From Tritrichomonas foetus (taxonomy: Eukaryota > Parabasalia > Tritrichomonadida > Tritrichomonadidae), in contig MLAK01000719.1 in NCBI GenBank assembly GCA_001839685.1, forward strand, positions 4,242 to 68,241: DNA of 64,000 nucleotides, in the 5' to 3' direction. The notes beneath the pieces are model-generated. The model was not told where the DNA came from and ran no database searches. It worked only from the letters and a program-made list of their open reading frames with translations. Both the position numbers and the translations under genes were made by a program. Shown here one piece after another: positions 1 through 64,000 of this stretch (the first letter of the stretch is position 1; each line of letters opens with the position of its first letter).

Positions 1-161
1 TTCTTTCTTTATTTTCTTTCTTTCTTTCTTTATTTTCTTTCTTTCTTTTTTTAGTTTCTTTCTTTGTTTCTTTAGTTTATTTCTTTCTTTCTTTAGTTTC
101 TTTCTTTCTTTCTTTAGCTTCATTCTTTCTTTAGCTTTATTCTTTCTTTAACTTCTTTCCT
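1..161. repeat. (CTTT)n pyrimidine microsatellite
   Basis: Nearly pure TTTC/CTTT tetranucleotide repeats on the + strand, interrupted by TTTA and AGTT or AGCT variants and degenerating towards position 160. It lies just beyond the 3' end of the RNF113-like gene on the opposite strand and extends off the left edge of the window. Simple-sequence DNA; no coding potential seen. Confidence 0.9.
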
Positions 162-265
162 TGAAGAAAATCAAAAGAAATTAAAAATAAACATTCAATT
201 TATTTTACTAATTAAAATAAATACACACAAGAAACAAAAAAAGCATAAAATTTGATCACTTTTGC

Positions 266-940
266 CTATTTTGGAGCAGTATTAAAAATTCCATCGGTAT
301 CTTTTCCACAAATTGCACATGTTGGATCTGTGAGATATCTTTTCATTGCACACGTGCTACAAAATTGATGCTCACATTTGGTGATTATTGGGTCTTTTAA
401 TAATTTGTGGCAAATTTGACAAACGTCAGGTTCAAGAGTGACAATTTTTTTTCTTCTTCTTTCAAATTCTTTTCTCTGCTCTGTTTCCATGTGGGCTTTC
501 CAAGCGTTCCTCGTGTCCATCTGGGATGTTGAAGGTGTATCTTCACGGGTATGATAATATTTACAAGCGCCACCCCACGTGCAGTATCCGGTATCACGGA
601 AATCTTTACAGATTGGAATTTGCTGGTCGATCGTGAATTCGATTTTTCGCCATCCGTTGTTGCGTGAAGCGTCATGCGATTCAACTCGGCCATCGGCTGG
701 CTCTTCAGCTTTTTGATGGAGGAGTTTTAAGTCTTTCTCAGGAGCTTTCTTTTCTTTGGCGGCTTTATCGGACATAACCGAAATTGCTTTACCTGATATT
801 AGCGATTTTGATTTTGAAGAAGGATTGATGCGGGATAAGTCAAGCGTTTCTATTGATTCATTAACGTCGTTAATTGATTCGAGCTGTGTTGGAGTTGGAA
901 CTTTTGCTGAACTATCACCAGTTTTAGTTCTTTTCCGCAT
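266..940 (-). CDS. CCCH + RING zinc-finger protein, RNF113/Cwc24-like splicing factor
   Basis: The 224-aa product has a CCCH zinc finger (C-x8-C-x5-C-x3-H, in ICKDFRDTGYCTWGGACKYY and the following His) and a C-terminal C3HC4 RING (CQIC, CEHQFC, CAIC). This order and spacing match the RNF113A/Cwc24 family, spliceosome-associated proteins, some with E3 ligase activity. The ending GIFN-TAPK resembles the family's GVFNPA tail but the protein stops there, so it is shorter than human RNF113A. The N-terminal half is low-complexity, Ser/Lys-rich and poorly conserved, as is usual for the family. I start at the first ATG (MRKRTK); the frame extends eight codons further only to a TTG. Function in pre-mRNA splicing is inferred from family membership. 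Confidence 0.85.
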   Translation of the reverse strand: MRKRTKTGDSSAKVPTPTQLESINDVNESIETLDLSRINPSSKSKSLISGKAISVMSDKAAKEKKAPEKDLKLLHQKAEEPADGRVESHDASRNNGWRKIEFTIDQQIPICKDFRDTGYCTWGGACKYYHTREDTPSTSQMDTRNAWKAHMETEQRKEFERRRKKIVTLEPDVCQICHKLLKDPIITKCEHQFCSTCAMKRYLTDPTCAICGKDTDGIFNTAPK

Positions 941-1317
941 TTCTCTGAAGAAAGATTGAATCAATATTTAGCCACCAATTATAAACAGAAAATCACAGAA
1001 AAATATTTTCAAATTCAATGAAAATATATACATGACATGTATACTTTTTAAGATTGTCGAATAAATTTTGTCATGAATGTCATTTTTTTTTTGTTTTACA
1101 AACCAAGATTTTATGTGATAAAAAGCCATTCAAAGAGAACTACATCAAATCCAATATTGTGAGAATAATTACTACCTATGATGTTTTAGTGTTCAAGTCG
1201 AAGCGTAAATTCATTGAAGATAAAAAATGTAGATGAAAGACATCAGATTGAAATTAAGTGGTAAAACATCATTTTAATAAAAAATGTATTTAATTTAACT
1301 TTTATACCAGATAATTT
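941..1317. other. intergenic, no gene seen
   Basis: Between the RNF113-like start and the end of the Pmp-like gene. It holds a 17-nt palindrome with a single-base centre (TATACATGACATGTATA, 1027-1043) and A/T-rich DNA. A 60-codon frame on the + strand begins with TTG and shows no recognisable protein signal, so it is not called. Confidence 0.6.
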
Positions 1318-2517
1318 TTATGCAGCATTGATAATTAATTCATTATTGTCTGCCTCTTTCTTCCTCTTGCAGAATGCGTGAATAATAACAATTATAAATG
1401 CTCCAATTAAACATCCCGCAATAACCACACCAACGACAACCTGAACAGCTAATTTTGGTGGTGACCAGGTATAGTAGCTATGTGCCCAGCATCCTTTTGT
1501 GATTACGTATTCGAGATCAATTGGATCTTCTTTCGAATTGAATTTGCAGTCAACTTTTGTTGCAGATGCAGGAACTTTTGATTCTTCTTTATCGAAGAAG
1601 CATCCAGTTAGTGTGAGTGTTGATCCATCTGATAATTCGAAGTAGTTATCACAGTTTGAATCAACAAAATGAAAATTGGAAATAACCACATCAAATTGGT
1701 CAATTTTTATCAGAATTGGCGCGTTGCATCCAATTAAATTGCTTTCATTAATTTCATCAACTTTTTGTGCTTGGCTGAGAATGAGAATGGCCTGTGAAGC
1801 AGTATTATTTTGAAGGGTGAGATGGGTTAACCCTAAAAAGTGAGTGGTCTGTAAAAATAACACACTTCCTGATAAAACAACAGATGTGATATTATTTGAT
1901 GATGAAATAATATCAGGTGCATCTGCATATATGACTAAATCGGAATTAGAGCCTTCAGAGTAGTCAATGAAGCATCCTTCAAAAGTGAAGTTGTAATCGG
2001 AATTGGGCGCATAAACGGCAGTTCCAATACGAGCCGAGCAGCCGCTGAAACATCCCTGCGTGAAGTTAATCTGTGGTACGATACTGAAAATAGCTCCACC
2101 TTTATTGTTTGCCGAACAATTCGAAAAAACAGTAAAATTGCATACAAAAAACGTGTCTGAGATCACAAAAATAGCACCACCGTCATATTCCGCTTTGCAA
2201 TCGAAGAATTTCATTTCATTGACTGACAAATTTGCTGCTGGCGAATAATTTGTATGATTATCTGTGATATCATAACGATAAAGTTGAAGTTCACCAATTC
2301 GAATAGCACTATTCAAAAAGTGAGTCATTGTGGAACGAGAGAATTGTGCCGAAATTTGACTTTTGTAGGAGGCGAAAAAGGGATTTAGAAAATGACTAAA
2401 TGAAGACGAATCGAGATGAAATTGTAAAGGTTTGGATATTGTTGATGCCTGTAAAAATGACGATGCAGACGAAAGACTCGAGAGGTAAAGAGCGGCAACT
2501 GTCAAGTTACCAAGCAT
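1318..2517 (-). CDS. Pmp-like surface protein, single-pass membrane
   Basis: The 399-aa product looks like a type I surface protein. Its N-terminus is moderately hydrophobic (a possible weak signal sequence). The body is rich in Asn, Ser, Cys and N-x-S/T sites. It contains two GGAI motifs (residues 113-116 and 140-143) in a region with the F-x-x-N/C-type turns of right-handed beta-helix 'polymorphic membrane protein' repeats, named from Chlamydia Pmp and known to be expanded in Trichomonas vaginalis. A strong transmembrane helix at about 357-380 is followed by a basic stop-transfer (CKRKKE) and a short tail. The start is a true ATG. The role, such as host or surface contact, is inference. Other copies of the family cannot be assessed from this window. 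Confidence 0.7.
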   Translation of the reverse strand: MLGNLTVAALYLSSLSSASSFLQASTISKPLQFHLDSSSFSHFLNPFFASYKSQISAQFSRSTMTHFLNSAIRIGELQLYRYDITDNHTNYSPAANLSVNEMKFFDCKAEYDGGAIFVISDTFFVCNFTVFSNCSANNKGGAIFSIVPQINFTQGCFSGCSARIGTAVYAPNSDYNFTFEGCFIDYSEGSNSDLVIYADAPDIISSSNNITSVVLSGSVLFLQTTHFLGLTHLTLQNNTASQAILILSQAQKVDEINESNLIGCNAPILIKIDQFDVVISNFHFVDSNCDNYFELSDGSTLTLTGCFFDKEESKVPASATKVDCKFNSKEDPIDLEYVITKGCWAHSYYTWSPPKLAVQVVVGVVIAGCLIGAFIIVIIHAFCKRKKEADNNELIINAA

Positions 2518-2521
2518 TGTC

Positions 2522-2544
2522 GATTTAAATAGATGTATACAAAC
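2522..2544. repeat. left arm of 23-bp inverted repeat
   Basis: These bases are the exact reverse complement of 3614-3636. The arm lies 4 bp upstream of the Pmp-like ATG, so it occupies the promoter/5' leader of that gene. It contains GTATAC and ATTTAAAT palindromes. Confidence 0.85.
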
Positions 2545-3613
2545 TAACTAGCTCTAGATGTAGAAGACTATTGAGAGATCTAAATGAATAATTGTTGATA
2601 TTATTGTCATCTAAAAAATATTTAATTGTAATCCTATTAATAATATATAAATATTATAATTTAAAAATCAAGATACAGAGAAAACCAAATCCAAAAAAAA
2701 ATTGTGAGAAAAAAATAAACCCCACAGAAATTTCTGAGAATTATTGAGATAAAAAGTGATTTTATAGCATTAATATCTTGATTATTTCTTATCATAAATC
2801 GTGCTTTTTATTATCATATGACCCTCCATCGAAAATTATAATGTTTTCCAAAATACAAAAATGAAGTATAAAAAAAATATTAATAATTTTGATATAAATA
2901 AAAAAAATTTAGGCATCAATGAGAAGATTACGAATGTTTTGCCATCTAAATGGCGAGTCATCAGAAAATTCACTTGGCATCGAGTCTGGAAAAAAACATA
3001 TTGGATTCCATTTTTCTTGATTTGGTCTTTCAATCGTTGTATCTGTATCCCTGCTTGAGAATGTGCTGTTGAGGACTGCCAGTCTATTTTCTTCATATAC
3101 TAAAATTTTATGACAGAAAAGATTTCAATACATTCATATTTGTCAAATGGAAATTGAATTAATTCAACATCACTGAGTTAAAACTATCAAAATTTTCGCG
3201 ATTTTTAATTAAAAATCGATAGAAGAAGTGTAAATAGAATTATGGGAAGCAGTATTATAATCTTTGTGATTCTTGGAAAAAAAGCTTCTCACAATTTTTT
3301 TTTAGGCTTCCTCCAAAATCGCTCTTTTTTCGGTTTAATTGTTGCAAAATTTCAAAACTATGAATAAATATGGCTCATAACTATAAAAAATAGATTTAAC
3401 AATTGACTGAAAGACTTATCACCAGAAAACTGAAACAATAGCTTCTTCAGAATCATTTTCGAAATATTTTGGAATTCGGCCATTTGCGAAGTTTGCGATA
3501 AGGGAAATTTTCGTCATTCTTTTAGCTATTTGGGTTTTGATTTTTGACTGATGGNATTAAGTAATACTGATGNTAAGNATCANTTNAGTNATTTCGTACG
3601 TTAAGACTATTTG

Positions 3614-3636
3614 GTTTGTATACATCTATTTAAATC
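3614..3636. repeat. right arm of 23-bp inverted repeat
   Basis: Exact reverse complement of 2522-2544, about 1.1 kb away, and only 23 bp after the last ambiguous base. It is in the orientation of a leader for a + strand gene, but no GGAI-type ORF follows it. It may be the remnant of a second Pmp-type promoter, or an assembly effect. Confidence 0.85.
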
Positions 3637-4360
3637 ACGATTTTGAATGATTGATCGAAAAAAATTAAATGATTTACATGTAATTTTCTGATAAATAATT
3701 CAAATCCACTGAAAATTGTGAATTGATATGATTTCGTATTCAAGATCACTCTGTATTGAATGATGAACTTATTCTCATCATGTCATATTTCACAGGAAGA
3801 TTAAAATAATCATAGGAAAGAAAATGGTCGAATTCTTTTCAAAATGAAAATGTTCCATCAAAATTCTTTATATAAAATATGACCAATGAAATCCATCATA
3901 CCCTCCATTTCAACCTTGTAATGACCAACTACTTGACCATTAAAATTGATTATATTAAAGCTGATTATGGCCATAAAATTTAAGGAGATTTATCATCCAA
4001 AAGGAAAAAAGTCTATTTTGGCAACTTTGATCAAAATTTAACTGAAATTATTTTAGAATTGATCATCCAAAACAAGCTGTAGTAAAATGTTTATAAATAT
4101 ATGAAGCCCATAAGGAATATGTGCTCAAATGAATTGTCATAAAATGTATTATATTTTTTTGTGTAGATGTTTCATCAAAAAAAAAGTTTTTTTTTGTTTT
4201 CACAAAGTCACACCTGTGAGCTTGAATCAATTAAAGTTATGTGATTTTTTTCATTTTGTTTTCCAAGAAGAAATCACATTGATGAGTTTCAATCAATTTG
4301 TAATGATAATCACCAAAAAGTCTGGAAAATTTAAGTAATATAACATTTTTATAAACATAA

Positions 4361-5413
4361 TTAGTGTCGCCATCCAAATAAAAATATTTTTCTTGGCTCG
4401 GGTAGAACAATTTGTGCTTTTCTCGATCGTATTTGCCTTTCGTTTCCACGTTGATACTTAGCTGCAGTGTGAGCCAAATACACGCTTGGAAGAGGTCTGT
4501 GAATTGACGCTTCTTCATCCCAGTCAAAAAGTCCATCATATACATATCCTTTTTTAATAAACAACGAATTGAATATTTGACGAACCCAATGATACCTTGG
4601 TGTTTCATCAAATCGCATTCTCCTGACTACTTCAATGAACGTTTTGAACTCTTTTGGTAGTCCTGCACATAACATGTCAGGTGACGTTTGAATTTTCATT
4701 TGGGTGATTTTTTCATTCCTTTCCTCAACTGATTTGACTTTAAATCCTTGCCATGGCAAATTTCCTCTCAAAAAACGTATCAAAACATACGCAATGCTTT
4801 CTAAATCATCACGACGGCTCTGCTGGTCACCTAAATGGGTATTAATCGATACATAATAAGCAGTGCCAACAAGACCATTGTTATTCGTATACATCATGTG
4901 CTCGTGCGTTCTTGGATCAATGTATACGGTTGATACACCATAATCAATCAAAAAAACTCGATTTCTGAGTTTTCCATGTCCAACCAAAAAATTCTGTGGT
5001 TTTATATCACGATGCAAAATTCCGCAACTATGCACATATTCGATGATTCGCAGCATTTGGTCGGCTATCATTAAAACTGTCTTCAAAGAAAATTTTCGAC
5101 CACATCTCTTAAAAAGTGACTCGAGTGATGGTCCCATTTTGTCCATCGCCAAAATTCGACTTTTATTGTAATCAAACAAGCCATAGGTGGTTGGAATATT
5201 GGCCATACCTTCTAGCGTCTTGTAGTGTTTGTATTCGTTTGGAAGTTGCGGATTCGTTGCGGCGCCGGTTTCGAATTTTAATGCGACGATTCTTTGCGTT
5301 TGTAAATCTTCGGCTTCATATACATCGCCGAAGGCACCACCCCCGAGGTGTTTCCGAATAATGAATCGATTAATAATAGTCTGCCCAATTAATTCGGTGG
5401 GCTTTGATGCCAT
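4361..5413 (-). CDS. casein kinase 1-family protein kinase
   Basis: This 350-aa Ser/Thr kinase is of CK1 type. The glycine-rich loop GGGAFGDVYEA is at 24-34 and the catalytic Lys in ALKFE is at 46. HRDIKPQN is at 134-141 with catalytic Asp136. LIDYGVS follows at about 155-161, so the usual DFG reads DYG. The activation region with GTAYYVSINTH replaces the APE motif, as is typical of CK1 (which has SIN instead). The region after about 300 is short. The longer open frame has 48 extra codons, but MASKPTEL is preceded 23 bp upstream by TCACTTTTTGAG, which I read as the initiator, so the start is placed at this ATG. Substrates are unknown. Confidence 0.9.
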   Translation of the reverse strand: MASKPTELIGQTIINRFIIRKHLGGGAFGDVYEAEDLQTQRIVALKFETGAATNPQLPNEYKHYKTLEGMANIPTTYGLFDYNKSRILAMDKMGPSLESLFKRCGRKFSLKTVLMIADQMLRIIEYVHSCGILHRDIKPQNFLVGHGKLRNRVFLIDYGVSTVYIDPRTHEHMMYTNNNGLVGTAYYVSINTHLGDQQSRRDDLESIAYVLIRFLRGNLPWQGFKVKSVEERNEKITQMKIQTSPDMLCAGLPKEFKTFIEVVRRMRFDETPRYHWVRQIFNSLFIKKGYVYDGLFDWDEEASIHRPLPSVYLAHTAAKYQRGNERQIRSRKAQIVLPEPRKIFLFGWRH

Positions 5414-5435
5414 GAAAAAAATAACGATTATTTCC

Positions 5436-5447
5436 CTCAAAAAGTGA
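5436..5447 (-). promoter_or_regulatory. initiator-like element TCACTTTTTGAG
   Basis: It fits the trichomonad initiator consensus TCA-Py-(T/A) and lies 23 bp upstream of the CK1 ATG. A TAACGAT (+ strand 5422-5428), resembling Myb sites of trichomonad promoters, lies between it and the start. Confidence 0.5.
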
Positions 5448-5592
5448 ATAATTTGGTTATTTTTGAAAGCACCAAAGATAATAATGCATTCAATTCCTTT
5501 AAAATCATTCTCATTTTTTGAATTGTTTTTGAAAGACAGGCGATGAACACTATTCAAATATCTGATCTGAATAGTTTATTCTTTGAAATTAA

Positions 5593-6006
5593 ATGATACA
5601 TTTAATAATTCTAAGTATACACGGTCGATGTAAAATCAATAAACCTATCAAAGTGATAACAAATAAAATGATTTTCTTAATATTTTTTGACCATTTGGTT
5701 TTGGCGGCACCTCTAACAGCATATGATAAAAATATACGAGACTATATGGTCAAAAATGAATTATTCAAAATTCTTGGAAATCCGGGTGCTCAAGATGTAT
5801 TTCAAACATATTTGTACCGTTTAGAACATTCGACAAATAATGATAATGATAACAATTTCAATCTAGATAGAAATATAATGGATCTACAGAAATTCTTCAA
5901 AACACAAAATTCCATAAATCATATGAATAAATTTAGGAAACATCATAAATCTAAAAAAGAAACAGTCAGGAAACATAAAAAATTTAATAAATATAGATTC
6001 AAGTAA
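5593..6006 (+). CDS. small basic protein, possibly secreted (hypothetical)
   Basis: An open frame of 137 codons with an ATG start. A second in-frame ATG at 5668 begins MIFLIFFDHLVLAAPLTA, which looks like a signal peptide with a plausible cleavage near AA-P; starting there gives 112 aa. The middle is Asn/Asp-rich, and the last 30 residues are rich in Lys, His and Arg (HKSKKETVRKHKKFNKYRFK). I do not recognise a family. It is divergently placed from the CK1 gene. No clear initiator was seen next to either ATG, so this could be a chance frame. Confidence 0.35.
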   Translation: MIHLIILSIHGRCKINKPIKVITNKMIFLIFFDHLVLAAPLTAYDKNIRDYMVKNELFKILGNPGAQDVFQTYLYRLEHSTNNDNDNNFNLDRNIMDLQKFFKTQNSINHMNKFRKHHKSKKETVRKHKKFNKYRFK

Positions 6007-6247
6007 ATTCTTTCAAAATAAAATAAATACTTTTGGAAATAGATCAGCAAATTAAATATCCATTTTTTCTTTCTATTTTTTTTTATCAACATCATTTACT
6101 GTTCACCTTTGTATAGCAAAATAAGAGTTATTCATTGTTTAATACATTTAAAATTGACTTGCAATTCATTCAACATCAAAAGAAATATGATTTCATATAA
6201 CATGTCTATTCAGTCGATTAAATTCTCAAAATCTTGATCGAAGAAAA

Positions 6248-6255
6248 TCATTTTC
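6248..6255 (+). promoter_or_regulatory. initiator-like TCATTTTC
   Basis: TCATTTTC lies about 7 bp before the Qa-SNARE ATG; the same octamer abuts the ATG of the C2-domain gene at 10108. It matches TCA-Py-(T/A). Confidence 0.4.
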
Positions 6256-6262
6256 GAGTTAG

Positions 6263-7048
6263 ATGAACAGAACGTCAGAATTTTTTAAATACTTAAAGCA
6301 AGAACGACAGTCTTCAGAACAACCGAAAATTTCACAGACCCGAAAACAGACACCTTTTTCAGATGGTGCTCAAGATGTTAATCGTAGGCTTATCCATGCA
6401 TCAGAAACGATTAGTACACTTCGCTCATTAGTAAAAGGTGGAAATATTCTCGGACAAGATGATATTCAAATTCAAGAGCTTATTGTTAATCTCAATAAAG
6501 AATTAGGAATTATCGACCAAAGAATTAAAGACGTCGAAAAAATGAAGTCACAGCCACAGCACGCAGCAAATGTTGCCCAAGCGCTTCGCAGAAACCTTGC
6601 AATGGTGACGGAAGATTTCAAATCAGTTATTCAAGAAAGGAGTGAAATTATTCAAAAATTGACAGAAAGACGAAAAAATATCGGAACAGCTTCATCATCG
6701 CCTGCTGCATTTGCAACATTATATGGAAATGGTGACGAGGTTGAAATTCCAATGCAAGGACAGGCCTTAATCGAGCAGCAAAGAGAAAGATATGACATGG
6801 TTAGAAACGTAGAGCAATCAATTACCGAAATTTTAGATATGCTTGTCAAACTCTCGGAAATTATTGCATCTCATGATTATGAAATTGATAGAATTGACCA
6901 ATTTGCAACAGAAACTATGGATGGAATAGAAAAAGGACATTCAGAACTAATCAAGTACTTTGACAAAGTTAAGAGTAATAAGTGCTTGATGCTGAAGATT
7001 TTTGCAATTTTGATTTTCTTTGCAATCATTTTTATTTTAATTATTTAG
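6263..7048 (+). CDS. syntaxin-5/Sed5-like Qa-SNARE with His at the zero layer
   Basis: A 261-aa tail-anchored SNARE. The N-terminus NRTSEFFKYLKQ matches the D/N-R-T-x-E-F peptide by which syntaxin 5/Sed5 binds the SM protein Sly1. Helical (Habc-like) sequence follows at about 38-135. The SNARE motif runs from about 170 to 238 (EQQRERYDMVRNVEQSITEI onward), and the C-terminal anchor (LMLKIFAILIFFAIIFILII) at 242-261. Family role: ER-Golgi and intra-Golgi fusion. Aligning IASHDYEIDRID with syntaxin 1 (ESQGEMIDRIE) and syntaxin 5 (KEQEETIQRID) places His204 (codon CAT at 6872-6874) at the ionic zero layer instead of Gln. Assignment to Qa is firm; the syntaxin-5 subtype is likely. Confidence 0.88.
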   Translation: MNRTSEFFKYLKQERQSSEQPKISQTRKQTPFSDGAQDVNRRLIHASETISTLRSLVKGGNILGQDDIQIQELIVNLNKELGIIDQRIKDVEKMKSQPQHAANVAQALRRNLAMVTEDFKSVIQERSEIIQKLTERRKNIGTASSSPAAFATLYGNGDEVEIPMQGQALIEQQRERYDMVRNVEQSITEILDMLVKLSEIIASHDYEIDRIDQFATETMDGIEKGHSELIKYFDKVKSNKCLMLKIFAILIFFAIIFILII

Positions 7049-7140
7049 AAATGTAAATGAATTATATAAACAATATTTATATTAACTCTACCAGGTAGTA
7101 CCTATAATAATACTTCTTCATTTTCTTTTCATTATTTTAT

Positions 7141-7230
7141 AGTGTGAGAATCATTCACAGTGTGGGATTCATTCACAGTGTGAGAATCATTCACAGTGTG
7201 AGATTCATTCACAGTGTGAGATTCATTCAC
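7141..7230. repeat. 18-bp minisatellite, five copies
   Basis: Five contiguous 18-bp units of consensus AGTGTGAGATTCATTCAC with one- or two-base differences. The array ends in the hyphenated palindrome TTCATTCAC-A-GTGAATGAA at 7222-7240. It sits between the convergent 3' ends of the Qa-SNARE gene (+) and the coiled-coil gene (-). Confidence 0.95.
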
Positions 7231-7360
7231 AGTGAATGAACAGAATAGATTCATTTTTTCTTGCCTATAATTGTTGAAAGTAATTAAAAGTATATTTTGC
7301 TAATTAACACTAAAAGCAAAATTTAACATAAATGATATAATTATAATATAATTATAAAAT

Positions 7361-9385
7361 TTACTCGTCTTTCATAAAAATACTTCTATGCAATTGCATT
7401 AATTTATCTTCTTTCTGTTCAATAAGTGCAAGAAGAGACTTGTGTTGCTCACCAACTTTCTGTCTTCTGATCTGTCTCAATTCTTCAAGCGCCGTATGGC
7501 ATTGTTTCATCATCTGTGCCGCACGTTTTTCAAGTTCAACAACATTTGCATGTTGTGACTCAAGTTTTTCAACTCCTTCAAGTGAGTCGCTAAGTTTGAA
7601 CGATCCTGTTGTTGCTGTCAGTCTTCTTCTTTGGACTTCATCAAGAGCTGAACGAACAGAAGCACATCTTCTGTCTAAATCACGCTCTTCTTTATCCAAA
7701 GAAGCTTCTTCATCTTCTAAATCAGCGAGTTGCTTTTCAAGTTCAGCTCTTCGCTGTTCAAGACGTTGCTCTTCAAGTTGACTCTGTTTTGCAGCTTCTT
7801 TATCAGCAATTAACATCTGTTTAATACGAGTTGATTCAGTTTCTGCTTTTGAAAGATCTCCTCTCATTTGTTGAAGGGTACTTTCCATTTGTGATGATTC
7901 TGTCTGTAATTGTTGAAGTTTTGCTTCAAGAGCTTTCTTTTCTTTACGAGCAGCATGAAGTTGAGCTTTTAATTCAGCTTCTCTTTTTTCACCTTCTTCT
8001 CGAATTTGTGCAATCATTTTTTGTTTTGCCTCTTCAACTTGCATGGCACGTTGTTGTTCTTCCCTTTGAATTCTTTGTCGAGCTAGTTCGTTTCTATGTT
8101 CGAGTTCAGCTAATTCTTGTCGTGCTTTTTCAATTTTTTGTTGTAAAGGTTCAATTGAAGGCTTTGCTGGTTTATTTTCAAGCATTTTTCGTTTGGTTTC
8201 AAGTTCAACTGTTCGTTCTTGGTTTCTTCTGCGTTTTTCACGAAGTTCTTCTTTGCGGCGACGAACTTGATCATTTAATTCAGCTATTCTTTGTGCGGCC
8301 TTCAAAGATTCTTGACGACATTTATCAAGCTCATCACGAGCTGTTTGTAGTTCAGCACGTTCACGTTCAAGGGTCTCTTCTAATTCATCAATTTTCATTA
8401 AATCATCACCTATTCTTAATTCAGTACTTTTCATTCTCTCTGTTTCTCTTTCGAATTCACCTTTGGCACGTTCCAAATCAGCTTTAGCGGCTTGTAGTTG
8501 TTGATCATAGTGTTCATTCTTTGCTTCAAGAGATGCCAGTTCTTCTCTTGCTGCTGCGAGGGCTGCTTCCTTTCGCTGTAACTTTTCAGTGAGTGCAGAT
8601 TCATCACGTTTCAATGACTCAACAGTTGCTTGAAGTTCAGCGGCTGCTTCTTTTGCTGCTTCTGTGGCAGCAACTTGTTCTGTTAGCTGTTTGGAAAGCT
8701 CTGCACGTTCGGCTTCGTGAGCAGCCTGAATATCTTTCAATTCTTGTTCAAGCTTTTGAACTGTCTGACGAGCAGTGTCGAGTTGAGCTTCTTCTTCAGC
8801 AACTTCTTTGCGTTTTTCTTCTTCTGTTCTTTGCAGTTCTTGTAATGTTGTTAATTTGGTTTGATATTCAGCTTTCAATGATTTCAATTGTGCTTGAAGT
8901 TCAGCAGCCGTTTTCTGTTGTTGTTCCGTTCGTGATTGTACTTCAAGTGCTTCTTGTTCCTTTAATTCAACTTCCTTTCTTTTACGAGCGAGTCTCCTTT
9001 CGATTTTTGATGCACGATCTTTCAGATCAGCCATTTCTTTTTCTTGCATTTGTAAAATAACACTTTGCTCATCAACTTCCTGCTGCTTAGCAGCAACTTT
9101 TGCACGCAAATCATCAAGCCTTTTTGTCTTTTTTTCGATTTCTTTTTGTGCGGCTTTTTTATCTTGCTCAAACTTGGCTTGTGTTTGCATCAATTCTTCA
9201 GCATATTCTTGTAATTGCTTTTCGCGGGCTGAAAGTTCGGCGAGATGGGATTTATGTTTTTCGAATTCGCGATGGAGTTTGTTTTCTTGTTGTGTGAGCT
9301 CTTCGGATTTGGCTGTAATTTCATCACCGACGGTATGGAGGGTCGAAACAAATTCGTCAACAAGAGAATCGGAGTCTGATGACAT
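7361..9385 (-). CDS. 674-aa coiled-coil protein, unknown family
   Basis: Almost the whole protein, from about residue 30 to 600, is continuous heptad-like sequence rich in Glu, Lys, Gln, Ala, Leu and Arg, typical of a long parallel coiled coil. The short N-terminus (MSSDSDSLVDEFVST) and the C-terminal 60 residues are not coiled. There is no membrane segment and no recognisable globular domain. Such proteins in trichomonads are often cytoskeletal (costa, pelta-axostyle, basal body), but nothing here proves that. The start is a true ATG. Codon use is richer in Gln/Ala codons than neighbouring genes because of the heptads; opposite-strand frames in this region are by-products of it. Confidence 0.85.
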   Translation of the reverse strand: MSSDSDSLVDEFVSTLHTVGDEITAKSEELTQQENKLHREFEKHKSHLAELSAREKQLQEYAEELMQTQAKFEQDKKAAQKEIEKKTKRLDDLRAKVAAKQQEVDEQSVILQMQEKEMADLKDRASKIERRLARKRKEVELKEQEALEVQSRTEQQQKTAAELQAQLKSLKAEYQTKLTTLQELQRTEEEKRKEVAEEEAQLDTARQTVQKLEQELKDIQAAHEAERAELSKQLTEQVAATEAAKEAAAELQATVESLKRDESALTEKLQRKEAALAAAREELASLEAKNEHYDQQLQAAKADLERAKGEFERETERMKSTELRIGDDLMKIDELEETLERERAELQTARDELDKCRQESLKAAQRIAELNDQVRRRKEELREKRRRNQERTVELETKRKMLENKPAKPSIEPLQQKIEKARQELAELEHRNELARQRIQREEQQRAMQVEEAKQKMIAQIREEGEKREAELKAQLHAARKEKKALEAKLQQLQTESSQMESTLQQMRGDLSKAETESTRIKQMLIADKEAAKQSQLEEQRLEQRRAELEKQLADLEDEEASLDKEERDLDRRCASVRSALDEVQRRRLTATTGSFKLSDSLEGVEKLESQHANVVELEKRAAQMMKQCHTALEELRQIRRQKVGEQHKSLLALIEQKEDKLMQLHRSIFMKDE

Positions 9386-10107
9386 ACTTTTGGGTAAACG
9401 GACTTTTTTGGAATCCCAGAAAAAATTGTAAACTGAAATCTTAGAAATGTTATATGAAAAACATAATCATTTTGCAGATGATGAATCAGAAGGTTTCCTC
9501 CAAATAAAATCAATTTTTTTTCTTTCGTAAATCTCATTTATGCTATATCAGCATTTGGTGTGATGGTTCATAGATGAACAACATTGTAAGTGATATGAAT
9601 TATCTCATGAAAACCATGATGTGTGAAATTCCAATTTTTCATTCATTATCTGGCCGAGTTATGGTAAAAGGCCAGTTAATTACAGAAAATTCCATCATCA
9701 TTTTTTCACAATCAAAAATTGATTAATCTATGTTTTATAAAGTCTAAATTCTACATAAGACAATTATATTCACATATATGTAAAAGATCATATCTAAAGG
9801 TATATGATTGAATCACTTCACAAATCCAAATGAAATAAGTTTGCCAAAATAGCAATTTTTATAATATTCATGACGTGCCTCCATTTAGAGATTATGATGA
9901 TTCTTCATTTCTCAGAAAGTCAAGAGGTAATAAGTGAAAAAGAAGGAAATAACCATTGAAAATGAGATTTTATTTTATTTTATTTTATTTATTCATTAAA
10001 TTACTTTTTAAGTACTTTTTTTCCTGACAAAATTTGGATTTCAATAAAAATTATGAAAATAAGCCCGTTTAAACTTAACGGTTTTTTCATATTTCACTTC
10101 ATTTTCG
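9386..10107. other. divergent intergenic region
   Basis: Between divergent genes (coiled coil - and C2 protein +). It holds a (TTTTA)n run at about 9967-9993, a CCCGTTTAAA at 10064-10073 and a TAACGGTT at 10076-10083, both near the + strand start. No RNA gene or credible ORF was seen. Confidence 0.6.
10076..10107 (+). promoter_or_regulatory. promoter of the C2 gene: TAACGGTT plus TCACTTCATTTTCG
   Basis: TAACGGTT (Myb-type half-site, 10076-10083) is followed by TTCACTTCATTTTCG, which ends directly at the ATG. TCACT and TCATT both fit the TCA-Py-(T/A) initiator. A near copy (TTCACTTCATTTTTTTCG) precedes the small ORF at 55147 on the - strand. Confidence 0.5.
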
Positions 10108-12531
10108 ATGGCACAGCGATCTCCTCAAAAAGAAACACTATGTAAAAACTTGACGACGATCTTACAACGAAAAGGGATATTCGGACAATGCACTTCTCGC
10201 TACCTCAGGGAAATAGCAACGAATATAGATAATAATCCAAGTGAAGCTGATGAAGAATCGCAGTCACTTGTTGTCGAATTGATTCTTCAGTTTTTGGACA
10301 AACACCATCTCCTCGATTCACTTTCAGTCGAAGATATTCAAAAAGATCCAGATTTAATCCAAAAAGTCCTCGATGAGTGGGTGGTCAATAAATGCAATGA
10401 TTTAACGGACTCATTCAATGGATCTTTGGATAATGAGGATCCCTTGAGAAAGTTGCTTAAATTGATGGAAAATAACATTCGCAAGGGAAAAGATCCACTT
10501 GCAAACTTAGAAACACTTAGGAAGAATTTCACAGTACCAACAAGGAAAATTACACATCCCGAACTACTTGACGCATCTTCGAGCGATGATTTATCTTCGA
10601 TGGAATTCGGACTTCCTCCAAAGCAAAGACAAGACGATAAATATTCAACCAAGTCATCACCGGCCAAAGGAATGCTATCATCTGCATCAAAATCATCAAA
10701 AACATCAAAAGTGTCTGCTAAATCATCACCACCAACACGCAGGAAGGTTTCACCATCAAATTCACCTTCATCTAACGTCCGAAATTCACCTAAGAATTCA
10801 CCTAAGAATTCGCGCACAAGTTCGCCTAATCATACTCCAATAGCAACAGTCCAACATCCTGTAAGGAAGATAAGTCCATCAAGACTCCCAATTGAAACAA
10901 ACTTAAATTCAAACGATTTATCTACCTCTTCATCAGTTTCAAATGAAAAGTTCAGAGTTTTAAAGCCAAAGAAAATCAACAAACCAGGATCAAGGAAAAC
11001 TTCACCAGGAAGGGCTTCATCACCAAATAGATATACATTCGGTATGAAGCCATCAGAAAACAGCCCAACTTCAAAGCAAGAAATAATGGGAACTCCACAA
11101 AATCCAAACAAAGTAGTGAGAATTGGATCACCAGCTAAAACTGAAATAAATAATGGGGTCATTGAAATCACACCAGAACCAATCAAAGTCCACAGAAAAT
11201 CTCCTGGTGATAAAAAGAGTAAAAACATTAACATTGAACTTTCTATCCGTCTTGCAAGAAATCCACCTCCAGGCTCACCAGGTGGAGTGGCAACACCTTC
11301 TGTTATGGTATCTCCAACCAAGACAATAAAGAGAAAGAATGGAGTGTTTGATTCTGATTCAACTGAAGTTATCACTGAAGAAATTGTTGCATATATACCA
11401 CGCCCAAATAAAAACAGTCCAGAAGGTACTTATTCTGACTTACCAAATGTTATTCCTGCATCAACATCATCTGTAGCACCGTCAATATCAAGTAAAGCCA
11501 GTAAATCTAGTAAACAAAGCCGAAAAAGTTCTAAAAGCAAACAAAGTGTGAAAGCAAATGATAATTTATTCTTATCTGCAAGTTCAACAAATTCTGCTGA
11601 TTCTGAAGAACAAAGATCAAAAGTTATGAGTATCATTAAAGAAATCAGACAAGCATCACCAAGATTACCAAAAATGAAAGCTGGATTCTCAAATGCCCTT
11701 TCATCATCAACAGTTTCATCAGCTGTTGATTCTTCTGCATTTCAAGAGAGAAATGTTCCCAAAGTTGATGAAAATGATAATTTCACAACTGATGAATTCA
11801 ATCATGTGAGTGATTATGAATACAAACAGCCATCTCCGAAATTCACTGAAAAGAAAGAACCAACACAGGATAAGGTATCAACCCTTTCTTCATCAGAAGA
11901 TCCTTTCCCACGTACTAAGTCATCTAAGAAAAAAGGACATGCTGCCTCACCAACACGTGTCGGAAGACAAATGAAATCTCCTTCAAAGATCAAGAAAATT
12001 TATTCTGATCAAACCGCTCAAACAGCAAACAATATTGCAACACAAACTACTGATGAGCCACCAACAATTTTGTATTTAACAACAGTTGAAGGTGAATTTG
12101 ATGTAGATGATTCTTACTTAGTTACATCAAAAATTGCAGGAAATGATGAAATAAAATTCACGAAACTTGTGAAAGGAAAAACTCCAAGATGGAACAAACG
12201 CCAAACATTCAGAGTTATGCATCTCTTCACAGATGTTTTAGAGCTTGTTGTTACCAAAGGAAATAATAAAGAATATGCTAAACTTTCAATTCCATTAAAG
12301 AAAGTTTCACTTGATGAATATATCGACGCATGGTTCGACTTGTCACCTGATAAAGCAGGAAGAATTCATCTCGAAATGAGTGCAGCTGCTGATTATGGAA
12401 CTGAAGTTGAAAGCGAATCCGATAAACAATCAAGAAAAAGTAAAAAATCAGCTAAAAGCGTAAATTCTAAAAAGTCAAAAGATACAAGCGAAAGTTATGA
12501 CTATGTCAGCGAAGAAGAAGACTCAAATTAA
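10108..12531 (+). CDS. Ser/Pro-rich protein with C-terminal C2-like domain
   Basis: The 807-aa product has three parts. An N-terminal helical region (about 1-140, MAQRSPQKETLCKNLTTI onward) is of unknown family. A long disordered segment (about 165-640) is packed with Ser, Lys and Pro and carries many S-P dipeptides (for example NSPKNSPKNSRTSSPNHTP), a typical target for proline-directed kinases. A C2-like beta sandwich lies at about 650-755 (LYLTTVEGEFDVDDSYLV, then TPRWNKRQTFRV). One acidic loop (DVDD) is kept, but the second Asp cluster of calcium-binding C2 domains is not obvious (VTKGNNKEY), so Ca-independent lipid or protein binding is as likely. The C-terminus is again Ser/Lys-rich and acidic. 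Trichomonads have many C2 proteins of this layout; the function is unknown. Confidence 0.75.
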   Translation: MAQRSPQKETLCKNLTTILQRKGIFGQCTSRYLREIATNIDNNPSEADEESQSLVVELILQFLDKHHLLDSLSVEDIQKDPDLIQKVLDEWVVNKCNDLTDSFNGSLDNEDPLRKLLKLMENNIRKGKDPLANLETLRKNFTVPTRKITHPELLDASSSDDLSSMEFGLPPKQRQDDKYSTKSSPAKGMLSSASKSSKTSKVSAKSSPPTRRKVSPSNSPSSNVRNSPKNSPKNSRTSSPNHTPIATVQHPVRKISPSRLPIETNLNSNDLSTSSSVSNEKFRVLKPKKINKPGSRKTSPGRASSPNRYTFGMKPSENSPTSKQEIMGTPQNPNKVVRIGSPAKTEINNGVIEITPEPIKVHRKSPGDKKSKNINIELSIRLARNPPPGSPGGVATPSVMVSPTKTIKRKNGVFDSDSTEVITEEIVAYIPRPNKNSPEGTYSDLPNVIPASTSSVAPSISSKASKSSKQSRKSSKSKQSVKANDNLFLSASSTNSADSEEQRSKVMSIIKEIRQASPRLPKMKAGFSNALSSSTVSSAVDSSAFQERNVPKVDENDNFTTDEFNHVSDYEYKQPSPKFTEKKEPTQDKVSTLSSSEDPFPRTKSSKKKGHAASPTRVGRQMKSPSKIKKIYSDQTAQTANNIATQTTDEPPTILYLTTVEGEFDVDDSYLVTSKIAGNDEIKFTKLVKGKTPRWNKRQTFRVMHLFTDVLELVVTKGNNKEYAKLSIPLKKVSLDEYIDAWFDLSPDKAGRIHLEMSAAADYGTEVESESDKQSRKSKKSAKSVNSKKSKDTSESYDYVSEEEDSN

Positions 12532-13051
12532 TGACTGGCTATGTGTGATTAAACATTTCCATTTTGAGATAAAAATGTTTCATCATGTTTGATTATTTTA
12601 ATCATATACTATATTTCTCAAATGTTTTTGGAATTCCCCGAAACATTACACAACAGATTTTGTCGAAAAATCGTTGTTCAATTAAATGTCCGGCCATTTG
12701 AAATTACAAAAAGTTTTTTATACTCTATCAATTTTGAAAGCCCATCGAACGATGGGTTGACGCTGGATGTATTTCTGATTATCACTTCATTTTTCTTAAC
12801 TCTCAGAAAAAATAATTAATTATACAAAAAGTTTCTTATCCAGAAGATTTCTCAGAAAATCATTAATATATTTGATACAAATTGGCTCGATATCATATCA
12901 AAAAGTGATCAGGAACTTAAAGAAAAAGACTTTATACTTCATTGAATAATTTCAATATCTCATTCAAATCTAATAATTATAAACTGCATTTTGAAAGATT
13001 TGAAAAGCGGTTCAATATTTTGTACCATCAAAGTCCATTTTCATCAAAATA
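12532..13051. other. intergenic; nothing recognised
   Basis: A/T-rich spacer between two + strand genes. A 76-codon frame (12589-12819) was inspected and not supported. TCATCAAAATA just before 13052 may serve as the initiator of the flavoprotein gene. Confidence 0.5.
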
Positions 13052-16000
13052 ATGAAACCTCTCGTTGCATATGGATCAACAATGCATGGCTCTGAGAAAA
13101 TAGCCAAATATATCGCAGAGAAATTCGGTGTCAAGGCTTACGAACTCAACAGCGTCACTCTCCAGACTTTAGCCGAAGCAAAATTAGCAATTTTCGTTAT
13201 CGCCACTTTCGGAAACGGACAAGCCCCTCAAAATGCTCAATCATTCTTGGATCAATTGAATGGATCAAGCATTGATCTCAGCAACCTCCAATTTGCCGAA
13301 CTTGCTCTTGGATCGAATCACTATCAATTTTTCTGCCGCGCCGGCGAAGAATTGAACCGGATGCTTAAAGAAAAAGGAGCCAAGGAAATTATCCCATACG
13401 TTCGAAGCGACAAATGCGATCCAGACTACGGAGAATCAACAATCACAAATTTCAAGAAAGATGCTCTCAATTTGGCCAATCCAAAAAAAGCTAATTCACA
13501 GAAAGAAAATTCACAGAAAGCCAATTCAAACTCAAATTGTAAACCGCTCGTTGCATACGCATCAACAATGGGTGGGGCAGCCAGAATTGCAAAAAGAATC
13601 GCCAAAAAAATTGGCGGAGCTGAAGCACAAGAATTAAACCATTTGTCAGTCGATCAATTGAAACATGCTGGATATGCAATTTTTATCGTTTCTACTTTCG
13701 GAAATGGTGAATATCCAGATAATGGCAATGAGTTTGCCGAAAAGCTTCGAAGTGCCGAAGTTGATTTAAGCAAACTCGAATTCGCTCTTCTTGGTCTTGG
13801 TTCGAAGAAGTATCCAAACTTCTGCAAAGCGGCAGATGATTTCAATCAAATTCTCAAACATCATAAAGCTATTCCTATTTTCGATTTCCCTAAATCTGAC
13901 AAAGTTTCAGCTGATCAAGGAGCTTCAGTCATTGAAAAATTCGAAAATGATGCAATTCAACATAAACCAAAATTCAGTTGTACTTCATCAACAGCATCTT
14001 CATCTGATGAAATTATTCCACTTGTTGCGTATGGTTCAACAATGGGAGGTTCCAAAAAAATAGCAAAAAGAATCGCTGAACGATTTGGAACTGAAGCACA
14101 TGAATTAAACAGTCTCACTCTTCAAAATTTGCATGATGCAAAATACGCCATTTTTGCAGTTTCAACTTTCGGAAATGGTAATTATCCAGAAAACTGTGGA
14201 ACTTTTATTGAACATCTTAGAGGTGCTTCGATTGATCTTCATAACTTGAAATACGCTTTGATTGGTCTTGGTTCAACCAAATATGAGCAATTTTGCAAAG
14301 CCGCTAATGAATTCAATGCCATTCTTTCTTATCAACATGCAACACCAATCATTCCATATGTTCAATCGGATAAACTTTCAAGTGATCAAGGCGCTTCAGT
14401 GATCGAGAAATTCGTTGACGATGTTTATAAGTTTAGACCAACAAGTTCAAAGGTTATTCAAATCGATCCATCAGAAGCACCGATCATAGCATATGGTTCT
14501 ACTATGCACGGATCTGAAAAAATTGCTAAAGGTATTGCAGAGAAATTCGGTTTAGAAGCAGTTGAATTAAACGATATTAGTATGGACAGACTTGCTGGTA
14601 CTAAAACTGCAATTTTAGTCGTTGGGACTATCGGAAACGGGCATTATCCAAAGAATTGTCAATCATTCGCTGATTCTCTTTCCGCTTCAAGAATTGACCT
14701 AAGTAATCTCACATTTGCCCTTCTTGGACTTGGTTCGACTTACTATGAGCAATTCTGTAAAGCTGCATTCAATATCAATCGTCTTCTCACCGAAAAAGGT
14801 GCTAAGCCAGTTTTCCCGTTCCTGAAAAGCGATAAAGCTTCCACCGACCAAGGAAAAGGTGCCATTGCTGACTTTGAAAGCCGAGTTATGGCACTTAAAC
14901 CTGACCCATCATCTTCACAAAATCCCATTAAACCACTTGTTGCATATGGAAGTTCCAGACACAACGCCGAAAGAGTTGCCAAAGAAATTGCGGAGAAATT
15001 CGGCATTGAAGCAGTCGAACTTAATTCAATTAAACCAAAAGATCTAGAACAAGTTAACCATGCTGTTTTCGTAATTTCAACAACTGGAAATGGCCAATAT
15101 CCAATGAATTGTAGATCATTTTGTAAGAACTTGAATACTTCAAGCGTTGATTTACGTGGCCTCCAATATGCTGAACTTGCTCTTGGTAGTACATATTATG
15201 AATATTATTGCAAAGCAGGTGATGAACTTAATAAAATGCTCTCCGCAAAAGGTGCAAAAACCTTCATACCTTATGTAAAAAGTAATAAAGCTGATCAAGA
15301 CCAAGGAACAGGAGCCATTGAAGAATTCAAGAAGAGTCTCATTGCAGCAGTAGGACAACTTGCACCAAAACCATACACGAAACTTGAATTGAAAACTATT
15401 CAAGAAACTATTAATGATTCTTCTTTAGTTTCCCAAGGATTCACTATTGTTGATATTACATCAAAGACTTTATTATCTTCACCAAAATATATTCCAGCAC
15501 TTCACAAATACACAATTAAGCTTCCTTCTTCCATCAAGTATGGTGCAGGTGACCATGCAATGATTATGCCTGAAAATGACCCAAGTGTAGTTTCTAGTGT
15601 TCTTTCAGCGTTAAATCTTAAACCAGAAACAACATTCGAAATCGTTTCAGGAGGTAGTACCTATTCCCTTCCAAAGAAACTTACAGTTAAGCAACTTTTC
15701 ACCAAATACATCGATTTGAATGCTAAACCACCACGAAAGCTTTTAGATTCATTTAATGCATCAACTGTTGTACAACCAGTCACCGTTGCTGATCTTATTT
15801 TGAGTCAATCTTCACAAGCACCTAAACTTGAAGATATTATTGCATTTTCACCATTTATTGAACCAAGAACTTATTCAATATCATCAGCAAGACAAAATGA
15901 ACTTGATTTAATCATTGGTGATGTTTACTTCAATAATGGTGGAACACAGGGACTTTGTACACGTTATATGGCTGATCCACAGACAAAGAAAGTTCAAATC

Positions 16001-16489
16001 CAAGTAATGAAAGGATTATTCACTTATCCAGAAGATCCAAAAACATCAATTGTTATCTTCGCACTTGGAACAGGTATTTCTCCGGTCTTTTCACTTGTTG
16101 AACATCGTGCTAAGAACTTGGATTTGAAGACAGCCGGAAAATGTTTCGTTTTCTTTGGAACTCGATATAATGATTCTTCTTTGAAGGCTATTGAAGAACT
16201 TCGCAAATATGAAAAAACTGGTGCAATCACAAAACTTCACATAGCCGTTTCCAGAGAACAAAATAAACAGCATATCCAAGATTTATTGAAGGACCAAGCT
16301 GTGGCAGACGATGTTTGGGAAGTTTGGAAGGATCAAAATACACAAGCATTTTATTGCGGTCCACCAAATTCTGCAATTGATGACATTCGAGAACAATTAA
16401 CTAAATATGCACTTAATAGGGCAAATATGACAAGAACAGAAGCTGTTTGGCACTGCTCACACCATAAGTGGTGCATCGAACAATTTTAA
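13052..16489 (+). CDS. penta-flavodoxin / FAD-NAD(P)H reductase fusion flavoprotein
   Basis: The 1145-aa product has five tandem flavodoxin-like domains. They start at about residues 1, 163, 321, 477 and 626, each about 145 aa, joined by short Ser/Asn/Lys linkers. Each has a phosphate loop (YGSTMHGSEKIAK or variant), a second FMN loop (STFGNGEYPDN type) and a third (LGLGSTKYEQFCKA type), so all five could bind FMN. The style is close to MioC/CPR-type flavodoxins. From about 780 there is a ferredoxin-reductase-like module with the FAD motif RTYS at 939-942, GLCTRYM, the nucleotide-binding GTGISP at 1006-1011, FFGTR, YCGPP and a terminal aromatic (WCIEQF). Cytochrome P450 reductase and sulfite-reductase flavoproteins normally have one flavodoxin domain. 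No targeting presequence is seen (beta strand 1 begins at residue 3), so a cytosolic location is inferred. Likely role: electron transfer from NAD(P)H to FMN carriers; the acceptor is unknown. Confidence 0.92.
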   Translation: MKPLVAYGSTMHGSEKIAKYIAEKFGVKAYELNSVTLQTLAEAKLAIFVIATFGNGQAPQNAQSFLDQLNGSSIDLSNLQFAELALGSNHYQFFCRAGEELNRMLKEKGAKEIIPYVRSDKCDPDYGESTITNFKKDALNLANPKKANSQKENSQKANSNSNCKPLVAYASTMGGAARIAKRIAKKIGGAEAQELNHLSVDQLKHAGYAIFIVSTFGNGEYPDNGNEFAEKLRSAEVDLSKLEFALLGLGSKKYPNFCKAADDFNQILKHHKAIPIFDFPKSDKVSADQGASVIEKFENDAIQHKPKFSCTSSTASSSDEIIPLVAYGSTMGGSKKIAKRIAERFGTEAHELNSLTLQNLHDAKYAIFAVSTFGNGNYPENCGTFIEHLRGASIDLHNLKYALIGLGSTKYEQFCKAANEFNAILSYQHATPIIPYVQSDKLSSDQGASVIEKFVDDVYKFRPTSSKVIQIDPSEAPIIAYGSTMHGSEKIAKGIAEKFGLEAVELNDISMDRLAGTKTAILVVGTIGNGHYPKNCQSFADSLSASRIDLSNLTFALLGLGSTYYEQFCKAAFNINRLLTEKGAKPVFPFLKSDKASTDQGKGAIADFESRVMALKPDPSSSQNPIKPLVAYGSSRHNAERVAKEIAEKFGIEAVELNSIKPKDLEQVNHAVFVISTTGNGQYPMNCRSFCKNLNTSSVDLRGLQYAELALGSTYYEYYCKAGDELNKMLSAKGAKTFIPYVKSNKADQDQGTGAIEEFKKSLIAAVGQLAPKPYTKLELKTIQETINDSSLVSQGFTIVDITSKTLLSSPKYIPALHKYTIKLPSSIKYGAGDHAMIMPENDPSVVSSVLSALNLKPETTFEIVSGGSTYSLPKKLTVKQLFTKYIDLNAKPPRKLLDSFNASTVVQPVTVADLILSQSSQAPKLEDIIAFSPFIEPRTYSISSARQNELDLIIGDVYFNNGGTQGLCTRYMADPQTKKVQIQVMKGLFTYPEDPKTSIVIFALGTGISPVFSLVEHRAKNLDLKTAGKCFVFFGTRYNDSSLKAIEELRKYEKTGAITKLHIAVSREQNKQHIQDLLKDQAVADDVWEVWKDQNTQAFYCGPPNSAIDDIREQLTKYALNRANMTRTEAVWHCSHHKWCIEQF

Positions 16490-16797
16490 ACTATGACTTT
16501 CTACGATAAATATAATATTATTAATATGATTTGCTTATTGTATATTTTAATTCTATTTGCATAAAAAATTGTTTTTGTTTATAAAAAATCAATTCCTATG
16601 AAATTTGATCTAATTGAAGATATGTTTAATTTGACATAATCAATTTAACAATAATATGAAATTTAACAATAATCGAAAATAACTATCAAATGCTTATAAG
16701 ATGATTATAATCATGATTAATAAAACAAGTTTTCTATTTATAAATTCGAAAGGTTTTAGAATTTCACCTTAAAATTTGCCATAACGGAAAAATCCAA
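16490..16797. other. short intergenic with promoter-like motifs
   Basis: A/T-rich. Contains TCACCTT at 16764-16770 and TAACGGA at 16782-16788, immediately upstream of the next ATG. Nothing else was recognised. Confidence 0.45.
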
Positions 16798-17208
16798 ATG
16801 CTTGATCTTTGGTCTGATTCTGATTCTGATGTTGAAGAACCAAAAAAAACAGAAGAAGTGAAAGACGACGATCAAGAAGCAGAAGCTCCATACAAGGGAC
16901 AATTCCCATATCTTGCTCGCCAAGATCTTGCATCAGATGAAGTTTTTTTTATTTTAATTCAAACTTCCTTAAATAAATTTATATTCGAGTGGTTTTCCTC
17001 CAAAGCTAATTCATCATCCCTATACGAATTTGTTGCTATGTTCGAAAAAGTACCGCCTCACACCTTCTATTTAATCGATACTGATAATAATATGATTCTC
17101 GACCGAAACAAAGAACTTGTGAAGCTTCTCACTGATATTAATAAGGGCAATACACGAACAAGATTTCACCTACGGGTGAGTTTTGATGTAAAAAGGAAAA
17201 ACAAATAA
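16798..17208 (+). CDS. small acidic protein, unknown
   Basis: A 136-aa product with an ATG start. The first 35 residues are acidic (WSDSDSDVEEPKKTEE). Residues about 48-130 look globular, with alternating hydrophobic strands (FFILIQTSL, TFYLIDTD, RFHLRVSFD) that might form a small ubiquitin-like beta-grasp fold; this is only an impression. The tail is basic (DVKRKNK). The neighbouring upstream motifs (TCACCTT, TAACGGA) support a real gene. I cannot name a family. Confidence 0.6.
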   Translation: MLDLWSDSDSDVEEPKKTEEVKDDDQEAEAPYKGQFPYLARQDLASDEVFFILIQTSLNKFIFEWFSSKANSSSLYEFVAMFEKVPPHTFYLIDTDNNMILDRNKELVKLLTDINKGNTRTRFHLRVSFDVKRKNK

Positions 17209-17702
17209 TTTTGCCAAAAATGAAAAACGAATTTGACTAACAATTCAATGTTTCATCTCCATTTCAAAGAAACAAATTCATTTTATTAAGATCAAATTTG
17301 ATTTCTCATGATTTTCTAAAAAAATGATTGGTTTTTATGAAAATTGTTTCAAATTGAAAAGACTTTTTAAAAGCTTCACAATTTTACAATTCATCAGACG
17401 AAGAGAATATTTATTTGCTCTAGCAACTATTATACTATTGTTTTAAATCGTTATTGTATGACATACATTATTGATCAGCTAATTTTATCAAAAAAATTCC
17501 AAAATTTATTCTACATTCCAACTTGAAAAATATGAATAAATATTTATAATATACAAATTGCGAATTCGAGATGTAAATAATTTTTTACTATCTTATAAAA
17601 TACAAAAGTGTAAAATCTGGTACAAGCATGTTTCTTTTTTGATTCCATCGAAAGTATTGCCTTTTTTTTATAACTAATTTCTTCATTGAAGTTGATCAAT
17701 TC
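17209..17702. other. convergent intergenic; nothing recognised
   Basis: A/T-rich spacer between convergent genes. No repeats longer than simple runs, no ORF, and no tRNA-like arms were noticed. Confidence 0.5.
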
Positions 17703-19892
17703 TTATGTGAGAGATTCATTTTTATAGAAATTATTTTCATATTGTTCAATTTTCTTCATTTCTTCATCAAGGATAGTCTGTAATTGAATAAACAAATTTG
17801 CAAGGCCAAAATCTTCGCTGTGAGTCAAAGTTTGAAGAAAAGTTGATTCAAAAGATGTCCAAAGATTGATGAATTCATCACTGACAATTGTTCGAAAACT
17901 GTCACTTTTCATTAAACATGTAGAAAACAGTGAAAATGTTGTTAGAATTCGATAATTTTCTGTTACAATGAGTGCATTCATTAAATATTCCATCCTTTTA
18001 GTACTAATCATTTCTATTTTCCGTAAAGATTCATTCAATAGATCAAATCTAAGAAAATAAGGAATTGTTGTCAGGTTTCTAAGTTGTTCTACACTTTCCC
18101 AAAAAATACATTTCCTTCTTTTCGACAGTCCATGATAAGCAGTAGTTATAGGTGTACCTTTTTTAGCTTCTGAGTACTTCGACCATAAATTTGAGAGTTC
18201 CATAAATTTATTTGAATATTGTTTAAATAATTCGACCAAATATGGCTGAATTTGAACCAAATATGATGTTTGTGTTAGTTTGGGTGTTAAAAACTCAAAA
18301 GTTTGACAATTGGCGACTAAGCCGAAAGTCATGTTATAATGATTTGCACTTAAATCATTAAAATCTGTTAATACATTAACAAAAATTTGCTGATATAAAA
18401 ATAATTCGAACCTTTTGGCAATTGATTTCAATTTTTCTAGTGATTTGTGTTGTGCGTAATTATAAAAATCATCATCAACAACATTTTTGTATTTGTCACT
18501 TTGAAGCATGTCAATGACTGTGTCACCTTGAATTGTAATATTGCTTTCAATTAGTCCAAAAATCCTTTCTTTCTCGAAATCTATTTTAAAAGGAGCCTTT
18601 TGAGTTAAAGAAATTTCATCATTATGTGAATTCACAAGTGAATCTTCAGGAGAAAGTTCAGAAGTATAAGGATTTTCAGATGATGCTTGATTTTCAGATG
18701 ATGCATGATGCTCTGAGGAAGAAGAAGAAGAAGAAGAACGAGTTGTAGATTTTGGATGTTTGTGAAAATATGGTGTAAAATTGTTGAAAATCACATTTCC
18801 AAATGTCATATCGAACCTTTCAAAGCTAGGATATACTCTTACCCAATAAGGTGAATATAAAATGTCATCAGGAACTGTATATTTGTAATCAAAAGTTAAG
18901 CGATCAACACTTTTTAATAATTTCGTCACGTATTTGATTTCATGAGAAGATACAAGTAAATTCAAATATTTGTGACTGAAAGGTTGATACAAATATGGAA
19001 CTTCATATTTTGATGATGTTTGTAATAATAAAGAAATTGTATTATTCATTTTTGCTGGTTCTAAAATATTCTTTAAAATTTTTACAAACATATCTTTGTG
19101 ATTTGTATATGGTGATGACTCTATCCAGCGTTCGGCACCAAAAATGAAAAATTGCTGGAAAAAGAAATAGGAAACCATTCCAATTGTCCATCCTATATCT
19201 TTCATGATATTAATTAATAAAATATGTGTTGATGGAATTAATGATAAAGCGCTATTCAAAAACTCGAAAAATTGATTTGAGATATTTTCATAGGTTAATT
19301 TGGAAATTGCAATTTCATTTAAATTAATTTCACTGCCAAACTTAATAACAAATCGTGTCATTACATGCTCAATATATCGAAACGTTGGAAGTCCTCTGAA
19401 AAATGGTGTTACTATTTTACAAGCTTTTTTAGGCTTGGTTTTCCCAATTATATGAGTATAAAACATTGCTGCAATTTCTACATATTCTTCTGAAGAAAAA
19501 TAGCCAAAAACCATTGGAATTACTGCATTCACTATATATTGGAATTCTTTTTTCGTCAATGATGTGCGAGGCGCTTTTAGGACCGCATTTGAAAAGCTAT
19601 CTAAATCACTATAAATTTGCGGAATCAAAAGTGAAGAATTTTGAACGATATCTGATGCGATTTCATCAGGATTTAAAATTTTCTGATTGAACACAAAATT
19701 TGTTAGTTCTTGCTTGGTTGGTGCAAATTCTGGATAGTTGGTATACTGCAACTCGAAATTGTTGATTAATCTTTGGCGAACGATAATTTCTTGGCGTTGG
19801 TTTTCGATGCTTGTATTCGACTTTTTGATTAAGTCTGACATATTCGTTGGGACGTAGCTACGATAAAAGTTGTACGCGGCTTTTTCATCCAT
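17703..19892 (-). CDS. 729-aa helical protein, unknown
   Basis: A large, mostly alpha-helical, cytosolic-looking protein with a true ATG start. The N-terminal helical region (1-370) contains several hydrophobic helices but no clear membrane domain. A Ser-rich linker at about 385-425 includes a run of eight Ser (SSSSSSSSEHHASSENQASS). A second helical region runs from 440 to 729. Length and rhythm recall GTPase-regulator or HEAT-like scaffolds, but no diagnostic motif (such as an Arg finger) could be identified. It has no partner in the neighbourhood. Treat as conserved hypothetical. Confidence 0.75.
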   Translation of the reverse strand: MDEKAAYNFYRSYVPTNMSDLIKKSNTSIENQRQEIIVRQRLINNFELQYTNYPEFAPTKQELTNFVFNQKILNPDEIASDIVQNSSLLIPQIYSDLDSFSNAVLKAPRTSLTKKEFQYIVNAVIPMVFGYFSSEEYVEIAAMFYTHIIGKTKPKKACKIVTPFFRGLPTFRYIEHVMTRFVIKFGSEINLNEIAISKLTYENISNQFFEFLNSALSLIPSTHILLINIMKDIGWTIGMVSYFFFQQFFIFGAERWIESSPYTNHKDMFVKILKNILEPAKMNNTISLLLQTSSKYEVPYLYQPFSHKYLNLLVSSHEIKYVTKLLKSVDRLTFDYKYTVPDDILYSPYWVRVYPSFERFDMTFGNVIFNNFTPYFHKHPKSTTRSSSSSSSSEHHASSENQASSENPYTSELSPEDSLVNSHNDEISLTQKAPFKIDFEKERIFGLIESNITIQGDTVIDMLQSDKYKNVVDDDFYNYAQHKSLEKLKSIAKRFELFLYQQIFVNVLTDFNDLSANHYNMTFGLVANCQTFEFLTPKLTQTSYLVQIQPYLVELFKQYSNKFMELSNLWSKYSEAKKGTPITTAYHGLSKRRKCIFWESVEQLRNLTTIPYFLRFDLLNESLRKIEMISTKRMEYLMNALIVTENYRILTTFSLFSTCLMKSDSFRTIVSDEFINLWTSFESTFLQTLTHSEDFGLANLFIQLQTILDEEMKKIEQYENNFYKNESLT

Positions 19893-20839
19893 TGCTAACA
19901 GATCACAGTGGTATTTAAATCCTCAAAATCCCCAAAACGATAACTTTTTTTCAATACAAATAGAAAAATGCCAAACATTTTAATTCAAAAATGTTGTATG
20001 CCAAAATAACCTTGGTTGTTTACCAGTCAGATTAAGAACATTATTATTAATATTATGGCATAAAGAGATCAATGAATATCAATACAATAGTTATTTCAGC
20101 CATAATACTCACTTTGCTCTGAATTATACATCATAATAATATTTTATCTAATCAATTTTTTTTTCTTTTATTTTACTGAGTCATTATTCCTTCACTTCTG
20201 TAAATTGTACAATAACAATAATTATTAGCATGACTTGATCTCATTAAGCGTGACTTTCTCTTTCATGACGTGAAATTTCCATAACATCAATTCTTATTTG
20301 AATATGATATTCATTTTGAGTGAACTGATTTACGCAATGATTGTATCATCTCATACATTGCATATTTGTCACTATTCCTCTTTCTGGAATACTGTCTAAT
20401 TGCGGATTCTCATTCCCAGACTAAAATTTTTTCTTTTCTCTCACCCAAAAGGAAAAAGCTATTTAGATTTTCTACCATTGGATGAAAATTAGAAAATTAA
20501 CAAAACAGAAACTTATTAAATCAGGTATAGAATTAACAATATTTAGAATCATCATTAGATATAGAGAATGTATCCACTTAACAATCATTATAAAGATTCA
20601 TTTTAGTAAAATCTAACAAAGAACAATGCAAATTCTAACAATCTTTGATAAATAATAAAAGCGTGATGAGGCACAAGATGAAATCATTCCAATATGTATG
20701 AATCATCGTTTAGAAGAAGATTGATTTCAATCAATAATGAATTAAATTAATATTGAGTGAAATTAATAAAATTAAAGCATTCATGAATTAAAGCAAACAA
20801 AAAACAGAAAATAAAACATTTAAAACGTAAAATACATTT
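19893..20839. other. intergenic, about 0.95 kb, nothing recognised
   Basis: A/T-rich DNA between two - strand genes. I checked both strands by eye for ORFs, tRNA T-arm sequence and tandem repeats and saw none that can be supported. Confidence 0.5.
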
Positions 20840-21628
20840 TTATGGTGATTGAACTGGATTAACTTTGGCCATTTGTTCTTCAAGAGTGTCATATCTCTTA
20901 TCAATTGCTTTCACCATTTCATCTGTGTATTGTTTAATTATCTGTCGCATTGTCGCCAAATCGAGGTTTTCTTGGTCGCGTGGAAGGGCTAAAATTGGGA
21001 ATTCCTCTTCTTCTGGGATGATTGGTCGAATTTCCTCACACTCAGATAAGGGGACGGGAGCCATTGGTCGAAACACTTTCTTCATTTCAAGGAAATATGC
21101 TGTGTGATTTTCCAGGTAGTGAGGGTGGAGAATTAGTCTCAAAGGTCGTAAAAATGAAACAGTTACATATTTAATTAATTCTGAGGCTTCTTGAGTAGTG
21201 AAAATGAAATCTGGCTGATTGAATTCAGTGAAGAGTGTTCTAAATTGTTCAAAAAGTTCTCCTCTCAAAGCTTCATAATCCAAATTTGGATCCTCTTGGA
21301 CACGAGATATTCCTGTCTCAAGAAGTTTGTGAAGTGATCTACAGAAAAATTGAAGTTTGTTCGCATCAAAATTTGCTTCTTGACAATAAACAGCATTTCC
21401 AAAATGGAAGTCGATTGTAGCTGTTGCCTTAAAGTTGTATTTGTAGTCATCTTCTGAAATAGAAAACATAGCGAAAAGTTGTTGAAGTCTTTCTTCGTCT
21501 GTTTGACATTCAAGATATTTGGCTGTAGCGGCAGTCGTCCATCCATTTCCAGCAACTAATTTTTCTGTCTCATCAACACCTTTCTTACCCTTGCCTGAAA
21601 TTGTCCTTGCTTTCTTTTTGCTTGACAT
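20840..21628 (-). CDS. CFAP119/CCDC189-like flagellar protein
   Basis: The 262-aa product has a basic N-terminus (MSSKKKARTISGKGKKG). Its central helical region (about 45-180) resembles CFAP119 (CCDC189, Chlamydomonas FAP119): a hydrophobic stretch ending in FHFGNAVYCQEANFDANKLQ, then an L-F-EQFRTLFTEF segment, then the 'FTTQEASELIKYVTVSFLRP' helix ahead of a conserved H-Y region. The family is a ciliary/flagellar axoneme component needed for motility in animals and algae. The remainder (200-262) is acidic then coiled. It is head-to-head with the DNAAF10 gene, consistent with a flagellar role. The name comes from remembered family patterns, so moderate confidence. Confidence 0.6.
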   Translation of the reverse strand: MSSKKKARTISGKGKKGVDETEKLVAGNGWTTAATAKYLECQTDEERLQQLFAMFSISEDDYKYNFKATATIDFHFGNAVYCQEANFDANKLQFFCRSLHKLLETGISRVQEDPNLDYEALRGELFEQFRTLFTEFNQPDFIFTTQEASELIKYVTVSFLRPLRLILHPHYLENHTAYFLEMKKVFRPMAPVPLSECEEIRPIIPEEEEFPILALPRDQENLDLATMRQIIKQYTDEMVKAIDKRYDTLEEQMAKVNPVQSP

Positions 21629-22169
21629 TTTTCGAAATTATTTTTTGTTGAGTTCTTGGTGTACGTTAATTTGTTGGATATATTTTGATTATAAACTTTT
21701 TCCATATATATTTGGTAATAAGCCAGTAATTGTGATATATCGGCTAAATAAAGATTTAAAAACAATTTCAATTTATACTGAAATTATCATTTGTCTTTTT
21801 AGTTATATATCTCCATTTATAATTTTTATTTAGTGTTTTTATTATCATTGATACTGATTTTATTGGATTATATTTCAAAAAAATGCCAAAATTCCCTACT
21901 TCATTCATAATGAGTGACCCAGTGATGTGATTTTGTCGAAGTTCTCCTTCGACCTATTATAATTTCAATAACACTGTGATCAGTATTTAAAAAGTTTCTT
22001 TCGCAAAAACGAATTAAAAAACGAACACCATGACATGCTCGATAAAAAATCTATTCAATTCCCTCAGTTCACAAAAATTGTATGGGACTCATAGAAATCC
22101 TCTTCAGAAAAACTGAAATAGAAAACGTAATCGGCTATTTATCTTTAAAAATCATCATTCATCTTGAAT
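21629..22169. promoter_or_regulatory. 541-bp divergent region shared by two flagellar genes
   Basis: It lies between the CFAP119-like start (-) and the DNAAF10 start (+). The + strand end reads TCATTCATCTTGAAT directly before the ATG, fitting a TCA-Py-(T/A) initiator. The - strand side has CTCAAC and an A-rich leader. It could coordinate both genes; no shared palindrome was identified. Confidence 0.4.
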
Positions 22170-23219
22170 ATGCCGCCCAAGCCAAAGGTAGCCTTCGAAA
22201 AGTCGCACATTGTCGAGATTCTTTGTGAATCTCTCCCGTACACAGTTCACGATGCCCGCTGGGTTCCAACATCCTGCCGATTTTGTGTTGTTGGATCTCG
22301 TCCACGCGCCACAGGAGCCCTCCAGGTCTACCGAATGAACACACAGGCCACAAATCAAAGTGATAGAATGATGAAAATTGTCGATGTCGAGACAGAAGCG
22401 GCTATAAAATGCTGCACATTTCAAGCATGCGATCCTATTCAGAGACATGTCGCAACTGGTGGATTTACAGGTCTACTTGAAGTATACGACTTACTCGACG
22501 CACGAAAACCAGTTTTCAAGAATAAATGTCATGAAGAAACAATTAATGCAATCGACGGAGGAGGAGCCCCAGGCCCTTGCGAATTCGTTACAGGATCCAG
22601 AGACGGCCGCGTACACGTTTCCGACATACGCTGTGCAGACTCGGTTGTGGCATCTCTTGTTCCGGAGAAAGACAAGCGCGACTGCTGGGCAGTTTCAATG
22701 GGTGGAACGACCGGGCCACAAGACAGAACGGTTATTGCCGGTTTTGACAATGGTGATGTGAAGTTATGGGATTTGAGAACAAGTTCTGTCACTTGGGAAA
22801 CAAACCTTAGAAATGGTGTTGTTTCACTTCAGCTTTCAGACAGGACACGCTCATTAAATCGCTTAGTTTGTGGCTGTTTGTCTGGCCAAATCGTGTCCTT
22901 CGATCTGACTGATAAGCCAGCAGATAAAGGATACGCCTCATATACTCAGAAAACTAAGGATACAGCAACAGTGTGGGTAATCCAGCACTGTCCACAGAGG
23001 AAAGAAGTTGTTGCAACCACAGGAGGTTCTGGCGAACTGATGATTTGGAGGAAAGACAAAAAGTCACTTAAGCTTGAGAAACTCTGCACATCACAACTCA
23101 GCACACAACCAATAGCGTCCCTTGACTGGCACCCAGACAAGGAAGGACTTTGCGTAATGACCGCATTTGATCAGACTGTTAGAATTGCATATGTGACACA
23201 CTTGAAACCGGGCCAGTGA
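22170..23219 (+). CDS. DNAAF10: WD40 protein DNAAF10 (WDR92/Monad), dynein assembly factor
   Basis: A 349-aa seven-bladed WD40 protein. Matches to WDR92 run along the whole length: FEKSHIVEILCESLPYTVHDARWVPTSC, KPVFKNKCHEETINAIDGGG, FVTGSRDGRVHVSDIR, KRDCWAVSMGG, GFDNGDVKLWDLR, WETNLRNGVVSLQ, KGYASYTQKTKDTATVWVIQ and LSTQPIASLDWHPDKEGLCV. WDR92/DNAAF10 works with R2TP-type co-chaperones in cytoplasmic preassembly of axonemal dynein arms and is found essentially only in organisms with motile cilia, so the cell is flagellated. Length is as usual for the family. I start at ATG 22170 because the frame two codons upstream opens with TTG. Confidence 0.93.
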   Translation: MPPKPKVAFEKSHIVEILCESLPYTVHDARWVPTSCRFCVVGSRPRATGALQVYRMNTQATNQSDRMMKIVDVETEAAIKCCTFQACDPIQRHVATGGFTGLLEVYDLLDARKPVFKNKCHEETINAIDGGGAPGPCEFVTGSRDGRVHVSDIRCADSVVASLVPEKDKRDCWAVSMGGTTGPQDRTVIAGFDNGDVKLWDLRTSSVTWETNLRNGVVSLQLSDRTRSLNRLVCGCLSGQIVSFDLTDKPADKGYASYTQKTKDTATVWVIQHCPQRKEVVATTGGSGELMIWRKDKKSLKLEKLCTSQLSTQPIASLDWHPDKEGLCVMTAFDQTVRIAYVTHLKPGQ

Positions 23220-24390
23220 ATCATTTTATTTGCCATAATAAAGATCAATAATGTAATTTTTTTTACTTCTTTTATTATTATTGTTGTTCAAGTTATTGTT
23301 ATTATTATTGTGTTTCCTATAAATGAAATTGTTGATTTACCCGTATTCATTTATAGAATCATGGAAAGTTTTCTCATAAAAAGCATCTTGTCAAGGAAAT
23401 ATTCTTGTCTTGATTTTACAAATGTACTGAAAACTATTATCACGTTTTCCGCGTAGTAGTTCATGATTTAGTTCAGTATAAGATTAATGAAGAATGTTTG
23501 AATAAAAAAATATAGGATTAACCATTTGTAAGTCTTTAATATTCGGCTATCTTCGAAAGAAAAAACATCCTCGTGTGATATATTCATTTTTTCTGACACC
23601 TAGGTATCATTTAAATAAAAATATTACATTGAAGGGTGCAGCTGATTCATGTGTAAGTCAACTATACGATACATAAATAAAAGGGAATAATTGAGTTTGA
23701 ATGTAGATATCTTTTCTCTCTGTTACTCTATATTGTGAGTGTTTTTGGCATATGTTATCCCTGTCATCTCCGAATGGAAACATTCACTATGATATCATAT
23801 TAGAGAATCAAGAAAACTAAATGAATTGCCTAAAGCTTCATATGAAGTTTTTTTTTAGTGATTCTTTTTAAAGTTATTTATATTTTTTCTAATTAATCGA
23901 ATAATGAGACATTGAGCATAGCATATTTAATTGATTTTTCTCCTCATTTATAATAATATCACCAATTATTATCATCTTCAAATATATTAGCAATTCATAT
24001 TTTTAAAAATATACAATAGATATTAAAACAAGGTTCTGCATAGAGTAATAATGTTATTATACACCTAACATTTATTATCTTTGTTCAATGAAATATTATC
24101 ATCTCTTCAACTTTCGTCAAAGTAATTTATTTATCCAAAACCATTTATTTACCTTCAAGTAATCCTGATATGAAAGGAAAATCTTCTTTGACATATATAT
24201 CTGGAAATACGAGATTACGATTCATTCATTGAACCATTTTGGAACTCAATGCCAAAATAGTGCTTCATTGAATTTTCGTTTAAAACGTTTCTTCAAACCA
24301 TCCAATATTCAATTCAGAATATTCACAATATCCATCTAAGAATTTATTTCAAAAATTCAGAAGTCTAAGAAAAGAAAATTAAAAAGATTG
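23220..24390. other. long intergenic with (TTA/TTG)n run
   Basis: Contains a trinucleotide tract of TTA and TTG repeats at about 23271-23312, just after the DNAAF10 stop. The remaining 1.1 kb is A/T-rich. No ORF, tRNA or repeat array was supported. Confidence 0.5.
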
Positions 24391-24957
24391 ATGAAAACTC
24401 GCAACACTGTCCAAATGCCTGAAGATGAAACACAAGACTTCAAAATGAAATCTCTTGCTTTTTCATATTTAGTGCACCAACTGATTGAAAAACGGCAAGA
24501 AAATAAAAATAATGAAATTTCAGAAAATAATCTAAAAAATAAAGAGGCTGAAAACAGAAAAGATCAAAATAAATCACAAAAACTGAATAAAAATAAAATG
24601 ACATCAGAAATAAGATGCATCTGTGGTGTAAACACGCCAAATGATGAAAAAGAATTAATTATTTGTCCAACATGTCAATATTACCTTCATAGTGAATGCT
24701 TAGCTTTTACTAACATGACGGATTTTATATGCCCATTTTGTAAATTTCAGATGAATGGTGTTGATGAATTTCATCAATTAAAAAACTATATGGCCACTGT
24801 TGCAGCTGAAGTGCAGGCAATAACAAAAGATCTAGAGGTATCAAAATCTATAGAATCAGATAAAACATTAGGCGATATCGAAAAGAAGCAAAAACTAAAT
24901 CAACAGTTCACAGAAATTTTATCACATCTGAATAAGTTTGATGTTCTATTTAAATAG
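24391..24957 (+). CDS. PHD-finger protein
   Basis: The 188-aa product has one PHD-type zinc finger at about 76-122: CICG, then CPTC, then LHSEC, then CPFC. This gives the C4HC3 ligand order C-x-C / C-x2-C / H-x2-C / C-x2-C. PHD fingers commonly read histone H3 tails; the aromatic cage is partly visible (YYLHSE). The flanks are Lys/Asn/Glu-rich and helical (a coiled segment at about 130-188). There is no ING-type N-terminus. A nuclear chromatin role is inferred. The start is ATG 24391; one codon upstream there is only a TTG. Confidence 0.8.
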   Translation: MKTRNTVQMPEDETQDFKMKSLAFSYLVHQLIEKRQENKNNEISENNLKNKEAENRKDQNKSQKLNKNKMTSEIRCICGVNTPNDEKELIICPTCQYYLHSECLAFTNMTDFICPFCKFQMNGVDEFHQLKNYMATVAAEVQAITKDLEVSKSIESDKTLGDIEKKQKLNQQFTEILSHLNKFDVLFK

Positions 24958-25373
24958 TGTGATGTTTTTGTTTGATTATTTATAAATAAAATAATGCATA
25001 TAGTCGATACTACATTGTTGTTGCCTTCTTGCTTTTTTTCTTTTTCCTTTCTTCGGTTACTGAAACAAAACATAAACATTTCACCATTTGTTTTATCTTT
25101 TGTTGATAGCAGAAATCGTGATTGAATATGCTCAGAAGATCGGAATGAAATTAAAACAATTGTATTTCGTGATTTCTTTCGGTAATCTAAATCTAATGAA
25201 ATTAAATTTTGAATTAATTTCTAGAAAATAAACAATTATTTTTAGTAATGGTCGAAATAGTTTTCCTCATTACATCTGTATGCATCATCGACAAAGAGCA
25301 AGAAAAATAATAGGACAACTACTGAGTAATCATTTTGATAACGAATTAATTTTATGATTCTAGGATGTAAAAN

Positions 25374-25414
<41 letters not shown>

Positions 25415-25468
25415 AAANNCAGTAACAAGTATGATAAATTTTATAGCAAAAATCATGTTTTAATTAAT
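24958..25468. other. convergent intergenic with poly-A tract and ambiguous bases
   Basis: It contains a nearly uninterrupted run of A at 25369-25410 with one n at 25373, followed by nn at 25418-25419. This looks like a homopolymer or gap join in the assembly. No gene was seen. Confidence 0.6.
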
Positions 25469-28400
25469 TTAAAGTTCTAAGAAGAGGGTCTTTGGTTCTG
25501 GCCACTTTTCTGGCGTCTTGACAACAAGATATTGTTTAGCTGTAACTGGATATTCAGCAAAGAAGAACACATTATTACCGGTATCAGAAACATCTTGATC
25601 TTTGCCATAATGGCGACGAAGACCATAATCCACACGTTGAAGTTTACGTAATTTCTGGTTCTGTGCACGTATGCTAACTGTTTGTTTAGGTGCTTCTTGT
25701 GTGGCAACCTTGAGTTCGCCTTTACAGAGCATACAAGATGTTCTATGCTGACCACATTTTTGGTCATCATGATAAGAGTGGCCGCATTCAAAAACAAGTG
25801 CACCAACACCACCTGCACCAGTGATTGGTGTATTGCAGTATACACAATTAGTTGTATAAACAAAAGCCGCTCTTGTTTTTGTACGTTGTGCTCTATCGTA
25901 AAGATTGATACAATCCTCCATTAACAATTGGACAACTGTGTCTGAAAGCTTCTGATTATAATCTATGTACTTAAAGACAGCAGAAAGAGCAGTTCGATAC
26001 AAAATTTGGTTGATTTCTTTAAACTGAAGTTGATATGTTGTGAAAATATTGTCAGGTGATGATCGATTTTGTTGTAAGGTTTCAACAATGAAGAATGCAA
26101 AGAATAAACAAATACTGCGACGAGTATCTGGATCAACTTCAGGAACAAGCATTGGACATTCATTACCTTCGGCATCATAACTCTTTGGTTGGATGAGGTA
26201 CAGTGGAAGTTGGAATGAAAGGAAAATGTCTTTCCACATACGATCAGTTAATTGATTTGGTGCTTTCGAAAGTAGTTCGAATGTAATTAAAACTGTTTCA
26301 TATGCTTTCTTTAATTCTGGTTCTTCTTTAACAAGATCAATCGAAGGTGCATTGATTCTTTGTCTTGATTGAATTGCATCAACCAAATCAGCTTCAAGCT
26401 CTTCAGCAACGAGATTGACAGCACTTTGCATATCACCAAGCATTGTATGAATGTGAATACAAGCATCAATGACACGATATTTAGTGCAAATTGGTAAAGC
26501 TTTGTCAATTTCGATAGATTGGCTTGATTTGATCATTGGAAGAACATCTGGTGGTGAAAACTTGCAGGTAAGCTCGAAGAGTTCGAAATGATCTTCATCT
26601 GTTAAGATTTTAACATATTCGGATTCAGCAAATGCACGTAAGTAAAGGAACTTAATGAATAAGTTTGGTTCTTTCTTAATGAATAAGCGTGCATAATCTG
26701 GATAGTCATGACCAATGAGTTCGACTGCTTTTTCAGGATTAATTAAAACAAGAAGACCAAGATGTTTCTTAATTGCTTCTTGCATAATTGTATCATCAGA
26801 AACTTTATATTCTTTACTTAAAAGTGCATGATTCACATCAGAGTCAATTTTAGCTGAAGTTCTTCTTGTTAAATCATTAACTTTAACAGATAATCTTCTT
26901 TGACGTGGAATGAATGGAGTATCTTCACCTTGCTCTTCTTTTTCACCTTCATCGTCATTGGTTTCTGAACCTTCTTTCTTTTCTTTATCCTCAGTTTCAT
27001 TCCTCTTATGTCTCTTAGTTTTCTTTGGATTTTCTGAGTCTGATTCATTGCTTTCTGAATCAGATTTATTAGTGAAAACAATTTGTGCATGCTTCTTCTT
27101 CTTTGAAGCCTTTCGACGATCTGAAGATGAACTTGATGATGATGATGAACTTTCTTCTTCATCATCTTCTTCCTCGTCCTCTTCTTCTTCATCACTGTCG
27201 CTTCCAGTTTTAATGATAATCTTGACTGGTGAAGATTCTTTCTTGTGAGACTTTCTCTTTGATTTCCTTGATTTCTTCTTTTTAATTTCTGAGGATTCTT
27301 CGTTTTGATCTTCTTCTTCTTCTTTATTTGCTTTCTTTTCATTCTGATCTTCTTCTTCTTCTTCCTCTTCTTCATTATCATCAGAACTATAATCAAATCC
27401 GGCAAATTCGTTCATCATTGTCTTAGGTACAGGTGCATCAATGATAATTGGATGTTCTGGGTCAACTTCTTGATCTTGTTTAATAAAGGCCCCTTTAATG
27501 TTGGATTGTAAAGCATCTGGAGCAGTTTTAGAAGCAACAATTTCTGCAGCTTCAAGGGACTTGGATTTAACTTCATTTGCGGTATCTTTGATTTTATCGA
27601 ATATGGATTTTTCTGGTTCAACAACTTTGGGAAAATCGTCTTCATTTCCTGAACTTGCAACGAAGTCTTCTTCTTCTTCATGCAGTTCTTCACATTTTGG
27701 CGGTTCTGTTGATCTCATTGGATCTAGATAAGGATTCTGGATATATAAGAAAATACGTGGCCTGAATTCTTCAGAGAGTGCCATAGTTTGAATAACTCTG
27801 TCATAATTTCGTGATGGCAAATATATTTCATTTGCTATTCGTGCAAACCCAGCAGCTTCACAATAATCAATTATTTCTGGATATTTAATTAAATCTGGAT
27901 ATTGATCATGAATCAGCATGATTACAGATTCTCTAACTGATGTACGTGATATTTTGGTTTCGAATGCCCATGTGATCAAAAAGCTGATGCATGAGTGAGG
28001 AATCTTAATTTGACAATTAACAATGTGTTCACCAATAACATCAATTGTCTTTAATGACTTATCAGGGCAGCAAGAACAAGTACGGAGAATTGCATCACAA
28101 ATTGCAGGATATCCAAATGTTGTTCCATTTCTAAGTTCAATAGGAAGAAGATCGACAAATGCTTGTGCAAACTTTGGTGCAAGGTCCCAATTCTTTGAAA
28201 GCAAAAGAAGTAAACGAGAATAAGCTCCATTTGTTGATGTACAGAACCATAATGTTAAAAGTTGTCTATGTACTTTTAATAATTTGTATTTCTCAGTAAT
28301 AAAAATATCACTCATATAATCAATGAGCTTTTCATTATGTAATAAGTAAATGCATGGTGAAACAAAGTCTTCAAAGCATTGGGTCCAAAGAGTGAGAAGG

Positions 28401-29938
28401 AATTCAGCAGAATCGCATTTGAATGCAAGTCTGAGAAGTTGGCTTCCATATTGTAAAGGAATTCCACGCTTAATTATGAGTTGGATAGCAGCTTCATCCC
28501 TTTCCATAGCTTTGGCACGAGTTACATAATCTTTATAGAAGCTGAATGGTATAAAGCTTGTGATATTTCGTTTCATTTTTCCGAAAATTGTGTCATAAAA
28601 TACCATAATTCGATCGTCTTCTTCTTGGAAACGTTGATAAGCTGTTTCTGTAATGAATTGTGGTAAATCACAAACCACAGCAGAATCAAAAATCTGTGCA
28701 ATTAAATCTGTATCATTTCCAGCGCCATCAAGTGCATCACTATAAATTCCAAGCATTTCTTTTTGGAGGAGAGAGCAGCGAGTGGAAGTGTCAGGATCAA
28801 TTCCGAAAACTTGAAGGTTGTTTCCTGTGTAAATTCCTTCAGCCATTGAGAAGCAAAGATTCCAATCGTTTGAAACAAACAACTTTCTTAATCTTTCGGC
28901 CCATTCAATAAATTTGATACGAAACATAGATTTTGGAGTAAGCATGAAAAGTGTTTCATGTGATTTTGTCCAAACATGATAAATTCTGATAATCTTTTTA
29001 AGTTCTGGAGTGTAGTACCTTTCAATGCGTGGATGAGTTGAACCAATAACAAGATCAATAGATCCATCAGTGAAAATAATACTAACTACATAATTTTTAC
29101 GAATGATGGCTTCTTTGATTTTAATATCAAAGGAATGTTCAAATAATGTGATGATTTTTGTATATGATGAAATTTTGTACATAGAAAATGATGTTCCATT
29201 CCAAATAATGACAAGTGTTGATCCGTCTGTATTAACTTTCGCATCAAATCGAATCGACTCTCCAAGTGGAGATGATGCAATATCTGTATACTCTTGTGTT
29301 CTAATATCAAGAATATTAACTGAATTATTTTCTGAGTAAATCAAATAAGAAGATTCTGTTGATGGCATAAAAACATTCTTTAATGGCATTCGTCCGGCAA
29401 ATAAGCAAGTTTCCTTTGGTGTCAAACTTGTAAAGCGAGTGAATTGAAATATGTTTCCGATTCTGTCGCAGGCAACGATCGAATTATAATCTTGGGCGAA
29501 AGTTACTTGAGTAATTGGTGCAACAGAAACATCATCTTTTCCGGCACGAATAATTTGCTTGAGAAATGATTTATTTTTTGGATTGAAAATAAAAATATTT
29601 CCACTTAAATAACCTGTTACTAAAAATGAAGAATCATAGGCGATAGAAAAGCACGACGGAATTTCTGTGCACTTTGCAAGCGGTCCAATAGTTTCGAAAA
29701 CATTTGACCCCCATGGCGCGAGAAATGGAAGAGGGTAATCAGCGATAAAACACATAAAACTTTGGTTCGAGCTGGAAGCCGTCAGAGTTTTGACTGATGG
29801 AACGATTTTGTAGTCGTCCATTTTTGTAATATTAAAATACTCTTTCGACATTTCAAAGACTTTGGAGCTCCGCATTTTTTCCCTTTTATTCCAAGTTTTT
29901 GCTTTGATCGATAGAATATTCAAATATTTGAGAGCCAT
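25469..29938 (-). CDS. Vps8-like CORVET subunit (beta-propeller, solenoid, RING)
   Basis: The 1489-aa product has an N-terminal WD/beta-propeller (about 40-340) with the Vps8 signature TGYLSGNIFIFNPKNK followed by AQDYNSIVACDRIGNIFQF. A clathrin-heavy-chain-like alpha solenoid follows to about 840 and resumes from 1030 to 1330. A C-terminal RING-like finger lies at about 1363-1412 (CVYC, FECGHSYHD, CMLC). Vps8 is the Rab5-binding subunit of the CORVET endosomal tether. Between about 850 and 1025 there is a charged Glu/Asp/Lys/Ser insert that includes a run of ten Ser. The longest frame begins with TTG, so I chose the first ATG (MALKYLNI). A later ATG (MSKEYFNI or MDDYKIVP) is also possible. 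Confidence 0.82.
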   Translation of the reverse strand: MALKYLNILSIKAKTWNKREKMRSSKVFEMSKEYFNITKMDDYKIVPSVKTLTASSSNQSFMCFIADYPLPFLAPWGSNVFETIGPLAKCTEIPSCFSIAYDSSFLVTGYLSGNIFIFNPKNKSFLKQIIRAGKDDVSVAPITQVTFAQDYNSIVACDRIGNIFQFTRFTSLTPKETCLFAGRMPLKNVFMPSTESSYLIYSENNSVNILDIRTQEYTDIASSPLGESIRFDAKVNTDGSTLVIIWNGTSFSMYKISSYTKIITLFEHSFDIKIKEAIIRKNYVVSIIFTDGSIDLVIGSTHPRIERYYTPELKKIIRIYHVWTKSHETLFMLTPKSMFRIKFIEWAERLRKLFVSNDWNLCFSMAEGIYTGNNLQVFGIDPDTSTRCSLLQKEMLGIYSDALDGAGNDTDLIAQIFDSAVVCDLPQFITETAYQRFQEEDDRIMVFYDTIFGKMKRNITSFIPFSFYKDYVTRAKAMERDEAAIQLIIKRGIPLQYGSQLLRLAFKCDSAEFLLTLWTQCFEDFVSPCIYLLHNEKLIDYMSDIFITEKYKLLKVHRQLLTLWFCTSTNGAYSRLLLLLSKNWDLAPKFAQAFVDLLPIELRNGTTFGYPAICDAILRTCSCCPDKSLKTIDVIGEHIVNCQIKIPHSCISFLITWAFETKISRTSVRESVIMLIHDQYPDLIKYPEIIDYCEAAGFARIANEIYLPSRNYDRVIQTMALSEEFRPRIFLYIQNPYLDPMRSTEPPKCEELHEEEEDFVASSGNEDDFPKVVEPEKSIFDKIKDTANEVKSKSLEAAEIVASKTAPDALQSNIKGAFIKQDQEVDPEHPIIIDAPVPKTMMNEFAGFDYSSDDNEEEEEEEEDQNEKKANKEEEEDQNEESSEIKKKKSRKSKRKSHKKESSPVKIIIKTGSDSDEEEEDEEEDDEEESSSSSSSSSSDRRKASKKKKHAQIVFTNKSDSESNESDSENPKKTKRHKRNETEDKEKKEGSETNDDEGEKEEQGEDTPFIPRQRRLSVKVNDLTRRTSAKIDSDVNHALLSKEYKVSDDTIMQEAIKKHLGLLVLINPEKAVELIGHDYPDYARLFIKKEPNLFIKFLYLRAFAESEYVKILTDEDHFELFELTCKFSPPDVLPMIKSSQSIEIDKALPICTKYRVIDACIHIHTMLGDMQSAVNLVAEELEADLVDAIQSRQRINAPSIDLVKEEPELKKAYETVLITFELLSKAPNQLTDRMWKDIFLSFQLPLYLIQPKSYDAEGNECPMLVPEVDPDTRRSICLFFAFFIVETLQQNRSSPDNIFTTYQLQFKEINQILYRTALSAVFKYIDYNQKLSDTVVQLLMEDCINLYDRAQRTKTRAAFVYTTNCVYCNTPITGAGGVGALVFECGHSYHDDQKCGQHRTSCMLCKGELKVATQEAPKQTVSIRAQNQKLRKLQRVDYGLRRHYGKDQDVSDTGNNVFFFAEYPVTAKQYLVVKTPEKWPEPKTLFLEL

Positions 29939-30577
29939 AATCGGAGATCTTTTCAATTTTCATTATACGACCGTTTAAAAAATAACCATACAATTCAAGA
30001 GAAATGGTCAAATTAATTTACATATGTATCTTGGGAAGTAAATATTTTTCGCAGTGAAGTTCGACTATCTAACATGAAATACTTTTTCTCTTCTTCTCTT
30101 AGATTGATTTAAACTTTATTTTTTCTAAAAACGACATACTTTTATTAATTGAAGTTTCCAACATTATTCAGCTTAATTTTTCTTCTCCTTTGTTCGTTTT
30201 TATTTTTTATACATTTTTATATATTTAGTATGTGTCTTATTGTTGTATTCTTAAATTTAGTATCCAAAATTTACAGTCGGTGTATTTTCAAATAAAAATG
30301 ACCAGAGATGAAGATCTATCTAATAATTAGAAATTAAAAACGATTCTGGGAATGACATTTGTTACTCCCTAAAAATAATAAGTTAATTAATAATGAGCTT
30401 CATCTGAAACTATCACTTCACTTTCTTCATTAGACCAATTAAACATTTAATATTTTTTTGAAAGTTTTTATGATTGATTCATGGCAAATTGTGGAAATTT
30501 CAGCAAATTTTTTAATATGGCATTTCTAATATTTGACAATTTAATTAAATTTCAAGTACTGACTTAAAACATAATCA
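29939..30577. other. divergent intergenic region
   Basis: Between Vps8 (-) and the VWA gene (+). A GACCGTTTAAAA element (+ strand 29969-29980) lies about 30 bp upstream of the Vps8 ATG; it is one of several TTAAACGG copies found next to starts in this window. The rest is A/T-rich with no gene seen. Confidence 0.5.
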
Positions 30578-32848
30578 ATGAAGAAATTTTTACCCAAAAC
30601 AAAACCATCTCGCATTAAAGTGTTTTATTCTCAGCCAGATATGCCTGGGAGTAAGGTGAAAATGGCAAATCTCGATAGTACAATTAACGATTTCTTAAAA
30701 ACCGCCCTGAAACGTACCGCATATATCGTTACATACATACCCGAAAGCGGAACTCCAATCGAATTAAGTCATGAAGACACATTTGAAGCGATATATAATC
30801 GGTTTTCAATGCAAGGAAACGAATTAAAAAGTTTATCGATTGAAAATGATAACAACTATCGTGCATATATAATTCAATCTCCGAATGAACCCGTTACTAT
30901 TGATATTGACACATATTGTAATTCCGAGACAGATACTCGTGTCATTTTTGAAATCGATGGAAACTACTTCCCAGAGGATGAAGATATTACAAAACTCCAA
31001 AAAGATGATTTTTACTTACTGACTTATCCAAAAAACGTTAATATTGACTTAAACAATCTTCAAAAAGAACAACTTCATCAATTGATGCCAATGGAAAGTT
31101 CAGAAGATTTAAATGATTTATACTTATCTTTATCTGTTCTTTGGTCGAACAAAGAAATCCAACCAATCATTGGAAAAGCAATTTTTAATCATTCAACTTT
31201 CCTTCCTTTGAAAATTTCGGCTTATAATCTTTTTTTAAATGAAGGAAAATTTGACCAAAAATTCAAAAATCTATATGTTTGTACTTTTATTAAGTCATTA
31301 TTAACTTTCCGTCGTGAAGGTCTCAGTTATTCACAAATTTTTAATATTTTATTAACCTCAAAATTACCAGTGACATTAATGAATCAAATTAATCAAGAAT
31401 TTGCCGAAAAAACATTTGAACATATTAAAGTGCAGCCTCTCCCAGATGTTCCGAATGATTCACATTTACCTTTCACATTTTATAAGCCATTAGATTTATT
31501 ATATAATAAGAAAGAATGTTTATGTAAATTTGAAGATAATAAAAAAGAAAAAACCATAAAATGCAAATTCATTAAAGCTAATGAAAATAATCCAAATAAT
31601 TTTGACTATTTCGATCCTGATGAAGGAGATTTGAAAACTCACTCATTTTTCACAGAATCTGTAATCACAAACCCAGAACAAGTCACTGCAATTTTTATTG
31701 ACACTTCTGGCTCAATGCTGACTTCGTTCTGCCAAACAGCCAAAAAACAATATGAGGCAGCTCAAGAAATTGCAAACAAATTATTGGAATCAATTCAAAT
31801 ACACAAAATTGTAGACCCACAATTAGTGTATACAACAAAAGAATTATCAATTGTTGATCGTCCAATTTGCATTCAAAAACCTGAAATTTGTGGAACAACA
31901 AAAATTTGGGACAGATTAGATGAATTTTACGCTGATATATTACAAAAATTCATATGTAAGAAACATGTAGTTATTATATCTGATGGCGAAGATACATTTT
32001 CGAGTCTGAATAAAAGAGAAGAAATAGCGAAAATTTTATCCGAGAATCAAGTCATAGTCGATTCAATAATATTAACTCAAGATGAATATACAAAGGATCC
32101 TTATGGTCTTTCTATGCTAACTGGTGGTGTTGCAATTTATCCAAAAGATCTCGAATCCGCATTTAATTTTGTGACAAATGAGCCATTCTTTAATTTGAAA
32201 TTACGGACACAAGTCCCCACTAAAGCATTCAAGAATGATTTCTTTATGATAGGTAAAACATTTAATTCTTTCCAAAGGGAGTTTAAGCAACTTAAAGTTC
32301 AATACTTATCATTCTATACAGATTTTGATAAAGGTATCTTTAAACCGTTACTTCTCTCGTCTTTAATCAAAGATAAGAATTCACTTAATATCCGGGAAAA
32401 TAGTATAATTAGAGAAATAGGACAATTATACGCACATGAAAAAGAAAATAATATATATGCTTTCCTAATTAATGATGATGATGATTCAAAATTAGAGAGT
32501 TTGACTAATTGGTGCATTTTCACCAAACTTCAAAATTCCGAATTATACTTCCAAATCAAAATTACTTTTCCCGAAATGTTTCCTTATTCTAATCCAATAT
32601 TTAGAATCATTAGTAAACCTGATGCAATTAACCATGAATTCATTTCACCTCATGGTTTCATCTATCTAGACAAATTGTCAAAATCTGAAAATATAACTGT
32701 TTATGAAATAATTAGGGAAATTCAATTACTTGATGTCAAAATCAATGATAGCTTAATCGAAAATTGTCTCGACCCTCAGCCATTTTCCGAAGTAAATAAT
32801 ACTATTTCCTGGAATCTAAATGCATCTATCGAAAAAAATGACAAATGA
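30578..32848 (+). CDS. VWA-domain protein with C-terminal inactive E2 (UEV-like) domain
   Basis: The 756-aa product has at least three regions. An N-terminal region (about 10-80, RIKVFYSQPDMPGSKVKM onward) resembles a ubiquitin-like or PB1 fold. A von Willebrand A domain at about 368-555 has a MIDAS: DTSGSM at 375-380, then CGTTKIW, then SDGED with Asp469. A C-terminal domain (about 620-735) reads like an E2 fold: SIIREIGQLYAHEKEN, NWCIFTKLQN, then ITFPEMFPYSNPIFRI, then HGFIYLDKL, then EIIREIQLL. At the position of the E2 catalytic Cys (ICLD) it has Tyr696 (IYLD), and the HPN motif is absent, so catalysis is not expected. A ubiquitin-pathway adaptor role is inferred. Start is a true ATG. Confidence 0.72.
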   Translation: MKKFLPKTKPSRIKVFYSQPDMPGSKVKMANLDSTINDFLKTALKRTAYIVTYIPESGTPIELSHEDTFEAIYNRFSMQGNELKSLSIENDNNYRAYIIQSPNEPVTIDIDTYCNSETDTRVIFEIDGNYFPEDEDITKLQKDDFYLLTYPKNVNIDLNNLQKEQLHQLMPMESSEDLNDLYLSLSVLWSNKEIQPIIGKAIFNHSTFLPLKISAYNLFLNEGKFDQKFKNLYVCTFIKSLLTFRREGLSYSQIFNILLTSKLPVTLMNQINQEFAEKTFEHIKVQPLPDVPNDSHLPFTFYKPLDLLYNKKECLCKFEDNKKEKTIKCKFIKANENNPNNFDYFDPDEGDLKTHSFFTESVITNPEQVTAIFIDTSGSMLTSFCQTAKKQYEAAQEIANKLLESIQIHKIVDPQLVYTTKELSIVDRPICIQKPEICGTTKIWDRLDEFYADILQKFICKKHVVIISDGEDTFSSLNKREEIAKILSENQVIVDSIILTQDEYTKDPYGLSMLTGGVAIYPKDLESAFNFVTNEPFFNLKLRTQVPTKAFKNDFFMIGKTFNSFQREFKQLKVQYLSFYTDFDKGIFKPLLLSSLIKDKNSLNIRENSIIREIGQLYAHEKENNIYAFLINDDDDSKLESLTNWCIFTKLQNSELYFQIKITFPEMFPYSNPIFRIISKPDAINHEFISPHGFIYLDKLSKSENITVYEIIREIQLLDVKINDSLIENCLDPQPFSEVNNTISWNLNASIEKNDK

Positions 32849-33057
32849 TGTGGAAAAATTTCAAATGTTGTATAAACTGCGAAAATTCTGTTATCATTCA
32901 AGGATAAGTTCCAAGATTAGGCATTGCTTTTTTTGATGTTCAGTATCATTCATAATAAAAATTATATTCAGTCTTAGAAAAAAAAAAAAATCTCTAATTT
33001 TATTTTTTTAGGTTTATTTAATTAAAAAAGGTAACATACATATAAAAATTTATATAA

Positions 33058-36000
33058 TTATTGGTTCAAATTACTTGGCTTTTGGAGCCAAAGTTTTCCA
33101 ATAACTCTAAGCGCTTTTTTAGCTTCTTCATCAGTCGAAACTGCATCAGAGTCTTTTGTTGGTGTAAATTTAAAACTTGTATCAATACCTGCATTTTTAT
33201 CACTTTTATTTAAAAGAACTTCTTCATCATCGAAATTATTGTTCAATGAATGATGTAATGAATTTTTAAAATTTTCATTCGAGAGGTTTTGATGATCTAA
33301 GCTTCCGTTTTCAAATTCATCATCAAAATACATCCTTTTTTCAATAGGATCGGAATATAACGGTGGTTCGTTTCCTTCAGAAAATGCAGAATTGTTTGGT
33401 TCTTCAAATGATAAATCGCTTCCTTCTAAGAATTTTTGTGGGGAGAAATCATATAAAGAATTTCTATTGTGAAGGTTATCAAAATCATCATTTAAAAATT
33501 CATCATCAACAAAAGGAACTTCATCCATTTCAACCCGTGCTGATTTTCTTGGAGTAAGTGTTATTGGTGACATTGGTGCATAAATATAAGAATTTGGTTC
33601 AGTTAAATCATAACTTGTATCTCGTGATAAGAAGTTCATTGAACGAGATGATTTGAAATCATATTCATGAATATCACTCTTTAGTTTCAGTTTATTATAT
33701 TTGCCTTTCGTTTTAGCAAATTTACTATGAAGTTTATTATAGCGTGCTTGAAGAATTCTGAAATCGGACATTGCAACTCTTAATTGCTCAATGGTTTCAG
33801 CTTTTTGATGCAAAGCCATGAATTTTTCATTTTCAAGATTTCGATTTTTTTCTTTAAGATCTCCATTTTGGGAAATTACAGATTGTAGTTCTTTTCTAAG
33901 CTGGAGAAGATTGTCACTCGCATCATTATCTGTAAGACATGAATTCAAATGTGTTACTTGATCTAATAAAACTTTATTTTGTTGCAAAAGAGATGCAATA
34001 TGTTCTTGTTGAACTTTATTCTTATTTTTGGTGATTTCCAATTCATTTGACAACGAAATGTTATTTTCATTCATTGATAAATTATTACTCATTGATAAGT
34101 TGTTGTTTGCAGTTAAATTGTTAGAAAGTAAAGAAGCGTTTTCACTATTATTTAAAAATGTGGAATTTTGTTTAAGATCAGCATTTTCTTTTGAGATTTC
34201 ACGGAATTTGGATGTAAGACGAGTTGCATGCTTAGCAAGCTTGCTATTGTCTTCTTTAAGACGACTATTTGATTGAGTGAGGTCGTGAATTTTATTTTTA
34301 AGCATGATATTTTCGGTCTTTAGTTTGTCATTTGCATCCGCAATAATAGATGAATTATTTAATTCATCTTCTATATTGTCAGCCAATTGTTGTGTGGCTG
34401 TTGCTTTGAGATAATCGATTTGTTTCTTTTGACGAGAAATTCGACTTGTCATTCTTGAAGTTATTGTTGTTAATTTAAGTATTATTGTTGAAAGACGAGT
34501 CATTTCTTGATCAATCAAACTTTTCATTTCATTCATTAAGGTGTATTTTGAAGTCGTAGATTTCGAAAATGAATGAATTAAGTTCATTTCTTGTTCTTTT
34601 AATTTGTTATAGCTTTCTGTTTGTGCCTTATATTTATCTTTTTCATATTCTAATTCGGTTTTCATTCGTTTAATTTCATTATCCTTATTTTCAATACTTT
34701 GTAGAAGCTCAGCTGAATTTTGTTCTAGAGATTTCAATGATTCAATATCAAGTGCATCATCAGACAAATCAAGTCTTTGCTTAAGGATATGGATTTCTTG
34801 TTGTGCACTTTGCAATTTAGCTTTTAATGAAGAATTCTCTTCTTGATAATTGTTAATTTTTACAGTTAATTGTAAAACTTGCTGCTTTAATTCAAGATTT
34901 TCATTTCCAAGTTTTAGATAGGGTTCATTATTATGAATTGCCGATAGTTGGGAATTCAAATCATTAATTTTTGTATTCAAATCTTTATTTTGTGAGGCAA
35001 ATTCAGATATTAATGGTTGCAATAACTGTGAAGAGTTAATTTCAACTGGACCTCCGACATTCTGGCCCTTTAAGAATAAATTCTCTGTTTCAAGTCGTGT
35101 CACTTTTCGTTCAAAATCTATGATTTGCGAATGATATGAAGAATTTTCGTCTTTTAGGTGTTCTATAGCTTTTTCTAAAGTAGAATTTTGTAATTTAAAT
35201 TGATCGACTTCTACTGCTGATTTCTTAAGTTCCGCGTTTTGATTTAATAAATCAACCAACTGTTGATTCGATGATTGTGATTTCAAAATATTTAAATCAA
35301 TTTCCATTTGAATTTTCTGAGCATTTAATTTTTCGATTTCATTTTGGAGTTTTTCATTTAATCCAACAAGAGCTTTCACTGATGTTGCAACTTTTTGTGT
35401 TTCTGTTAATTGTGAAGAAAGTTCTTCAATTCTTGTTCTGTTTTGAGCAATTGTTGATTGGTAATCACTACATTTTTTGTTCAGTTGTGGAATTTGACTT
35501 TTTATGTCTTCATTTTCTGATTTAAAATTGTTTAATTGTGTGATTATATCATCCCATTTATCCTTAATTTCTTGTGAATTTGCATTTAATAATTGAAGAT
35601 CGGCAATTGTATGTTGATATTCAGAATCTTTTTGAAGTAAATTTCGATTTTGCTGTTGTAAATCATTTATTTGAGCTTTTAATGAAACAATTAAAGAACT
35701 TACATCATCTGATGTTTTAATAAAATTGGTAGGATCATTTATTGATTCTTTTAATTGCTGATTTTCATATTTTAAGTTTTCATTTTCTTTCAAAATTTGA
35801 GAAATTTTGAATTTCAATGATTTGTTTTCATTCACGATTTTTTGGAATTCATATTGTTCATCTTTGAATTCTTCAATTTGTTGGGAAAATAAAGCTTTGT
35901 GCTGTGATTTCAGCATGTCTAAGTCTCTTTTCATTTGTTGGCATGCTTCTCGAAGTTCTTCTGTTTGTTTTGAAAATGATTCGTGGTTGATATTTTTCAT

Positions 36001-38199
36001 CTGACTTACTTTTTGTGCGCATTCAAGCTCAGCTGAAATAATTTTTTGTTTTAATTCTGATATTTCTTTATCCGAAGAAGCAGTTGCTGAATCCAAACTC
36101 GATTGTAATGATGAAATCTGATTTTGTAAAGATTCAATTTCATTTTTATAATTTTGTTCAAGATTTCTTTTTTCTTCTGCGTTTTTCTGATAAATTTTAG
36201 AAACTTCATCATTATGTTGTGTTCTTAATTCATCAAATTGTTTTTGAATTAAATCTGAGTCTGAAGTTTGAATAGAATTTGTTAATAGTTTTTGCTTCAA
36301 AGTATTTATTTCTTCTTTGGCAGTGAATAAATCATGTTCCATTTGTAGTTTCTCTTCAATTGACTTGCTGTTCATTTCAGAAAGAAGTTGATCATAATTT
36401 CCAATAACATCATCAATATGATTGAAATTAGTGATATCATTTCCATTTCCTTTATCATTTTCCAAGTTTACGTTGATTTCTTGCTGATCATCATTCAAAT
36501 CGGAATCTTTATTCAATTCTTCATCACTTTCTTTATTTTCTTTATTGTTGGATTTGTTGATATTATAAATATTGTTAATTAAATCTAAATTGTTTAAGAT
36601 GAGTTCTTGATCTACTTTTGGAGGTTCTTCTTTCCTAGAAAGTTCAGGAATCTGTGTCTTAACAATTTCTTCATTGAGAATTGTTGAAACAGTTTTTTGT
36701 AAAAATTCGTAATAGTCATTCTTTTCTAAAGTTGATATATATGTAGCCATATCACGAATTTGACTATCAAGCTTCTCAATACTCAATGAATTTGATTCTC
36801 CTTCATCGCTAGAAGTGTTTGCTTCAGGTGTGAAGTCTGTCATCCAATAAATAATACGTAATAAAAGACAGCATTGAGCTTGAACAAGTGGTGGTTCATT
36901 TGGTAAAAATTCTTTCAAAAAAGAAACTGGTTCTGATGATTCATTCAGTAATTCTAAGCATGCGCTTTTAGATTCCCAACATAGAACAATTAAATAATGC
37001 AAAACAACTTCGAAATTAATATGTGAAATGAAGAATCCAATCATTGATGAAGTAAAATTCGGTGAATTTGAAAGAAATGCAATTTTGGAAACAGAACTTG
37101 ACATCATTATCATAGTTGCTAAGTTTATAAGCTTTATATCATTTCTGTCTTCGATTGAAATGATTATTTCGGCCAAAAAATTGCATGATGTGTCAGATTG
37201 ATACAAAAATGCTTTGAAAAATGACATTAGATATGAGTTCATCATTTCATCATCAGATTTCAAATATATATTCAAAAAATAGTTAATTTTTCCATCTTCA
37301 TGTAACAAAATGCATAACTCTGGTTCATTTTTAATAGAATAACCAAGAAGACGAATAAACTGACCATTTCCTTCTAAAGCTTTGTTCAAAATAATTTGAA
37401 TTAAATCTGATCCTTTCAAAAAATGGCGAAAGTTTGATGCATTTGGACTTCCAAATAATTCAGTAAATAAAGATAAAGTTTCTGGATCATTATTTTCAAG
37501 TAAAGATGCCATAATTGATAGATTTTCTATCGTTCCAAAAAATAAATTTTGTGTGTTGGTATTGGAGGTTAATAATGAACGAATAGCAGAAATGGCCAAA
37601 GGAACCTTCTTTTCAATAAGATGCATAAGTTTCTCCATTATATTAAAAGCAAATAATTGTTGAAAATCTGGATTATTTTTGACAAGACTTGGAATTAAAA
37701 CAAGAAAATCATGTAAAACGTCTGGATTTGTATCGTCAATTAGTGTCAAAAAATGTACAAGGCGATCCTGGTCATTAATTAACCGCTTCTGCAATAAAGA
37801 AGGCTGAAGCACAGTTAATCTGGAAATAATCTGAATTACAGCAAGCCGTTTTTTAATTTTATCTGTATTAATACAGTCAATAATTACTGGCAGAGCTAAA
37901 TCGTAGTTGATAATTAATTCAGAATTTGCTGTTGCGAAATCTTTATCTGATATTAAATTATTGATGATTTGGAAAATATCAGAAATGATGTCATCGTTCA
38001 TTTTTGATTGAATTAAAACGTTGAAGATGGCGGGAAGTGCTTTTTGACATAAATAATTTGAATGTTGATTTGTAGCTTCAAGGAGTTCCAGAATATTGAT
38101 TTCAACATCGACATTATTGGATAAATTTTCGATGTACTTATCTACTTCTTCGGTGGTGATTTCGCTTGACCCAGAGAAGATTTTTGGTAAGAAGCTCAT
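33058..38199 (-). CDS. p115/Uso1-like vesicle tether, 1713 aa
   Basis: The N-terminal armadillo-type head (about 1-480) matches the p115/Uso1 family in pattern: MSFLPKIFSGSSE, repeated helical pairs such as LAVIQIISRLTVLQPSLLQK, LVKNNPDFQQLFAFNIMEKL, and RSLLTSNTNTQNLFF (compare LLxNNxSNQNFF in p115). After an acidic Asn-rich linker (about 550-610), a long coiled coil runs to about 1450, followed by a disordered acidic tail. p115/Uso1 tethers COPII and COPI vesicles at the Golgi and works with syntaxin-5 SNAREs. The length is near yeast Uso1 (about 1790 aa) rather than human p115 (about 960). Start is a true ATG. Confidence 0.72.
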   Translation of the reverse strand: MSFLPKIFSGSSEITTEEVDKYIENLSNNVDVEINILELLEATNQHSNYLCQKALPAIFNVLIQSKMNDDIISDIFQIINNLISDKDFATANSELIINYDLALPVIIDCINTDKIKKRLAVIQIISRLTVLQPSLLQKRLINDQDRLVHFLTLIDDTNPDVLHDFLVLIPSLVKNNPDFQQLFAFNIMEKLMHLIEKKVPLAISAIRSLLTSNTNTQNLFFGTIENLSIMASLLENNDPETLSLFTELFGSPNASNFRHFLKGSDLIQIILNKALEGNGQFIRLLGYSIKNEPELCILLHEDGKINYFLNIYLKSDDEMMNSYLMSFFKAFLYQSDTSCNFLAEIIISIEDRNDIKLINLATMIMMSSSVSKIAFLSNSPNFTSSMIGFFISHINFEVVLHYLIVLCWESKSACLELLNESSEPVSFLKEFLPNEPPLVQAQCCLLLRIIYWMTDFTPEANTSSDEGESNSLSIEKLDSQIRDMATYISTLEKNDYYEFLQKTVSTILNEEIVKTQIPELSRKEEPPKVDQELILNNLDLINNIYNINKSNNKENKESDEELNKDSDLNDDQQEINVNLENDKGNGNDITNFNHIDDVIGNYDQLLSEMNSKSIEEKLQMEHDLFTAKEEINTLKQKLLTNSIQTSDSDLIQKQFDELRTQHNDEVSKIYQKNAEEKRNLEQNYKNEIESLQNQISSLQSSLDSATASSDKEISELKQKIISAELECAQKVSQMKNINHESFSKQTEELREACQQMKRDLDMLKSQHKALFSQQIEEFKDEQYEFQKIVNENKSLKFKISQILKENENLKYENQQLKESINDPTNFIKTSDDVSSLIVSLKAQINDLQQQNRNLLQKDSEYQHTIADLQLLNANSQEIKDKWDDIITQLNNFKSENEDIKSQIPQLNKKCSDYQSTIAQNRTRIEELSSQLTETQKVATSVKALVGLNEKLQNEIEKLNAQKIQMEIDLNILKSQSSNQQLVDLLNQNAELKKSAVEVDQFKLQNSTLEKAIEHLKDENSSYHSQIIDFERKVTRLETENLFLKGQNVGGPVEINSSQLLQPLISEFASQNKDLNTKINDLNSQLSAIHNNEPYLKLGNENLELKQQVLQLTVKINNYQEENSSLKAKLQSAQQEIHILKQRLDLSDDALDIESLKSLEQNSAELLQSIENKDNEIKRMKTELEYEKDKYKAQTESYNKLKEQEMNLIHSFSKSTTSKYTLMNEMKSLIDQEMTRLSTIILKLTTITSRMTSRISRQKKQIDYLKATATQQLADNIEDELNNSSIIADANDKLKTENIMLKNKIHDLTQSNSRLKEDNSKLAKHATRLTSKFREISKENADLKQNSTFLNNSENASLLSNNLTANNNLSMSNNLSMNENNISLSNELEITKNKNKVQQEHIASLLQQNKVLLDQVTHLNSCLTDNDASDNLLQLRKELQSVISQNGDLKEKNRNLENEKFMALHQKAETIEQLRVAMSDFRILQARYNKLHSKFAKTKGKYNKLKLKSDIHEYDFKSSRSMNFLSRDTSYDLTEPNSYIYAPMSPITLTPRKSARVEMDEVPFVDDEFLNDDFDNLHNRNSLYDFSPQKFLEGSDLSFEEPNNSAFSEGNEPPLYSDPIEKRMYFDDEFENGSLDHQNLSNENFKNSLHHSLNNNFDDEEVLLNKSDKNAGIDTSFKFTPTKDSDAVSTDEEAKKALRVIGKLWLQKPSNLNQ

Positions 38200-38787
38200 C
38201 TGGACATAATTAAACGGTTCCCATTCAAACCTGAGTAATCGAAAATTTTATTTCTTGTTCATCTCAATTTATTTATTTACTCTTTTTCCAACTGTAAATC
38301 AGATATTTAAATTCTTTTGGTGAATTACTTTCTCTGATTATGTATTTATTCACATGGGCTTATGATAGTACGTTTTTACTAACTTTTCGTTTCAAATCAT
38401 ATTCCACATCATCAAATTATTCATCAATTTGGGACATTTCATTAAAAAAAAGAGAAATTAATCATAAATAATTATATGTACTAGTCATAGACCTCTCCCA
38501 TGAATATTTATTTTATTATATGTGCCAATCGAAGTTCTCTGCCTTATACAACGATCTAACTTTTTACCAAACGTTAAGAGACAACTCTGTGTCACGAATT
38601 TTTGTCCATGATTAGCATTTGTATTAATAATAAAAAATATATATAACTCAGGTTTCTTTCTTGGCTTATGTTTAATAAAATAAGAAAAAATTGATTATAT
38701 TTAAATAAATCTATGTATGATACTGTATTTTGCTATATAATTATATACTGAACTTTACACCTTGATATTTATATAGATGGCCGATAT
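38200..38787. other. intergenic, nothing beyond a promoter motif
   Basis: A TAAACGGTT element lies at 38211-38219, about 12 bp from the p115 start. The remaining A/T-rich sequence shows no ORF, RNA or repeat that I can support. Confidence 0.5.
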
Positions 38788-39723
38788 TTAAAACTCATCT
38801 TCAACAATTTTAGCAATGATAACAGTTTTATCTTCGCTCGCTGAGACAATCTGTTTTGAATCATGATCAAATGCAATTGAGATGATTCTTGAACGTTGTT
38901 GTTCAATGTAAGGATGTTGTAGCATTGTCATGTCGAGTAAATATACTCGCTTATTGGAACTTGCAATTGCCAGTGTTTTTCCATCATTTGAGAATTTGAT
39001 TTTTTCTACAAGCTGACCGCCGACTTTAATTTCGGTAATGTTTTCGTCTGGCGCCGTAAAATCGAAAAATTGAATATATCCACTGACTGTGCCTGCTGCG
39101 ACCAGTTTCTGGTTAGGATTTGTTGCGAGACAGTTTAGGGAACGCTTCAACTTTCCTGCTTTCTTGGCTGTTGAACCGAATAAAGAATAAACCGTTGTTC
39201 GAGTTTCAACATCAACTTGCGATAATGTATGACGAGCGAGGCCGATAACTTCTGTTTCATTTTCGCCGTAGAATTGAACTGCTTTGAAAAATGCATCATT
39301 TGCGTTTTCAAAAGTTGTTTCGAAAGTTTCATCAAAATTATCGATATACAGGCTTCCTCCTTTTCCGACAACTGAAACTACTGTTCCGCGTTGGTTGATG
39401 GCGCAGTGCGGGCTGAACGCATTTGGACAATCGATAGTACGAATTGGTTTCATGGTTTCGCGATCTGTTACAAAGCAATTTCCATCGAGAGACGAGGTGA
39501 CAATTTTTTCTCCATCAAGAGACGATGCGATATCAGTGACTGCGAGATTGTGAGCTAGAGAAGTTCGGGAGGTGTAGTATTTTTGAGATCTCGGATCTTT
39601 TGTGAGTTCGACAAGATCGCCAGAAAGACAGCCGGAATAAATTTTATCTTGAACCCAATCAACACAATTTACAACTTGGTCGTGAATTTCGAGGTATTCG
39701 AAATGATTACCGAACTTTCTCAT
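38788..39723 (-). CDS. WD40 protein, Ski8/WDR61-like
   Basis: A 311-aa beta-propeller. WD-type repeats can be followed: IHDQVVNCVDWVQDKIYSGC, DIASSLDGEKIVTSSLDGN, LAVTD, LNCLATNPNQKLVAAGTVSGY, IKFSNDGKTLAIASSNKRVYLLD and ISIAFDHDSKQIVSASEDK. The length and the repeated 'SSLDG' and 'GTVSGYI' blades recall WDR61/Ski8 (Ski complex cytoplasmic RNA decay, PAF1 complex). The repeats lack the final W-D dipeptides, so another small WD40 protein is possible. I start at ATG 39723, which lies 8 bp after TCACTTTTTTTGG; the frame four codons upstream opens with TTG. Confidence 0.6.
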   Translation of the reverse strand: MRKFGNHFEYLEIHDQVVNCVDWVQDKIYSGCLSGDLVELTKDPRSQKYYTSRTSLAHNLAVTDIASSLDGEKIVTSSLDGNCFVTDRETMKPIRTIDCPNAFSPHCAINQRGTVVSVVGKGGSLYIDNFDETFETTFENANDAFFKAVQFYGENETEVIGLARHTLSQVDVETRTTVYSLFGSTAKKAGKLKRSLNCLATNPNQKLVAAGTVSGYIQFFDFTAPDENITEIKVGGQLVEKIKFSNDGKTLAIASSNKRVYLLDMTMLQHPYIEQQRSRIISIAFDHDSKQIVSASEDKTVIIAKIVEDEF

Positions 39724-39731
39724 TTTTTTGG

Positions 39732-39744
39732 CCAAAAAAAGTGA
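39732..39744 (-). promoter_or_regulatory. initiator-like TCACTTTTTTTGG
   Basis: A perfect TCA-Py-(T/A) element starting 21 bp upstream of the WD40 gene's ATG. The same TCACTTTTT core precedes the CK1 start and lies near the chromoshadow gene (about 46594-46606). Confidence 0.55.
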
Positions 39745-40161
39745 CAGATGAAATCATATTCTATGACATTTATACTTTTTCAGTAATATTAACAAAAATA
39801 TCATTTTTTTCATAAAAAGTTCAAAATTTCTTCTCGCATCTCAGAAGTTTGCATATCTGCATTGTTTCATTATTTATAAGATAAAAAATCGTAATTAAGA
39901 ATATGTTCAAAATAGAATGTTTTTCTTTCAGTTATTCTAATTACTTCTGCATATTTATATCATTGAAATTTGATTGAATTCCTGGAAGATATATTCACAG
40001 TGAAATTCTAGGACAGAATTCGGTAAATATTTAACTTATATATTAGACAATATGATAATTTCTCTTATCAATATACATGACCAAGACTAGGATAATTTAT
40101 ATGATGTGGCAAATTTTGTTTTGTGAAAAAGTTGTTTTGTCATTCAGGAAAATTTTGACAA
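39745..40161. other. divergent intergenic
   Basis: A/T-rich divergent spacer. GTCATTCAGG about 18 bp upstream of 40162 may be the initiator of the + strand gene. No other structure was seen. Confidence 0.45.
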
Positions 40162-43100
40162 ATGTTTGATTATGATACATATTTTTCTACCATTGTAATT
40201 GACGATCTAAACAAAGCTCTCTATTCGTACGAAGATCCACATTCCGCTTCGCAAATACGACAATTAATGGAAAACCTTCGACTCTATTTTTATAATTATG
40301 ATCGACTTCCAAACGTTAGCGAAAATATTCTTAAAACCCTTTCAGAAGATTTCACTCATGCAATGATTACTAGAGTATACAAAATTTATCCAGAAAAAGA
40401 GCGAACGTTTATGCTATATACTTTGACAACAATGATTTCGTACAGAATTCGGCAGAAAAAGATAGATTGTGTTAAAAATTTAAAGGAGATTATCAAAAAC
40501 AAAAAAAATTTGAAAATCGATGTTTCAGTCATCTCAACTTATCGATTATTTTTTTCAATCAAGAAAAATGGCTTTTATGGTAAGAAAAAGTTTTTTTCAC
40601 CTATCAATCGAAGAAATCCACATCCTGATGCTGCAATTGTTTTTTTGTTCGGAGCAACTGGAATTTTAGACGAAATAAGAAATTATTTTCTATCTGAAAA
40701 ACGATTGAATGAAATCTTAGTTGATATCCTTACTTTTTCAAAACCATTTTTCACAATTAAGTACAATAATTGGTTTGTTCAAGAATTCTTTAAACAATCT
40801 CCTGAAATTCAAAGAGATTTGCATTTTAGTCCAACTCAAAGACTTCAATTAATCAAACTCTTAATGGAAATCAGCAATGGTACCAAATTATGTAATAAAG
40901 TTACTGATGTTTATTTTGAATTGATAATGGGATTTTTGACTGAAGGAAATCGCGAAAAAGCAAACGATGAAATTATTTCAACAACAAAGCTTCAAAGTAT
41001 TTCATCTTACATTATTTTAAAGCTCCGTGATATTTTTGATTTCATTGTAAATACTTTTCAAAAAGGTGATATTATGGTAGTTAGTTCTATTTCGCAAATT
41101 CTAAGAGCGAAAAACGCATTGATGCCTCCCAGCGAACTTTTTAAGAAAGCAGCAAGAAATATTTTGATTTATTCTGAACTTTTTGATTATTTAGAAGATA
41201 CTTTTCCGTCAACTATAATTGATGATACTTATAATAATTATCCTTTTGATTTAGCAACTGCTGATTTCATATTAAAACTCCTAAAATCAAATAAATATGA
41301 ATCAAGTCAAACAAAACAGATTCTTAAAGATATGATCGAACTGAATAATAAAAAAATTAATAAGAGAATATTACACCTTTCTCGAATTGATCGATTCCAA
41401 GCAAGTATGTATGAAGCAATAATTACAGTTTTAGAAGAGAATGATTTATCTACTTTCGATCAAATCAATATATGTGCTATTCTTAACAACTGCAAAATCT
41501 CAGAAGAACATCAGAATTTATTCAAAAAGTTTTCTGATACCTTACTTGAGAATTTAGATTCTATAGAAATTTTAAATGTCTTTAAACAATTTTCTTTCTT
41601 AAGTATAAATGATTTACAATATTTCTCATATCTTGTTCCCCATAATTCAATTTACTTCACCATTCTTTCTGAACAATGCATAGAATTAATAGATACAATT
41701 ATTTACGACATCCTTGAAAATAACTCTACATGTGATGAATACCTTGATTTACTTAAGAAAGCATACCAAACGACTGGAAATGTATTATTTTTAATTCAAT
41801 ATTTATCAGATCAATTGAATAATAATGAAACTGTGAATGAATTTGTGGATATGTTTCAGAGAGAAATCAATCAAGCCCCAGAAAAATTAAAAAGTTTAAT
41901 TTTAAATAAGCTTCAAAACAAACCATCTGATTCTTTCCTGAAAGTTTTATTAAAAATTGATTTATCATCGCTACAAATTACAAAAGATGATTTTTCAAAT
42001 GAACTCAATGATATTTCTTTAGCATTTCTTATTGCTATTGGATATAGCCCAGATGAAAATATATTTAATATCTTATTTAATAATTCAGATTCAATTTACT
42101 CAAAGATTATTGCAACTTCATATATTAACCTTTTTACGCAAGAGCAAATCTTTAATGTTTATAAATTTGGATGTGAAAATCTATGTTTTGAACTCTGCAA
42201 AAAACTGATTGAACATATTAATTTTGATGATAACTTACTTAGTTCTATTTTATATGAGGAATTCTTGAATAAATGTGTGTGTAATACTATTTCATCAATC
42301 ACAAAATTAACTTTATCAAAAGTTCCTCATGCAATATTTAAGAATCAACAAACTATTGGAAATGCGATTTATTTGTTAGCTCTTTCTAAAAATCAAGATA
42401 ACTTCGATGAATCTTTTCGCGCTTTATTAACAACATTACCAAAAACCGAAGAAAGCATACTGATAGTTTTTCGTTCTTATTTTGATAAAGATTTTCCACC
42501 GTTTTATCGAAACTGTGATAATTCGAAAGCTCTTTATGAATATATGGCTTCTTCACCAATAACTTTCTGTAAAATAGTTGCGACGTTAAAACCAGCACCG
42601 TATTCACATATTAAACCACTTGTTAAGCCAGTAATCATGCATTTATTTGCTAGTCTTCCTCATATTTTGTCATTTGTGAAGCCTGAAATCTTAAGTTTCT
42701 TAGCCAATATTAATTACAGTTGTCTTTATGAAGTTCCATTAAAATTCCAAGGTAAAAGCTTTACTGATTTAATTGAAGTACTATTCTTATCTTTCAAGCC
42801 ATTTGAACTTCTCACATTTTCCAATAAAAGTATCAATACTGAAATATTGCTGAATATTAATCCGATTAATTCAATTGAAGATTCTCTGAAACAAAAACTC
42901 TCATTTTCAACGATAATTGAAGCACCTTCAATTTTATCAATCCAATTTGCAAATATTGATTCTTCCACTTTTACAATTAATGAAAATCTGAATTTGTCAC
43001 AATATTCCTTAAAGCCTTCATTACTTTATAAACTTCATGCAGTTGTTTCATCTAATTATGAAAATGAAGATATTGTCTTTATAAAAACAGATGAAGGTTT

Positions 43101-45603
43101 TATTAAATGTGAATCAACAAATATTTCATTTGTTCCAAATATTGATTGTAAAGTATACGCTGCATTTTATGTAATTGTAGAAAATGTAGTAAATATAAAA
43201 TTGCAAGAATGGAAAACATATCATCAAGTTTTTCATCATGACCTAGATAAAACAGTCATGAGATCTCTTCTTTCACCAGGCATTGATTGGTCACTCTATC
43301 AAATCGATAATGAATATGATCCTAATTTTCTAAAAGCAATATTTTATATTGCAATTGAGTTGGACAACAAGCCCATAATGGATGCATTTTCATCTAACGC
43401 CGAATTTGCAGAAATATTATTCCAAGATTACCCTCACCTTTTACGAGAGCCACGATTTATTCATAAATATTGCGCCAATTTTATCTCATTGGCAGTTTGT
43501 TATGAAATAGAACCGGTCATTTTATCTGTTATTTTATCGAACCAGCTCTGTGTTAATAATGCAGATCTAATATTTGAAATATTCAATAATTTAGATTTGA
43601 ATTTTGATAATCGAATTACCATTATTTCAGAATTTACTGATGATATTTTCGATTTAAATACATTTAAGCATTTTTTCAAAGTCACCCTTGATGATCCAAA
43701 TTGTAATAAACAAGATGTTTTAACATTGATTTATTCAAATAGTAAAATTTTTCAAGTTTTTCTTGAAATAGCAAATGAATCGCAACTACAGATCATTAAT
43801 GAAGTAACAGATAAAAATGCCTTTGCTTTAATTGTGGAAAAAACTTCGCCCAAGTTTGCTTTTTCAGTCCTTCAGAAAAATCCGAACAACGATTTCATTT
43901 CGATTGCTTTTGAAAAGTTGGCATACCTGCCTGAATTTTTGGATTTTATGAAATCTCTTAAAAATAATAATATTACACTTAATGATGTTAGCCTACTCTT
44001 TGATAATGGTTCAATAGAATCTGCTGTGAAATTCTTGAAGGATTTACATCCACCAAGCTCAGAAATTAGTTTTGATGTAACTAAATTACTTATTGAAAAA
44101 ATTCCTGCTAAGAATTTATATCAACAATTATATCCACTTGTCAATGAATATATTCATTGGTTTGGAAAAAGCGCACAAATTACCCGAATTTATGCAATAT
44201 TTATATTCAAATCAAAACCAAGTCAAATCGATTTTGAAAGCTTGTCACAATTAGTCAAAAAACTACCGGCTTTAAGTGAACAAATGCTCTCTGATATTTG
44301 GGGCACACTCTTAAGTGTAAAGTTCAAACTTAGTCATGATGAAGTTGAAAAATTATATAGCTTATATATTGAACTTTTAGTTAAGTTTTATTCTGAAACA
44401 AAAGGAAGTTTTTCTGCAGAAACTCTTGTAAAAATGTTATCAATAATTGTTAATTCAATTTCAAATACAGAAGTACTTGAAAACGCATTAGTTGAATTGT
44501 TTTTATGCACTGCAATCGACCCAGACAAATTTGATAAAATATTCGATTTACTTCCACAATTTCCAGACGCTTTAGCGGAATGTATTCGTCGTTCTTTAGA
44601 GTTCCCACAACATTGGAATAGTATTAATTTCTTAAGATATTCAATGTCGATTTTTCTCGAAATTTCTGCTATTGAAAACCATAAAAATCTGGTTATTCCT
44701 CCCAAAAATATAAATGCTTTTTACAATAAAATCTTTTGCTATTTTAATGAGGGTATGGAGAAATATGTTTTAAACCCTAACTGGCCTGGTGATGGATTTT
44801 TCGGTGTCCCCGATTTTAAAACGGTAATGCGCATATATAGAAGTTTGTATCTTAAAACTATTGATGATTCTGTTGTACCTTCATATTTCAAATTTTTGGA
44901 ATATTCATCGATATCTTATCCTCCAATTTTGAAATATATTATTGATCAATTATTGAATTTGGAATTCAATTTTTATCAGCACTCTCGCACCAGAGAATCA
45001 AAAACTGCATATTCTAATCTAATATGTAACTTACTCAGAGAAATTCTCGGAGATCGACAATATGTTAATGATATGAAATCGGAATATTTAAAGAAAGGAT
45101 TTCAGACATTCCGCAAAGATCTTGAGAATTTATTAAGAACAGAAGATTTTAATTATGAATGTGTAAAACCGTATATTTTAATATTGTCTGCAATTTTGAA
45201 ACTTCCTGCCAATAATGAAATTTCTGTTGCCATTATAAAAATGCTAAAGAGTTTCCCAATTATATTTTCATTAATTTTTACTGAGCACGAAACTGATGAA
45301 GAATTACGGAAACTCAAAATATTTTTCATTAACTTGTTCAGTAAATTGGCTGAAGGTGGAGAGGTGAAATGCTTCAATCCAGCAACATTTGTGAAATACA
45401 TCAATAGCTGGAGATTGAATGATCCAAAATTATCATCGAAAGTAGATTTGTTTTTGATTCTTTTTAAGAAGTTATCGAATAATCAGAAAAAAGAGGTTAC
45501 TGATCAAGTCTTTGATGTTGTTGAAAAATTAAATGAAGAAAGAGAAAATGATCAAAAACTTCAAGCTTTATTTGAAATGCTTTTATTATCGAAATGTGAA
45601 TAA
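40162..45603 (+). CDS. 1813-aa helical solenoid-like protein, unknown
   Basis: The longest gene of the window, with one continuous frame from a true ATG. Nearly all of it is amphipathic helix with regular Leu/Ile/Phe spacing, suggesting a HEAT or ARM-like solenoid. A stretch at about 925-1030 is rich in beta-type residues (NINPINSIEDS to NVVNIKLQEWKTYHQV) and may be an inserted beta domain. No kinase, protease, ATPase, zinc or membrane motif was found. The C-terminus (about 1600-1813) contains more basic helices (YLKKGFQTFRKDLENLLR). Large scaffold or giant ubiquitin-pathway proteins (such as those around USP9/USP34 cores) can look like this, but no catalytic core is visible, so the function is left open. 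Confidence 0.8.
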   Translation: MFDYDTYFSTIVIDDLNKALYSYEDPHSASQIRQLMENLRLYFYNYDRLPNVSENILKTLSEDFTHAMITRVYKIYPEKERTFMLYTLTTMISYRIRQKKIDCVKNLKEIIKNKKNLKIDVSVISTYRLFFSIKKNGFYGKKKFFSPINRRNPHPDAAIVFLFGATGILDEIRNYFLSEKRLNEILVDILTFSKPFFTIKYNNWFVQEFFKQSPEIQRDLHFSPTQRLQLIKLLMEISNGTKLCNKVTDVYFELIMGFLTEGNREKANDEIISTTKLQSISSYIILKLRDIFDFIVNTFQKGDIMVVSSISQILRAKNALMPPSELFKKAARNILIYSELFDYLEDTFPSTIIDDTYNNYPFDLATADFILKLLKSNKYESSQTKQILKDMIELNNKKINKRILHLSRIDRFQASMYEAIITVLEENDLSTFDQINICAILNNCKISEEHQNLFKKFSDTLLENLDSIEILNVFKQFSFLSINDLQYFSYLVPHNSIYFTILSEQCIELIDTIIYDILENNSTCDEYLDLLKKAYQTTGNVLFLIQYLSDQLNNNETVNEFVDMFQREINQAPEKLKSLILNKLQNKPSDSFLKVLLKIDLSSLQITKDDFSNELNDISLAFLIAIGYSPDENIFNILFNNSDSIYSKIIATSYINLFTQEQIFNVYKFGCENLCFELCKKLIEHINFDDNLLSSILYEEFLNKCVCNTISSITKLTLSKVPHAIFKNQQTIGNAIYLLALSKNQDNFDESFRALLTTLPKTEESILIVFRSYFDKDFPPFYRNCDNSKALYEYMASSPITFCKIVATLKPAPYSHIKPLVKPVIMHLFASLPHILSFVKPEILSFLANINYSCLYEVPLKFQGKSFTDLIEVLFLSFKPFELLTFSNKSINTEILLNINPINSIEDSLKQKLSFSTIIEAPSILSIQFANIDSSTFTINENLNLSQYSLKPSLLYKLHAVVSSNYENEDIVFIKTDEGFIKCESTNISFVPNIDCKVYAAFYVIVENVVNIKLQEWKTYHQVFHHDLDKTVMRSLLSPGIDWSLYQIDNEYDPNFLKAIFYIAIELDNKPIMDAFSSNAEFAEILFQDYPHLLREPRFIHKYCANFISLAVCYEIEPVILSVILSNQLCVNNADLIFEIFNNLDLNFDNRITIISEFTDDIFDLNTFKHFFKVTLDDPNCNKQDVLTLIYSNSKIFQVFLEIANESQLQIINEVTDKNAFALIVEKTSPKFAFSVLQKNPNNDFISIAFEKLAYLPEFLDFMKSLKNNNITLNDVSLLFDNGSIESAVKFLKDLHPPSSEISFDVTKLLIEKIPAKNLYQQLYPLVNEYIHWFGKSAQITRIYAIFIFKSKPSQIDFESLSQLVKKLPALSEQMLSDIWGTLLSVKFKLSHDEVEKLYSLYIELLVKFYSETKGSFSAETLVKMLSIIVNSISNTEVLENALVELFLCTAIDPDKFDKIFDLLPQFPDALAECIRRSLEFPQHWNSINFLRYSMSIFLEISAIENHKNLVIPPKNINAFYNKIFCYFNEGMEKYVLNPNWPGDGFFGVPDFKTVMRIYRSLYLKTIDDSVVPSYFKFLEYSSISYPPILKYIIDQLLNLEFNFYQHSRTRESKTAYSNLICNLLREILGDRQYVNDMKSEYLKKGFQTFRKDLENLLRTEDFNYECVKPYILILSAILKLPANNEISVAIIKMLKSFPIIFSLIFTEHETDEELRKLKIFFINLFSKLAEGGEVKCFNPATFVKYINSWRLNDPKLSSKVDLFLILFKKLSNNQKKEVTDQVFDVVEKLNEERENDQKLQALFEMLLLSKCE

Positions 45604-45978
45604 ATATAAGGTTTTCTAGATTAATCTTTCTTTCTAAATTTTTAATTTCCCCTTTCCTTTCTTCCTTTTATAAATTTACTCATTAGATTAATGAAACATG
45701 TGCTTAATCACTTTAGTATTGTTATTATTCTGCTAAAACTGAGAATCGTCCAAAGAACACATATCAAAAATTATCATTCATATCAAAAACTATCATTCAT
45801 ATCAAAATCTATCATTCATATCAAAAGCTATCATTCATATCAAAATCTATCATTCATATCAAAAGCTATCATTCATATCAAAATCTATCATTCATATCAA
45901 AACCTATCATTCATAAATAAAATTGGTGTACTGAGATGACTGGAAAATTAGTAAAGATGGACATGAACTAAAATACAT
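45604..45978. other. convergent intergenic holding a minisatellite
   Basis: Between the 1813-aa gene (+) and the chromoshadow gene (-). Most of the interval is the 19-bp array at 45760-45911. An apparent 82-codon frame here is produced by the repeat and is not a gene. Confidence 0.6.
45760..45911. repeat. 19-bp minisatellite, eight copies
   Basis: Eight contiguous 19-bp units of CATATCAAAANCTATCATT. Apart from one additional change in the first unit, variation is concentrated at position N, which reads A, A, T, G, T, G, T, C along the array. The T/G alternation suggests a later duplication of a two-unit block. No spacers occur, so it is not a CRISPR array. Confidence 0.95.
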
Positions 45979-46428
45979 TTATTCTGCATTCAAGAGGTTT
46001 TGGAAATATTCTGTCATCAACTGAGGATTTCTTAATTTTAGCTCAGCATGTGAAATTTTTTGTGGTTCTTCTGATCCTTTATATAAAACTTCCCACGTGA
46101 TTATTCCTTCGTTGTGACTCATATTTACAATTTTCATTATTTCTGGGGATTCGGAAATTTGAAACTCTTCATTTCGAACAGATTTTGGTTTGTAATCATC
46201 AGTATTTAAAACAAAAACTGTTTCACCGTCTGAAATATGAAATTTTTTATGCTCATTTTTTTCGTTTTTGTGAATTTTGTTTTTCGGTGGTTGAACGAAG
46301 GCGAAATTATTGAAAAGTCGTTTCTCTTTTTCGAAGTTGGTTAACAATTCGCGAATATTTGAAATTTGGGTTTGATTCAACCAATTCCATTCATTTTCAT
46401 TATCTGACGTTAGAAAATAGACAAACAT
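45979..46428 (-). CDS. chromoshadow-domain protein without chromodomain
   Basis: The 149-aa product has a C-terminal 55-60 residues that match the HP1 chromoshadow domain: PEIMKIVNMSHNEGIITWEV, LYKGSEEPQKISHAELKLRN, then PQLMTEYFQNLL. Compare human HP1, [20 protein letters not shown] then PQVVISFYEERL. This domain dimerises and binds PxVxL peptides. The first 90 residues are helical and basic, with no chromodomain. I start at the first ATG (MFVYFL). The frame runs 38 codons further upstream but only to a TTG, and an initiator-like TCACTTTTTTTGTCG lies at about 46594-46606, so the 5' leader would be long. An upstream exon is therefore worth checking. Confidence 0.7.
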   Translation of the reverse strand: MFVYFLTSDNENEWNWLNQTQISNIRELLTNFEKEKRLFNNFAFVQPPKNKIHKNEKNEHKKFHISDGETVFVLNTDDYKPKSVRNEEFQISESPEIMKIVNMSHNEGIITWEVLYKGSEEPQKISHAELKLRNPQLMTEYFQNLLNAE

Positions 46429-46741
46429 CGTGCATAATACTGAGTTTTTCCTGCGTGCTTTCGTTTTAAAGCGATTGTGTCGCACACATAAGTCATTCAG
46501 GGTATACTTGGAGAATGAAAAGGTTTTTTTACATTTCACCAACTATTTTAACCTTAAACTGCCCAAGACCTATATGATGTTCAAGTAATTTCGACAAAAA
46601 AAGTGACATGAAAATAGGTGAATTCAAGGTGAAATTGATGAATTCTAATGAAAAAAGTGAAATAATTCTAAAAATAATATTTGATGAAAATAATGATAGT
46701 TTTTGATTTTTATTATATACAAACATGCATAAATCTATGAG
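46429..46741. other. intergenic with two TCACTTTTT elements
   Basis: Two TCACTTTTT copies on the - strand occur here (about 46594-46606 and 46653-46665), 165-235 bp upstream of the chosen chromoshadow start. They may mark the true transcription start. No T. vaginalis-type intron signal (GTATGT with ACTAACACACAG) was found between. Confidence 0.4.
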
Positions 46742-47182
46742 TTATGATCCACAGTAAATCACTTCATCACTTTCGCTTTCTTCTTCTTTTGATTGAATTT
46801 TTGGAGAGATCTGCTGAGGGGGAATTCGTTGAGCCCTCTTGAAGTGGTTCGGAATATTTAGCATTTCCACACCAGTGAAATCAGCGGGTTCGAAGTTATT
46901 TGTGAGAAGAGCATTTTCAATCGCATATGCCGCGTTTTCGTATGTTGCTGTCGTTTCGTAGAGAGTTGTGTACTGCGTATTTTTCCCTGATGTGGCCTTC
47001 AATTTGGCGCCATTCGATATAGCGTTTAATTGGGAAATTGCTTCTGATCGTTGCATGAAATATTTCATTGCTTCTTGGTGACACTTTTTAAGTTCGTTTT
47101 GTAAAGCCTCAACCGCGGTCTGATAAGAAACTCTCGAGCTGGTTTCGGATGTTTTCATTTGAGAGAGTGATATTTTGAACAT
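46742..47182 (-). CDS. small coiled-coil protein, unknown
   Basis: The 146-aa product has a helical, probably coiled region at about 20-75 (QTAVEALQNELKKCHQEAMK). A Pro-containing middle follows, then an acidic tail ending SDEVIYCGS, which resembles a SUMO-interacting type motif (acidic plus V-I-x). ATG 47182 is used; a second ATG at 47158 is 12 bp after TCACTCTCTCAA, an initiator-like element, and may be the real start. I do not recognise a family. Confidence 0.6.
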   Translation of the reverse strand: MFKISLSQMKTSETSSRVSYQTAVEALQNELKKCHQEAMKYFMQRSEAISQLNAISNGAKLKATSGKNTQYTTLYETTATYENAAYAIENALLTNNFEPADFTGVEMLNIPNHFKRAQRIPPQQISPKIQSKEEESESDEVIYCGS

Positions 47183-47599
47183 TTTTGACTAAGTTTGTTT
47201 GATATGGTGTAAAACATTGAAAAGTCTAGAATTGAAAACTGAGATTCTCAAGTAATTAAAAGTGACTTCATCTGATAATTAACTACGTTCTGGTACAGGA
47301 ATCCAGTGAATTAAATGTTTATTTTTGGATTTTCATTCTTTAATGTTTATGTAACATAAAATGATATTTATGGATCACACCATAATAATTTGTCAACTCT
47401 TCATCTGATAAGGATTTTATTTTTATTCAATTTATGTATTTTATGGAATTTAACATGATATCCACTTGAAGCCCATTCCCTTTTATATCATAATACAAAA
47501 TGCTCATTTTCTATCCAAATTAGGGGAAAAAAAAACATGGGCTAGTTAGTTTTATTAGGAAATAGAATGAACATAATTACATTGGTAATATAAAATAGT
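47183..47599. other. intergenic, nothing recognised
   Basis: A/T-rich spacer between two - strand genes. No repeat, ORF or RNA structure is supported. Confidence 0.5.
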
Positions 47600-49198
47600 T
47601 TATTTCCTTTCACTTCTAATATCTTTCATCAAAGCGTTTCCTTCAGCTACAGCGCTTGGATCAAACATTAATCTTTGTGCATACATTTCTGCTTTATCCA
47701 AATTATTCTTACCTCTGAAATATTGTGCCAAAAATAGAATTGCTTCTTTCGCTTCATCTTTTTTGGCGGCCTCTTCATCTTCGACGTATTTTTCTGTATA
47801 ATTTTCAAAACAAAAAGCAGCTCGGTCTTCATCACCTTCTTCTTTATAAAGTTTAGCGAGTTTGTAAATAGCTATTCCATCACTATCAACATTACAAACG
47901 GCTCTCTGATAACATTTAATTGCATTTTCTCTTTCCATTAACTCTTCATAACATTCTCCAAGTGCCATCCACATTCTTGTGTCAGACGGATTCATTGTAA
48001 CTGCATTTCTATAATATAAAATTGCTTGATAAGGCATTTTTGACATTTCAAAAGCACGTCCAAGACCATAAAGCGCTCTAAAGTCACGTGGATTGGCTTC
48101 ATAAGCTTTTGTGTAAGCTGCAATGGCTGCTGAAATGTTTTCGAGTTCAACAAATTCATGACCAATTAAAGTATAAGCGAATCCAAACGAAGAATCAAAT
48201 CTTAAAGCCATTGCAAAGTGTGAAATAGCTTCTTCATGACGGCCATTTATTGCAAAATAGTTTCCCGAAACAGTTAGAGTTTCTGGTCGGAATTTATCAA
48301 TTTTAGTTAGTGATTGCGCTAATTCAGAAAGACCAGCAACATCTTCTTTTACGAATAAAAGATTTGAATATAATTCAAGTGTTTCAAGTCTGTAAGGATC
48401 CATTCTTCGTAGTTCTTCAAATAATGTCTGCGCACGTTCGAAATCGCGATGATGATATCTGACTGCAGCTTCTAAAGCGACAATAGAGGCTGTTCTTGGA
48501 AGATTTATTGATGGTATCAAACGAAGGGCTGCTTCAGTTTGTTGAAGCTCAGCAAAGAGTTCAATTCTAAATAAAAGAGAAGTCCAATGCTTTGGAAGTG
48601 ATCCAAGTGAAGGTGCAATAACTGAGTCATCAAATCTAATTAAAATTGTGATAAGTAATCGCCAGGCACTTCGATTTAGTGGAAAAGCATTCAAACTTTT
48701 CAATAAAAATGGAAGTGCATCCTTATGACGATTGCATCGAACTAAAATTGCCGCATAAATGTATAAATTTATTGGATCAAAAGATTCAACAAATGGTTCT
48801 GCTTCTTGTGCAAGTGATTCATACGGATCATTACTGCGATTGTTCGTTGATGAAAGAATACCAAGAAGGTTTGAAGAATCTGGAATAGTTTGTTCAATTT
48901 CTCTCTGTAAATCGATTAATCGAGATAAAAATCGAAGACCAAGAGATTCTTGATCTTGACAGTCTTTTAATGTGTTAACAGCTTTTTTGAATTCACCGAT
49001 ACGAAATTGCGCTTGTGCTTGTAAAAACTGTGGCGATTTTTGGGATAAATTAATTTTTTGAGTGAATCCGCTAGTAATTAAAAATTCGAGTACCCAGGTA
49101 GCTGACTGAGATAAGCAGCGAGTTGATAAATCAGAAAAAGCAGCTATTAATTCTTCCTGATTCAATTTTTCTTCATTCATGCGAATTTCTTTTTCCAT
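47600..49198 (-). CDS. CDC23: anaphase-promoting complex subunit APC8/Cdc23
   Basis: A 532-aa TPR protein. It matches APC8 closely over residues about 210-470: YHHRDFERAQTLFEELRRMD, PYRLETLELYSNLLFV, KIDKFRPETLTVSGNYF, IGHEFVELENISAAIAAY, NPRDFRALYGLGRAFEMSKM, PYQAILYYRNAVTMNPSDTR, ALGECYEEL and KLAKLYKEEGDEDRAAFCFE. APC8/Cdc23 is a TPR scaffold of the APC/C, the E3 ligase that drives anaphase and mitotic exit. The N-terminal domain (ATWVLEFLITSGF; QFRIGEFKKAVNTLKDCQDQ) also follows the family, and length is normal. The ATG is followed at once by the APC8-like N-terminal helix; a TCACCTAAATAGG upstream may be the initiator. Confidence 0.92.
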   Translation of the reverse strand: MEKEIRMNEEKLNQEELIAAFSDLSTRCLSQSATWVLEFLITSGFTQKINLSQKSPQFLQAQAQFRIGEFKKAVNTLKDCQDQESLGLRFLSRLIDLQREIEQTIPDSSNLLGILSSTNNRSNDPYESLAQEAEPFVESFDPINLYIYAAILVRCNRHKDALPFLLKSLNAFPLNRSAWRLLITILIRFDDSVIAPSLGSLPKHWTSLLFRIELFAELQQTEAALRLIPSINLPRTASIVALEAAVRYHHRDFERAQTLFEELRRMDPYRLETLELYSNLLFVKEDVAGLSELAQSLTKIDKFRPETLTVSGNYFAINGRHEEAISHFAMALRFDSSFGFAYTLIGHEFVELENISAAIAAYTKAYEANPRDFRALYGLGRAFEMSKMPYQAILYYRNAVTMNPSDTRMWMALGECYEELMERENAIKCYQRAVCNVDSDGIAIYKLAKLYKEEGDEDRAAFCFENYTEKYVEDEEAAKKDEAKEAILFLAQYFRGKNNLDKAEMYAQRLMFDPSAVAEGNALMKDIRSERK

Positions 49199-49202
49199 TT
49201 TT

Positions 49203-49210
49203 TAAACGGC
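49203..49210. promoter_or_regulatory. TTAAACGG motif upstream of APC8
   Basis: TTTAAACGGC, 5-12 bp upstream of the APC8 ATG; on the gene strand it reads GCCGTTTAAA. It is one of several copies adjacent to start codons in this window (10064, 29971, 38211). Confidence 0.4.
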
Positions 49211-49478
49211 ATTATATTTTACCTATTTAGGTGAATTTACTCTGTAAAACATTGAAAAAGTGGTTAATTTACTATGAAAACTAAAAAAGTTTACTCGGAA
49301 ATTCACCTTTATAATGAAAAAGTGGATATCATTGAGTTATCATTGAAATCACATTTGATTTTATCAGACGATATCAAACGAAACAAATGTTAAAAGATAA
49401 GAAATAAATAAGAAAAGCAAATGACATATATATACACTTTATAAATAAAAACAAAAGAGTTGAAATTTCATTCGAAAT

Positions 49479-52151
49479 CTAATCATTCAGCATATATGCA
49501 CTATGACTAAATGAAAAGAGTTTTGATGTATCTAATTCAGCAATCTCTTGATCTTCACAATTAATCATAAACATTTCTCCGCAAATGCAATTGCAAAATA
49601 TTTTTCCTTTCACATCAAATATCGAGGTAACTGGTGATAAAAGCATTATTTCTCTTACTGTTTGAGGATTTTCTGAAATTGTATAAATAGTAAGTGATGG
49701 AGTAACTCTTGAACTCACTGCAACATAGTTACCTATGATTTTAATCCTACCATAAATTGCTGGACGATCAACAACAGACAGAAACTTGAGTTCCATATCT
49801 GATATTATCTCGAAAAGAGAGAATTTCCTTTGATCTGCTAGAGCTGCAATATACTTTTGAGAACTATCAATTGCGACAACATCAGTAATTTTGGCGTTAC
49901 TTTTTGCTTTCGGAATTAAAGAACCAGTTTCCAAAGAAATTCCAGTTATTGTATCATTTGTAACAAAAAAGGCAAGACGATGGGATGATGCTGTAAATGC
50001 AACTAATGGCGCATTAAACACCTTTTGTAAAAGTGGCTTGAATTTAGATTCTTTTCTATTCAATAAAAATATTAATAATCTTCCTTCATTGTCTCCTTTT
50101 TTTGTACAAACAACCCAAAATTGAACAACTTTATTGCTATGGTTTGCTCTCCATTCATTGATTGATTTTGCTTCTTCATTTTCTAAAAGATTAAATAGAG
50201 TATTGCCATGACTCCATAATAAGGTTGATTTGCTAGCACAACAAACATAGTCTGCATTTTGCTCAGCACTATTAATTTTAGTAATTTGCTGATTTAATTC
50301 TAGATTAATTTTGTGATGAAAACCTAATGTTTGCTCAGTGAATTGAATTTGGAGAAGATTATAATTTCTAGATTTGGATGCAACCTTTAGTAATGCAATA
50401 AATGTTTCATTGTTTCCAAAAGGTGAAAAATAACGAAAATCCGGAGGAAGTTTTTTAATTCCTTTTTCAGTAATATGATAGTAACTGTTTTCACATGATG
50501 CTGCAACCTTATTTCCAACATTTGTTAAATAAACACGTGATATTCCAATACTTTGTTCTGATATGATTTCAAGATTATAGTTCACAATGACTATTTCACC
50601 AGTATCAGAGCCAAGCATTATTTGCCTTTCGGTAGATATTATTGAAAAAATATCGTGATTAATATTGATTTTCTTTCGAGTATAAAATTCATCATCAATA
50701 ATATAAATGAGACCATCACGAAAAGATAAGCATATATCATTTCCTACAGAAATTGCATAAATTTCGGAATCAAAATCTTTTTTATTTTGCTTGATTAATG
50801 TTGAACTTGTATAAAAGAAAGAAGTTAATGATTTCATCATAGTAGTATATAAAGTATTCAATCTATGAGCTGAATGTGTTGATTTTTCATTAAAAGAAAA
50901 AATCGATCCATATTCAAACACTGTTATTTTATCTGAAGTTAAGCCAAAAAAAGAATTTTGACTATTTGCATGAATTCTTTCGAAAGTTAATTTTTTGATA
51001 GCCGATGGTGTTACATCTCTAAACTCCGAATCAATAATGACTGTTTTATCTTTATATAAAATAAAAAGGAAGTTATTTATTGTATAAAATATTGGTTTCA
51101 TTTTGAGTCTTAGATCAGCATATTTTATTACTTCAATTCCATAATCATAAAATGCTGTATATATTGAATTTTGTGATGCAACTGTAAAGTTTCCTTGTGT
51201 ATAAGATGAATGAATACAATTTGCATATGTTATTTCATCAAGTGGTAACATATCTCTATCAAGCATTGATAGTCTACATGATTCCAAGGTAATTAAAAAT
51301 CTTGAAATTGATAAAGATGATAAAAGAGTGGCTCCATTTAGTTCCGCAACAAGTTCGAATTTATGTCCATCAAATCGTAATACTAGTCCATCAGCAGACA
51401 ATACAAGAAGTCTCACGCCACAAGGTGTCGCATCAACAAGGAGAGGATCTGATCTTCTGATATCAATTGAATGTTTATTAAATATCCATCCTTTTTCTGA
51501 TGATTGTATGTGAAATATAGTGGATTCAGCAAGAACATAAAAAGAATTATGCGAAGGGACACTTATTATTCTATAAGGAGTGTAATAATTGATAGAATAT
51601 GTTGCTACACATCGAATATAATTTAAGTTTTTCGTGTTGTATATTTTAACTCGGAAGACATTTTGGAATTCAAGTGATGCCAAATTTTCACCCATAAAAG
51701 CACATGACCAGACTTTTGAATTTTTAGCAAGATCAAAATTGATAAAATTCTTCGTAATTCTATGATCATAGAACGTGAGTGATGAATTACGTGGATATAA
51801 ACAAATCAATAATGCATTTGATGTAACTGAAGAGTATGTGAAGTTTAATGGTACTGGTTCTGATATATTAAAACCTTTTAAAGTTGGTGCTGCGAAATAT
51901 AATAATTGACCTGATATAAAACAAATTTCAATATGATTTGATCTGTGAACAATTGATGCTGAAATAATTGGTTTGGAATGATTGTATCGTGCTATCTCGA
52001 TAATGTTATTTGATTTCATTATAATTAAGCGAAGCGAAGAATGACCAACAACAACACAATCATTAACTGTCGGATGGATAAAGTGATCGCAGAGTAAAAT
52101 TTGAATAGAATTATCAAAACAGATTTGCTTTATCCATTTCGATTTTTCCAT
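49479..52151 (-). CDS. 890-aa beta-propeller-like protein, unknown
   Basis: Mainly beta sequence made of about 40-60-residue units with the rhythm of propeller blades (for example IISASIVHRSNHIEICFISG, FTVASQNSIYTAFYDYG, RQIMLGSDTGEIVIVNYN, LIPKAKSNAKITDVVAIDSS, KIFCNCICGEMFMINC). Canonical WD dipeptides are scarce. It could be two or three fused propellers as in DDB1/SF3B3/CPSF160, but the diagnostic C-terminal motifs of that family were not identified. No membrane segment. It starts with ATG (MEKSKWIKQI) and is divergent from the NAK kinase. Confidence 0.7.
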   Translation of the reverse strand: MEKSKWIKQICFDNSIQILLCDHFIHPTVNDCVVVGHSSLRLIIMKSNNIIEIARYNHSKPIISASIVHRSNHIEICFISGQLLYFAAPTLKGFNISEPVPLNFTYSSVTSNALLICLYPRNSSLTFYDHRITKNFINFDLAKNSKVWSCAFMGENLASLEFQNVFRVKIYNTKNLNYIRCVATYSINYYTPYRIISVPSHNSFYVLAESTIFHIQSSEKGWIFNKHSIDIRRSDPLLVDATPCGVRLLVLSADGLVLRFDGHKFELVAELNGATLLSSLSISRFLITLESCRLSMLDRDMLPLDEITYANCIHSSYTQGNFTVASQNSIYTAFYDYGIEVIKYADLRLKMKPIFYTINNFLFILYKDKTVIIDSEFRDVTPSAIKKLTFERIHANSQNSFFGLTSDKITVFEYGSIFSFNEKSTHSAHRLNTLYTTMMKSLTSFFYTSSTLIKQNKKDFDSEIYAISVGNDICLSFRDGLIYIIDDEFYTRKKININHDIFSIISTERQIMLGSDTGEIVIVNYNLEIISEQSIGISRVYLTNVGNKVAASCENSYYHITEKGIKKLPPDFRYFSPFGNNETFIALLKVASKSRNYNLLQIQFTEQTLGFHHKINLELNQQITKINSAEQNADYVCCASKSTLLWSHGNTLFNLLENEEAKSINEWRANHSNKVVQFWVVCTKKGDNEGRLLIFLLNRKESKFKPLLQKVFNAPLVAFTASSHRLAFFVTNDTITGISLETGSLIPKAKSNAKITDVVAIDSSQKYIAALADQRKFSLFEIISDMELKFLSVVDRPAIYGRIKIIGNYVAVSSRVTPSLTIYTISENPQTVREIMLLSPVTSIFDVKGKIFCNCICGEMFMINCEDQEIAELDTSKLFSFSHSAYMLND

Positions 52152-52475
52152 TCAGGACGATAAGGCGTTTTTGTTAAACGTGCACCACATTTTATATTTC
52201 AGAAATGATCATGCGCACTTCCAAATCACCATGTAAAAACCTTTGGGAAACAATAAATTGTTAAATATGATTATTTAAACAAGTTAAAAAACAAAATTGC
52301 AGTCTCCTCATTCTATACGTTTTTTCCATTTCCTTGTTATCTGCCAAAAATAAGGTTAATTATGAAGGCAAAAATTAAGGAATCACTTCATTTCTAAAAA
52401 ATTAGATGATGTGATTTCTGTGAATCATAAATAATGAAAAAGTTTGTTATGTCATAAAAAGTGACCCGAATAAAA
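52152..52475. other. divergent promoter region
   Basis: 324 bp between the propeller protein (-) and the NAK kinase (+). GTCATAAAAAGTGACCCG sits about 8 bp before the kinase ATG, and GTTAAACGTG lies near the - strand start. No gene was seen. Confidence 0.45.
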
Positions 52476-54647
52476 ATGAAATCCATCAATAAATTCATCA
52501 CCAACGTTACCTCTGGTGTAGCTGGTGGTGGCGGTCTTACAGGTCAATCTTTCACTATTAACGGTCATAATATTATAGTTGGCGATAAAATTGCAGACGG
52601 TGGTTATGGCATCATCTATTCATGCACAGATTCCAGCGGAAAGAAGTACGCTTTGAAAGCATTGCAAGCTCCAGATCAAGAACATTACGACGCAATTATC
52701 CAAGAATTCCAAATTCACAAGAAATGTGCAAATCATCCGAATATAGTTCAAGTTTTTGGCATGTCTTCAAACCAATCAACTCGCCAAGCGCTTATTCTTA
52801 TGGAATTTTGTACGGACGATTTAATCAAGCACATCAATGCGGTTTTCCACCAAGGATTCGATGATCAAACAATTGTCGAGATTTTCACTTCAATTTGCGA
52901 GGCAGTCAATCACGTTCATTCACAAAATCCACCAATTATACATCGCGATCTAAAACCGGAAAACGTGCTCAGAAACGACGGAAAATGGAAATTATGCGAT
53001 TTTGGATCAGCGATAACGCGCGTTTATACACTTGAAACAAATTCAGAAAGAAATGAAGCCTCAGATGATCTCGAAAAGAATACAACGGCGCTTTACAGAG
53101 CACCTGAAATGTGCGATTTATATCGCCGTCAGAAAATTGACACAAAAGCTGATGTTTGGGCTCTTGGTTGTATTTTATATAAACTTTGCACATTTAAGGA
53201 TGCTTTTGGTGAAGGAAATAATTTGCAAATTCTGAATATGAAATATTCTTGGCCACCCAATAAAAAAGTGAACCAAAAATTCAAGGATATCGTAACATAC
53301 ATTTTCAATACTGATCCTTCTGAAAGACCAACCGCTCGAGATGTTTTAGGTGAACTTCAGAGACAGTTTCCAAACTGGGTCAATCAAAAATGGCAACAAT
53401 CAAAGATACAATCACACTCACCTAGTTCACAAAATAATCAACAAAATCAACCTCAACAACAGCAAAGCCAACAAACATTTAATCCATTTAATCAACAAAA
53501 TAGTGGACCAAGTTTGCAACCACAACAACAATTTAGTTTATTTGATCGACAAAATCAACCTCAACAATCATTTAATCCATTCCAACAACAACAGCAACCA
53601 CAACAACAAGCAAATCCATTTCAAAGTGGAAACAATAGTAATACGTATGATCCTTTTGCTCAATTACAACAAAAAGCACCATCAATTCCGAACGATCCAT
53701 TCGCACAAGCAGGTCCACCAACACCGATCGCTCCACAAAATGATCCATTTAATCAACCAAACCTTCCACCACCAAAATTGAACCAACCTCCACAACAAAA
53801 TGGTGGAACATTTGATCCATTCGAAATGGCAGTCCGTCAAGCTCAACAAAATCAAACTTCTACACAACAACAACAATCAAAATCTCCTCAATCATCAACC
53901 ACTTCAACACTCGTCACAGTCAATCATTCTAATCAACCACAACAGCCTGTTAGCAATCACACAGAATTTGATGAACTTGGTTCTAAAAATAGATTTGATC
54001 CACATCGTGCCGAAAATGATATGGATAATTTCATTAAAGATTGTTTAACTCTTCAGACCGAATTTGAAATGAACTCTGTTTTCTTTGGAGTCAGTGCAAA
54101 TTATCCAGCTTCTCCATTTTTCATCAAATTGATGCATCAATCTGGTACCAAAATTTCCCGCGTTATTTTATCACTTCCTGACGTTGGTGGGCCTCTTGGT
54201 GGTGTTTTGAAATCGAGAAAAAGTTTTCATTCACGATTCCCTCAATTCGAAGGAAATTTCGCTTTGACTTCATTTTTGAGAGAACATAAAGCTAATCCAG
54301 TCCCGATTGGACAGCCTCCAATTTGTGCTGATGCTGTGAAAGAACTTCTCACTCATCTTGATAAAGCTTTGTCGTATTTGAGAAGTTCACCAATTCAGGC
54401 TGCCGGTGAAGAAGCTTTTGTTGTATATCAAACAACTGCTTTCATACTTGCCAGACTGAAGCAATCAAAAATTAATGAAGGATATACAGTAAATACTGCA
54501 ATACCACTATTCAAGAACTTTCACACCTCGTTCAAAAAGGCGTTTTCGTTTGTGAAGCCGCCAATGAAGTTCCATGAAGAACCATTCGACTTCAATGATG
54601 AGAAATTTTTGAAGGCGATTCGTCCACCAGCATCAATAGGAGTATAA
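52476..54647 (+). CDS. NAK-family (AAK1/GAK/Ark1-like) kinase with NPF/DPF motifs
   Basis: The 723-aa product has a kinase domain at about 32-310: Gly loop ADGGYGIIYSC (40-50), Lys61, IIHRDLKPEN with Asp158, LCDFGSA with DFG at 175-177, ALYRAPEMCD and ADVWALGC. The short loop after the first beta strand and the 'HSQNPPIIHRDLKPENVL' block are typical of the Numb-associated kinases that regulate clathrin adaptors. A Gln/Asn/Pro-rich linker (about 315-490) holds three NPF and four DPF motifs, which bind EH domains and AP-2 ear. The C-terminal 190 residues are helical (RFPQFEGNFALTSFLREHKA; HLDKALSYLRSSPIQAAGEE; LFKNFHTSFKKAFSFVKPPM) and might be an ANTH-like fold. First ATG chosen; the longer frame opens with GTG. 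Confidence 0.85.
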   Translation: MKSINKFITNVTSGVAGGGGLTGQSFTINGHNIIVGDKIADGGYGIIYSCTDSSGKKYALKALQAPDQEHYDAIIQEFQIHKKCANHPNIVQVFGMSSNQSTRQALILMEFCTDDLIKHINAVFHQGFDDQTIVEIFTSICEAVNHVHSQNPPIIHRDLKPENVLRNDGKWKLCDFGSAITRVYTLETNSERNEASDDLEKNTTALYRAPEMCDLYRRQKIDTKADVWALGCILYKLCTFKDAFGEGNNLQILNMKYSWPPNKKVNQKFKDIVTYIFNTDPSERPTARDVLGELQRQFPNWVNQKWQQSKIQSHSPSSQNNQQNQPQQQQSQQTFNPFNQQNSGPSLQPQQQFSLFDRQNQPQQSFNPFQQQQQPQQQANPFQSGNNSNTYDPFAQLQQKAPSIPNDPFAQAGPPTPIAPQNDPFNQPNLPPPKLNQPPQQNGGTFDPFEMAVRQAQQNQTSTQQQQSKSPQSSTTSTLVTVNHSNQPQQPVSNHTEFDELGSKNRFDPHRAENDMDNFIKDCLTLQTEFEMNSVFFGVSANYPASPFFIKLMHQSGTKISRVILSLPDVGGPLGGVLKSRKSFHSRFPQFEGNFALTSFLREHKANPVPIGQPPICADAVKELLTHLDKALSYLRSSPIQAAGEEAFVVYQTTAFILARLKQSKINEGYTVNTAIPLFKNFHTSFKKAFSFVKPPMKFHEEPFDFNDEKFLKAIRPPASIGV

Positions 54648-55039
54648 ATAGAGAGTATTTTATCCATTTTATCTTTTTTGAGATAAAAATAAGTTTTCAT
54701 TTTCTGTTTCTTTCTGTTTTATTCAAAATTTGCTTCGTATACCAACAATGATGCCTTGGATTATTAAAACAGCAACATGTTATATATACATTCCAATATT
54801 TTGTACTATTCTAAATATTAAAGTTGCAATATTCGAATTTCATTTTAGTTAACCCTTTAATCTTTTAGAAATTATCATTATTTCTATGATAATACTGTAT
54901 TAAAAGTGACTGGTTTTCAGATAACTTTTATAAATGTTTAATGATTCATTGAATAGTTTATTGTGAACTCTTCGTTTCTATCCTAAATTGAATTTCACTC
55001 TATTTCTAGAATTTCTATTTATAAACCATAGATAATACT
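54648..55039. other. intergenic, nothing recognised
   Basis: A/T-rich 3' region of the kinase; no repeat or RNA seen. Confidence 0.5.
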
Positions 55040-55147
55040 CTATAATACAATACCAAGATACTCATAAAAGTGCTGAGCTGGTGGATTGCCTCCTTGATGA
55101 GGTGGTCCAGGTTGCCCTCCATGATTTTGTGGTGATGGATGAGACAT
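55040..55147 (-). CDS. 35-codon Pro/Gly/His-rich ORF (hypothetical)
   Basis: The ORF encodes a peptide that begins MSHPSPQNHGGQPGPPHQGG and ends QHFYEYLGIVL. Its composition is far from random A/T-rich sequence, and its GC is locally raised. Directly upstream is TTCACTTCATTTTTTTCG, the same initiator-like string found before the C2 gene at 10108. It may be a very small gene, or the first exon of a spliced one, although no trichomonad-type splice signal was found after it. Unknown function. Confidence 0.4.
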   Translation of the reverse strand: MSHPSPQNHGGQPGPPHQGGNPPAQHFYEYLGIVL

Positions 55148-55999
55148 CACTTCGAAAAAAATGAAGTGAAGAAATCATATCAATGAAAACCTTTTGAAAT
55201 GAGCATTGAAAAAGGTATATTGATGACTAATGTGAAATCGTGTGGTATCAAGAAAAAAGAAGATAAATATGATTGAACTTAATCAAGCTCAAGCAATTCG
55301 AAATAAGCATTAAATATGATATTATGCACCTAGAAAAAAAAATAAGAATAATATATGATAAAATGAGTTTTTTCTAGTTTAGAAGTGAAATTCAGAGAAT
55401 ATAAAAGTAAATAAAAGCATTAATCATCATTTTTTTAAAAAAAATTCAATTAAATTATAGAAATGTCTGTACAATCATCAAATATTGAGCATCATTACCT
55501 CAATTATCGTTTCTCCAAACAAATCGATCGTTAATTAAAGCAAAAAGAGTGTTATTCTCAAATCATTTTTTCTTCGGTACTAATTTTGTCGGTGCACTAT
55601 ATTATATGGTATTACTTACACATTACCAAAAGTGAGAATAGATTTTGGAGATTTACACCCTTTTTGTTTAATAAAAACAATATCAAAAATGTTCCTAGTT
55701 ATCAAAAATGATGTTAATTTGTTTTGTTGGACTTGACTTACTTCATTTCTCATAAATTATTTCATGCTTGGAAAGTAAAGAAATTGTTTCCCTTTTCAAA
55801 ATCAGAGAAAGTCTGAAATTGTCCCATCATTATGGTGAAGCAATTTACCGAAAATGTTAGTAAATGAAATGAAAATCCATGAAAAATGAGGATTCAAGAA
55901 AAATGAGGATTCAAGAAAAATGAAGATTCAAGAAAAGGGTAGAATATCGCAAAGTATATTTTAAAATAAATAACAAAACTAATAGTATGAATCATTTGA
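55148..55999. other. intergenic with a short minisatellite
   Basis: A/T-rich, 850 bp. The only structure is the 17-bp repeat at 55881-55936. No ORF or RNA gene seen. Confidence 0.5.
55881..55936. repeat. 17-bp minisatellite, about 3.3 copies
   Basis: Units of GAAAAATGAGGATTCAA in tandem, the third with one change (GAAGATTCAA), and then a partial unit. It lies about 65 bp beyond the 3' end of the coiled-coil gene. Confidence 0.9.
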
Positions 56000-57247
56000 T
56001 TATTCTTCATGATTTTTGGATTCTAAATTATTCTCCAAATTTTCAATTTTTTCCTGCATTTCATCAATCTTCTTTAACAAATCACTTTCTTCAAGTTGTT
56101 TTCTTAATTTAGCATTTTCATTTCGAATTGCTTCATTCTGGAACATCAATTGATTCACTCTATTTGCACTTTGGGAATTAAGTTGAGATTTGAGTAATTT
56201 GTTATTGTTTTGAAGAAAAGTAATTTCTTCATTTAATACTTTGTTGCTTTCCTCAAGACTTACATATTTCTGCCTTAGTTTTTCAAATCTAGGTGTAGCT
56301 TTGTCTTTTTCTCTTTGTTGAGCTTTTTTATAAGCCACACTTTGAAGTGCATCAAGTCTTTTTTGGAAAGCATCAATTTGAAGCCCATTTTGTTGTATGA
56401 TTCCATTTAATCGATCAACTTCTTTTTTGAGTTTAATGATTTCCATTTCTTTCTCTTTTCTGTTTTCTTTTTCTTTTTGTAATAAATCATTTACTTGATG
56501 AATATTCAAAATCATGTTTTTGTTCGATATTTCCAAATTTTCTGCTTTTTTGGTTTGTTTCACAACTTTTTCTTCGACTTCTTCTTTTTGCTTTTCGATT
56601 TGCTTGATTTGTGAGTAAGTTTTATTTAATTTATCTTCTTGATTCTGAATTTGCTGATTCAATTCTCTTTGTGTCATTGCAGAGTACTTTTCTTTTCGTT
56701 TTAGTTCTGTTGCTGTTGTACTCAAATTATTATTTGCCCTTACAAATTGTTCTTTCAATCTTTCGTTTTCAGATTTCAATTTCATTATTTGTCGACTTTG
56801 TTTTTCAATCAATCTTTCATATTCTGTCATTTTATTGACAGTAATTTGGTCAGACGTTTTATGTTGAATGCATTTGATCGATAATGAGTTCACGGCAGAT
56901 TCTAATCTTTGCGTTTGTTTATCATCATCGATTTTTTTCCTGATTAGTTCCCTCCTTTTCATATCGATTGAATTCTTCTCCCATTCCATGTTTCTGGTTT
57001 TTTGTGCCATCTCGGCAAAGGCAGAATGCATCGATTCAATTTTGGTCATTGATTTACTGAATTTATCATTAACTTTTTGGTTAGTCGACTTCATTGAAAG
57101 TATTTCAAGTCTTAAAATGCGATTTTTCTCTTTTAGGCTTTCATTTTCGCGAGTTAATTTTTGACGATCTCGTTCAAGTCGTTTGTTATCAAGCTGAAGT
57201 TTCTGCATTGGTGTGAAAGATTCTTCGTAATGGTATGAACCTTTCAT
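56000..57247 (-). CDS. 415-aa coiled-coil protein, unknown
   Basis: Nearly continuous heptad sequence from about 15 to 412 (for example MQKLQLDNKRLERDRQKL, then EKKQ- and Lys-rich repeats) with no globular domain. Rod-like scaffold or cytoskeletal proteins and some IFT or ciliary coiled coils have this form; nothing separates these options. The start is a true ATG preceded by TCATTAA. Confidence 0.8.
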   Translation of the reverse strand: MKGSYHYEESFTPMQKLQLDNKRLERDRQKLTRENESLKEKNRILRLEILSMKSTNQKVNDKFSKSMTKIESMHSAFAEMAQKTRNMEWEKNSIDMKRRELIRKKIDDDKQTQRLESAVNSLSIKCIQHKTSDQITVNKMTEYERLIEKQSRQIMKLKSENERLKEQFVRANNNLSTTATELKRKEKYSAMTQRELNQQIQNQEDKLNKTYSQIKQIEKQKEEVEEKVVKQTKKAENLEISNKNMILNIHQVNDLLQKEKENRKEKEMEIIKLKKEVDRLNGIIQQNGLQIDAFQKRLDALQSVAYKKAQQREKDKATPRFEKLRQKYVSLEESNKVLNEEITFLQNNNKLLKSQLNSQSANRVNQLMFQNEAIRNENAKLRKQLEESDLLKKIDEMQEKIENLENNLESKNHEE

Positions 57248-57581
57248 TTAATGAGTATGATTCTCTGGATTGAGGTAAAGCAGATAAAAATATTTGAAAG
57301 TCTTAACGTATATTTTCTCTGAAATTTCAATGTCATTCTTGAAAAGTTGATGCATCATCACAAAAAACATCAACACAATCATAGTAGATAAAATTTTGAA
57401 ATTTGAAACATCAAATCGATGAACCAACAACTAAATGAAGATGATATTAACGTTTTCATAGATCGAAAGTCAAATAGAACCAAGAAAACTTAGAAAAGCA
57501 AATTGAATATAATAAAGTACAATACACGCATTAATACAGTTTATATAATATAATATATACAAAAATATATTTTTGTTGAAG
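57248..57581. other. intergenic, nothing recognised
   Basis: A/T-rich spacer. The 60-codon frame at 57248-57430 is continuous with the upstream region of the coiled-coil gene and has no independent support. Confidence 0.5.
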
Positions 57582-59252
57582 TTACTTTTTGTGTGTTTTC
57601 TTTTTAACTTCTCTGATGTAGTTCAAGTAATCTTGTTGTTCGACCATTCTTCTTTCTTCATCTATGCGGTATTCCACAAGATTATTTTTAATTTCATCTC
57701 TCATTGCTTCAATTTGTGGTTGTAAGGCATTTAGTTCTACTCTATATTGTTCAATTTCCTGAGTGAAGACGCTATTGAAGTTATCACCAGTGCCACTTGG
57801 CTTTTCGAGACCTGCACACTTCAACTCGATTTCTAAACGCTCTTCAAAAGATCGACAAAGGTAATCATCGAATTCAACTTGTGGAATTGGTGCATGTGTT
57901 ACGAGAAGAGCGTTATCTTCGTTGGCCAACTCTAATTGTTTTTGTTTCAGTCTTCTTGCATTTTGGTTCAGTAACTTTTGTTTTTTAACATGCTCACAAA
58001 TTTTTCGATATAATTCACCATTTGAATGATTAAAATCAGCATCTGGACCACTCGCAGAATCCACATATTTATTCTTATGGCGTTCATGATAATCATTATC
58101 ATGATTAGTATTTTCTAAATTATTTCCTAAATGGTTTTCTGGAATGCTAGAACGATTATTCTCATGATTATCTGATTTAGATTTATTATTTCGAGAATCA
58201 TGATTTTCGGAATGATTAGAATTATTCTGAATTTCATTTGATTCGCTATTGGAAAGGCTTAAAAATTTACATAATTTTCCTGTTTCACTTATAGCATCAT
58301 TTTCATCATTATTTTCATGATCATTTTCATTACTATTTTGAAAGTTTCCTTGATTATCATCATTTGGAAGTTTCTCATTATTTTCACCTTCATCATCATC
58401 GCTTGATTCAGGTTCAGCTTCAACGAAAGCGCATAAAAGACAGTGAACAATGCTGTTGTTATTTCTTTGTAAATCAGCCATTGGAAAAGTTGGAGTTATT
58501 CCACGCCAAAACTCAGAAACGTCGCTTGGTGCAGGGGGCGGCCTTGGAAGTGGCAAAAGTTGTTTCGTTCTTTCTTTTCTGGACGACTCCCTTTGCGAAA
58601 GCGCGACAATTTGGTTCATTTTCTCGCTCCAGTGAATTTTTGGATGATTCTGACCATTTCTTCTTTCAAAAGTAATTTCCCGACAAATGTCATCAATTTC
58701 TTCGGCGGTTGGAAGCGGTTGGAAAAAGGGAGCTGACCTGACCCAAATGTCGAGTGGATTTCCTGTAGCTTGGAGTTCGTTTCGTTTGTTTGCGCGAATG
58801 CTTCTCTCGCTGTGGACCGTCCCGCTTCCGCCCTGAGAGTTTCTATCGTACGATCGAGGCGTGCTTGACATTTTCTGTGTTTGATTGCTTCTATTTCTTT
58901 TTGAATCGCCAAGGGAAGTCGTTCTGGTGACATGCATTGAATTGTAATCGACTGGCATAACAGCGCGTGCATTCTGAATTGAGTTTATTTGCTGTAAAAG
59001 TTGTTCGGATTGATATTGAAACTTTTTATGGGATTCTTCAAGCTCGCCCTGAACATGAATAAGTTCGCCTTGAATTTGATGATAGTTTACAGGAATATCT
59101 TCGAAAGAATTGAGCGGATTATTATTATTTTTTAAATTGGAATTCTTCGCTTTTTTGAGTAAATCATTACATGCAGTCAGGTTGGTTTTATCAATTAAGA
59201 GGGAATTTTGATCGAAACAAGAATAACCGACTGAAGAATGATTTAGGGTCAT
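57582..59252 (-). CDS. ADA3/Ngg1-like transcriptional adaptor (tentative)
   Basis: The 556-aa product has an N-terminal coiled part (about 48-92). A middle region includes PPPAPSDVSEFWRGITPTFP followed by NNNSIVHCLLCAFVEAE, which resembles ADA3's 'YGPLTQRLLQALVEE' block. An Asn/Asp/His/Glu-rich linker spans about 275-400. The C-terminal block VEFDDYLCRSFEERLEIELK, CAGL, followed by a helical hairpin, resembles ADA3's 'ALE-RL-EEL--GL' and its coiled C-terminus. ADA3 anchors Gcn5 in the SAGA/ADA histone acetyltransferase module. The match is from memory of the family and is only suggestive; otherwise an unknown nuclear protein. Confidence 0.5.
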   Translation of the reverse strand: MTLNHSSVGYSCFDQNSLLIDKTNLTACNDLLKKAKNSNLKNNNNPLNSFEDIPVNYHQIQGELIHVQGELEESHKKFQYQSEQLLQQINSIQNARAVMPVDYNSMHVTRTTSLGDSKRNRSNQTQKMSSTPRSYDRNSQGGSGTVHSERSIRANKRNELQATGNPLDIWVRSAPFFQPLPTAEEIDDICREITFERRNGQNHPKIHWSEKMNQIVALSQRESSRKERTKQLLPLPRPPPAPSDVSEFWRGITPTFPMADLQRNNNSIVHCLLCAFVEAEPESSDDDEGENNEKLPNDDNQGNFQNSNENDHENNDENDAISETGKLCKFLSLSNSESNEIQNNSNHSENHDSRNNKSKSDNHENNRSSIPENHLGNNLENTNHDNDYHERHKNKYVDSASGPDADFNHSNGELYRKICEHVKKQKLLNQNARRLKQKQLELANEDNALLVTHAPIPQVEFDDYLCRSFEERLEIELKCAGLEKPSGTGDNFNSVFTQEIEQYRVELNALQPQIEAMRDEIKNNLVEYRIDEERRMVEQQDYLNYIREVKKKTHKK

Positions 59253-59584
59253 TTGTTTCTATGATTTTTTTCTGAAGTTTATTTTCAAGAATTCACAAGT
59301 TAGATTTTGGCGCGAAAATATATTCACCTTAAATTTGCCAGCTTTTTCGGTTAAGTGGTGAATCCACTGCTTCATACCCAATTCTTAATTATCTGAATTT
59401 ATATTATGTAAAATGAATTAATTGAATTTTATTTATTATATAATACCGATTCGCTCAATAATACTACCAATAGAAAATTTTGATCTAATATTTTAATTAG
59501 AAAAAAATTAAACATATAAATATACAACAATAAAATAATAGAAAACATTAAAAAATAGTATAAAATCTATTTATTAACAAAAAA
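59253..59584. other. intergenic, nothing recognised
   Basis: A/T-rich spacer between two - strand genes; no repeat, ORF or RNA supported. Confidence 0.5.
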
Positions 59585-62500
59585 TTATAAAAACAATTCA
59601 CCCGAAAGAAAGGCATCTTCAATTTTCATGACTCTGTCTTTGTTCAAATACAAAAGTTCACCGCTGCCTATTCCTTCTTCACCAAAATTAGTTAAATATA
59701 CGGATTGAATTTGATGAACAATTCCAAGTGCAGGATTAGATACAAAACATAATCCTGCATTGCTTCCTGACAAAGGAATTATGACGGTTAATCTTTCAAT
59801 TAAATCATGGTAGTTTTCAACTGTTCCTTCAATTAAATCTACAGCCGATTCATTATCATCTAAAATGTCAGCGACAAATGGAATTTCAGAGAACTCGAAA
59901 AAGTTTGATGGAAGATCAATAAAAGTGAAATAATCGAGATAAATTCTACCTTTTTTCTCCAATTTAAATATTGTGCATAAGTCATCATAAGAATTTTCCA
60001 AATTTGGCCTGAAAAGAGAATCTGGAATATCAATTGGAATCCAAAGTCCACACAAGGCAATAATGAATGAATATCTTAAAAACAGATAATCATCAATTTC
60101 TTCATATTCTGCATAATTTACAAAATGACTATTAGATGAAAAATAAGATAAATGATCGTTATTTTCCCAGTAAAACCGTAAGGTTTCAGCGAATGAATCA
60201 ATTGGATTTTCTGAATTTAATAATGCCAGCAAAAAGAACGCCAATTTGGAACATTTCTTAAAACTGTATAAATAATCTTCATCATTTTCATTTTGAATAT
60301 CTTCATAATTATGTTTGTTTTCACAATTTTCTTGATGATTATAAAGGCGATAAGTATTTTGGTGGTATAGCCAAAGAAGGCGAAAAGCGTTGCCAATTAA
60401 AAGAGTTGTTCGAAAATCATCAATTGCAAATGGAAATGATCTTAATCGTAACTCAACATTTTTAATCATAGTTTCAATAATTGAAAACAAATTAAATGCA
60501 GAATTATAAACACCATACATTTCCATGTAATAATTATACTCAACAGGATGATTTTTTTGAAAATGATGACTAAATAAAGGTAATCTTGCATTTGATCGTC
60601 CGAATTTATTATCTTTTGACATTGTCCAAATTTGTAAACCAGAAAATCCTTCAAATATTAAAATAGGTATATCGCCACCATTTGTTTTAAAAGGATGAAC
60701 AAAAGAACCAAGATACTTCATTCTCTTTTCATGATAATTTTCCATTATTTGATCAAAATTAGGTTTAGTGGCCGCAGGCTTTTCAAAGAAGCATTGACCA
60801 ACATCACCTAATTTAAGAATTAGGTTCTTAAAACTCATTGGCGGGTTTCCTTTATATTCAATAATGGTGTTTTGGAATGGTTGAAAAGTTTCAGGTAATT
60901 CATTTGCAAGCTCTTCCAGAGTTTCTGCTTTTATAGTCTGTGCGGGAGAGCCATCATATAAAAAGTTAAAACAATTTATATATGAAATTAATGCTAAGAA
61001 AATATGAATGGTTTCTTGTTCTAAATTCCCCTTTGATGCCTCAAGCGCAGTTATATAACAAATAGCGAAGAACTTTGTTGATAAAAGTACCGATTGGGGG
61101 GAATATCCATTGGGTTTGAAATCTCGATCAAATGACACTTTAGTGAACGCAGAAGTTGGATAAAGACGAATTAATTCACTCCATAAATTAAATGATTCTT
61201 TGGCTGTATTAAAAATGGATGGAGTATACAAACAAAAGTTTGAACGTAATCTATAAAAAATGGAATTATCAACATCAACAACTTTTTCAGCTACTTCTTC
61301 AAGAATGCTATGAATTAAAGTTCTTGAACAACGAGATGAAACTCTTTTACAAAATGAATGTGACTTGCTTGACAGAATTTCAATATAAGATAATTCTTCA
61401 TAATTTTTATCAGAAATATCAATATGCTCATTTTCACAATTTTTAGTGATAAAATCATCACATTTTTTCAGGATTTCTGAACCAGTTAATTGTTCTTTAG
61501 ATAACATATTAATGATATAATTTCGAAGGATTTTCTCTTCATCTTTTATAAAAACTGTTCTATCAGAAACACAACATAATAAAAAATTAAAATATGCAAA
61601 TAATTTTTTCGATGTAATTTCATTATATAAATCAAAGATATGAAAAGTAACGAAAGCGAGGGATCCAATATTCAAAGCAAAAGATAAAGCACAAATTGAT
61701 GCAGCATAACAGCCAATTACATCATATGAAAAATCAGCATATTTTAAAAAGGCATCATAAATTTCTTCACCTGTTTTTTCAACAACTCCTAAACTATATA
61801 ACGCACTAAAAGCGCAAATTCTCATTGGCACTATTGTTATCGAAAGTAAAACATTATCATTTAAAGATTCGCCATCATTCTCCCACATTTTTTTGTAATC
61901 TTCAAATCCAGCTTGACTATATTTACAAAATCGTCGAAAAGCTATGGAATGGCAAGGGGCTGCTTCAGCAATATAAACACCTTTATCTAAAACAGAACGA
62001 TAGTAGAAAGGTATTTTTTTAGATCCATTATCAAGTCTGTCACTTTCAAAGATTTTTTCCATGTAAATACTTACTGGGAAAATTGCAAAGCTTGGATCTT
62101 GTTCAAAATCAATGAATCTTTCTAGTGCACAAAATATATTCTTTCGAATATTTAAAGCTCCATGTACATGAAAACTTGTCGCACCTTTTGTTCGATTGTC
62201 GATATTGATTAAATCATGACCTTTTTCAATCTGTGGGAAAAGATCAAGTTCAATGGCACATGAATAGATATTATTGATCATTAAAATTGAATCTTGTTGT
62301 GTAATTGCTTTGAAAAACTTAGGAGATGAAAAATATGTATGTGTGGTTGAAAAAAAGTTGCGAACTAAAGAATGAGTGATAATTGGGTGATAAGGATCAT
62401 ACTTAATTAAAGAAACAATTAAATCAAATTGTTTTGATAATGTTTCAGGAATGGAAAATTCTTCAATGATTTCTTCATGATTAATGATATAATCCCAGGC

Positions 62501-63298
62501 AATGTTGCCGAGTGAGATAATTGGAATGGTGGTTGTTGGAAAAGAGTTATAATTCAGATCTTTTAATGTATTAACATCATATGAAATTAGGTAAAAATAA
62601 TTATCATGGAAAAAACTTGTGAATGCACATCGGAAAATATCATCAACTGATAAATGCTCAATTAATTTAGCAATTAATAAAGAATTTTTTAAAACAAATT
62701 GTGGCCAATGTGTAAAAAGTGCAGATGTGTCGAAATGTTCAGAAAGTGCTGCAGCTATTAAATGTAAATATGATGGATTAATGCTCGATAGCTCAATTAG
62801 AAAGTCAACAATATATTTGACGTTATCATTATTTTTACGAGCATGCATAATAATTGACCCAAAACAAATGTCTGCTAAATCTGTAACGAAATCGCAATGA
62901 TCACTACTAAATTCAACGTTTGGTGGATTGACTGGAAGATATGAGTGAAGTGGGCAAAAAAAATTCAAATTCATTGAATTGAAATCACCGCAACAACAAA
63001 ACCCTGTTTTTGGAAAGCCAAAATAGACGTCATGATTTTGATGTTTTGAATTCATAAAACACGACAGGCAGAGAGGAGCTGCATTGAATAGCCCGCACGT
63101 GTTGCAAAATAAAGTGAGTTTTGGCGTCTTCCATTTTTCTGTACAAACGGAGTCAACTTTATTTGATTGTTGATTTGCGATCCAGTTTGCGAAAGTTAAT
63201 TTTTCGTCATTTACTAGCATTTTCTTTGCAAATTCAATGGCTCTTTTTGGGTTTTGATAAAAATAATCTCTCAACTCGCGAATTTGCTGAGATTTCAT
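59585..63298 (-). CDS. UBR-box N-recognin-like protein lacking an obvious RING
   Basis: The 1237-aa product has an N-terminal UBR-type zinc finger at about 52-118 with the expected ligands: C52, C65, C68, C77, C80, H86, H89, CCCGD at 101-105 and C115/H118 (FCNTCGL, LCLSCF, HQNHD, FCPLH). UBR boxes bind N-degrons. The C-terminus (SVYLTNFGEEGIGSGELLYL, then NKDRVMKIED) matches the autoinhibitory-domain end of UBR1/UBR2/PRT6 ('YLDEYGE...PLYL...R'). The large middle is helical, as in that family. The RING-H2 that UBR1-class E3 ligases carry before the C-terminal domain was not visible; only isolated Cys and His occur at about 700-1000. Start is a true ATG; length is shorter than UBR1 (about 1750). 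Confidence 0.8.
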   Translation of the reverse strand: MKSQQIRELRDYFYQNPKRAIEFAKKMLVNDEKLTFANWIANQQSNKVDSVCTEKWKTPKLTLFCNTCGLFNAAPLCLSCFMNSKHQNHDVYFGFPKTGFCCCGDFNSMNLNFFCPLHSYLPVNPPNVEFSSDHCDFVTDLADICFGSIIMHARKNNDNVKYIVDFLIELSSINPSYLHLIAAALSEHFDTSALFTHWPQFVLKNSLLIAKLIEHLSVDDIFRCAFTSFFHDNYFYLISYDVNTLKDLNYNSFPTTTIPIISLGNIAWDYIINHEEIIEEFSIPETLSKQFDLIVSLIKYDPYHPIITHSLVRNFFSTTHTYFSSPKFFKAITQQDSILMINNIYSCAIELDLFPQIEKGHDLINIDNRTKGATSFHVHGALNIRKNIFCALERFIDFEQDPSFAIFPVSIYMEKIFESDRLDNGSKKIPFYYRSVLDKGVYIAEAAPCHSIAFRRFCKYSQAGFEDYKKMWENDGESLNDNVLLSITIVPMRICAFSALYSLGVVEKTGEEIYDAFLKYADFSYDVIGCYAASICALSFALNIGSLAFVTFHIFDLYNEITSKKLFAYFNFLLCCVSDRTVFIKDEEKILRNYIINMLSKEQLTGSEILKKCDDFITKNCENEHIDISDKNYEELSYIEILSSKSHSFCKRVSSRCSRTLIHSILEEVAEKVVDVDNSIFYRLRSNFCLYTPSIFNTAKESFNLWSELIRLYPTSAFTKVSFDRDFKPNGYSPQSVLLSTKFFAICYITALEASKGNLEQETIHIFLALISYINCFNFLYDGSPAQTIKAETLEELANELPETFQPFQNTIIEYKGNPPMSFKNLILKLGDVGQCFFEKPAATKPNFDQIMENYHEKRMKYLGSFVHPFKTNGGDIPILIFEGFSGLQIWTMSKDNKFGRSNARLPLFSHHFQKNHPVEYNYYMEMYGVYNSAFNLFSIIETMIKNVELRLRSFPFAIDDFRTTLLIGNAFRLLWLYHQNTYRLYNHQENCENKHNYEDIQNENDEDYLYSFKKCSKLAFFLLALLNSENPIDSFAETLRFYWENNDHLSYFSSNSHFVNYAEYEEIDDYLFLRYSFIIALCGLWIPIDIPDSLFRPNLENSYDDLCTIFKLEKKGRIYLDYFTFIDLPSNFFEFSEIPFVADILDDNESAVDLIEGTVENYHDLIERLTVIIPLSGSNAGLCFVSNPALGIVHQIQSVYLTNFGEEGIGSGELLYLNKDRVMKIEDAFLSGELFL

Positions 63299-63461
63299 GA
63301 ATTTTTATCGTTACGACCTTAAGTTTGGTTAACCAATCAATAATTAACTGTCTACAAATATGTCTGGTTAATAAATTTTTAGTAAACCAATAAATATAGA
63401 GGGACTGTATACGTTTACTATTTCGGATCTTTGAAAAGAAATTGTTAAAAAATTCGAAAAG
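63299..63461. promoter_or_regulatory. divergent promoter with GTAACGATA
   Basis: Short region between the UBR gene (-) and the partial gene (+). On the - strand it reads GTAACGATAAAAATTC directly before the UBR ATG; TAACGATA is a known Myb element type in trichomonad promoters. Confidence 0.45.
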
Positions 63462-64000
63462 ATGAGTTCCGTCATAGCGACTGTAACTCCACCTACGAGG
63501 AAAATCACCTTTCCTTCGAATTGTATTATTAATTACACGCAAAATGTTTTATCTATGAAAGATGATACCGCTGCCAAACCATTCGAACAAAAAGCACAAT
63601 TTGAATCAATTGCGCCGACATTTGAATCATTTTTATCTCGTGTTCCAGCTACAGGAAAGTTCAGGATTATCAGCTTTTGTACTGAATTTTCTATTTTCAC
63701 GACACAATCGATTAAAGATTATTGTTTGAAGTTAGCAAGAGTTCGTTTCTCACCAAATTCGAAGAATTCGCAATTTGTTTCACTTGGTTTCGTTTATGAT
63801 ACGACTGTTCGTGACTTCTTGTCTTTAGATGATGTTGATACCAATTGTTTTGAAATGGTTGAAGCATTTGATGTTGCAGAAATGCTCGACTTGTTGGAAT
63901 GTGGTCTAGAAAAGCTTCGAAGGATCAAAGACTCAGTTTTTGTTTTCAGAATTGGATCAGAAAATAATTTCTTCGAATGGGTCATCATTCCAAAAACTGA
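63462..64000 (+). CDS. partial protein, unknown (runs off the right edge)
   Basis: Open from ATG (MSSVIATVTPPTRKITFPSN) to the end of the window, 179 codons without a stop. The sequence alternates hydrophobic and charged residues (KFRIISFCTEFSIFTTQSIK; SQFVSLGFVYDTTVRDFLSL; DVAEMLDLLECGLEKLRRIK; FRIGSENNFFEWVIIPKT) and looks globular with mixed alpha/beta content. No family recognised. It shares its 5' region with the UBR gene. Confidence 0.65.
   Translation, partial: MSSVIATVTPPTRKITFPSNCIINYTQNVLSMKDDTAAKPFEQKAQFESIAPTFESFLSRVPATGKFRIISFCTEFSIFTTQSIKDYCLKLARVRFSPNSKNSQFVSLGFVYDTTVRDFLSLDDVDTNCFEMVEAFDVAEMLDLLECGLEKLRRIKDSVFVFRIGSENNFFEWVIIPKT

Follow-up and report, generated by a model that had tools for sequence, protein, structure and literature searches.

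A putative reductase with five flavodoxin domains and one FAD/NADPH module in Tritrichomonas foetus, a conserved variant of the diflavin reductases

We analysed a 64,000-nucleotide stretch of Tritrichomonas foetus DNA (contig MLAK01000719.1; hereafter the window), in which a single uninterrupted frame on the + strand runs from an ATG at 13052 to a stop at 16489 and codes for 1145 amino acids (Table 1). Within this protein, Pfam recognized Flavodoxin_1 in five stretches (whole-protein E-value 6.4e-110), followed by FAD_binding_1 (1e-12, with the best stretch covering only positions 38-119 of the 222 in the profile) and then by NAD_binding_1 (2.1e-10). This order agrees with a first-pass annotation of the DNA, which had proposed five flavodoxins joined to one FAD/NAD(P)H reductase module; the motifs it had named (RTYS, GTGISP, FFGTR and YCGPP) were likewise all found in the protein. 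A profile built from the domains themselves placed the flavodoxins, termed D1 to D5 here, at residues 1-147, 162-310, 320-467, 474-621 and 625-772. Codon usage of the gene correlated at 0.91 with that of nine other ORFs of the window (range over the ten, 0.82-0.96). The gene was its own only full-length match among those listed in the 63.7 Mb assembly, and the 16 Flavodoxin_1 matches listed genome-wide comprised its five domains and a single match in each of eleven other frames. An IMPDH locus in this assembly aligned with PDB 1ak5, a Tritrichomonas foetus entry, over all 503 residues and with no mismatch, in support of a parabasalid source. The domains are near neutral (pI 5.9-8.5), and charge was rejected as a mark of the family: most hydrogenase-linked and single-flavodoxin domains are near neutral too.

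Table 1. Position of the gene, its predicted domains and selected motifs within the window.
Feature	Position	Strand	Basis or remark
Five-flavodoxin FAD/NADPH reductase gene, 1145 aa	13052..16489	+	ORF, Pfam, genome search
D1 flavodoxin	13052..13477	+	residues about 1-142; highest conservation among stretches counted over five relatives, 0.73 mean pairwise identity
Linker D1-D2	13478..13540	+	residues 143-163, pLDDT under 50
D2 flavodoxin, middle type	13541..13969	+	residues about 164-306
D3 flavodoxin, middle type, grouped with D2	14012..14440	+	residues about 321-463
D4 flavodoxin, counterpart of the third domain in four-flavodoxin relatives	14477..14899	+	residues about 476-616
D5 flavodoxin	14924..15355	+	residues about 625-768; groups with relatives' last domain and single-flavodoxin proteins
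FAD/NADPH (FNR-like) module with connecting domain	15380..16486	+	residues about 777-1145
RTYS, FAD-binding motif	15866..15877	+	residues 939-942
GTGISP, NADPH-binding motif	16067..16084	+	residues 1006-1011
Cys1102, counterpart of conserved NADPH-site cysteine	16355..16357	+	alignment

The first-pass annotation had also assigned all three FMN loops to each flavodoxin repeat, and the loops are indeed recognizable in five of five domains, with substitutions in D4 and D5. From D1 to D5, loop 1 reads GSTMHGS, ASTMGGA, GSTMGGS, GSTMHGS and GSSRHNA, while loops 2 and 3 follow the patterns (S/A/G)T(F/I/T)GNGxxPxN and LGSxxYxx(F/Y)C over the five domains. The variable residue of loop 2 is Phe in D1-D3, Ile in D4 and Thr in D5, and in the four-flavodoxin relatives described below the last domain carries STINDG in place of STxGxG, with Asn for a loop glycine. 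Because of these three departures, FMN binding may be weak, or the potential different, at some sites. FMN-loop columns were more alike than the remaining columns in each positional group: with loop columns chosen by hand after the motifs of P450 reductase and MioC, random column sets of equal size reached the observed loop value in 64 (D1), 20 (middle), 5 (D4) and 164 (D5) of 5000 draws, the excess in D5 being weak. When D1 and D5 were each compared with the PDB by themselves, P450 reductase and MioC also ranked among the better matches. The meaning of the FMN-loop and FAD/NADPH motifs is one that we assume from the diflavin literature; on that footing, the loops suggest that all five domains load FMN.

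In the C-terminal module, all 15 columns examined were invariant across the five multi-flavodoxin proteins found, and R939, Y941, S942, G1006, G1008, P1011, S1067, R1068 and C1102 were kept in five of five; we take these residues to fill FAD/NADPH-motif and NADPH-site roles. Presumably the Ser-Arg pair among them confers NADPH preference, and its retention suggests NADPH rather than NADH as the donor. For the related module of Pelomyxa hydrogenases, one paper describes an NADH pocket (PMC10579272). The protein thus shows the arrangement looked for in a diflavin reductase, a flavodoxin-like FMN domain N-terminal to an FNR-like FAD/NADPH module with a connecting domain, together with intact FAD and NADPH motifs and the NADPH-site Cys. 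The experimentally described members of the superfamily known to us have exactly one FMN domain; there are five FMN-type domains here, and we therefore file the protein as a diflavin variant and not as an ordinary member.

A predicted structure of moderate confidence, based on five sequences, was consistent with this assignment. D5 and the FAD/NADPH module superposed on P450 reductase, with F1145 matching residue 677 of that enzyme, and D5 is predicted to pack on the FAD module as it does there. The list of structure matches mainly spanned residues 623-1145; the near-absence of D1-D4 from it is uninformative on their fold. A second model of D5 and the module alone gave a pLDDT of 75.9 and a pTM of 0.57. 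In the full-length model pLDDT fell under 50 between the domains (residues 143-163, 307-320, 464-475, 617-624 and 769-776) and also at 867-870, 1069-1072 and 1105-1107 within the module. Over the five relatives, mean pairwise identity was 0.73 for D1, 0.59 for D3, 0.63 for D4, 0.60 for D5 and 0.55 for the FAD/NADPH module, D2 being left out of the count as the four-copy rows have no counterpart to it in that alignment, and only 0.10-0.31 for the linkers, which are probably flexible. The first predicted strand begins at residue 4, too close to the N-terminus to accommodate a membrane anchor.

Searches for relatives, each of which scored roughly 8000 candidates sharing most words, returned the same four other multi-flavodoxin proteins among 11 rows and among 34 rows (query included in each). 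The family with at least two flavodoxins per protein that the first-pass annotation had asked for is thus present, as one further five-copy protein (P0002, 1124 aa, 59% identical over its whole length) and three four-copy proteins (P0003, P0004 and P0005, 982-993 aa, 48-51% identical over 86%). A local profile run on 50 proteins found four or five domains in 5, one hit in 41, none in 2, and two partial hits each in P0043 and P0045. The nearest one-flavodoxin proteins found were P0012-P0014 (506-525 aa), which are 42-44% identical to D5 plus the module.

The domain types stand in the same order in all five proteins. A tree of 36 flavodoxin domains recovered as clades the first domains of the five proteins (support 98/95), D4 plus the third four-copy domain (98/88), and D5 plus the four-copy last domain and P0012-P0014 (92/94); the middle group was not resolved there. 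A tree of 25 rows split the D5-type and single-flavodoxin rows from all others (88/91) and grouped D2 and D3 with the second four-copy domain (99/92). P0002_D2 and P0002_D3 paired (91/85), and constrained clades gave p-AU values of 0.11 for P0001_D2 with P0002_D2, 0.08 for D3 with D3 and 0.45 for P0001_D2 with P0001_D3. Read most simply, a four-flavodoxin ancestor would predate the split of the lineages, and the middle domain would have doubled later, once or twice. Repeat families covering the flavodoxins have copies that match the reference copy at 60-78% of bases, and the flavodoxin copies are therefore old. That the repeats are an assembly artefact, or a recent in-species duplication of an ordinary one-flavodoxin reductase, is almost certainly wrong even though they stand in tandem in a draft assembly: the five copies are only 43-61% identical, separate five- and four-copy proteins exist, D1, D4 and D5 each group by position, and forcing the five domains of the protein into one clade was rejected (p-AU 3.6e-06), so that this possible objection, raised in the first-pass annotation, falls away, barring an error common to all five sequences.

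In a tree of FAD modules, the five multi-flavodoxin modules formed a clade (99/99) joined by P0012-P0014 (100/100), and these together with hydrogenase-linked modules were set apart from the P450 reductase, NOS and MSR rows (100/100); in this tree row NOS_P0022 is only 32% filled, the residue composition of NOS_P0022 and of CPR_P0009 is unusual, and the extreme C-terminus looks unreliably aligned to the P450 reductase rows. Contigs were also scanned for a prokaryotic source with two peptide patterns; of the 48 stretches that matched, not one was confirmed as a relative.

The experimentally described diflavin reductases known to us have one flavodoxin, and to this extent the first-pass annotation, which had called the known members single-flavodoxin proteins, stands. 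The protein accordingly differs from P450 reductase, the sulfite reductase flavoprotein and the NOS reductase module in having five flavodoxins to their one, and the matching partners were not found in searches of the draft genome. Unlike NADPH-cytochrome P450 reductase, it starts at the first flavodoxin strand without a membrane anchor, and p450 had no match in the genome in a six-frame search of the draft assembly (control rang in 7 of 14). The same search gave no match to NO_synthase (control, 2 of 14), and the protein itself has no NOS oxygenase part; nor did it match NIR_SIR, the haemoprotein partner of the sulfite reductase flavoprotein (11 of 14), or Met_synt_B12, the cobalamin methionine synthase that sets methionine synthase reductase apart (7 of 14). 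CIAPIN1, the Dre2 partner of Tah18/NDOR1, had no genome match, but its control rang in 0 of 14, which makes this result unusable. Prismane (hybrid cluster protein) was not found in the six-frame search of the draft assembly, in which positive controls were used. Cytochrome b5 had ten matches. The candidate acceptors' setting in this genome search is thus one in which classical diflavin partner families were not found, and cytochrome b5 and other flavodoxin-bearing enzymes were. Genomic neighbours were rejected as partners: 22 ORFs around the gene were scanned, 0 matched a redox family, and 9 of them, both immediate neighbours included, matched nothing.

That the layout is without precedent was not supported, since a multi-flavodoxin reductase layout is already in print. 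A predicted, uncharacterized Volvox protein, Vocar.0018s0107, is described as having three flavodoxin domains followed by an FAD domain, an architecture that the same passage calls common to many other green algae and Phytophthora (PMC10617192, 2023). We liken our family to these proteins by that description only, with three flavodoxins there and four or five here (PMC10617192). In the open-access literature this account was the only multi-flavodoxin/FAD description found (PMC10617192); another paper mentions 'two FMN-binding domains' (PMC6716667). No experimental account of a multi-flavodoxin reductase was found in the open-access literature, subscription journals falling mostly outside this scope. 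Among single-flavodoxin proteins, P0012-P0014 resemble the present protein in the identity of D5 and module and in the joining of their FAD modules, whereas GiOR-1 and GiOR-2 of Giardia are set apart by the description of their one flavodoxin; GiOR-1, in that account, is a diflavin protein not fused to other parts, and it used NADPH to reduce DCIP (PMC3044749). What is added here is a four- and five-copy family of parabasalid type, the conservation of its domains by position, and its occurrence alongside hydrogenase-linked modules that are degenerate.

Long [FeFe]-hydrogenases that end in a CysJ-like diflavin module have been described from Trichomonas vaginalis, Pelomyxa and Preaxostyla (PMC10703272, PMC10579272), and NOS activity has been claimed for one of those of T. 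vaginalis in a further paper (PMC9404748). Our protein is like these hydrogenases (NuoG-HydA-CysJ) in that the FAD modules of the multi-flavodoxin proteins and of the hydrogenase genes of the T. foetus genome fall on one side of the 100/100 branch, and unlike them in having no hydrogenase or NuoG-like part. Eight continuous genes that fuse an [FeFe]-hydrogenase to a diflavin module occur in the T. foetus genome, and a ninth is split over two ORFs; Fe_hyd_lg_C occurs in 9 other genes of the genome and not in the 1145-aa protein. The continuous fusions have at most one Flavodoxin_1 match, present in 5 of 8 and not found by Pfam in 3 of 8. Whereas the 1145-aa protein has the Pro of GxGxxP, 7 of the 9 hydrogenase-linked modules lack it and 5 of 9 lack the conserved Cys, and for this reason these modules perhaps no longer use NAD(P)H themselves. 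Both residues are kept in two of the nine, and in hydrogenase P0006 from another source. Other flavodoxin-bearing proteins of the genome include L019, a free diflavin protein with one flavodoxin, L015, a flavodoxin of 140 aa, and the radical-SAM-flavodoxin proteins L013 and L014.

Taken by its sequence, the five-flavodoxin reductase is real, conserved and a variant of diflavin reductase, and there is an even chance, in our judgement, that it works as an NADPH reductase of diflavin type whose FAD feeds D5 while four more tethered flavodoxins distribute electrons to acceptors. On this proposal the protein would be a soluble NADPH-dependent enzyme with a multiplied FMN domain. NADPH would pass hydride to FAD, as the intact motifs suggest, and FAD would reduce the FMN of D5, the domain predicted to pack on the module, one electron at a time. 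D1-D4, on short and probably flexible linkers and each probably FMN-loaded, would receive electrons either from D5 or by successive visits to the FAD module, and would then deliver them to one or more acceptors. D1 would be the likeliest acceptor-docking domain because it is the most conserved. The array would thus act as a distributor, in which one NADPH engine serves several non-identical tethered flavodoxins that replace free flavodoxin.

Other uses of the array can be weighed against the same evidence. It is unlikely that the protein is an electron store, in which one NADPH after another would charge the five FMN (ten electrons) and the FAD until all of them emptied at once into a multi-electron acceptor; the retention of four or five flavodoxins in all five family members found would fit, yet the protein has no fused multi-electron acceptor domain, the candidate acceptor hybrid cluster protein was absent from the genome search, and the position-specific divergence of the domains suggests different roles and not identical storage units. 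Decidedly unlikely is a scheme in which D5 alone carries current and the outer flavodoxins, FMN-loaded or not, serve as binding sites for partners or do no more than increase the flavodoxin dose. The probable flexibility of the linkers, the strong conservation of D1, as expected of a docking domain, and the loss of the loop-2 Phe in D4 all speak for it, but pure docking would let unused loops drift, and the FMN loops stand above background in every group.

We regard as distinctly improbable that the NADPH-charged flavodoxin array powers other redox enzymes in trans, its tethered flavodoxins, D1-D4 each adjusted to a client of its own, reloading the flavodoxin domains of the hydrogenase fusions and those in the radical-SAM-flavodoxin proteins. 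Three of the eight continuous fusions lack a Pfam flavodoxin and two of the nine modules keep their motifs, observations that run against such a role. Very unlikely, finally, is a serial wire, with electrons moving from FAD through D5, D4, D3 and D2 in order and leaving only at D1. The identical domain order across the five proteins and the high conservation of D1 at the far end would suit a wire; against it, the number of middle domains varies between members, and no fixed contacts between neighbouring flavodoxins are indicated because the linkers are poorly conserved and were modelled with low confidence.

How the electron pair of NADPH is split is taught from the diflavin reductases, in which a single FMN links FAD to the acceptor. 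Where a conserved enzyme has four or five FMN-type domains in series, the question arises of what the extra flavodoxins add, be it more acceptors, storage or tuned potentials, and because one gene encodes one chain, stoichiometry and electron flow are directly testable. The enzyme would also bear on how NADPH is spent in anaerobic parabasalids that are without the classical haem partners. Flavodoxin-like proteins are reported to play a role in the reductive activation of nitro drugs in Trichomonas vaginalis (PMC10262402), and the family described here perhaps bears on that process as well.

Immediately 5' of the start codon of the five-flavodoxin gene, within window positions 13040-13051, lies a TTCATCA sequence similar to the trichomonad initiator element. 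Neighbouring genes in the window and flavodoxin or diflavin proteins encoded elsewhere in the assembly are collected in the table.

Neighbours of the five-flavodoxin gene and flavodoxin or diflavin loci of the T. foetus assembly (L0xx coordinates are locus-internal)
Location	Coordinates	Strand	Feature
Window	25469-29938	-	Large protein, Vps41 TPR match; neighbour
Window	47600-49198	-	TPR protein, ANAPC8 match; neighbour
L013	41-1633	-	Radical-SAM domain (N-terminal) + flavodoxin (C-terminal)
L014	701-2308	+	Radical-SAM domain (N-terminal) + flavodoxin (C-terminal)
L015	1140-1562	+	Free-standing flavodoxin, 140 aa
L019	1619-3229	-	Free diflavin protein with one flavodoxin, 536 aa
L020	76-3360		Hydrogenase-diflavin gene in two ORFs, both in one frame, stop between

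In the tree of 36 flavodoxin domains, the free-standing flavodoxin L015, which is acidic (pI 4.7), clustered with the flavodoxins of the radical-SAM-linked proteins, and the one-flavodoxin protein L019 formed a long branch. The abstract of PMC9186531 describes TYW1 with the opposite domain order to that of L013 and L014. The locus adjoining L015 is open in all six frames and is perhaps a run of N.

Nine [FeFe]-hydrogenase genes bearing a diflavin module were observed in this genome (L009, L010, L011, L012, L016, L017, L018, L020, and L021), and the two-ORF state of L020 may reflect either a real split or a sequence error. GxGxxP, the NAD(P)H motif, is without its proline in seven of the nine modules, and the conserved cysteine is missing from five of the nine. 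Because these residues are gone, the sequences suggest that NAD(P)H use has been lost or altered in the hydrogenase-linked modules that lack them.
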